The notes beneath the pieces are model-generated. The model made no database searches. It saw only the letters and a list, made by a program, of their open reading frames with translations, and was not told the origin of the DNA. From positions 1 to 35,335 of the forward strand of contig JAJDAH010000181.1 of assembly GCA_029261965.1 (NCBI GenBank): a DNA stretch of 35,335 nucleotides. Reading direction: 5' to 3'. Shown in pieces: positions 1 to 35,335 of the stretch. Position 1 is the first letter of the stretch. Every line of letters begins with the position of its first letter. This DNA comes from Polyangiaceae bacterium. Lineage in GTDB: Bacteria > Myxococcota_A > Polyangia > Polyangiales > Polyangiaceae. Position numbers and translations under genes: made by a program.

Positions 1-26
1 CCTTCGCGGCGGTCAAGAAGCGCTAA
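1..26 (+). CDS. C-terminal end of an unidentified protein (partial)
   Basis: In frame 3 the window opens with codons reading FAAVKKR followed by a TAA at 24-26. A Lys/Arg-rich tail before a stop, directly followed by a hairpin, looks like a real gene end. Only seven residues are visible, so no product can be named. It could be chance. Confidence 0.3.
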
Positions 27-43
27 ACCAAACGGCGTCGCAC

Positions 44-82
44 AAAAAAAACCGAGCCCGCGTTGGAGGACGGGGCTCGGTT
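44..82 (-). terminator. Rho-independent terminator, minus-strand orientation
   Basis: Perfect 10-bp arms at 50-59 and 73-82 form a GC-rich hairpin. A run of eight A on the plus strand (44-51) becomes a U-tract right after the stem when read on the minus strand. It therefore best terminates transcription coming from the activase operon (stop at 327), about 245 bases away. It may also serve as a weak bidirectional end for the plus-strand gene stopping at 26. Confidence 0.7.
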
Positions 83-230
83 GGAAAAAGGCGCGGGCCG
101 CCCGGGCGAGGGGGGGGACGTGCCCAGACGACCCGCGATAGACGTCCACCTAGGTGCAAGCCTCAGGCCAGCCACGCCACCGAGATTTCGGCGATCTTTG
201 AACCTCCTGCTGTCGTCTCGCGACCACAAC

Positions 231-248
231 CGTCGACTTCAGTCGACG
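231..248. other. Short perfect inverted repeat
   Basis: CGTCGAC and GTCGACG arms of 7 bp are separated by TTCA, in the gap downstream of the activase operon. There is no U-tract. It may be a 3'-UTR hairpin or a protein site, and its role is unknown. Confidence 0.35.
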
Positions 249-276
249 ACGACCTGCGAGCGCAGCACGACGCGCC

Positions 277-302
277 GACGCCCCTCCCGAGGAAGGGGCG
301 TC
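277..302 (-). terminator. Hairpin just after the dehydratase-like gene
   Basis: Perfect 9-bp arms (277-285 and 294-302) with an 8-base loop begin about 25 bases past the stop codon at 327-329. No T-run follows, so it is either a U-less terminator, as is common in high-GC genomes, or a 3'-end stabilising hairpin. The stronger terminator lies further on at 44-82. Confidence 0.45.
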
Positions 303-326
303 AGAGCCTTGGCTAGGTTCTTTCGC

Positions 327-2216
327 TCAGCCGCCAGCAGCCGCTGCGATGTTCGTCCCGACGTTCTTCTTGAACGGAACGACTCGGGCGACCTTATCGC
401 GCGCAGCGTCTGCGTACTTCTTCGCGATGACCGGACCGACCTCTGCGCCGATCTCCACAATCTCGCTGGCCGCTTTCTGCGCGACTTCCGCCGCTGCCGG
501 CGCGCCGCCGATGGCTTTGGCAACGACACTCTGGCCCCAAGCCAACGCGCGCTTGCCCTTCTTCATGGCGCGATGGAGACGTGTCGTGTTCTTCGCCTCG
601 CCGACGTCGTAAATGATGTCCGCGACCGTCGAGCCCGCCCTGTGCGGAGCCTTGTGAAACGGATGGCTGAACCGGGGGTGCTCGGCGATGTAGGCCCGAA
701 CCTCTTCCATGGTCATGCCCGTCGCTTCGAGGGCCTCGGCGACCTCCTTCTCGGCGACTTGCTTGGCCTTGAAGAGGTACATCTGCACGCGGGAATAGAA
801 GTTCACGGCGCCGTCGCCACTCGTTTCCACCGCGCAGAAGATCGTGCCGGGAAACTTTTCGGTGATGAGGCTCTGCACGCCGTCGCTGACGCCCGAGCTC
901 GGCATGCAGCCGAAGGGCTTCACGCTGAGCGTCATGTTCGCCTTGTTGTGGGCCACGTTGACGATCAGCTTGCCGACCTCCATGTGGCCCTCGCCGCCGC
1001 GAAGATCGTTGTTGTAGTAGGGCGCCGCGACGTCGGCGATCTCGTCCATGTCGCTCAGCTTGTAGCCGTTGAACCCGACGATGTGAGCGAACGTCTGGAA
1101 CACGCCACGGACGAGCTTGTCGGCAGCCTTCAGGCCGATCTGGCGTGAGAACACGCCGTACTCGCCCAAACCCTTGAGACCATTCTTGCCACTGTCGAGA
1201 CCGCGCAGGTCTTTTCGGTTGTCGGTGTCGTGGCTGACTTCCCAGATGTTGTAGAGCGCCCAAGCGGTCACGAACTGAATGTCGGTTTCGCAGCCCTCTT
1301 GTTCGATGAAGCGCTGAAGCTGGTAGTTCCCATCTCCCTCGGTGGTCATCGCCCAGAACTCGCCGATGATGGCGACACGCGGCTTGATACGCGTGTAGTC
1401 GACCTTTACCTCTTTGAAGAGCTTCCGGACCTTGAGCATCGTCCAGAGGATGTTCTCGTGCTTCTCGAAGCCGTCCTGAACGGTGCGAATGGCCGCTTTC
1501 ATCGCTCGATCGGTAGCGCCCTCCTCGATTTCGTAGGGGCGGAGCCGATAACCCATGCCGTTGATGACGTCTCCGGCCATCGCGCCGGTGACCATCGCGA
1601 GCCAGAAGCCCGCGTTGAGCTCGAGCCCGCTGTCCTCGCCGGTAGCCTGCTCGAGGCCTCCTTGCTGCTGGAACATGACGACACGGAAGCCGTCGAAGCC
1701 GGCGTCGCGGAGCGCCTTGCGGTACTCGGTGACGTACATTCCGAAACGGCAAGGTCCACAGGCCCCAGCCGTCAGGAAGACGTAGTTCTTGACGATGTCC
1801 TCGGCGCTCATGCCCTTCTCGTCGCGAAGGTGGATGAGGAACTTAACGAGGTTGCCTACCGTGAAGTAGGTCGGGTTGCACTGAGCTCGGTTGCCGAACT
1901 CTTTGCCCACCCGAAGCGCGTCGTTGTCGGGGCAGTCGAGAGTGACGACGTTGTACCCAATGCTCCGGAAGGCGGAGCTGATGATCTGATCCTGCGCCAC
2001 CGTCAGACCGCCGCACACGATGTGGATGTGCGCACGCTCGGCCATCGTGAATGTGAGGTTCGCCATGTCCTCGATCCAGCGCTCTTCTTTCTCGAGGCCC
2101 AAGCGGTCACTCTCGGTCGTTTCGAACGCCTTGAGCTCCGCTTCGATGTCGATCTCGGCCTGGCCGGCGATCGGGAGGTTGCGCTTCTGGGGGGTCGTGT
2201 CGATTTGTTGCGTCAT
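327..2216 (-). CDS. 2-hydroxyacyl-CoA dehydratase-like protein (COG3581 type), partner of the activase
   Basis: The product is 629 aa and resembles the uncharacterised COG3581-type proteins related to the D component of (R)-2-hydroxyglutaryl-CoA dehydratase. Those proteins accompany, or are fused to, BadF-type activases. Conserved cysteines that could bind an iron-sulfur cluster occur in CNPTYF, GACGPCRFG and PFGCMPSSG. The last 90 or so residues are Ala/Lys-rich and look like an added helical tail. I chose the ATG at 2214-2216 (MTQQID) because it lies 10 bases past the upstream stop and follows a GAGGAACGAG ribosome-binding stretch; the frame stays open to 2279 but would overlap the upstream gene. 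It is co-transcribed with the activase gene. The family assignment is good. The substrate is unknown, and no separate dehydratase A/B subunits are seen nearby. Confidence 0.8.
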   Translation of the reverse strand: MTQQIDTTPQKRNLPIAGQAEIDIEAELKAFETTESDRLGLEKEERWIEDMANLTFTMAERAHIHIVCGGLTVAQDQIISSAFRSIGYNVVTLDCPDNDALRVGKEFGNRAQCNPTYFTVGNLVKFLIHLRDEKGMSAEDIVKNYVFLTAGACGPCRFGMYVTEYRKALRDAGFDGFRVVMFQQQGGLEQATGEDSGLELNAGFWLAMVTGAMAGDVINGMGYRLRPYEIEEGATDRAMKAAIRTVQDGFEKHENILWTMLKVRKLFKEVKVDYTRIKPRVAIIGEFWAMTTEGDGNYQLQRFIEQEGCETDIQFVTAWALYNIWEVSHDTDNRKDLRGLDSGKNGLKGLGEYGVFSRQIGLKAADKLVRGVFQTFAHIVGFNGYKLSDMDEIADVAAPYYNNDLRGGEGHMEVGKLIVNVAHNKANMTLSVKPFGCMPSSGVSDGVQSLITEKFPGTIFCAVETSGDGAVNFYSRVQMYLFKAKQVAEKEVAEALEATGMTMEEVRAYIAEHPRFSHPFHKAPHRAGSTVADIIYDVGEAKNTTRLHRAMKKGKRALAWGQSVVAKAIGGAPAAAEVAQKAASEIVEIGAEVGPVIAKKYADAARDKVARVVPFKKNVGTNIAAAAGG

Positions 2217-2226
2217 GTCTCGTTCC

Positions 2227-5868
<3,642 letters not shown>

Positions 5869-5900
5869 GGCGAATGGCCCCGTTCCGGTTGGCTTCCCCT

Positions 5901-5918
5901 ACTGACGCTGACGTCAGT
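5901..5918. promoter_or_regulatory. Probable TetR-family operator
   Basis: Arms ACTGACG and CGTCAGT (7 bp, perfect) flank CTGA, and the core contains the palindrome TGACGTCA. It sits 33 bases upstream of the activase ATG and just downstream of a TACACT hexamer on the minus strand that could be a -10 box. A repressor bound here would block that promoter. The divergent TetR gene at 6133 is the obvious candidate binder, inferred from position only. Confidence 0.5.
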
Positions 5919-5968
5919 GTATGCCACGGAACTTCGGTAACCGGTGCAGATTGTGCGCCGGACTTCGA

Positions 5969-5986
5969 GTTCTGCCGTGACAGAAC
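5969..5986. promoter_or_regulatory. Second inverted repeat in the divergent promoter region
   Basis: GTTCTG and CAGAAC arms (6 bp) are separated by CCGTGA. The repeat lies midway between the activase start and the TetR start. It could be a second regulator site or part of the TetR promoter. Its sequence differs from the 5901-5918 palindrome, so the same protein need not bind both. Confidence 0.3.
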
Positions 5987-6132
5987 GACCCGAACTGATG
6001 GAAATCCGAGGCGGTCTGGGCCCGTTCGGGGCGCGATGGTGACGTAACGGTACTTCCATGCACAGGGTGGGGATAACTTCTTGAAAACGAGGGGGAGCCC
6101 GCCGTGACGGACGGCGCACGGGTACTCTCGCG

Positions 6133-6807
6133 TTGGTGGCCGCAAAGCGCACATCGAAGAAGAGCCCGTCGAAGCGCAGCCGCAAGGGACTGAGCAAAGA
6201 AGAGCGCCGCGCTCAGATCCTCGCTTCCGCCCGCACGGTCTTCGCCAAGCTCGGCTACCACCACGCGACGATCGACGACATCGTCGCCGAAGCCGGCGTT
6301 GCCCGCGGCACGTTCTACCTCTACTTCGAAGACAAACGCGCCGTCTTCAGCGAGCTCATCGATCGCTACAACTCGCGGATCAACATGGCGATTCTGAGGA
6401 TCGTCACCGACGACCCGAGTCGCACGGTCGAGAACCAAGTCATCGAAAACATTCGGGGGATCTTGACGATTGCCCTCAAAGAACGAGCGATGACGAAGAT
6501 CCTGTTCACCGACGCGCTCGGGGTGGACCCCGACTTCGACCGGAAGCTTCGAGTATTTTACGACGAGCTGGTGCAGGTTCTCACGAACTCACTCGCTGAC
6601 GGGCAAGCGCGCGGCATCGTGCGCGACGGCGAGCCACGGGTGCTCGCGTACCTGAGCATCGGCGCCATCAAGGAGCTGCTCTACCAGGTCGTCACTCTCG
6701 GACTGACCGAAGAGAGCGCGGAAGTACTCACCGAGCAGGTGCACGCGTTCCTGCGTGACGGATACTTGCTCGAGCCGAAAAAAAAGCCGGTCAAGCGCCG
6801 CCGCTAG
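6133..6807 (+). CDS. TetR/AcrR-family transcriptional regulator
   Basis: The product is 224 aa with a Lys/Arg-rich N-terminal tail, then a classic TetR helix-turn-helix (about residues 28-75). The recognition region reads DIVAEAGVARGTFYLYF followed by DKRAVF. The C-terminal ligand-binding half is helical and gives no ligand clue. The start is TTG at 6133 or GTG at 6136, as no ATG lies between there and the HTH. It is divergent from the activase/dehydratase operon, with 264 bases between holding two inverted repeats. TetR proteins next to acyl-CoA genes often sense acyl-CoA or fatty acids, so a CoA-thioester effector is a reasonable guess and no more. The tail ends in a second basic stretch (KKKPVKRRR). 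Confidence 0.88.
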   Translation: MVAAKRTSKKSPSKRSRKGLSKEERRAQILASARTVFAKLGYHHATIDDIVAEAGVARGTFYLYFEDKRAVFSELIDRYNSRINMAILRIVTDDPSRTVENQVIENIRGILTIALKERAMTKILFTDALGVDPDFDRKLRVFYDELVQVLTNSLADGQARGIVRDGEPRVLAYLSIGAIKELLYQVVTLGLTEESAEVLTEQVHAFLRDGYLLEPKKKPVKRRR

Positions 6808-7204
6808 CGCTCGATGGCGGTGGGCGAAAGGTTGCTGCGATACGGCGCCCCGGCGCTCCGGAGGAGGGTGAGGAGGCGGCTGAGAGCCGATGGCGACGCG
6901 CGGGGCAAAGCCAGCGGGTGAGCGAACCGCGTGCCGGGTCGCGACGCGCAATTTCTGCCTGTTTTTCGCAGGGGAATCGCTCTGGGTGCGCAGCCCGCTT
7001 TGCTGCTCCACCGCGAAGCCCGCGCGGATGGCCGATCCGGCAGAGCGCTTCATAAAAAGGCCCCGCCGGCCGTACGTGGGGCTGATATCGTGCCTTCCCC
7101 CCCTCGGGGCCGCCCGGCTCTTTTCTCCCGCGGCGGCCGCGAACCCCAAAGCGCCCTTCGTCCTCGGCTGCCGTCAAGCCGAACCAGGAGCAGTCGAGTA
7201 GCTC
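6808..7204. other. 397-base intergenic region upstream of sucA
   Basis: The region has no convincing gene. The open frames here have atypical composition and no recognisable domain. It should carry the promoter of the sucA-sucB-lpd operon, but I found no clear -35/-10 pair. A GGAG-rich stretch at about 6859-6875 and the short AT-rich TTCATAAAAA at about 7049 are the only visible landmarks. Confidence 0.4.
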
Positions 7205-10102
7205 ATGCATCGCGACCTCAGCAGCCACAGTCTCGCTTTCATCGAAGAGCTCTACGCTCAGTTTCTCGGGGATCCCGACTCGGTCCCCGAAGATTGGCGT
7301 GAGCACTTCACCGCCCTCGGTCGCGACGGCGAGTTCGCCTCGCGCCCGCAGCTCGGCCCCTCGTTCCACGCGCCGAGCATATTCAACCCGTCGAACGGCG
7401 GGGCCAACGGGGCTTCGGTCACGACGCCGAACAGGAGCTCGGCGTCGAGCGGACAATGGGAGAGCGCCGTCGCCCCGGTCAGCCCGAGCAACGGCGCGCA
7501 CGCCCCACTCGGCTCCATCCGCCCCTTGGCGCCCGGCGTCTCGGACCAGGTCATCCGACAGGATCGCGTCGACCAACTGATCCGGGCCTACCGCGTTCGC
7601 GGGCACATGATGGCGAAGGTCGATCCACTCGAGCTACCCCGCGCCAATCAACCCGAGCTCGACCCCACTTTTTACGGTCTCCAGGCCGACGATCTCGACC
7701 AAGCATTCTCGAGTCGAACCATCTACGGCTACGAGACACTGACGCTGCGCCAGATCATCAGCCGTCTTCGCAACAGTTATTGCCGGAGCATCGGCGTCGA
7801 GTTCATGCACATCCACGATCTCGACGTGAAGAACTGGTTGCAGGACCGAATGGAGGGGATGGAGAACCGGACGGAGCTCAGCCGCGAAGAGCAGGTTCGG
7901 ATTTTCACGAAGCTGAGCGACGCAGTCGTGTTCGAAGAGTTCATTCAAAAGAAGTATCGCGGCGCCAAGAGTTTTTCGCTCGAAGGGTCGCAGAGCATCA
8001 TCCCCTTGCTCGACATGGCGATCGAACGCGCCGCGGCGCACGGCGTCGACGAGATGACGCTCGGCATGGCTCACCGTGGACGGCTCAACGTGCTCGCGAA
8101 CATCATGGGCAAGAGCGCCCGTGACATTTTCCGGGAGTTCGAAGACTCCGACCCCGAACTCTACAAGGGCCGCGGCGACGTGAAGTACCACATGGGTTTT
8201 TCGAGCGACTACCGCACTTCGACGGGGAAGAAGGTGCACTTGTCGCTCTGCTTCAACCCCAGCCACCTCGAAGTCGTCAACCCGGTGGTGCTCGGGCGCG
8301 TGCGCGCCAAGCAGGATCGCGCCGGCGACATCGACCGCAAGAAGAAAGCTGCGATCCTGATCCACGGCGACGCGGCCTTCGCCGGCGAGGGCATCGTGCA
8401 GGAGTCGCTCAACATGAGCGGATTGCCGGCCTACGAAATCGGCGGAGCGATCCACATCATCATCAACAACCAAATCGGGTTCACGACACCGCCCGGCGAG
8501 TCCCGGTCGACCACCTACTGCACCGACGTCGCAAAAATGCTCCAGGTGCCGATCTTCCACGTGAACGGCGAGGACCCCGAAGCCGTGGCGCAGGTCATCC
8601 GACTCGCCATGGACTTCCGTAACGAGTTCAGCGGCGAGGTCATCATCGACATGTACGGCTATCGCCGCCACGGTCACAACGAGGGGGACGAGCCCGCGTT
8701 CACGCAACCCCTGCTCTACCGCGCCATCGCCGAGCGCGTGAGCGTGCAAGAGGGCTATCTCAAGAATCTGCTCGAGCTCGGTCAGCTGACGCGCGAAGAA
8801 GCCGAACGCATCGCCGCCGAACGTCGCGAGCACCTCGAGCGCGAGCTCGGCGAAGCGCGGCGCAAAGACTACGTCGTCAACGAAGACTGGCTGACTGGCG
8901 TCTGGACGGGCTACAGCGGCGGCCCCGACAACGGTGAAGACATCGAAACTGGCGTCGGTCACGCAAAGCTGAGCGAGCTGCTCCGAGGCATGACGAGCAC
9001 GCCGGACGACTTCACGCCGCACAAGAAGATCGAGAGGATCCTCGCCCAACGCGCCGAGATGTCCCGAGGCAAACGCCCCCTCGATTGGGGCACCGCGGAG
9101 CTTCTGAGCTTCGCGACGCTGGTGACGAGCGGGGTCCGCGTTCGTTTCACCGGTCAGGACGCCGGCCGCGGCACGTTCAGCCAAAGACACGCTGTGCTGT
9201 TCGACTACGAAGATGGCCAGTCGTACATGCCGCTGGCGCATCTCGAGCCGAACCAAGCGCCCATCGAGATTTCGAACAGCCCGTTGACCGAAACCGGTGT
9301 GCTCGGGTTCGAGTGGGGGTACAGCCTGGACTGGCCCGACGGGCTCGTGCTCTGGGAAGCGCAGTTCGGTGACTTCGTCAACGTCGCTCAGGCGATCATC
9401 GACCAGTTCATTTCCAGCGCGGAAGACAAATGGCGGCGACTCAGCGGCATCGTGATGCTGCTCCCGCATGGCTTCGAAGGCATGGGGCCGGAGCACTCGA
9501 GCGCGCGACTCGAGAGGTTCCTCACCCTCGCCGCCGAAGACAACATGCAGATCGTCCAGCCGACGACGCCGGCACAGTACTTCCACTGCCTCCGACGACA
9601 GGTCTATCGACGTTGGCGCAAGCCGCTCATCGTGTTCACCCCGAAGAGCTTGCTCCGCCACCCCATGGCGACGAGCGATTTCGAAGAATGCACGCACGGA
9701 AAGTTCCGTCGGATTCTTCCGGACGAGCTCGAGCCCGGTCGAGCGGTCAAGCGCGTGTTGATGTGCTCCGGAAGAGTCTATTACGACCTCGTCAAGCGGC
9801 GAGAGGAGCTCGGGCGACGCGACATCGCGATCATTCGGGTCGAGCAGCTCTACCCGCTGCCCTCGGGCTTTCTCCACGAGGCACTCGACGAATATCCCGA
9901 TGGGACCGAGGTCGCCTGGGTGCAGGACGAACCGGAGAACATGGGCGCCTGGCGCCATATGCGCGCGCGCTTTGGCGAAAAGATCTTCGGGCGCTTGCCG
10001 TTTCGCGGCATCCATCGGGCCGAAAGCGCGAGCCCCGCCACCGGGTCAGCAAACGCCCACAAGATCGAGCAAGAGGAGCTATTGAGTAAGGCGTTCGGGT
10101 GA
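7205..10102 (+). CDS. sucA: 2-oxoglutarate dehydrogenase E1 component
   Basis: The product is 965 aa, slightly longer than the roughly 930 aa of E. coli SucA; the extra length is a Ser/Pro/Gly-rich linker at about residues 45-105. It is the thiamine-diphosphate E1 that decarboxylates 2-oxoglutarate and passes the succinyl group to E2 lipoate in the cytosolic TCA-cycle complex. Visible hallmarks are the N-terminal E2-interacting helix (SLAFIEELYAQFLGDP), MAHRGRLNVLAN near residue 289, the thiamine-binding stretch beginning GDAAFAGEG near 387 and closing NNQIGFTT near 420, and the C-terminal transketolase-like Pyr domain (YEDGQSYMPL, MLLPHGFEGMGPEHSS). The ATG at 7205 gives the canonical N terminus. 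It is the first gene of sucA-sucB-lpd. Confidence 0.97.
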   Translation: MHRDLSSHSLAFIEELYAQFLGDPDSVPEDWREHFTALGRDGEFASRPQLGPSFHAPSIFNPSNGGANGASVTTPNRSSASSGQWESAVAPVSPSNGAHAPLGSIRPLAPGVSDQVIRQDRVDQLIRAYRVRGHMMAKVDPLELPRANQPELDPTFYGLQADDLDQAFSSRTIYGYETLTLRQIISRLRNSYCRSIGVEFMHIHDLDVKNWLQDRMEGMENRTELSREEQVRIFTKLSDAVVFEEFIQKKYRGAKSFSLEGSQSIIPLLDMAIERAAAHGVDEMTLGMAHRGRLNVLANIMGKSARDIFREFEDSDPELYKGRGDVKYHMGFSSDYRTSTGKKVHLSLCFNPSHLEVVNPVVLGRVRAKQDRAGDIDRKKKAAILIHGDAAFAGEGIVQESLNMSGLPAYEIGGAIHIIINNQIGFTTPPGESRSTTYCTDVAKMLQVPIFHVNGEDPEAVAQVIRLAMDFRNEFSGEVIIDMYGYRRHGHNEGDEPAFTQPLLYRAIAERVSVQEGYLKNLLELGQLTREEAERIAAERREHLERELGEARRKDYVVNEDWLTGVWTGYSGGPDNGEDIETGVGHAKLSELLRGMTSTPDDFTPHKKIERILAQRAEMSRGKRPLDWGTAELLSFATLVTSGVRVRFTGQDAGRGTFSQRHAVLFDYEDGQSYMPLAHLEPNQAPIEISNSPLTETGVLGFEWGYSLDWPDGLVLWEAQFGDFVNVAQAIIDQFISSAEDKWRRLSGIVMLLPHGFEGMGPEHSSARLERFLTLAAEDNMQIVQPTTPAQYFHCLRRQVYRRWRKPLIVFTPKSLLRHPMATSDFEECTHGKFRRILPDELEPGRAVKRVLMCSGRVYYDLVKRREELGRRDIAIIRVEQLYPLPSGFLHEALDEYPDGTEVAWVQDEPENMGAWRHMRARFGEKIFGRLPFRGIHRAESASPATGSANAHKIEQEELLSKAFG

Positions 10103-10175
10103 ACCCGGCTTTCGAAGTTTTTTCAAACGTGCATGGCGCCGTCGAGGGTGCCGCAAGGACGAGGAGTAGACGCGC

Positions 10176-11474
10176 ATGGCGGTCGAGCTAAGAGTGCCGG
10201 AAGTTGGAGAGTCGATCTCGGAGGTACAGATCGGCGAGTGGCTCAAAAAGGTCGGCGAACAAGTCCAACAGGACGAAGTCGTCGTGATGATCGAAACCGA
10301 CAAGGTGACGGTCGAGTTGCCAGCACCCGTCGCAGGGGTGATTTCCGAGATCAAGGTCAAACAAGGAGAAGGCGCCGCCGTGGGCGACGTGATCGGCCTG
10401 ATGGAAGAGGGCGCCGTCGGCACCGCGCCGAGCGCGGCAGCGGCAGCTCCCGCGGCGACGGGAGGTTTTTCATCTTCCGGTCAGGCCGCTCCCTCACCGA
10501 GCGAGGCGAAACCCAAAGCGCGTGAATCGATGCCGCCGGAGGGCTACGCGCGAGTCATGCCGTCGGCGCGCCGCGAGATGGCTCAATCGGGCATGACCGC
10601 CGACCAGGTGAAGCCCACGGGTCCCGGCGGGCGCATCCTCAAGGAGGATGTCCAGCGCGCCAAGAAGGCGAGTGGGCAAATGCCCGCGGTCACCCCCGGG
10701 GAGCAGCCGGCGCCCGCGCCGAAACGACCCGAGCTCCCCCCACCGATGCCACCGCCCGCCCGCGAAGGCGGTAGCCGAGAAGAAGAAATCGTTCCGATGA
10801 GCCCGATGCGAAAACGCATCGCTCAACGACTGGTGGAGTCTCAACAGACGGCGGCGTTGCTCACCACCTTCAACGAGGTCGACATGACGGCGGTCATTGC
10901 CCTGCGGAAGGAGCATCAACCGCTGTTCACCGACAAGTACGGCATCAAGCTGGGTTTCATGTCGTTTTTCGTCAAGGCGGTCGTCGAAGCGCTCAAGGCC
11001 GTACCGGCCGTGAACGCGGAAGTGCGCGACGAGAGCGTGGTCTACCGCAACTATTTCGATGTCGGCGTTGCCGTGGGCGGTGGCAAGGGCCTGGTGGTGC
11101 CAATCATCCGAAACGCCGAGCGACTGAGCTTCGCCGAGGTTGAATTGACCATCGCCGACTTCGGTCGACGGGCGCGAGACAACAAACTCAAGCTCGACGA
11201 GCTCCAGGGCGGCACGTTCACGATTTCGAACGGCGGCATCTACGGCTCGCTGCTCTCGACACCGATCGTCAATCCGCCGCAGAGCGGCATTCTCGGCATG
11301 CATGCCATCCAAGATCGCCCCATGGCGATCGATGGGAAGGTCGAGGTCCGCAAGATGATGTACGTCGCTCTGACCTACGACCACCGAGTCGTCGACGGCC
11401 GCGAAGCGGTCACCTTCCTCAAGCGCATCAAGGAATGCGTCGAAGCTCCCTCACGAATCCTGCTCGAAATTTGA
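10176..11474 (+). CDS. sucB: 2-oxoglutarate dehydrogenase E2, dihydrolipoyllysine succinyltransferase
   Basis: The product is 432 aa with the standard three-part E2 layout. A lipoyl domain covers about residues 1-77, with the lipoylated K43 in [10 protein letters not shown]. Ala/Pro linkers flank a peripheral-subunit-binding domain (about 125-160, ending [11 protein letters not shown]), and a catalytic domain runs from about 208. The catalytic signature is [11 protein letters not shown] with H403 and D407. It transfers succinyl from lipoate to CoA and forms the core of the complex. The NVP-free lipoyl start [13 protein letters not shown] is typical of SucB rather than of pyruvate E2. The ATG at 10176 follows a GAGGAG stretch. 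It lies 73 bases after sucA and 14 bases before lpd. Confidence 0.96.
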
Positions 11475-11488
11475 GCCGCGAGGAATCC

Positions 11489-12880
11489 ATGGCTGATCAA
11501 AAACACGACCTCGTCGTCATCGGTGCCGGTCCTGGCGGCTACATCGCCGCAATTCGAGCCGCCCAGCTCGGACTCGACGTCGCGTGCATCGAAAAAGAAA
11601 AGGCCCTCGGCGGAACTTGTCTCCGAGTCGGCTGCATCCCGAGCAAGGCCATGCTCGAAGCGAGTGAGCTGTACTACGAGGCCAAAAACAGCTTCGCCTC
11701 GTTCGGCGTCAAGGTTCCCGCGGTGCAGCTCGACCTGCCCAGGATGCTCAAGAGGAAGGACGGCATCGTCAAGTCACTCACCCAAGGCGTCAAACACCTG
11801 TTCAAGAAGAACAAGGTCACCCACTACGCCGGTCACGGAACAATCAGTGGCAAAAACACCGTGGTCGTGGAGAACGCCGGCAGCCGGACCGAACTCGAGG
11901 CGAAGAACATCATCATCGCCACCGGGAGCAACGTCGCTTCGCTCCGCGGCGTCGAAATGGACAACGACCGCATCGGCGGAAGTACGGAAGCGCTCGTTTA
12001 CCCGGAGGTGCCCGAGCACATGGTGGTGATCGGCGCCGGCTACATCGGGCTCGAGCTCGGCAGCGTTTGGAGTCGTCTCGGCGCGAGAGTCACGGTGCTC
12101 GAATATCTCGAGCGCATCCTGCCGGGCATGGACACCGAGATAGCGGAAGAGGCGCAAAAGATATTCACGCGCCAAGGTCTCGAGTTCCGCCTCGGTAGCC
12201 GCGTGACGGGGGCGCGGGTGGACGGAAAGAAGGTCACCGTCGAGATCGAGGGCGTCGAGCCCGTAAAGTGCGATCGTGTGCTCGTTTCGGTCGGCCGCGT
12301 GCCGAACACCGAACGACTCGGTCTCGACTCGGTCGGCATCGAGCTCGAAAAGGGCGGCAAGATCCCGGTCAACGAGCACTTCGAAACGGTGACGCCGGGC
12401 ATCTTCGCCATTGGCGACGTGATTCGCGGACCGATGCTCGCCCACAAAGCGGAAGAAGAGGGTGTGGCGTGCGTCGAACAGCTGGTCAACGGGTACGGCC
12501 ACGTCAACTACGGCGCGATTCCGGGAGTGGTCTACACCAACCCCGAAGTTGCCTCGGTGGGGAAAACCGAGGACGAGCTCAAGGAAGCGAACGTCCGGTA
12601 CAGGAAGGGCACCTTCCCTTTCGCAGCGAACGGGCGCGCTCGCGCGCTCGGACATACCGAGGGCCGCGTGAAGATCCTCGCCCACGAGGAGACCGACCGT
12701 ATTTTGGGCGTGCACATCATCGGTCCGCGCGCTGGAGACCTCATCGCCGAGGCGGTCTGCGCGATCGAGTTCGGCGCCAGCAGCGAGGACATCGCGCGCA
12801 CGTCGCACGCGCACCCCACGCTCGCCGAGGTGATGAAAGAAGCAGCGCTCGCCGTCGACGGCCGAACGCTCAACATGTGA
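11489..12880 (+). CDS. lpd: Dihydrolipoamide dehydrogenase (E3)
   Basis: The product is a 463-aa flavoprotein disulfide reductase that reoxidises E2 dihydrolipoamide with NAD+. It shows the FAD-binding GAGPGG motif near residue 12, the redox disulfide C44/C49 in GGTCLRVGCIPSK, the NAD-binding GAGYIGLELG, the second FAD motif FAIGDV, and the C-terminal catalytic HAHPTLAE whose His/Glu pair acts across the dimer. I chose the ATG at 11489 (MADQKHDLVVIG) because it matches the family start. The frame opens 18 codons earlier but would overlap sucB. Its position as third gene after E1 and E2 suggests it serves this complex; it could be shared with others. Confidence 0.96.
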   Translation: MADQKHDLVVIGAGPGGYIAAIRAAQLGLDVACIEKEKALGGTCLRVGCIPSKAMLEASELYYEAKNSFASFGVKVPAVQLDLPRMLKRKDGIVKSLTQGVKHLFKKNKVTHYAGHGTISGKNTVVVENAGSRTELEAKNIIIATGSNVASLRGVEMDNDRIGGSTEALVYPEVPEHMVVIGAGYIGLELGSVWSRLGARVTVLEYLERILPGMDTEIAEEAQKIFTRQGLEFRLGSRVTGARVDGKKVTVEIEGVEPVKCDRVLVSVGRVPNTERLGLDSVGIELEKGGKIPVNEHFETVTPGIFAIGDVIRGPMLAHKAEEEGVACVEQLVNGYGHVNYGAIPGVVYTNPEVASVGKTEDELKEANVRYRKGTFPFAANGRARALGHTEGRVKILAHEETDRILGVHIIGPRAGDLIAEAVCAIEFGASSEDIARTSHAHPTLAEVMKEAALAVDGRTLNM

Positions 12881-12896
12881 CCGCCGGCGTCTCTTT

Positions 12897-12920
12897 CTGA
12901 GGGTCTCTTACTGAGGGTCT
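12897..12920. repeat. Short direct repeat at the lpd 3' side
   Basis: CTGAGGGTCT occurs at 12897-12906 and again at 12911-12920, between the converging ends of lpd and the small lipoprotein. There is no hairpin and no U-tract. It is probably a small local duplication. Confidence 0.35.
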
Positions 12921-13348
12921 GGCCGGTTCACCGGTGACGGTGTGCCCGAGGGTCGTCGCAGGGTATTCGGATCCGGTGGTGGGGAGCCGGCCGGCGGGGG
13001 CTGAGCTTTCATGCGAGGCGGGGCCTTCTTGGGCGCGACCGTCGTCGTGCCGGTGGTCGGTTTGGCCGTGCCCGTGGTCGTGTCCACCGTGCCGGCGGGC
13101 GGAGCCGCCGTGGATCCGGGAGTCGTCGTCATTGCGCCGGTGCCGACGCCGGTGGCTGTGGTGGTCGAGCCCGGTGCCGGTGCCGGTGCCGGCGCCGGGG
13201 CCGTCGTGCCAGCTGGCGTCGCCACCGCGGTGGGAGCCGGCGGCGGCGGCGGTGGTGGCGGTGAAGGGCTACGCGAGCGAGACGGCCCCCCCGACTGAAC
13301 GACACACCCCGCCAATCCCAAAGTGACGATCAAAAGCAACGCGCGCAT
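12908..13348 (-). CDS. Small Pro/Thr/Ala-rich lipoprotein
   Basis: The product is 146 aa. Its N terminus MRALLLIVTLGLAGC is a short, clean lipoprotein signal with a LAGC lipobox (C15 would be lipidated). The rest is low complexity: a Pro run, Ala-Pro dipeptides, then Thr/Ala/Gly-rich sequence, with no domain I recognise. Such proteins may be extended linkers or cell-wall spacers, and function cannot be assigned. The ATG at 13346-13348 is the natural start. It stands alone, converging with lpd (stops 27 bases apart) and divergent from the SDR gene. The skewed composition raises some risk that it is an over-long open frame, but the signal peptide argues for a real gene. Confidence 0.72.
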   Translation of the reverse strand: MRALLLIVTLGLAGCVVQSGGPSRSRSPSPPPPPPPPAPTAVATPAGTTAPAPAPAPAPGSTTTATGVGTGAMTTTPGSTAAPPAGTVDTTTGTAKPTTGTTTVAPKKAPPRMKAQPPPAGSPPPDPNTLRRPSGTPSPVNRPDPQ

Positions 13349-13472
13349 GTTTCACCCCTGTGGTTGGTGCGCCAATGATAGCGCCGGCTCGGCCGCTTGG
13401 CGACTGCCACGAATGGGGCACCATCGGTGCCCGCAATCGACCCGCAGGCGCGCGTGATAGGCTGCTTGGCCC

Positions 13473-14291
13473 TTGGACTTCGAAGACCGACACGTCGCGA
13501 TAACCGGTGGCTCGAGCGGCATCGGACTCGCGACGGCACACGAGCTGGCCAGCCTCGGCTGCCATGTACACCTGCTCGCCCGGCGTGCGGAGCCCCTGGC
13601 GACCGCTTTGGGCGCGCTTCGAGATCGGCACTCGACGCGAACCTTCAGCGTGCACGAGTGCGACGTGGGAGAGGCGCGACAGGTCAGTGCGACCTTCGCC
13701 GCGCTCGAGCAGGCCGGCCACACCCCGAGCATCCTGATCAACTCCGCGGGGATCTCGGAGCCCGGCTACTTCCAGGAGCTCGAGCTCGAAACGTTCGAGC
13801 GCTCGATGCGCATCAACTACTTCGGCACGCTCTACACGACGAAGGCTCTGGTCCCGAAGCTTCTCGAACGGTGTGACGGGTACATCGTCAACGTTTCCTC
13901 CGTGGCGGGTCTGATTGGCGTGTTCGGCTACACGGCGTACAGCGGCTCGAAGTTTGCGGTGACGGGTTTCACCGAAGCCCTCCGGGCCGAGCTCAAGCCG
14001 CACGGCGTCGGCGTATCCCTCCTTTGTCCGCCGGACACGGACACTCCGATGCTGAAGCACGAACGCGAGGTCGTGCCGAAAGAAACGAAAGCGCTGAACT
14101 CCGGTGGTGGGCTCCTCAGCGCCGAACAGGTCGCTCAGGCGCTGGTGAAGGGCGTTTGTGCCCGGCGCGCCGTCATCGTCCCAGGGCGCGACGCACGGGT
14201 CGCCGCGGTCGCGCATCGTTTTGCGCCTCGCCTGGTCGAACGCATCATGGACCGCACGGTCGAGAAAGTTCAGAAGCACCAAAAAAAATAG
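13473..14291 (+). CDS. Short-chain dehydrogenase resembling 3-ketodihydrosphingosine reductase
   Basis: The product is a 272-aa classical SDR. Features are the nucleotide-binding TGGSSGIG (residues 11-18), N90 in INSAG, catalytic S142/S143, Y156 and K160 (YSGSK), and the striking PPDTDTP at 186-192. In my knowledge that last motif marks the KDSR/TSC10 family, which reduces 3-ketosphinganine to sphinganine with NADPH. The residues after it (LKHE, then a Glu/Lys-rich stretch) also match that family's layout. Eukaryotic KDSR has C-terminal membrane segments, but this protein ends in a basic, non-hydrophobic tail. The start is TTG at 13473, directly before the dinucleotide fold. Sphingolipids are known from some myxobacteria. 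No serine palmitoyltransferase gene lies nearby, so another SDR substrate remains possible. Confidence 0.85.
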   Translation: MDFEDRHVAITGGSSGIGLATAHELASLGCHVHLLARRAEPLATALGALRDRHSTRTFSVHECDVGEARQVSATFAALEQAGHTPSILINSAGISEPGYFQELELETFERSMRINYFGTLYTTKALVPKLLERCDGYIVNVSSVAGLIGVFGYTAYSGSKFAVTGFTEALRAELKPHGVGVSLLCPPDTDTPMLKHEREVVPKETKALNSGGGLLSAEQVAQALVKGVCARRAVIVPGRDARVAAVAHRFAPRLVERIMDRTVEKVQKHQKK

Positions 14292-14315
14292 AGCAGACGG
14301 TTCTTCGACACTCCG

Positions 14316-14723
14316 CTATGGCGGCGGCGGCGCTTGGCGGCGCGTGAACCAATACGCGAGCCCGATGAAAAAAAGCTGAAACGGCAACCTCGCCCACATC
14401 GCCCACGCGGGAATCGGATCGGCGGGGTCGAGTTGGATCTCGTGGATCGCCATGTTGATGTTCGCCGGGAAAACCGCGACGTACAGAGCGACCAGGCCCC
14501 AGGCGGCTGCCCGGCGCGTTTTTGGAACGAGAAGCCCGAGCCCACCCAGCACCTCGAAAAAACCGCTGACGTGAACGAGTGCCAACGGGTACGGCAGGTA
14601 GCCCGGCACGATGCGAACGAAGGGCTCGGGATCGACGAAGTGAGCTACCCCTATCGCGATCATGGCGACGGCAAGTACCCACAGCGCGAGTCGTTTCACG
14701 GGTGGCAGCCTCGCTAGCTTCAT
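14316..14723 (-). CDS. DoxX-like four-helix membrane protein
   Basis: The product is a 135-aa protein with four hydrophobic segments (about residues 9-28, 45-65, 72-90, 108-128), matching the size and layout of DoxX/DoxD-like inner-membrane proteins. FVRIVPGYLPYP and the Gly-rich GFFEVLGGLGLL lie in the first half. The family has mixed proposed roles in respiration or redox stress, and none can be chosen here. The ATG at 14721-14723 overlaps the stop of the upstream secreted-protein gene in an ATGA arrangement, so translation is likely coupled. The frame is open further upstream, but that part is read in another frame by the secreted-protein gene. It converges with the SDR gene, with 24 bases between. 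Confidence 0.85.
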   Translation of the reverse strand: MKLARLPPVKRLALWVLAVAMIAIGVAHFVDPEPFVRIVPGYLPYPLALVHVSGFFEVLGGLGLLVPKTRRAAAWGLVALYVAVFPANINMAIHEIQLDPADPIPAWAMWARLPFQLFFIGLAYWFTRRQAPPPP

Positions 14724-15700
14724 GGGCACGCGAGAAGCACCACGTCGTCGACCATGAAGTTCGTCTCGTTGCTCACGGATTCCGTGATGCCCACGAGCTG
14801 AATCGCGTGTGTGCCGCCGTCGGCAACGTCGCTGATGTCGATCGTGATCTTCGTGTACCCGACCATCCCACAGCGCGGGTCGGATTTGTCGACACGCAGC
14901 CGCTCGAAACTGTCGACGTTGACGATGAATAGGTCGGCCGTGGCACCCGGAACGTCGCAGTTGGGAATTTCGAACATGAACTCCAACGTTGCTCGTCCTG
15001 GGGGAATCAGCACGGACTGCTCGAGCCTCGCGACCTCGAGTCCCGTCGTGCCTCCGAACCATCCCCAGAACGTTCCGGCAAACGGTCCGCTGCCGCCGCC
15101 GGTGCCCCCACAGGTGGTGACGTCGCAGAGCGGCGAGCCGAAGTTCGTCGACGCTTCCTGCCAGGCGCCGCTGTTTCGACCGAGTTCGAAGCCGCCATCG
15201 TTGATGACGTTCGTACACGTGCCGCCGCCACCAGTGCCGCCGGCGCCTGGCAACCCGGCCGCACCACCAGCAGGCGCAGCCCCGGTGCCGCCAGCGGCCA
15301 CGCCCCCGACTCCACCGAAGCCGCCGCCCGCGCCCCCGACTCCGCCAGCGCCGGGCGTGCCGCCCGATCCGCTATTGCCGCGGCAGCAAATGAGGCAGTC
15401 GACGGTACGAACACCGCGGCCCTGGTTGCACGTGCCGTTGCCGTTGGGATCGCATTGGGGGTTTTCCCATCCGTTCAATTGGGCGACGGCAGCGCAGGTC
15501 TGCTGACTGGTCGGTGTGCCACCGGCGCCGCCGGTGGCACCCACGCCGCCAGCACCAGTCGCGGCGGCTCCTCCCGTGTTGGACGCGCCGCCGGTGGTGG
15601 AAAATGCGCCGGATCCGCCGAAACCCGGGCGGCCGGAGTCGGTGCTATCCGCGCAGTTGCTGGCCGACGCCGCACAGATCACCGCAAAAAAAACAACCAC
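14720..15700 (-). CDS. Secreted Gly-rich protein with a C-terminal beta-sandwich-like domain
   Basis: With the GTG at 15698-15700 the product is 326 aa. It has a short hydrophobic N terminus (MVVFFAVICAASASNC) that looks like an export signal, possibly a degenerate lipobox. A CAAVAQLNGWENPQCDPNG Cys-containing segment sits between two long Gly/Ala/Thr repeat linkers. The last 160 or so residues (from INDGGFELG onward) resemble galactose-binding or MAM-like beta-sandwich domains seen in carbohydrate-binding and adhesion proteins, with four or five Cys. The frame is open up to 15865, so the start is uncertain; a GGAGAAGG stretch lies about 17 bases upstream of the chosen GTG. It overlaps the DoxX gene by 4 bases. 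It probably acts at the cell surface, perhaps binding glycans (inference). Confidence 0.72.
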   Translation of the reverse strand: MVVFFAVICAASASNCADSTDSGRPGFGGSGAFSTTGGASNTGGAAATGAGGVGATGGAGGTPTSQQTCAAVAQLNGWENPQCDPNGNGTCNQGRGVRTVDCLICCRGNSGSGGTPGAGGVGGAGGGFGGVGGVAAGGTGAAPAGGAAGLPGAGGTGGGGTCTNVINDGGFELGRNSGAWQEASTNFGSPLCDVTTCGGTGGGSGPFAGTFWGWFGGTTGLEVARLEQSVLIPPGRATLEFMFEIPNCDVPGATADLFIVNVDSFERLRVDKSDPRCGMVGYTKITIDISDVADGGTHAIQLVGITESVSNETNFMVDDVVLLACP

Positions 15701-15842
15701 CCGGTCACGTCTCGTATGGCCTTCTCCTGGCCGAACGGAAGAATCCCGAAGCACCCCGCAAGCGTGACACCAACCGCCGAGGTCCTCAAAAAAACCGGAT
15801 AGACACCGAGCCAGCGCGATTCCGGCCTGGGGAGTGAGCTGC

Positions 15843-15860
15843 GCTAGCCCTAGCCCTAGC
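15843..15860. repeat. CCCTAG hexamer micro-repeat
   Basis: GCTAGCCCTAGCCCTAGC contains two and a half copies of a CCCTAG unit in the gap between the histidine kinase stop and the Gly-rich protein gene. It is too short to be a functional array and is most likely simple slippage. Confidence 0.35.
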
Positions 15861-15885
15861 AGCACGGCCTGGAAGTTCGAAGAAT

Positions 15886-17817
15886 CTACGTGCGGTAGCC
15901 CGCGTCGCCTTCGCTGACACCCGCGGCGCTAGCGCCGCTCCTCGGCGCGGCATCAGCCTGAATCGGCACGCGGAGCTCGAGCTGCGTGCCTCCTTCTGCG
16001 AGCGGTTCGATCGTCACCGTACCGCCGCAGGCGGCGGCGCGTTCGCGGATGCTCGTCAATCCGAGTCCCCCGCCGGCATCTGCCGGGAGCGAAGTGCCGT
16101 CGTTGACCACGACGAGCACCAGGTCGTCCTCATCGACCTCGGCGCTGACGTAGAGACTGTTTTGGGCGCCGTGCACGTAGGCGTTCTTGATCGCCTCTTG
16201 GGCAATGCGGAACACGTGCACCTCCGCTTCGGGGGACAGCATCTGGTCGACGTCGCGTATCTCGGCATCGACCACCAACCCCGAGCGCTCCGGTAAATCG
16301 TCGACCACGCCCGCTAGAGCTGCCCGCAACCCAACGAGGTCGAGGCGATCGGGATAAATGCCATGGCTCAGGTTCCGCGCTTCTTCGATTCCCTCCTGGA
16401 GCAGCTCTCGCGCTCGCTCGCGCTTGTCCTCGCCGCGGTCCAACAGCGCCTTCGCGCTCAAGAGCAGCTGGCCGAGGCTGTCGTGAATGTCACGCGCAAT
16501 TCGGCGACGCTCGCGATCCGTAGCCTCGAGCAGCCGGGCAAACCCATCTGCTCGGGCCTGGGCCAGCGCAGTATCCCGATCGGCGCGTGCTCGAGATGCT
16601 TCGAGCACGGCGGCCTCCTTGTCGCGCTGCAGAAGCCGGATCCTGTAGCTCAGGGTGAGGGACAAGAGCGTCGCCTCCAGCGCGATGCCCACCTGAGGCA
16701 GAAATTCGGTCCAGTCGTTGTACGGCAAAAAGCCGAAGTAGCGCAGGATGTAGAGACCGGTAGCGAGGATCAACGGGCCCCACGCCACGAGGTAAAACAT
16801 TGCCAATCGACTGCCGCGTCGAGCCAGCACCACACCGGTCGTGAGTGCTGCAGCCAGGGCCGCAAGCTGTGCGATTCCCGCGATGCTGTCGCCGTAGCGG
16901 CCGTCAGTGAGAAGGACGACCGTGACCCCGAGCAACGGCGACCATGCGATCCAGTACAGGACGCGATCGAGCCTGGGAGCCGTCGACGCCGTGTCGAGCA
17001 GTCGGCGACAAAAGCCCGCTGTCACGACGGTCCCGAAACCGTGCACCAACGCGGTCGTCAGCATCCATTTGGACGCGAGCGCCATCGCCAGGCCACGCGT
17101 CGCTTCGAGCTCGCCGATGTGTCCGTTGCGAGCAAAGAAGAAGAAGCCCGTGATCCCAACCCACCCGATGTAGTAGCCGTACGCCGCGTCGCGCAGCACG
17201 ACGAAGAGAATCAAGTTGTAGGCCAGTAGCGCGAGCAACAAGCCGTACCAGATGCCGTGGTAGAGCTGCCCTCGCGAGTACGCGTCGGCGAACGCCGGGT
17301 CCGCCGTCAGCTCGGCCGTAGCCGCTTGCAGCTGGCCGCTGTAGCGCAAGTAGAGCGTCGTCTCCGTTTCTGGGGGCAGATCGAGCTCGACGTTGATCCC
17401 CCGAAACGGAAACCGTGGCGACAACTCACTGCGCCGGCGCGCGTGGTGAACAGGATCTTCGCCTGCCCTGACGACGTAGGCATCGAACCGCTCGGGCATC
17501 GGGTGCGGCTGCCAAAGCAGCCATCGGTCTGCGTCGCTTTGGTTCCGAATTCGCACCCGGAGCCACGCGGCCCCCCACCTGAAGTCGAGATGTGGCGTCG
17601 GCGGCGCGAGCGTCCACCCCGAGGCGTCGCGAACGGTCTGGAAGTCCAGCCGGCCGTCGGGATCGGGAAGCAACTCCGCGCCCGAGGCGACCGAAACGCT
17701 TTGGGACGTGTCGGTGAGATGGTGGACGCCACCGACCGCCCCGCGCGGCTCGGCACAGCCGACCAAGAATAGCAGGAGCCCGAGCAAGACGAGCCGAAGT
17801 CGAACGAGAGCGCGCAC
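15886..17817 (-). CDS. 7TM-DISM sensor histidine kinase (NarL-partner, HisKA_3 type)
   Basis: The product is 643 aa from the GTG at 17815-17817. The N terminus is a lipoprotein-like signal with LVGC at C21. A periplasmic 7TMR-DISM extracellular domain follows (about residues 40-190), ending in LYLRYSGQ. Seven hydrophobic segments (about 195-400) form the DISM 7TM region, then a coiled-coil linker, HisKA_3 with phospho-acceptor H445 in RDIHDSLGQ, and an HATPase with its N box at QEAIKNAYVHG (N545) and GGGLGL. Such kinases sense extracellular ligands, often carbohydrates. The frame runs open to 17967, but that start would overlap the divergent esterase. The probable partner is the NarL-type regulator at 19552, beyond the esterase gene. 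Confidence 0.9.
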   Translation of the reverse strand: MRALVRLRLVLLGLLLFLVGCAEPRGAVGGVHHLTDTSQSVSVASGAELLPDPDGRLDFQTVRDASGWTLAPPTPHLDFRWGAAWLRVRIRNQSDADRWLLWQPHPMPERFDAYVVRAGEDPVHHARRRSELSPRFPFRGINVELDLPPETETTLYLRYSGQLQAATAELTADPAFADAYSRGQLYHGIWYGLLLALLAYNLILFVVLRDAAYGYYIGWVGITGFFFFARNGHIGELEATRGLAMALASKWMLTTALVHGFGTVVTAGFCRRLLDTASTAPRLDRVLYWIAWSPLLGVTVVLLTDGRYGDSIAGIAQLAALAAALTTGVVLARRGSRLAMFYLVAWGPLILATGLYILRYFGFLPYNDWTEFLPQVGIALEATLLSLTLSYRIRLLQRDKEAAVLEASRARADRDTALAQARADGFARLLEATDRERRRIARDIHDSLGQLLLSAKALLDRGEDKRERARELLQEGIEEARNLSHGIYPDRLDLVGLRAALAGVVDDLPERSGLVVDAEIRDVDQMLSPEAEVHVFRIAQEAIKNAYVHGAQNSLYVSAEVDEDDLVLVVVNDGTSLPADAGGGLGLTSIRERAAACGGTVTIEPLAEGGTQLELRVPIQADAAPRSGASAAGVSEGDAGYRT

Positions 17818-17929
17818 GCCCGGCTGAGGGTAGCAATGTCCGTGGGCGGCGGGAAAACCCCGGCTCCGGATGTGCCATACTCGTGGCCTTCGCCCTGAGG
17901 GCCAAGGCAAGCATTCAGGAGGATCGAGA

Positions 17930-19549
17930 GTGGGGTGTACCAGGCTTACGATAGTGGCCGTGGCCACGGTGCTCGTCGGCTGCAGCAGCGATGGCGGCGC
18001 TGTCTCCGACGGAAACGAGCCGGAAGCTCCGGTGATTCAAGAAGGCACGCTCATCGGGCTGTCGAGCGGGCAGCTCGAAGGAGAAGTGGCCGGAGGCTCA
18101 CGGCGGTTTTTCGGCGTTCCTTTCGCTGCCCCACCGGTCGGAGCGCTTCGCTGGAAAAGCCCGGAGCCCGTCGCAGCTTGGGACGGCGTGCTCGATGCGA
18201 CCGAGCTCCCGAAGGGCTGCGCTCAAACCGCGTCCCTGACGGCGCCGGCGAGTGACGAAGAAGACTGCCTCTATCTCAACGTCTGGACACCCGAGCCGGC
18301 GCCCAAAGAGCCCCTCCCGGTGATGGTTTGGTTTCACGGTGGCGGGAACACGAGCGGCTCGATTTCGAACGATATCCCGCTGGGCGTCGGCGGTCTGTTC
18401 TACGACGGGCAGACCCTGGCGGAGAGCCACGGCGTCGTCGTCGTCACGAGCAACTACCGCCTCGGCGCGCTGGGGTTTTTCTCACACCCAGAGCTCGGAA
18501 GTGAATCGGGAAACCAGGGCTTGAAGGACCAAAAGGCAGCCCTCGAATGGGTGCGCGACAATATTGGCGCGTTCGGTGGGGACTCGAAGAACGTGACGAT
18601 CTTTGGCGAATCCGCCGGCTCCCTAGACGTTTGCCTGCACGTCGCGGCTCCTTCGAGCCGCGGACTATTCCACCGGGCGATCAGCCAAAGCGGCGGGTGC
18701 ACGACGATCATGCCCACGCGCTCCGACGCCGAGAATCAGTCGCTCGCGTTCGCCGAAGCGGCGGGATGCGCCGGGGTCGACGGCCAGCTCGAGTGCCTGG
18801 GCGGAAAGTCTGCGTCGGACCTTCTGATCCCCGCTCCTTCGGACGGAGCCACCGAGGATCTTCCCGGCGGCAGCGTCTACGCCGGCGGCACACCGAGATG
18901 GCGGTTTGCTCCGACAGTCGACGGCTCGTTCCTCGTCGAGCAACCTCGCGCCTCTTTCGACAGCGGAGACATTGCCGAAGTGCCGTACATTCTCGGCTCG
19001 AACTCCGACGAGGGCACGCTCTTCCACATCAGCGCACCTCCGGTGGAAACCGAGCAAGAGTACCTCGACGCTCTCGACCGACGCTTTGGCGCGAACGCCG
19101 GCGCGATTGCTGCGGTCTATCCCGCCGACCAGTACCCGACGCCCAACGATGCCTTGGTGAGAGTCACCGGCGACGCGTTTCTGGTCTGTGGCACGCTCGA
19201 CAGCGCGAAGCGCGCCGCCGCCGCAGGCTCGCCGGTCTACATGTACAACTTCGCCCGGGAGGTCCCCATCCCGGGGCTCGGCGCGACCCACGGCGGTGAG
19301 ATCGCCTACGTGTTCGACTCCGCGGCAGACCCGCCCGCCGACGACCAGACGGTGAGCGGGCACATGCGTGGCTATTGGTCGCGGTTCGCCGCCACGGGAG
19401 ACCCGAACGGCGGCGGCGCGGCAACCTGGCCGAGCTTCGAGACACGGACCGATCGCCGCATCAACATCGACGTCGAGGTCTCCCCGCTCGAAAACTTTCG
19501 TCAGGCCGAGTGCGAGCTCTGGACGAGCCTGCACGACGCGGAGTTCTGA
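17930..19549 (+). CDS. Type-B carboxylesterase lipoprotein
   Basis: The product is 539 aa. The GTG at 17930 is preceded by a perfect AGGAGG (17917-17922) at 7 bases, which fixes the start. The signal peptide ends in LVGC, so the mature enzyme is probably a periplasmic or outer-membrane lipoprotein. Alpha/beta-hydrolase features of the carboxylesterase B family are EEDCLYLNVW, the oxyanion-hole WFHGGGNTSG, the nucleophile S228 in FGESAGS, E361 in NSDEGTLF, and H454 in ATHGGEIAY. All three triad residues are intact, so it should hydrolyse carboxylic esters; the substrate is unknown. It lies between the kinase and response-regulator genes on the opposite strand, divergent from the first and ending 2 bases from the second. 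Confidence 0.93.
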   Translation: MGCTRLTIVAVATVLVGCSSDGGAVSDGNEPEAPVIQEGTLIGLSSGQLEGEVAGGSRRFFGVPFAAPPVGALRWKSPEPVAAWDGVLDATELPKGCAQTASLTAPASDEEDCLYLNVWTPEPAPKEPLPVMVWFHGGGNTSGSISNDIPLGVGGLFYDGQTLAESHGVVVVTSNYRLGALGFFSHPELGSESGNQGLKDQKAALEWVRDNIGAFGGDSKNVTIFGESAGSLDVCLHVAAPSSRGLFHRAISQSGGCTTIMPTRSDAENQSLAFAEAAGCAGVDGQLECLGGKSASDLLIPAPSDGATEDLPGGSVYAGGTPRWRFAPTVDGSFLVEQPRASFDSGDIAEVPYILGSNSDEGTLFHISAPPVETEQEYLDALDRRFGANAGAIAAVYPADQYPTPNDALVRVTGDAFLVCGTLDSAKRAAAAGSPVYMYNFAREVPIPGLGATHGGEIAYVFDSAADPPADDQTVSGHMRGYWSRFAATGDPNGGGAATWPSFETRTDRRINIDVEVSPLENFRQAECELWTSLHDAEF

Positions 19550-19551
19550 AA

Positions 19552-20217
19552 TCACCTAGTGCGCGGCTCGGGAGCCGGCGCGAGCTCGGCGCGATGCTCG
19601 AGAGCGAACTCGAGCAATCGATTGGCGCCCTTGAGATTGAGCTTGGCGCACATGTTTGCGCGGTGGTTTTGCACCGTGCGGAGCGCGACGTGGAGCTTTT
19701 TTGCGATTTCCCGGCTCGTCTTGTTCCGACTGAGCTCGCGGAGAACCGTGAGCTCGGTGTCGGTGAGCTTGTCGAGGGAACGGCGAGCGTCTGCGCTGCC
19801 CTTCTCCTTGGCGAGCACCTTGTCCACCATCGCGCTCGGCATGTATGTGCGCCCGGCGACCACCGCGTGAAGTGCGGTGAGAAATTCCTGAGACGCGGCC
19901 TCCTTGAGGACGAACCCGGATACCCCCAAGTCCCGCGCGCGGAGCGCGTAGCCGGGATCGTCGAACATGGTCAGGAGCACGAAGCGCACGTCGAGCTTTT
20001 CGCGTTTCGCGGCCTCCACCACTCCGAGACCGTCGAGCTCCGGCATCGACACGTCGAGCACCGCGATGTCAATCGCCTGTTGGCGCAGAGCCTCGAGCGC
20101 GGCTCGGCCATTCGACGCTTCTGCGACGACCTCGAACTCGCCATCGGTTTCCAGAATGAGCTTCAGCCCATCGAGGAAGATTCGATGATCGTCGGCGATG
20201 AGCAGGCGCACGGTCAC
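19552..20217 (-). CDS. NarL/FixJ-family response regulator
   Basis: The product is 221 aa. The receiver domain (residues 1-120) has acidic D9/D10, phospho-acceptor D55 in LDVSMPE, and the conserved Lys in FVLKEAA. The LuxR-type HTH near 150-205 shows LTDTELTVLRELSRNKTS and REIAKKLHVALRTVQNH. The linker is about 30 residues. It is a DNA-binding output protein, expected to be phosphorylated by the HisKA_3-type kinase encoded at 15886-17817, which is the right class and on the same strand. The ATG at 20215-20217 gives the standard MTVRLLIADDH start. Gene end to gene end with the esterase is only 2 bases. Confidence 0.94.
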   Translation of the reverse strand: MTVRLLIADDHRIFLDGLKLILETDGEFEVVAEASNGRAALEALRQQAIDIAVLDVSMPELDGLGVVEAAKREKLDVRFVLLTMFDDPGYALRARDLGVSGFVLKEAASQEFLTALHAVVAGRTYMPSAMVDKVLAKEKGSADARRSLDKLTDTELTVLRELSRNKTSREIAKKLHVALRTVQNHRANMCAKLNLKGANRLLEFALEHRAELAPAPEPRTR

Positions 20218-20259
20218 GAGTGGAAGACCCTCGCCGAATGATACCCGCTTCGGCGAGGT

Positions 20260-22095
20260 TCACGGGCAGGCGGTGAACTCCGCCTGGATCTGGGCGAGAG
20301 CGGACGATACCTGCGCTACCGAGCCCGCGGTCCTCGCCGCCGTCGTCCCGCCGCCCGCAGCGATCTGGTTCCAGTCGCTGAGGTTGTCCATTTCGATCCC
20401 GAGCACGTAGGTCGGGATCTGCGGCGTGGTTCCGGCGAACTGGGAGGCGACCGTCACGACCCCTGCGGTCGTCCCCGGGGTGCAGGTATTCGCCGTGCCG
20501 TCGGTGATGAGCACGACGGCGGCGCGGGTTCCAGAGTTGTTGTTCACGTAGCTACGGGTTGCCTGGAGAACGCCCTCGAGTGAGGGAACCATCGGCGTGC
20601 CCCCAGCCGTCGAGTACCCCGCGAGCGTGCTCTGCACACCCGAAAGCGCCCCCGGCAGTGCGGTGATCGCTTCATCGAGCATCGCGTATTCGGAAACGAC
20701 GCACGAGTCACCACCATTGCCGCCGATGCAGATCCCGGAAAAGCAGAGTCCACCGGGCCCGCAGTCCGGGTTCGTCATGCAAGTGAGCGTGCTCGTGATG
20801 GGAAAGTGCATGAGTCCCAACGAAAAACCCGTGGTCGCCGGCAGACCCAACCAAGCGTTGATCCCGTCGCGGGTCACGTCGAAACGTGTGCTCGCGCCGA
20901 TCGTTCCGTCCATGGATGTAGAGAGGTCGAGGAGAATCGTCAGCGCGGGATCGGGACATGCCTGGCACATGCCACCGGAGCACGACCCACCGCAAGGCGT
21001 GTTGCAGCCGCCGCAGTGGCTGGCGTTCGTCATCGTGTCGACGCAGCTGCCTCCGCACTCCATGAGGCCCGGGCCGCACTGACAGCTCGAGCTCTGACAC
21101 GTGCGTGACCCGGTGCAGGCGGTATTGCAGCCGTTGCAGTGCCGAGCGTCACTGGTCGTGTCGACGCACTCGTTTCCGCAAAGCGTGAGCGAGGACGGGC
21201 ACTCGCAGACTCCACCCACGCAGACCGCTCCAACCGGGCACGCGGTGTTGCAATCACCGCAGTGCATCGGATCGGATTGTTTGTCCACGCACTGACCCGC
21301 ACACTGCTCGGCGGGATCACAACGGCAAACTCCAGCAACGCACATGCCCATCGCGCAGAGAGCGCCTTCGTCGGTATCACCGTCGCAATCGTTGTCGACA
21401 CCGTCACAGACTTCGTTCGCGGCCGGCGAGATGGGGGTCACGGCATCGTTGCAATCGCCACCACCGCAGACCTCCGGAGGGTACCCGTCGTTGTCGCCAT
21501 CGAGCTGCTCGAACGTGCAGGTCGCGCTCGCCATGTTGCACTGAATGTTGACCTTGCACGCGTCACCGCCCAGCGCGGTCTGGCACTGCGCGTTGCTCGT
21601 GCAAATCGGCGCCGACACACAGCCGGATGCGAGCTCGCAGATCTCACCCGTCGGGCACGCCGTCGCGCCGCTGTTCGGACCGATGCGATGAAAACACGCG
21701 CCGTTCCCCGTGCACGAGTCGATCGTGCAGTCGAAACCGTCGTCGCAACTGCACGCGCCACCGGCGCCGGCAGCACCGCCCGCCGCTCCCGCACCGGAGA
21801 CTCCGGCCATGCCACCCGTGCCGGCTCCAGCCGCGCCGCCCGTGCCCGCGCCACCGGTTCCCATGCCCCCCGCGCCGCCGGTCCCATTCCCGCCGGTTCC
21901 CGCGCCGCCGGTTCCCGCGCCGCCGGTGTTGTTGCCGCCGCTTCCGGGTTCGCCCGCCGCGCCAGCGCCGCCGTCGATGGTTCCGTCGTCGTCCTCGAAC
22001 ACTCCGCCGCTGCTACCGCACGCTCCTGCCACCGCGCCGGTAGTCAGGAGCGTGATGACGATCCCCGCCGTTCTCCACCTGTTGTTGCGTCGCAT
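20260..22095 (-). CDS. VWA-domain lipoprotein with MopE-type and Cys-rich repeats
   Basis: The product is 611 aa. It has a signal peptide with an AGAC lipobox, then a Gly/Thr/Ala-rich linker (about residues 40-115) and Cys-rich modules. A MopE-type calcium-binding motif (DGDNDGYPPEVC, then CDGVDNDCDGDTDEG) is followed by three repeats of the form C..xCVDxxxDxxHCGxCNxxC..C..C. A von Willebrand A domain starts near residue 388 with the MIDAS DLSTS (D390). Late VWA features include VVLITDGTANTC. This architecture is typical of large secreted myxobacterial proteins. It likely sits on the cell surface and binds ligands in a metal-dependent way (inference). The ATG at 22093-22095 directly precedes the signal sequence. 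It lies 42 bases from the response regulator start, perhaps in one transcript. Confidence 0.88.
   Translation of the reverse strand: MRRNNRWRTAGIVITLLTTGAVAGACGSSGGVFEDDDGTIDGGAGAAGEPGSGGNNTGGAGTGGAGTGGNGTGGAGGMGTGGAGTGGAAGAGTGGMAGVSGAGAAGGAAGAGGACSCDDGFDCTIDSCTGNGACFHRIGPNSGATACPTGEICELASGCVSAPICTSNAQCQTALGGDACKVNIQCNMASATCTFEQLDGDNDGYPPEVCGGGDCNDAVTPISPAANEVCDGVDNDCDGDTDEGALCAMGMCVAGVCRCDPAEQCAGQCVDKQSDPMHCGDCNTACPVGAVCVGGVCECPSSLTLCGNECVDTTSDARHCNGCNTACTGSRTCQSSSCQCGPGLMECGGSCVDTMTNASHCGGCNTPCGGSCSGGMCQACPDPALTILLDLSTSMDGTIGASTRFDVTRDGINAWLGLPATTGFSLGLMHFPITSTLTCMTNPDCGPGGLCFSGICIGGNGGDSCVVSEYAMLDEAITALPGALSGVQSTLAGYSTAGGTPMVPSLEGVLQATRSYVNNNSGTRAAVVLITDGTANTCTPGTTAGVVTVASQFAGTTPQIPTYVLGIEMDNLSDWNQIAAGGGTTAARTAGSVAQVSSALAQIQAEFTACP
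21891..21927. repeat. 15-bp tandem repeat inside the Gly-rich linker
   Basis: CGCCGGTTCCCGCGC occurs twice head to tail (21891-21905, 21906-21920), followed by half a copy. The surrounding 21770-21980 is imperfectly repetitive in the same style and encodes the Gly/Thr/Ala linker of the VWA lipoprotein. Length variation between strains is likely. Confidence 0.6.
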
Positions 22096-22232
22096 CCCGG
22101 TCCCAACTCACCCCAACTCGAGGGGTGTCGTCGCCAAAGCTCCCAGAACCGAACGGAATGTCAACTGGCGCGGGGGGGGCGAAACGCGGAGCGAACTTCA
22201 GGGCTGCAATGCTAGGCCCGGCGGGGCGATGC

Positions 22233-22967
22233 TCACCGCCCGCGAAAGTGGGCTTCGAGATCGTCGGCGCCGCCGACGTGCCGACCACCGATGAATACTT
22301 GCGGCGTCGTCGCCCGACCGGAAATGGCTTCGAGACTCACCGTCGTGGCGTCACGGCCGAGCTCGATCTCTTCGTAGCTCATGCCCCGGGCGTCGAGCAG
22401 CTCGCGAGCCCGGGCGCAGTGCGGACACCCGGGCCGTGAGAGAATACTGACCGCTTCGGGTGGGCGGGCCTCGGGGCTCAGGTGCTTCAACATCGTATCG
22501 GCATCCGAAACCTCGAACGGGTCGCCGGGTTTCTCCGGTTCGATGAACATCTTCTCGATCACGCCGTCGCGCACGAGCATCGAATACCGCCAAGATCGCT
22601 CGCCGAACCCGATGTCGCTCTTGTCCACGAGCATTCCCATCCCACGGGTGAAGTCGCCGTTGCCATCCGGGAGCACGCGCACATGCTCTGCATTCTGGCT
22701 CTTGGCCCACTCGTTCATCACGAACGCGTCGTTGACCGAAATGCACACGATCTCGTCGACACCGTTGGCGCGAAAAACCCCGGCCAGCTGCTCGTAGCGC
22801 GGCAAGTGCGTCGACGAGCAAGTCGGCGTGAAAGCGCCCGGTAGCGAGAAGACGACGACGGTTTTTCCGGCAAACAGATCGTGGCTCGAAACCTCGCGCC
22901 ATTCGCCGTCCAGTCGCGTGCGAAACACGGCGTCGGGCACTCGCTCACCTTCTTTGGACTTCAACAT
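22233..22967 (-). CDS. Hybrid peroxiredoxin-glutaredoxin (Prx5/Grx fusion)
   Basis: The product is 244 aa. The N-terminal Prx5-type domain (residues 1-165) has the peroxidatic C50 in GAFTPTCSSTHLP. The C-terminal glutaredoxin (about 172-244) has the redox pair C181/C184 in CPHC and the GSH-site TTPQVFIGG. Known hybrids, such as that of Haemophilus influenzae, reduce peroxides with glutathione through the fused Grx domain in the cytosol. CPHC replaces the more usual CPYC. The ATG at 22965-22967 gives a normal Prx5 N terminus. It is divergent from oxyR across 81 bases, as seen in several proteobacteria, which points to OxyR control and to peroxide detoxification. Confidence 0.95.
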   Translation of the reverse strand: MLKSKEGERVPDAVFRTRLDGEWREVSSHDLFAGKTVVVFSLPGAFTPTCSSTHLPRYEQLAGVFRANGVDEIVCISVNDAFVMNEWAKSQNAEHVRVLPDGNGDFTRGMGMLVDKSDIGFGERSWRYSMLVRDGVIEKMFIEPEKPGDPFEVSDADTMLKHLSPEARPPEAVSILSRPGCPHCARARELLDARGMSYEEIELGRDATTVSLEAISGRATTPQVFIGGRHVGGADDLEAHFRGR

Positions 22968-23048
22968 AGCTGTTTGTTCCTTTCTTGGAGGTCAACATGA
23001 GGCCGCCAGCTTGATAGTTCCAATCGATTATTCATACTGTTCGATAAG
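22968..23048. promoter_or_regulatory. Divergent prx/oxyR promoter region with probable OxyR site
   Basis: This 81-base region is clearly more AT-rich than its surroundings. It contains GATAG (23013-23017), then seven bases, then CGATT, which partly fits the GATAG-N7-CTATC OxyR module. A perfect AATCGATT palindrome lies at 23022-23029, and a further GATAA at 23043-23047 abuts the oxyR start. The match is partial and the assignment relies on the neighbouring genes. A GGAGG-like stretch serves neither start obviously. Confidence 0.5.
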
Positions 23049-24041
23049 ATGAACCTATCAACCATGACTTTGAGCCAGCTGCGCTACCTCGTCGCCGTCG
23101 ACCGCTATCGGTCGTTCCGCGGGGCCGCGGAAGCCTGCCACGTCAGCCAGCCCGCGCTCAGCATGCAGGTGCAAAAGCTCGAAGAGACTCTCGGGCTCCG
23201 GGTCTTCGACCGATCCCGTCAACCCGTGGTTCCCACCGACGTCGGCATCGCCATCCTCGGCCAAGCGCGCGTGGTGTTGCGCGAATCGGAGCGAATGGCG
23301 GACATCGTGGTCGAAACCGGCGGGGCTCTACGAGGGCGCTATCGGCTGGGCATCATTCCGACGCTGGCCCCGACGCTTTTGCCGTTGTTCCTGCCGGCGT
23401 TCTCCAAAGCTCATCCGGGGGTCGAGCTCGTCGTCGAAGAGCTCCAGACCGAGACGATGCTCGAGCGCCTGAGCTCGGACACCCTGGACGGCGGCCTCGC
23501 GGCGACTCCGCTGCACGCGCCCGGCGTTCGCGAGCGCCCGCTCTACCGCGAGGCGTTCTACGTGTACGTATCTCCACGACATCCATTCGCGAAGCGAAAG
23601 AAGATCCGCCAAAGCGAGCTCGTCGACGAACCCGTCTGGATTCTCGGCGAAGGCCACTGCTTTCGCGAGCAGGTGCTTCAGCTCTGCAAAGTAGACCGTC
23701 CGGTGCTTTCGCGAGAGGGCGGGATGGTCCGCTTCGAAGGTGGGAGCTTCGAAACCCTGATTCGACTCGTCGACTCCGACTTCGGTCTGACGATCTTGCC
23801 CGATCTGGTCGTTCGCGCGCTCCCCCGGTCGAAACGACGGACGTGGGTACGAAAGTTCGCCGATCCCGTTCCCACTCGCGAAGTCAGCCTCATCGCCGTG
23901 CGGGACCATTTGAAGAAAGGCGTCGCCGACGCGCTGGTGGACGAGCTTCTCCGTGCTCTTCCGGAGGACCTCGCCGCGGCAGCCCGCGCCGGCGTCGGGC
24001 GGGTCGTTTCGCCACTCGCGAGCCCCGCGCGCTCGACGTAG
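23049..24041 (+). CDS. oxyR: LysR-family peroxide sensor OxyR
   Basis: The product is 330 aa. An N-terminal winged HTH (about residues 6-65) contains LRYLVAVDRYRSFRGAAEA and SQPALSMQVQKLEE, followed by the LysR effector domain. The redox switch is present: C204 in EGHCFREQ and C213 in QLCK. The nine-residue spacing is the same as C199-C208 in E. coli OxyR, and this separates it from other LysR proteins. It should be oxidised by H2O2 and activate defence genes, first of all the divergent Prx-Grx gene. The ATG at 23049 is used; the ATG at 23064 (MTLSQLRY) fits the E. coli N terminus equally well. The protein is about 25 residues longer than E. coli OxyR. Confidence 0.93.
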   Translation: MNLSTMTLSQLRYLVAVDRYRSFRGAAEACHVSQPALSMQVQKLEETLGLRVFDRSRQPVVPTDVGIAILGQARVVLRESERMADIVVETGGALRGRYRLGIIPTLAPTLLPLFLPAFSKAHPGVELVVEELQTETMLERLSSDTLDGGLAATPLHAPGVRERPLYREAFYVYVSPRHPFAKRKKIRQSELVDEPVWILGEGHCFREQVLQLCKVDRPVLSREGGMVRFEGGSFETLIRLVDSDFGLTILPDLVVRALPRSKRRTWVRKFADPVPTREVSLIAVRDHLKKGVADALVDELLRALPEDLAAAARAGVGRVVSPLASPARST

Positions 24042-24179
24042 GCCAAGCTGGCTGTGCCACCTTGAGCCACGGCATGCTCGGCGCGCCACCCTCCGCCGAA
24101 AGCCAACGCGCGAACCAACACGCGAACGCCTGCTTTCTGCTCTGGCACGTCGGTTGCTCTACGGGTGGTGCCGTCAGCT

Positions 24180-24208
24180 AGTGTGGTGGACCAGTAGTCC
24201 ACCACACT
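24180..24208. promoter_or_regulatory. Perfect 12-bp inverted repeat
   Basis: AGTGTGGTGGAC (24180-24191) and GTCCACCACACT (24197-24208) flank CAGTA. No T-run follows on either strand, and it lies 138 bases past the oxyR stop. It may be a U-less terminator for oxyR or an operator for the downstream VWA gene. Twelve uninterrupted pairs are unlikely by chance. Confidence 0.5.
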
Positions 24209-24233
24209 CTGGAAAGAACCGGGACACGGATCA

Positions 24234-24309
24234 GATCTGTGCCTTGGCCGTCAAAACTCGGCGGCCTCGCCCCGGAGGGGCCGTCGAGTTTTGCAAGCAA
24301 TCACAGATC
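24234..24309 (+). ncRNA. Predicted structured RNA leader (cis-regulatory candidate)
   Basis: The outer stem pairs GATCTGTG (24234-24241) with CACAGATC (24302-24309). The inner stem pairs 24252-24266 with 24279-24293 over 15 pairs, one of them G-U. CTTG/CAAG could add pairs between the two stems. The element lies 37 bases upstream of the VWA lipoprotein ATG. I could not match it to a known riboswitch class; in particular the conserved GEMM (c-di-GMP-I) core is not visible. Confidence 0.45.
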
Positions 24310-24311
24310 CA

Positions 24312-24346
24312 GGGGACTAGCTGGCGCCAACTTGGTGGAGGTCCTC
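24312..24346 (+). promoter_or_regulatory. Possible Shine-Dalgarno hairpin of the VWA gene
   Basis: GGGGAC (24312-24317) can pair with GTCCTC (24341-24346), with one G-U, directly before the ATG at 24347. The GGAGG ribosome site (24337-24341) lies at the base of this hairpin. A closed form could limit ribosome access. Only the complementarity is seen; the regulatory role is inferred. Confidence 0.35.
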
Positions 24347-26092
24347 ATGCATTCTCTTGTCACGCGTCTGTGCATTCCTTTCGTTGCCGTCGCATCTCTT
24401 TCGTCCATCGCGTGCGGTGGATCTGGAGCCAGCACTAGTAGCTCGAGCGACGGCTCGGGATTCGCCGGGGGCTCGCAAGACGAATTCGGGGGCAGCGGGG
24501 GAGGGCTCATCGGTGCCGGTGGCAGCAGCTCCGGAACCGGCGGAGGCGGGGCAGCGCCTCCATTCACCGGAGGCGGTGGCTCCGCAGGCTCCGGCACCGG
24601 CGGAGCGGTCGGAGCGGGGGGCGGCGGCAATACGAACGTGAGCCTCGGTGGCTCGCAGGACTTCGGCTACTTCCGTGCACTGCTCGACAACAACCAGGTG
24701 CCGATGATCGGCGACTTCGACGCCGGGGGGTTCTTCGCGGAGCATCACACCGCCTTGCCGGATCCGGTCTGCGGCGAGCGGATCTGCCTCCAACCCATGC
24801 TCGGTGTGATGGGCAATCTGCTCGAGGGCAGCAATTGCACCATGTTGCAGCTCGGCCTCAACTCACCCATCGTCGCCGATCCGAACGCGCGGCCTCCGCT
24901 GACGCTTTCGGTCGTCGTCGACGTGTCCGGCTCGATGACCGACAAGATCGCGTTCGTCCGGCAGGGCCTGTCACAGCTCGTGGACGGTCTACGCGACGAA
25001 GATCGTTTCGCCCTCGTCACGTATTCGAGCGACACGAACATGCCCTTCCCCATGGCGGACGTGGCGCTGCGCCGAACTGAAATCAAGAACGCCATCGACG
25101 CGCTCGAGCCTGGCGGCTCGACGAACCTCTTCCAGGGTCTCGAGACCGGTTATCAGGTGAGCGGTCAGGCCTACGACAGCGGTCGACAGAATCGCGTCAT
25201 CCTGCTGAGCGACGGGATGCCCACCGTCGGCATCACCGGCGAGGGGCCGATCGTCGACATGAGCAGGGGCTACAACTCCGACGGCATCGGGCTCACGACC
25301 ATCGGCCTCGGCACGAGCTTCAACGTCAACCTGATGCGCAACCTCGCGCTGCAAGCCGACGGCAACTTCTACTTCGTCGAAGACAGCGGCGCCGTGAGCG
25401 AGGTCTTCACCGAGGAGCTCAGCTACTTCACTGTCCCCATCGCCTTCGATCTCGAGGTCGACGTGCGTCGCGGCAATCTGTACGACTTCGGCCGCGCCGT
25501 GGGCACGCCGTTCTGGACCGACAGCACCGACGGTGGCTCGCTCGAAGTACCCAGTGTGTTCCTCGCGCACCGCGAGTCCGCCGACGACGTCACCCCCGAA
25601 AACGGCAGGCGCGGGGGCGGGTCGGCGCTGCTCATCGAACTCATGCCGCAGTCGGACGATGGCAGCGGCGCGACCGAAGCGGACGTCGCCACCGTCGACC
25701 TGCGCTTCCGCGAGCCCGGAACCAACCGCATCGTCACCGATTCGGTGACGGTGAACTATCCTCTGCCCCCTTGGACCACCCGCCCCGAGGGGTTCTTCTC
25801 GGCGCCGGACCTTGGCGTAGTGCACAAGAGCTTCGTGATGCTCAACATCTACGTCGGCATCGAACGCGCCGTCACCGACTTTCATGGCGGGACACGGGCG
25901 GTGCAAACCGACGCCATCGCGGCGCTCGAACGGCTGATAGCCGCCGTGACCGACTACAACGAGGAGATCGCCGACAAGGACATCGAGCTCGACCTCGACC
26001 TGTTGGCGCAGCTCCGCGACGTGATGGTCGCGAACGGCACGCCTCCTCCGACCGACCCCGCCATCCCAACCGACCCCTGGCCCGCCGACTAG
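24347..26092 (+). CDS. VWA-domain lipoprotein
   Basis: The product is 581 aa from the ATG at 24347, preceded by GGAGG at 5 bases. The frame is open 36 codons earlier, but those codons lie in the structured leader. The signal peptide ends in SIAC (C23 lipidated), followed by a Ser/Gly-rich linker of about 75 residues. A VWA domain starts near 185 with the MIDAS DVSGS (D192, S194, S196), the Thr loop PGGSTN, and the later LLSDGMPTVG. The C-terminal 250 residues are beta-rich with no named domain, though VWA-then-beta architecture recalls YfbK-like surface proteins. It probably acts at the outer surface in metal-dependent adhesion. It runs in the same direction as, and 48 bases ahead of, the GGDEF-EAL gene. 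Confidence 0.88.
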   Translation: MHSLVTRLCIPFVAVASLSSIACGGSGASTSSSSDGSGFAGGSQDEFGGSGGGLIGAGGSSSGTGGGGAAPPFTGGGGSAGSGTGGAVGAGGGGNTNVSLGGSQDFGYFRALLDNNQVPMIGDFDAGGFFAEHHTALPDPVCGERICLQPMLGVMGNLLEGSNCTMLQLGLNSPIVADPNARPPLTLSVVVDVSGSMTDKIAFVRQGLSQLVDGLRDEDRFALVTYSSDTNMPFPMADVALRRTEIKNAIDALEPGGSTNLFQGLETGYQVSGQAYDSGRQNRVILLSDGMPTVGITGEGPIVDMSRGYNSDGIGLTTIGLGTSFNVNLMRNLALQADGNFYFVEDSGAVSEVFTEELSYFTVPIAFDLEVDVRRGNLYDFGRAVGTPFWTDSTDGGSLEVPSVFLAHRESADDVTPENGRRGGGSALLIELMPQSDDGSGATEADVATVDLRFREPGTNRIVTDSVTVNYPLPPWTTRPEGFFSAPDLGVVHKSFVMLNIYVGIERAVTDFHGGTRAVQTDAIAALERLIAAVTDYNEEIADKDIELDLDLLAQLRDVMVANGTPPPTDPAIPTDPWPAD

Positions 26093-26140
26093 GGATCGGT
26101 CTCGGGGGTTGTTGCCGCGCGGCCTTAAGAGGGCCGTGCG

Positions 26141-28453
26141 GTGGCCGTTTGGGAGGGGTGGAGGGACCCAGACCCCGAAATGGCCGCCGTGCAGACTCTC
26201 GACTCGCTCGCCCCCCGCGTGCTTTTTGTCGACGACGATCCGAGTATTCGCACGGCGTTCGCCCGCAGCATGGCTCGCCATGGTTTCGACGTCGACGTCG
26301 CGACGAGCGTTCTCGACGCCGTCGCCCGCGTTCGAAAGCAGCACTACCCCGTGGTGGCGACCGATCTGCACATGCCGGGGCTCGACGGACTGTGCCTCAT
26401 CGAGCATCTCGGGCGCCTCTCCCCTCGAACCGCGTTCGTCGTCGTCACCGGCCAAGGAGACGTCGACTTGCCGGACGATGACACCATCGACAAGAACATC
26501 CTTTCGATCGTCTCGAAACCCTGGGACGAAGAGGAGCTCGCGGACGTGCTGTGGCGCTCGGTGCGGCTTCACGACGGCCAGGCCGAGCCACACTCGCTCG
26601 AAGAACCCGACAGCGAACGCGGCGCTGCGATCAACGTCCTGTTGCTCGAATCCGACGAAGACGCGGCCCAGCGCATAGAGAGCGACCTTCGGTCGGTTCA
26701 ACGCTGCGACGTGGTTCACGTCACGCGGCTTCGCGACGGCCTCGAAGTCGCCGCGAACCAGTCGTTCGACGTCATCCTGGCTGCGCTTTCGCTCCCCGAC
26801 GCTCGGGGCTTCGACGTCGTCCGGCGCCTTCAGAAAGTCGTTCCGGAAACCCCAATCGTCGTCGTCGGCGACTCGCACCATTCCGAGCTCGCACTCCACG
26901 CGGTGCAGCTGGGCGCGCAGGATTTCCTATCCAAACGCCGCCTCGATCGCGACCGTCTCGCGCAAATCCTCGGATGTGCGATCGAGAGGAAACGCGTCGA
27001 GCGCCGGCTCAATCGCTTGGCCCACTTCGATCCGCTGACCGGGCTGGCCAACCGCAAGCTCTTCGACGAGCGAATGCAGGCCGCAGTGAAACGCGCCGAG
27101 CAGGACAAGGGCCGCGTCGGCATGCTGTTTCTGGACCTCGATCGGTTCAAATCCATCAACGATGCCCTCGGTCACGCCGCCGGGGACCAACTGCTCTTCG
27201 AAGCCGCGGAGCGCCTTCGCTCCTGTGTCGGCCCGAAGGACACCGTCGCGCGCTTCGGTGGCGACGAGTTCGCCATCCTGCTCGATTCGGCGGGTAGCAG
27301 CGATACCGAAGCCGTGGCGAACAAGGTCCTTCGGGCGCTGCGCCAACCCATCCATCTGGGGCTGACTGAGGTCGTCACCACGACGAGCGTCGGGAGCGCG
27401 AGCTACCCGGAATCCGGCGATGACGCGCTCGATCTCGTCAAGGCCGCAGACGCCGCGATGTATCTGGCCAAAGAAGCCGGCCGGAACACGCACCGCCGTT
27501 TCCAAAAGCAATCGAAGAGAGACGCGCTCGCCCGGCTCGAGCTCGAGGGCGACCTCAGGCGGGCGATCTCCGATGGCGAGTTCGAGCTTCACTATCAGTC
27601 TCAACATTGTGTTCAAACGAAGCGGCTCGTGGGCGTGGAAGCCTTGCTTCGGTGGCAAAAGCCGGGCGGCACCCTGGCGCTCCCCGACCAGTTCATCTCG
27701 ACGCTGGAGGAGAATGGGTCGATCGTGGCGGTCGGCGCGTGGGTCATCCACCGGGCGTGTCGGCAACTGCGAAAGTGGCACGACATGGGGCTCGAGGTTC
27801 CCCGGATTTCGGTGAACGTGTGCGCGAGGCAGTTCGAACACCCGGGGCTCGTGGAAACCGTCGTCAAAGCCGTGCTCGACAACGGGCTACCGTTGGGGTG
27901 CCTGGAACTCGAAATCACGGAATCTTCGTTGATGAGAGACGTCGACCGCGCCGTGGACACGTTGAGCGAGCTCGAGCGGCTCGGGGTTCGAACGAGCATC
28001 GACGACTTCGGCACCGGGTACGCCTCCCTCGCCTACCTCCGCCGATTCCCGGTGAGCGCTCTCAAGATCGACCGCATGTTCATCGAAGAGCTGGCGACGA
28101 ACCACGAGAGCGCAGCGATTGCCGGAGCCATCATCGATCTGGGACACCGACTGGGGCTGGAAGTGGTCGCCGAGGGGGTCGAAACTTCCGCACAGATGAC
28201 GTTTCTGAAAGCAGAACGCTGCGACGTGGCGCAAGGTTTCCTGTTCGGCAAACCCGCTCCCGCGCACGTCGTCATGGGCACCAAGCGTTCCGCGACGCCG
28301 GCGGGTGGGACGAGTATCCAACTCGGAAAGGGAGCCCTGTGGAGTCTACCGGAGGAGCGACCCACGGTTCGTCCGCCGAGCATGGTTTCCAGCATTCTGC
28401 CGACGAGCCTCGAGACATCGCGCACGTCGTGCGCGGTTCGCCCGCTCGACTGA
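26141..28453 (+). CDS. REC-pseudoREC-GGDEF-EAL signalling protein (c-di-GMP metabolism)
   Basis: The product is 770 aa with four domains. REC1 (about residues 26-135) has D31/D32, phospho-acceptor D75 and K126. REC2 (about 165-275) has Ala215 where the acceptor Asp should be, so it is a pseudoreceiver. GGDEF (about 293-455) has an intact GGDEF at 373-377 but a Gly (364) instead of the Arg of the RxxD inhibitory site. EAL (about 465-720) has EAL at 500-502, EITES, DDFGTGYASL, ALKID, AEGVET and QGFLFGKP, all catalytic residues in place. Both synthesis and hydrolysis of c-di-GMP therefore look possible. GTG 26141, 8 bases after AAGAGG, is the likely start; ATG 26180 is the alternative. The Ser/Pro-rich last 60 residues are unassigned. 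Confidence 0.93.
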   Translation: MAVWEGWRDPDPEMAAVQTLDSLAPRVLFVDDDPSIRTAFARSMARHGFDVDVATSVLDAVARVRKQHYPVVATDLHMPGLDGLCLIEHLGRLSPRTAFVVVTGQGDVDLPDDDTIDKNILSIVSKPWDEEELADVLWRSVRLHDGQAEPHSLEEPDSERGAAINVLLLESDEDAAQRIESDLRSVQRCDVVHVTRLRDGLEVAANQSFDVILAALSLPDARGFDVVRRLQKVVPETPIVVVGDSHHSELALHAVQLGAQDFLSKRRLDRDRLAQILGCAIERKRVERRLNRLAHFDPLTGLANRKLFDERMQAAVKRAEQDKGRVGMLFLDLDRFKSINDALGHAAGDQLLFEAAERLRSCVGPKDTVARFGGDEFAILLDSAGSSDTEAVANKVLRALRQPIHLGLTEVVTTTSVGSASYPESGDDALDLVKAADAAMYLAKEAGRNTHRRFQKQSKRDALARLELEGDLRRAISDGEFELHYQSQHCVQTKRLVGVEALLRWQKPGGTLALPDQFISTLEENGSIVAVGAWVIHRACRQLRKWHDMGLEVPRISVNVCARQFEHPGLVETVVKAVLDNGLPLGCLELEITESSLMRDVDRAVDTLSELERLGVRTSIDDFGTGYASLAYLRRFPVSALKIDRMFIEELATNHESAAIAGAIIDLGHRLGLEVVAEGVETSAQMTFLKAERCDVAQGFLFGKPAPAHVVMGTKRSATPAGGTSIQLGKGALWSLPEERPTVRPPSMVSSILPTSLETSRTSCAVRPLD

Positions 28454-28542
28454 CACCGCAGAGAAAATCCTGCGTGTACAACGGTGCGAATTCTCTCGAT
28501 TGACTTGACCCACACCGGCTGCCGACCCATCTCGGTAGCGAG

Positions 28543-28818
28543 ATGCGTGTCGTTTCATCGATATCGATTGCACTGCTGTCCGCGGTCGTGATGACCAGCT
28601 GCGGGACTCAGCAACCGCCACCCGGAACCCGCCCCGATTGTCTCGAACGGTGTCGGGGCGCGGCCCAACCGGCCACCGAATGCTACTGCCGCGACTCCCT
28701 CGCCGAGACCATCGAGGACTGCGAGCCAGACGACGTCAGCAAGCCAGGTTGCTTGCCCGAGCTCAGCCACGAGTGGAAGCGGTGCGAGCAAACGTGTCGG
28801 CCGTACCCCAAAAGGTGA
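28543..28818 (+). CDS. Small cysteine-rich lipoprotein
   Basis: The product is 91 aa. Its signal peptide ends in MTSC, with C20 lipidated. The 71-residue mature part has eight further cysteines (PDC, ERC, TEC, YC, EDC, PGC, KRC, QTC), enough for four disulfides. It has no domain I know; it looks like a compact disulfide-stabilised surface protein. The ATG at 28543 fits the signal peptide. It stands 89 bases after the GGDEF-EAL gene, in the same direction, and converges with the kinase-like lipoprotein gene (stops 3 bases apart). The coherent signal and cysteine pattern support it as a real gene. Confidence 0.75.
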   Translation: MRVVSSISIALLSAVVMTSCGTQQPPPGTRPDCLERCRGAAQPATECYCRDSLAETIEDCEPDDVSKPGCLPELSHEWKRCEQTCRPYPKR

Positions 28819-28821
28819 CCA

Positions 28822-30534
28822 TCACCGGATCTGGCGCTCGACGCCCACTGGCATCAGCGTTCCATCGCTGAGCAATCTCAAGTGCACGTCCACGCGGGGT
28901 GACCGCTCGGGGTCCGTCAGTACGCGCCTCGTCCAGCTGAGCGTGAGGAACGGCTCGCGAACGAGCTCGTCCCGATGGTGTTCAACGAGCCACTTCAGAG
29001 CGCCGCCGAGGTGTGCGCTCGGACGTTTGCTCGAGCTCGCACTCAGACCGAGATCTCGGCCACGTCGGTTCCACCGCAGCGCCCAGCGGTACTCGACGTC
29101 CTCTGAGCGCCGAAGTCCCGCGAGCACTTCGAGGTCGACGAGAGTCACCCGCTGCCCGCCCTCGATGCGCGGCTCGTCGAGCGGCGCCATGACACGAAAT
29201 GCGTGTCGCAGGAGCTTGCTACGTCGGCCGACGAGTGCTCGGGTCACCCACTCGGTCGCTTCTGGCACCGGGTAGCGCCCTTCTTCGACCGCAGCCCGAA
29301 TGTGAGCTGGTGTGATGTGAGCGAGAATCGCCGCCGCCCAGAAGGTGTCGTGAGGGTCTGCCGCGTCGAAAAGCGGATTCGGATAGGTGGGTTTCCAACG
29401 CGGCGGGTCGAACACGTCGGCCTCGAGGTTTCCGACGATCCCCCGGAGCGGCGAGTCGACGTTGTCGTACCAATACGGATCGTGGAATCCAGCGGCGAGC
29501 GTCCGAGTGAAGAGCTCGTTCCAATCGATGTTGTACTTGTAGCCGCCGGCTTTGCCCTTCGGCCCGACGGGATTGCCTCCCAGTGCGGACCCGAAATCTA
29601 TGAGGTTGTGCTTGACGTAGCCGAGCCCGTTTTTTTCGTCGACCTCGATGAACGTATCGAGGTTGTTCGTGGGTTTCGCGTCGGTGTTGTTGATCCACGC
29701 GAAAAAAACCCACAAGCCTCGCAGGCTGCGTCGACGCTCGTGCGGAATCACGTCGTTCGGGTCGTCGAGACGGGTGCCCGTTAGCGTGAAGTTGCCCACC
29801 GGACGCCCGGCGAGGAACTTGCTGAAAATGGCCCGAATCGGTCCTTTGCGGTCGGGCACGATCTTGTCGAGGGACTTCTGAAGCTCGACTTGGTCGAGCG
29901 GGATCTTCCGGTTGAGCTCGTCTTTGGTCTTCGCCTTCGGCGACAGCACGAGCTGGGCGAGGTCGAGCTGACCGATGTAGTTCTCGGGCACGTGGTAGCC
30001 CGCCGCCCACATGAGCTTGGTGCAGATGATCTCGGCCGCCGTCGAAATTGTCGGGTACTTGGGGGGGTCGAACTTGATGACCCACCCCTGCCCGGTTTCA
30101 TCTTCGACGATGAACCCGGGGGTCACGCCCTTGGTCTTGGCGCTCTTGACGATGAGCTTGCCCTTCGGGGGACCGTCGAGAGTGTCGGGGCCCCGACGGA
30201 TTTCCTCCAAGCTCACCGAGCGTCGACCAATCCGGTTCTCGAACCACGTCGAGTTCGGCACCTTCCCGAAGGTGTTCACGTCCTCGGCCGCGGGGCCTCC
30301 GGGTCGTCTCGACAGGTGATAGCCAGGGCTCACCATGCGGCTGAGTTGCACCGTCGATAGCCCGGTGATGTACGGCCACCAGTCGGAGTCCTCCGGTTCT
30401 TCGACGAGTCCGTGCAGTCGCGGCTCGGCGGCGCGTTGGTAAACCGTGTCGTGCGGGGCCTGTTTCCACACAGGAGCACCGCATCCTCCGAGCAGAAGCG
30501 CCAACCCGACGACGAGACCACGTCGACCCAACAT
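28822..30534 (-). CDS. Lipoprotein with kinase-like motifs, function unknown
   Basis: The product is 570 aa. The signal peptide ends in LGGC (C18 lipidated). I do not recognise a named family, but the core follows a protein- or lipid-kinase-like order. A beta3-like VIKFDPP has K154, a helix-C-like AAEIICTKL has E168, a catalytic-loop-like NNTDAKPTNN has D285 and N290/N291, and HNLIDFGSALGG has a DFG at 313-315. The helix before the loop (LRGLWVFFAWI) also fits. Similar N-T-D...N and DFG arrangements occur in HipA, PI4-kinase II and Fam20 kinases. The first 120 residues and the last 180 are unassigned. The ATG at 30532-30534 shares one base with the upstream barrel gene's stop. It is the last gene of the folP operon. 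Confidence 0.82.
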   Translation of the reverse strand: MLGRRGLVVGLALLLGGCGAPVWKQAPHDTVYQRAAEPRLHGLVEEPEDSDWWPYITGLSTVQLSRMVSPGYHLSRRPGGPAAEDVNTFGKVPNSTWFENRIGRRSVSLEEIRRGPDTLDGPPKGKLIVKSAKTKGVTPGFIVEDETGQGWVIKFDPPKYPTISTAAEIICTKLMWAAGYHVPENYIGQLDLAQLVLSPKAKTKDELNRKIPLDQVELQKSLDKIVPDRKGPIRAIFSKFLAGRPVGNFTLTGTRLDDPNDVIPHERRRSLRGLWVFFAWINNTDAKPTNNLDTFIEVDEKNGLGYVKHNLIDFGSALGGNPVGPKGKAGGYKYNIDWNELFTRTLAAGFHDPYWYDNVDSPLRGIVGNLEADVFDPPRWKPTYPNPLFDAADPHDTFWAAAILAHITPAHIRAAVEEGRYPVPEATEWVTRALVGRRSKLLRHAFRVMAPLDEPRIEGGQRVTLVDLEVLAGLRRSEDVEYRWALRWNRRGRDLGLSASSSKRPSAHLGGALKWLVEHHRDELVREPFLTLSWTRRVLTDPERSPRVDVHLRLLSDGTLMPVGVERQIR

Positions 30535-31988
30535 CAGAACGACTCGTTCATGCTGAAGACCATTTGGGTTCCCTCGGGAGAAAACGCGATCTGAAAACGA
30601 AATGCCATCGCCTTCGACGTCGCTGCACGCAAGCCAAAGCCTGCTGAGCGTTGGATGCGACCTTCGAAGAGATCGGAGTACGCGCTGGCAACTCGGCCGA
30701 TGTCAGCGAACACCGTGCCCGAAGCCGTGAGACTGCCCGACCCGACGTCGAGAACGGGGTAGCGGTACTCGGCGGTGCCCCAAAACGCGGTTTGATCCTG
30801 AAAGCGGCGCTTGACGTAGCCGCGTAACCGGCTCGTTCCGCCGATCGCAATGTGATAGTGGAGCGGGATCTCGTCGCTCGGGCTGATCTCGCTGACCGCC
30901 CCTTGGCTCACCGAGAGCACCAGAACGCGCCGGTTCGGGGCGAGCGGAATGAACACGGCGGCCGTTCCGACCCCGCGCACGGCGCTCAGCCCGTTGCCAT
31001 CCACGTCTTTGGTGGCGTCGAGCTTGAGCTTGAACAAGGCGCCGCGTGTCGTACGTCCGGGCGTGTCGCGCATGTCGTACGAAAAGGACGTCATGCCTTC
31101 GACGTAGTTCGTCGTGAGACCAAAACCCGGCGGCGGCGGGATGATGTCGCCGGTCGCCGCCACCGCGGGAGTCTCTTCGGTCGCGACTCCTGGTTCGAGA
31201 GATGCGCGGCGATACCCGACCTTGTACTTGCTGCCGAAACCCGTGCTCTTCTTCGTCGCCTTGGCGACGGTGTCCCCCTGGAGCGCCACCTTTACCGTCT
31301 GAGCCTCGAGAAACCGGCGCTCGCTCTCGATGGTGTCGTTTCCGATGCCAAAAAACCTTCGGTTCTGGTCGAGCGAGTAGCCGACACGGACACCGATTCT
31401 TCGATCGATCCGCCGGAATCGCTTCGACATGCCCGTCCCGACGCCGTGGTCGAGATTGCGTTTGATGTTGCCCCCGACATCGAAGTTCTCGCCGTGGCCG
31501 AAGATGTCGGAGTGCGAATAGCGCGCGCCCACGCCGACGCCGTCTTTCGTCAGAATGATCAACGTCGGCAGAAACAAGGATGTGCCCTCCTCGTTCGTCA
31601 GTGCGCGCTCGACCCGTCTATCGAGGCGAACATCTTCCGCCCACACGAGCAGGGGCAGTAGCGGGCTCATCGCCAGCCGGCTCGCCATCTCCGGCAATCG
31701 GAGAATCGTCCAGTGTCCGGTGAATCGTCTCTCTCGCTGCGACCACTGCTCGGTTCGTAGCGAGGCGCCAGCAGGGCTCACCCCATCGGACGGTGCCGAA
31801 ACGACCGGGCTCGGCCGCTCGGTGGCGGTGGGTTCCGAAGCGTCAGGAGCCACTTCGACCGGGGCCGCTTCCGTTTGCGACGGCGGCGGATCGACGAGCT
31901 CGACGTCGGGTTGTGCGCCCGCAGTCGGGGCGGCGAACATCGCGAACGCGACGAGCGCGATCGCCGAGCGATCCATCCGCGCCCTCAC
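30534..31988 (-). CDS. Omp85/BamA-TamA-like outer-membrane beta-barrel protein
   Basis: The product is 484 aa. Its signal peptide is cleaved near AGA-QP (residue 25), followed by a Pro/Thr/Ser-rich linker (about 26-85) and about 350 residues of alternating beta strands. GTSRLRGYVKRRF fits the conserved RGF/RGY loop of Omp85 surface-antigen barrels, and the chain ends in Phe (MNESF), the usual last residue of outer-membrane barrels. There is no clear POTRA repeat, so it is a short Omp85-like form. The start is GTG at 31988, overlapping the folP stop in a GTGA arrangement; ATG 31976 is an alternative. It is coupled on both sides, to folP upstream and to the kinase-like lipoprotein downstream. 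Its substrate is unknown. Confidence 0.85.
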   Translation of the reverse strand: MRARMDRSAIALVAFAMFAAPTAGAQPDVELVDPPPSQTEAAPVEVAPDASEPTATERPSPVVSAPSDGVSPAGASLRTEQWSQRERRFTGHWTILRLPEMASRLAMSPLLPLLVWAEDVRLDRRVERALTNEEGTSLFLPTLIILTKDGVGVGARYSHSDIFGHGENFDVGGNIKRNLDHGVGTGMSKRFRRIDRRIGVRVGYSLDQNRRFFGIGNDTIESERRFLEAQTVKVALQGDTVAKATKKSTGFGSKYKVGYRRASLEPGVATEETPAVAATGDIIPPPPGFGLTTNYVEGMTSFSYDMRDTPGRTTRGALFKLKLDATKDVDGNGLSAVRGVGTAAVFIPLAPNRRVLVLSVSQGAVSEISPSDEIPLHYHIAIGGTSRLRGYVKRRFQDQTAFWGTAEYRYPVLDVGSGSLTASGTVFADIGRVASAYSDLFEGRIQRSAGFGLRAATSKAMAFRFQIAFSPEGTQMVFSMNESF

Positions 31989-32806
31989 CCTGCCGCCTCG
32001 TGACGCTCTGCATGAACGGCGTTCGTGATTCGGAGCGCGTCTTTCAGGGCGCGAGCGTCGTGGGTTCGGATGTATTCGGCGCCGTGCGCCGCCGCGTGAA
32101 GCTCTGCCGCCAATCCGGCAGCACCGCGCGCGTCCGTGCCGCGGCCGGTGATGCTGCCGAGGAACGACTTTCGCGACACCGAGATCAGCAACGGGAGCGA
32201 AAATCGATCTCGAAGCTCTTCGAGGTTCGCCAGCACCCGCAACGACGGTTCGGGATTCTTGCCCAAGAAGAACCCCATACCGGGATCGAGGATCAGACGC
32301 TCGCGCGCGACGCCCGCTCCTACCAGCTCCGCAACTCGCGCATCGAAAAAGTCGACGATGCGAGCCAGGATCTCCGAGGCGTCGCTATCCTCGCGGGTGG
32401 CGTTTCCGCGCTTCTGAACCTTGTGCATCACGACGAGCTGGCATTCTGCCGACGCCAGCACGGCGTGCATGTCGCGCTCGGGGAAACCTTCGATGTCGTT
32501 GATGATGTTTATCCCGCGCCCGACGCAGTACCGCTGCGTCTCCGGGCGCCAGGTATCGACGCTCAGGTTGAGCCCCTCGCCCTCCAGCGCCGAAATCACG
32601 GGGTCGATGCGACGAATTTCTTCCTCGGCGGACACTTCGGCCGCGTCTGGATGACTCGACGCCGGACCGAGCTCGACGACGTCGGCGCCGTCGGCGGCGA
32701 GTCGGCGTGCGTGGGCCGTCGCTTCGCGGGGATCGAGAAAGCGGCCCCCATCGGAGAACGAGTCGGCGGTAACGTTCACGATGCCGATAATCTTCGGCAG
32801 AAGCAT
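31985..32806 (-). CDS. folP: Dihydropteroate synthase, Sul1/Sul2-like type
   Basis: The product is a 273-aa TIM-barrel enzyme joining p-aminobenzoate to the pterin diphosphate in folate synthesis. Several segments read like Sul1/Sul2 sulfonamide-resistance enzymes rather than ordinary FolP: LGPASSHPDAAEVS instead of GGESTRPG, RPETQRY, NDIEGFP, LVVMHKVQKRGNATR, DPGMGFFLG (174-182, with F179/F180), SVSRKSFLG, and AAELHAAAHGAEYIRTH. The ordinary DPGIGFGK form is absent. I chose ATG 32804-32806 because MLLPKIIGIVNVT matches the length of the Sul2 N terminus; a GTG at 32836 is possible. No integron, IS or resistance gene is near and base composition matches its neighbours, so it is probably a resident gene. 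It is first of a three-gene overlapping operon. Confidence 0.93.
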   Translation of the reverse strand: MLLPKIIGIVNVTADSFSDGGRFLDPREATAHARRLAADGADVVELGPASSHPDAAEVSAEEEIRRIDPVISALEGEGLNLSVDTWRPETQRYCVGRGINIINDIEGFPERDMHAVLASAECQLVVMHKVQKRGNATREDSDASEILARIVDFFDARVAELVGAGVARERLILDPGMGFFLGKNPEPSLRVLANLEELRDRFSLPLLISVSRKSFLGSITGRGTDARGAAGLAAELHAAAHGAEYIRTHDARALKDALRITNAVHAERHEAAG

Positions 32807-32921
32807 GGCGAAATCCGAACATAGCAGCTGCTCCACCGCTGCCGCCGCTGTGACCGCGCTTCAGTAAGTATTTTTCGGTCCGAGTTGACGCAGGATCGCG
32901 CCTCCCGTTCGATCACCGTGG

Positions 32922-33275
32922 ATGCACGACCACTCGCCCAAACCGCCGGGGATCGACGATCGCGGCGACCAGCGCACGGTTCCGTTGGACCAAGCCGTGG
33001 CTCGAGCGATGGCGTGTCTGGGCGACTTGCGCGACGACGGCAGCGACTTGTTCACGCCGAGCCAAGCGCGCGAGGCGGTGGACGATCTCGTCGGTCTACT
33101 TCCTCAAATGGACGAAGGTGCCCTGCGCCAGTACGGCCTCAAGCGCAGCGATGCGGTAATGGTGGATCTCGGGAAGCTGCAGGCGACCTTGCACGCCTCG
33201 GTTGACGAAACGAGCGCGGAAGCTCGCGAGCTCGCCAAGACCTGCATGAACGGTCTGCTCGGCAAATCCTTCTGA
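32922..33275 (+). CDS. Small hypothetical protein
   Basis: The product is a 117-aa acidic, mostly helical soluble protein with no signal peptide or membrane segment. It contains ARAMACLGDLRDDGSDLF and DDLVGLLPQMDE, with two cysteines. I recognise no family. The ATG at 32922 is the natural start, 115 bases from the divergent folP start. It converges with the DUF4388-like gene, the two stops being 8 bases apart. Codon use is like that of its neighbours, which supports it as a real gene. Confidence 0.65.
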   Translation: MHDHSPKPPGIDDRGDQRTVPLDQAVARAMACLGDLRDDGSDLFTPSQAREAVDDLVGLLPQMDEGALRQYGLKRSDAVMVDLGKLQATLHASVDETSAEARELAKTCMNGLLGKSF

Positions 33276-33283
33276 GGCCAAGC

Positions 33284-34615
33284 CTAACTACGGCGACGGG
33301 CTTCGAGGACTCGAAGCTGTTGTTCCGCGTCGCGGATCGTGGAGTCGAAGTGCACCGCGGCACGAAACGATCGGCGCGCCCCGGCCTCGTCGCCGGACGC
33401 CAAGAGCAAGTGCGCCTTGACGTAGTGGGCGTACGCCATTTCGTTGTCCTCTCGCACGGCTTTGACCGCGAGGTCGTCGAGGTGAGCCTTCAGCGCGTCG
33501 CGTTCGGGCTGGGTCTGCGCCGTCCGGTACTCCGCCCAGGTCGCACAGAGGTTGTACTCGACGGCGTCGGACCGAAGCTCACGCGCCTTGACGAGATCCT
33601 TGACCGCTTTGGCGTGCAGCCCTTGGGCGAGCGCGGCCTTGCCCCGCTGAAACAAGGACTCGGCACGGAGCTGCGATTTTCTTACGTCGACCGGCGGAGG
33701 CATCGAGGGCCGCACCGACGGCCTTTCGCCGGGTCTCACCTTCGGTTCCGCTCGGTGCTCGACCTTGACGGGCTCGACCGGCGGCGGTGGCGGCGGATCC
33801 GCGGTGGCAAGAATGTTCGACTTCACAGCCACACTCGTCGCGTTCATCGCACGCATCTGCACGCTGTTGACCTGGCGCTGGTCGTTCAGATCCAGGACGT
33901 CGTTCAGAGCCAACGCGGTGATCAACTGCGCCGCGTGCAGCGGATCGAGACTCGACGAGGCCAAGATCCTGTCGACGCTCATGCGACCGTTGATGCTCTC
34001 GACGAACTTGGTTTCGTTCTGTTTCAGCTTGAACCGCGCCGCCACTTCGAGTGCCGCCCCGTGCACCGTCGGAAACGTGTGGCGGATCCCTCGGAGGACC
34101 GCCTCGGTTCTTTCATAGTCGTAGAATCGGCGCACCGCGTGCGCGACGAGCGGCGCCACGTCGAGGGGGTAATGCGGAACTTCGTCGAGCGCCTCGGTGA
34201 TGGGCTTGAAGTCGCATTCGGCATCCGCCCACTGAAAGCACCGAAGCACTTTCTGGCGAACCTGCTCTCCGAGGGCCGCGTTGACCTGGTCGAGGGAGAG
34301 GAAACCGAGCTCGACCGCCATCTCGCCGAATCGCAGAGTCTCGTTGTCGACCACCTCGTCCGTCATTCGGGTGATGATGTCCATGTACTGGGCTTCGCTA
34401 ATCAGTCCGTCGCGAACGAGCACGCGGCCGAGGGCCTCGTGCAGCGACCCTTCTTCTGCAAATACCGGCACGCCGTGCATGAAGTAGACAAAGGTCCCCA
34501 CTCCGTGGGCCTGAACTTCGAGTACGCCGGTTCTCCGATACCGGTGCACGAGCAGCAGCCGCTCGAGAAAGGTCGAGCCGACCGCAGACATCTCCTTGGG
34601 CTCAATGGGACTCAT
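33284..34615 (-). CDS. DUF4388/PATAN-like protein with TPR-type C terminus
   Basis: The product is 443 aa with no signal peptide. The N-terminal 90 residues match the DUF4388/PATAN pattern common in Deltaproteobacteria: GVLEVQAHGVGTFVYFMHGVP, an Ala/Glu-rich loop, then LVRDGLISEAQY. A second helical region (about 105-260) has LRFGEMAVELGFLSLDQVNAALGEQ. A Pro-rich linker (about 275-310) leads to a TPR-like helical repeat region (about 315-440; AESLFQRGKAALAQG, ARELRSDAVEYNL, YAHYVKAHLLLASGDEAGA). Such proteins are thought to be adaptors in signalling or gliding-type regulation; the partner is unknown. The ATG at 34613-34615 is used. It is divergent from the M28 peptidase gene. Confidence 0.82.
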   Translation of the reverse strand: MSPIEPKEMSAVGSTFLERLLLVHRYRRTGVLEVQAHGVGTFVYFMHGVPVFAEEGSLHEALGRVLVRDGLISEAQYMDIITRMTDEVVDNETLRFGEMAVELGFLSLDQVNAALGEQVRQKVLRCFQWADAECDFKPITEALDEVPHYPLDVAPLVAHAVRRFYDYERTEAVLRGIRHTFPTVHGAALEVAARFKLKQNETKFVESINGRMSVDRILASSSLDPLHAAQLITALALNDVLDLNDQRQVNSVQMRAMNATSVAVKSNILATADPPPPPPVEPVKVEHRAEPKVRPGERPSVRPSMPPPVDVRKSQLRAESLFQRGKAALAQGLHAKAVKDLVKARELRSDAVEYNLCATWAEYRTAQTQPERDALKAHLDDLAVKAVREDNEMAYAHYVKAHLLLASGDEAGARRSFRAAVHFDSTIRDAEQQLRVLEARRRS

Positions 34616-34716
34616 GAGAACGGACCTGGATCGGAGAATCGAAAGGAACCAGGAGCTTCACAGTGTACCCGGTGAGCGACGACGTGACACGTGCTCCGCG
34701 TATACTCGCGCCCACC

Positions 34717-35335
34717 ATGCTCATGACGAACGCCGGGCGCGAACGGGCGCCCTACGCCGGAGCGCTCGCGCGGAAGTCGATACCTGCCGCGTTGCTTCTT
34801 TCAGTAGGCTGCGCGGGCGCCACGCCGGCGAAGGCACCCGCAGCAAGACCGCCAGAAGCTCAAATCCCCACGGCGCCGGCTACGCCACCGAGGGAACCGA
34901 CCGCCGAAACAGGCGAAGCAGAGGCACGACGTCGACGTGACCCGGAAATCCAAAAAATGCTCGACGCGGTCGACGAGAAGCGCCTCGAGGCCGACGTAAA
35001 AAAACTTGCTTCCTTCGGCACTCGCCACTCGCTGTCCGAGACCAAAAGTGAGACCCGCGGTATCGGCGCCGCCCGGCGATGGCTCGCCGCGCGCTTCGGA
35101 GAGGTCGCCCCGTCCTCTAGGGGTCGGCTCGACGTGCGACTCGAGGAATTCGTCGCTCCGAAGGGCAAACGCATTCCGAAGGACTGGCCGATGAAAAACG
35201 TCGTGGCCGTGCTGCCGGGAACGGACACGCCACGCCGATATGTCGTCGTCAGCGGCCACTACGATTCGCGCGCCAGCGACGTGTCGAACGCCACCATCGA
35301 CGCTCCAGGCGCCAACGACGACGCCAGCGGAGTTG
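34717..35335 (+). CDS. M28-family metallopeptidase lipoprotein (partial, cut by the window end)
   Basis: The frame is open from ATG 34717 to the window edge: 206 complete codons are present and the C terminus is missing. The N terminus is lipoprotein-like (IPAALLLSVGC, C32), followed by an Ala/Pro-rich linker and then a zinc-peptidase domain. RRYVVVSGHYDSR supplies a first zinc-ligand His, and APGANDDASGV supplies the bridging Asp of M28 aminopeptidases. FGTRHSLSE just after the linker is typical of the family's start. The enzyme would trim N-terminal residues of peptides in the periplasm or outside. In-frame GTG codons at 34684 and 34672 are possible earlier starts. A TATACT hexamer at 34701-34706 is very near the ATG. 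Confidence 0.85.
   Translation, partial: MLMTNAGRERAPYAGALARKSIPAALLLSVGCAGATPAKAPAARPPEAQIPTAPATPPREPTAETGEAEARRRRDPEIQKMLDAVDEKRLEADVKKLASFGTRHSLSETKSETRGIGAARRWLAARFGEVAPSSRGRLDVRLEEFVAPKGKRIPKDWPMKNVVAVLPGTDTPRRYVVVSGHYDSRASDVSNATIDAPGANDDASGV

Follow-up and report, generated by a model that had tools for sequence, protein, structure and literature searches.

The dihydropteroate synthase gene and its neighbors

The window, by which we mean the whole stretch of 35,335 nucleotides analyzed here, carries a gene for a dihydropteroate synthase (DHPS) of the Sul type, together with three neighboring genes that bear on its history:

31985..32806, minus strand: Sul-type DHPS gene, 273 aa from the ATG at 32806
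32261..32287, minus strand: codons for DPGMGFFLG within that gene, residues 174-182 counted from the ATG at 32806 (translation, alignment and structure model)
30534..31988, minus strand: gene for an Omp85-superfamily protein (Pfam scan), whose GTG start and the DHPS stop share 4 nt (GTGA)
28822..30534, minus strand: gene for a 570-aa protein that matches no Pfam family, paired with the Omp85 gene
33284..34615, minus strand: gene for a DUF4388 protein (Pfam scan)

The open reading frame of the DHPS gene extends from 31985 to 32836 on the minus strand, and an alternative in-frame GTG at 32836 would give a protein of 283 aa. By eye, a clear Shine-Dalgarno sequence precedes neither this GTG nor the ATG at 32806; in the alignment, the ATG falls within two columns of the starts of Sul2 and Sul3. 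The protein is complete and matches the Pfam family Pterin_bind over positions 1-244 of 244 (227.8 bits). An earlier interpretation of this DNA made from the letters alone (the sequence-only reading) had called the enzyme Sul-type rather than ordinary FolP, and the peptides that it quoted are all present in the translation. Searches of the PDB with phmmer bear out this identity: the top five distinct matches are Sul2 (304 bits, E 1e-89), three Sul3 constructs (best 301 bits, E 6e-89) and Sul1 (259 bits, E 5e-76), whereas the best ordinary FolP reaches 168 bits (E 3e-48) and that of E. coli 162 bits. The similarity to Sul proteins extends over the whole length, with identities in the alignment of 57% to Sul2, 52% to Sul3 and 48% to Sul1. 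The NCBIfam models score the protein at 325.2 bits for Sul2 (cut-off 575), 305.5 for Sul3 (475), 265.5 for Sul1 (600) and 119 for Sul4, compared with 271 for generic DHPS and 184 for E. coli-type FolP. Since all of the Sul1-4 'exception' cut-offs are missed, the window DHPS is a relative of those genes and not an allele of any of them.

The gene is chromosomal. Its 4-nt overlap with the Omp85 gene suggests that the two probably belong to the same operon. Homologues of the Omp85 and 570-aa proteins are encoded side by side, without a DHPS gene, in two genomes of the same family, G059 and G020 (22-25% and 36-37% identity), and in G059 a DUF4388 homologue (39%) lies on the same stretch; the Omp85 homologue of G059 is weak, with 22% identity and no Pfam family at 1e-5. 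The nearest paralogue of the 570-aa protein is encoded in the source genome itself (contig C418, 47%), followed by family relatives with at most 39% identity over most of the length. Given the neighbors conserved in G059 and G020, the contig is most likely genuine chromosome of this family, and the Sul-type gene was most likely inserted in front of a resident Omp85/570-aa pair. We found no tRNA in the window, and a Pfam scan of 20 window proteins gave no match to an integrase, transposase or phage family, in agreement with the sequence-only reading that nothing mobile surrounds the gene. Its base composition is local, as that reading had also held: GC is 0.650 and GC3 0.770, against 0.637 ± 0.014 and 0.808 ± 0.026 for the 17 other called window genes of at least 200 aa (|z| ≤ 1.44 for both).

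The putative sulfonamide-exclusion signature

In the alignment, the window DHPS reads DPGMGFFLGK where ordinary FolPs read DPGLGF--AK, DPGxGF--GK or similar, that is, it has two extra residues. It also carries a full Met/Phe/Leu set (M177, F179 and L181, counted from the ATG), with numbering identical to that of Sul2. For Sul1-3, the Phe (F178, F179 and F177, respectively) is reported to clash with the sulfonamide group, and its replacement by Gly to restore sensitivity; the Leu beside it also contributes, and a conserved Met packs against this Leu (PMC10328974). To place the signature more widely, we scanned 84,980 species genomes, which gave 478 candidate relatives, and examined the best 80 of these by likeness to the window DHPS. 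The two-residue insertion is present in the window DHPS, in all 80 of these loci and in all 23 other Sul-type loci of the phylum, and the alignment shows it in none of 29 ordinary FolPs of the family and none of 19 other ordinary FolPs. The full Met/Phe/Leu set is found in the window DHPS, in 60 of the 80 scan loci and in 22 of the 23 phylum loci; the key Phe position is occupied by Tyr in 13 of the 80 and by Asn in one. The sequence-only reading had pointed to the DPGMGFF segment as the place where Sul enzymes carry a Phe-containing change. This stands as far as the insertion and M177, F179 and L181 are concerned, but G-F-F by itself is not diagnostic, because two ordinary FolPs of the family (L006 and L011) read DPGLGFFK without an insertion; the marker is the two-residue insertion.

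An AlphaFold model of the window DHPS, built from an alignment of 28 rows (35 sequences were first chosen; one span contained a stop, and seven rows were dropped), has a mean pLDDT of 92.4 and forms a four-residue helix at 178-181 (GFFL) that bears F179. The sequence-only reading had suggested superposing such a model on Sul structures, and it matches Sul3 (8scd) at an rmsd of 1.0 Å and Sul2 (7s2k_A) at 1.2 Å. All 15 top-ranked PDB chains in a Foldseek search are Sul1-3, in a ranking that draws on sequence as well as fold. Fold comparison alone separates the two types imperfectly, as the distances overlap: further Sul chains range from 1.2 to 4.7 Å, and some FolP chains of E. coli and Y. pestis are found at 1.8-2.0 Å.

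These observations suggest how the enzyme would work. It is predicted to catalyze the DHPS reaction, joining p-aminobenzoate (pABA) to dihydropterin pyrophosphate for folate synthesis. F179, on the lengthened alpha-6 helix and supported by M177 and L181, would sterically bar para-substituted anilines bulkier than pABA, and sulfonamides would be among the compounds kept out. We therefore expect the enzyme to exclude sulfonamides, and the window DHPS is probably intrinsically resistant to them.

An empty folP locus and a scattered Sul-type clade

The source assembly (9.59 Mb in 480 contigs, 96.4% complete, 3.5% contamination) contains two matches to Pterin_bind, namely the Sul-type DHPS and a methionine synthase. 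The sequence-only reading had suggested testing for a second folP, and we found no ordinary one in this 480-contig, 96.4%-complete assembly. In a search of 98 genomes of the same family, covering 48 genera, 91 had a DHPS match and seven had none at E 1e-15. By score, the matches in the other 90 genomes are all of the ordinary kind (they reach no more than 157 bits, with 30-40% identity to the window DHPS; the best of them has 157 bits and 37% identity), so that the source genome is the only one of the 91 in which a Sul-type DHPS was found. The ordinary folP of the family has a conserved setting: in the 29 family loci that we read, cdaA lies within the 1.5-kb flank in all 29, and a PgpH-like gene in 19. 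In the source genome this native locus is assembled (contig C288, locus L176) and contains the 7TM-HD (PgpH-like), DAC/CdaA and YbbR (CdaR-like) genes in an order shared with G020 and G064, along with several of the further neighbors present there; the PgpH-, CdaA- and YbbR-type genes are 57-67% identical to those of G020. In place of folP there are 317 bp. When the 29 family FolPs were compared by tblastn with a 600-bp stretch, the matches listed had E values of at least 0.06, and no folP remnant was recognized among them. The native folP has thus been lost from the PgpH-cdaA locus. With a Sul-type enzyme as the sole DHPS, the native locus assembled without folP and the Sul-type gene located elsewhere, we conclude that the native enzyme was displaced. 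An intrinsically resistant native enzyme, one of the options of the sequence-only reading, is therefore right in part: the gene is chromosomal, no other DHPS was found in the genome and resistance is probable, but it is a replacement, and the folP locus of the family is empty.

We placed the window DHPS in two trees. The larger one has 108 rows: 67 of the 80 scan loci (13 were omitted as near-duplicates or for space), 15 of the 23 phylum Sul-type loci, 10 of the 29 ordinary FolPs of the family, 10 of the 19 other ordinary FolPs, L169, L170, Sul1-3 and the window DHPS. It separates Sul-type from ordinary enzymes with full support (100*). The smaller tree is a reduced set of 69 rows without the motif columns, from which the ordinary L127 (long branch) and L020 were left out; it divides 49 Sul-type from 20 ordinary rows with a support of 100/100. 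In both trees the window DHPS lies inside the Sul-type clade with Sul1-3, apart from ordinary FolP, and a tree of the kind proposed in the sequence-only reading thus upholds its assignment even when the motif is removed. Within the clade, it stands solitary on a long branch (0.58-0.64) and in no supported (starred) subgroup. The sequences found that are most like it, L103 and L042, are about 60% identical, and the record of L042 is classed as Myxococcota. Constraining it with the Myxococcota Sul-types (p-AU 0.094) or with the Actinomycetota Sul-types (p-AU 0.385) was not rejected in either case, and on these sequences the tree does not appear to name a donor lineage.

The sequence-only reading had also proposed a relative of the pool from which the mobile sul genes came. 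The window DHPS does belong to the same clade as the mobile Sul proteins, yet it is at most 57% identical to any of Sul1-3, and the nearest chromosomal relatives of Sul2 and Sul3 are others. For Sul2, the nearest in our set is Parvibaculum E19 (L049, 80.6%); a Parvibaculum was likewise the nearest relative in PMC6335563. For Sul3 it is the rumen MAG RGIG8297, labelled Alphaproteobacteria (80.9%), followed by two Bacteroidota-labelled MAGs (72 and 69%), with the single Leptospirales sequence at 56%, in a set picked by likeness to the window DHPS rather than to Sul3, which may therefore lack closer sequences from Leptospiraceae.

That Sul-like enzymes occur naturally was already known, and hundreds of DHPSs in databases are reported to have Gly-Phe-Phe (PMC10328974). 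Work on the origin of the mobile genes traced sul1/2 to Rhodobiaceae and sul3 to Leptospiraceae, and reported that the chromosomal FolP* of Parvibaculum lavamentivorans raises the sulfamethoxazole MIC of E. coli from 8 to >512 mg/L and that of Leptospira interrogans from 8 to 512 mg/L (Sanchez-Osuna et al. 2019, PMC6335563). As described there, these FolP* enzymes are chromosomal and carry the Sul motif, like the window DHPS. The window DHPS differs in belonging to Myxococcota and in lying beside an Omp85-like gene, rather than beside glmM or in the Leptospiraceae arrangement, and its genome, unlike the FolP* cases as reported, has a visibly empty native folP locus. The non-mobile soil DHPSs SEW2, SEW5 and AEW9 are reported to confer sulfonamide resistance in E. 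coli; they were recovered from forest soil, and SEW2 is closest to a putative DHPS of a Deltaproteobacterium (Willms et al. 2019, PMC6416219). Going by that report, they are known solely from metagenome clones, unlike the window DHPS. Sul4, of Chloroflexota type, is a mobile sulfonamide-resistant DHPS whose reported hosts include Myxococcota sludge MAGs (PMC12772301). It is described as lacking the two-residue insertion (PMC6335563), and the window DHPS scores only 119 bits against it. Sul2, Sul3 and Sul1 share with the window DHPS their clade, the two-residue alpha-6 insertion, the Met/Phe/Leu set and the best fold matches, whereas the window DHPS, unlike mobile Sul1-3, is chromosomal, single-copy, below the NCBIfam Sul cut-offs and without a recognized mobile element. 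The ordinary FolPs of the same family (L004-L032) have the same reaction and fold by family assignment; unlike the window DHPS they have no insertion and have cdaA in their flank, and they are 30-40% identical to it. Among the top matches listed in a search of the open-licence literature, we found no paper on a FolP* of Myxococcota. The visible replacement is what the window adds.

The 80 examined loci come from records titled as nine phyla. These are Alphaproteobacteria and other Pseudomonadota, Myxococcota, Spirochaetota, Actinomycetota, Bacillota (Negativicutes) and Bacteroidota, and further Planctomycetota, Acidobacteriota and Binatota as single MAGs each, which may be mixed. Their contexts include a sole enzyme, an extra copy, a cassette-like unit and actinomycete clusters. 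We counted DHPS copies, as matches over the family cut-off, in 40 of the 80 carrier genomes. The Sul-type enzyme is the only DHPS in 21 (many are draft MAGs, for which 'only' is weaker), one of two in six (Paenimyroides, two Bacteroidota/Chlorobi-titled MAGs, Sporomusa, Propionispora and Treponema) and one of three or four in 13, all Actinomycetota. For the cassette-like Bacteroidota unit, we found no near match in plasmids, and an Rfam search returned only a sub-threshold CRISPR-repeat match. In Myxococcota, 26 of 377 genomes, including the source genome, have a match at E 1e-50; two of these (G171 and G185) lack the insertion, which leaves 24 carriers spread over six sampled families. This survey shows a chromosomal Sul-type pool much wider than the two families to which the mobile genes had been traced.

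Origin of the gene and what it means

We consider it highly probable that the Sul-type enzyme is the sole DHPS of this bacterium, was acquired horizontally, displaced the native folP and sterically excludes sulfonamides. An ancestor would most likely have gained the gene horizontally from another Sul-type-bearing bacterium; the gene would have settled before the resident Omp85/570-aa pair, and the ordinary folP would then have been cleanly lost from the conserved PgpH-folP-cdaA-cdaR locus. Horizontal transfer as the route, and gain followed by loss as the order, are what we infer from this arrangement. Base composition gives no foreign signal and the donor lineage is not identifiable, and both observations count against this explanation.

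Several other histories have to be weighed against it. Ancient vertical inheritance, in which both enzymes go back to the ancestor of Myxococcota and this lineage retained the Sul-type whereas the rest of its family retained folP, is allowed by the gene tree: holding all Myxococcota Sul-types of the tree together was not rejected (p-AU 0.094), and insertion-bearing Sul-types at E 1e-50 or better occur in 24 of 377 phylum genomes from six sampled families. The distribution nevertheless makes this history unlikely, since a Sul-type DHPS in one of the 91 family genomes with a DHPS match (98 searched, 48 genera) would require many independent losses. A gene of another organism on a contaminating contig is conceivable in a 480-contig draft with 3.5% contamination and no congener among the compared genomes, but we regard it as very improbable: the nearest 570-aa paralogue is in the same genome (C418, 47%) with family relatives next, the Omp85/570-aa pair and DUF4388 homologues are neighbors in the family genome G059, the assembly has no other DHPS, and its native locus is assembled but empty. 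We rejected contamination on these neighbors, though the Omp85 homologue of G059 is weak.

The two remaining alternatives are hardly credible to us. A sul gene recently mobilized and acquired under drug pressure would account for the likeness to Sul, and sul genes are abundant in polluted environments. Against this, the best 5000 plasmid records are all less than 60% identical to the window DHPS, the 20 scanned proteins include no mobile-element family, the composition matches that of the window, and the branch of the window DHPS is long. Equally far-fetched is an ordinary native FolP that changed convergently around the DPGMGFF segment. Loop insertions do arise readily, with Phe-Gly reported in E. 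coli under selection and Ser-Gly in resistant Neisseria meningitidis (PMC10328974), but the split between Sul-type and ordinary enzymes remains at 100/100 without the motif columns, which refutes convergence under the model used; the likeness to Sul spans the entire protein, and folP is missing from the native locus.

Beyond the displacement itself, we put forward a broader idea that is speculative and, on balance, doubtful: that the Sul-type DHPS is an ancient, travelling self-protection against natural para-substituted anilines, as its actinomycete clusters, its cassette-like unit and the displacement of folP might indicate. Such anilines, made for example from 4-amino-4-deoxychorismate by actinomycetes, resemble pABA and sulfonamides, and a Sul-type enzyme could protect their producer. 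In some actinomycete clusters, which pair an extra Sul-type DHPS with a fused aminodeoxychorismate synthase (and with PapB/PapC-like genes), the DHPS would then serve the producer, while the enzyme may have travelled as an integron-cassette-like unit in Bacteroidota and displaced the native folP in recipients such as the source bacterium. Specifically, a fused aminodeoxychorismate synthase lies within about 7.5 kb of the Sul-type gene in four of 13 actinomycete loci (L092, L044, L105 and L083); both of the two synthases that were scanned pass the NCBIfam PabB cut-off, and the remaining two share 62 and 47% identity with one of these. L105 and L083 also have near the Sul-type gene a chorismate-mutase-like gene (Pfam CM_2 for L105) and a prephenate-dehydrogenase-like gene that scores below the NCBIfam cut-off, as in p-aminophenylalanine pathways. 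When 6 kb to each side of the Sul-type gene are considered, four of the 13 loci have at least one of the three probe genes. The same genomes supplied 26 control stretches, taken around their ordinary FolP copies, and none of these stretches has a probe gene; two of them are only 5.4 and 6.5 kb long (Fisher p 0.009, for a criterion chosen after seeing the loci). Further sampling found no Sul-type at E 1e-60 in 395 more actinomycete genomes from across the phylum, none beyond the two already known in 394 genomes of one actinomycete family, and one new carrier, in addition to two known before, in 298 genomes of another. The 8-kb contig of the new carrier has none of the probe genes, so that the association stands at 4/13 in the set that suggested it and 0/1 in fresh data. 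The actinomycete Sul-types have Leu for the Met in 13 of 13 and Tyr for the key Phe in 12 of 13, and we lowered our estimate of the idea because of this Tyr.

Sulfonamides are synthetic, which raises the question of why fully equipped resistant enzymes predate them. That this is an unusually clear case of gene displacement by a known kind of enzyme is well supported. The clean replacement, with the old locus left empty, indicates that a Sul-type DHPS can fill the housekeeping role by itself and can pass from one lineage to another where nothing hints at drug pressure. A possible natural selective agent, open to experimental test, is suggested by the actinomycete clusters. If the natural-defense idea is true, sulfonamide resistance would be a side effect of a defense older than the drugs.

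A Sul-type unit common to five genomes

By DNA comparison, we found that five genomes, whose record titles name Bacteroidota groups or Chlorobi, have in common a unit of about 1.3 kb that carries a gene for a Sul-type dihydropteroate synthase (DHPS), located as follows:

L096, 5815-7117: unit of about 1.3 kb with Sul-type DHPS; also in loci L085, L093, L095 and L099

The copies are 98.65-100% identical in DNA, with flanks that are unrelated between the five genomes, and the encoded enzyme shares about 60% identity with Sul3. In all three genomes checked (L085, L093 and L096), it is an additional DHPS copy. The unit starts with GTTGGGC and ends with GCCCAAC...GTTA, the inverted arms matching; we take these motifs to resemble the ends of an integron gene cassette, and judged by them the unit looks like a candidate cassette of this kind. 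A 'near'-mode search of the unit against plasmid records gave no match. In Paenimyroides aquimaris (L085), the unit is preceded by genes for Tet(X), AadS and an AAC(3)-I-like protein that scores under its cut-off.

Relatives of mobile Sul enzymes and actinomycete clusters

Within the analysed set, the nearest chromosomal relatives of Sul2 and Sul3 come from Parvibaculum MAG E19 (L049, 80.6%) and the water-buffalo rumen MAG RGIG8297 (L037, 80.9%), respectively. A further Sul-type DHPS (L062) lies in a record titled Klebsiella pneumoniae MAG. In the tree it groups, with weak support, with sequences from Myxococcota and Planctomycetota, and its source is probably a mislabelled or mixed MAG.

In four actinomycete gene clusters (L258, L257, L259 and L260), the Sul-type gene is near a fused aminodeoxychorismate synthase gene, and two of the four additionally contain PapB/PapC-like genes. 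Streptacidiphilus jiangxiensis has a second set on the contig that also carries its Sul-type gene, at a distance of about 64 kb:

L261, 7049-14527: folate-like gene set with a further DHPS, Mur-ligase/FolC-like, GTP cyclohydrolase I and FolB genes

Exceptions to the Phe motif

Two ordinary FolPs of the window's family (L006 and L011) have G-F-F, in DPGLGFFK, without the two-residue insertion, so counting Sul-like enzymes by GFF alone gives too high a number. Two Sul-type enzymes keep the insertion and carry another residue at the key-Phe position of Sul1-3: Asn in Sporomusa ovata (L090) and Leu in a relative from the window's phylum (L168). These two enzymes are natural tests of the importance of the key Phe.
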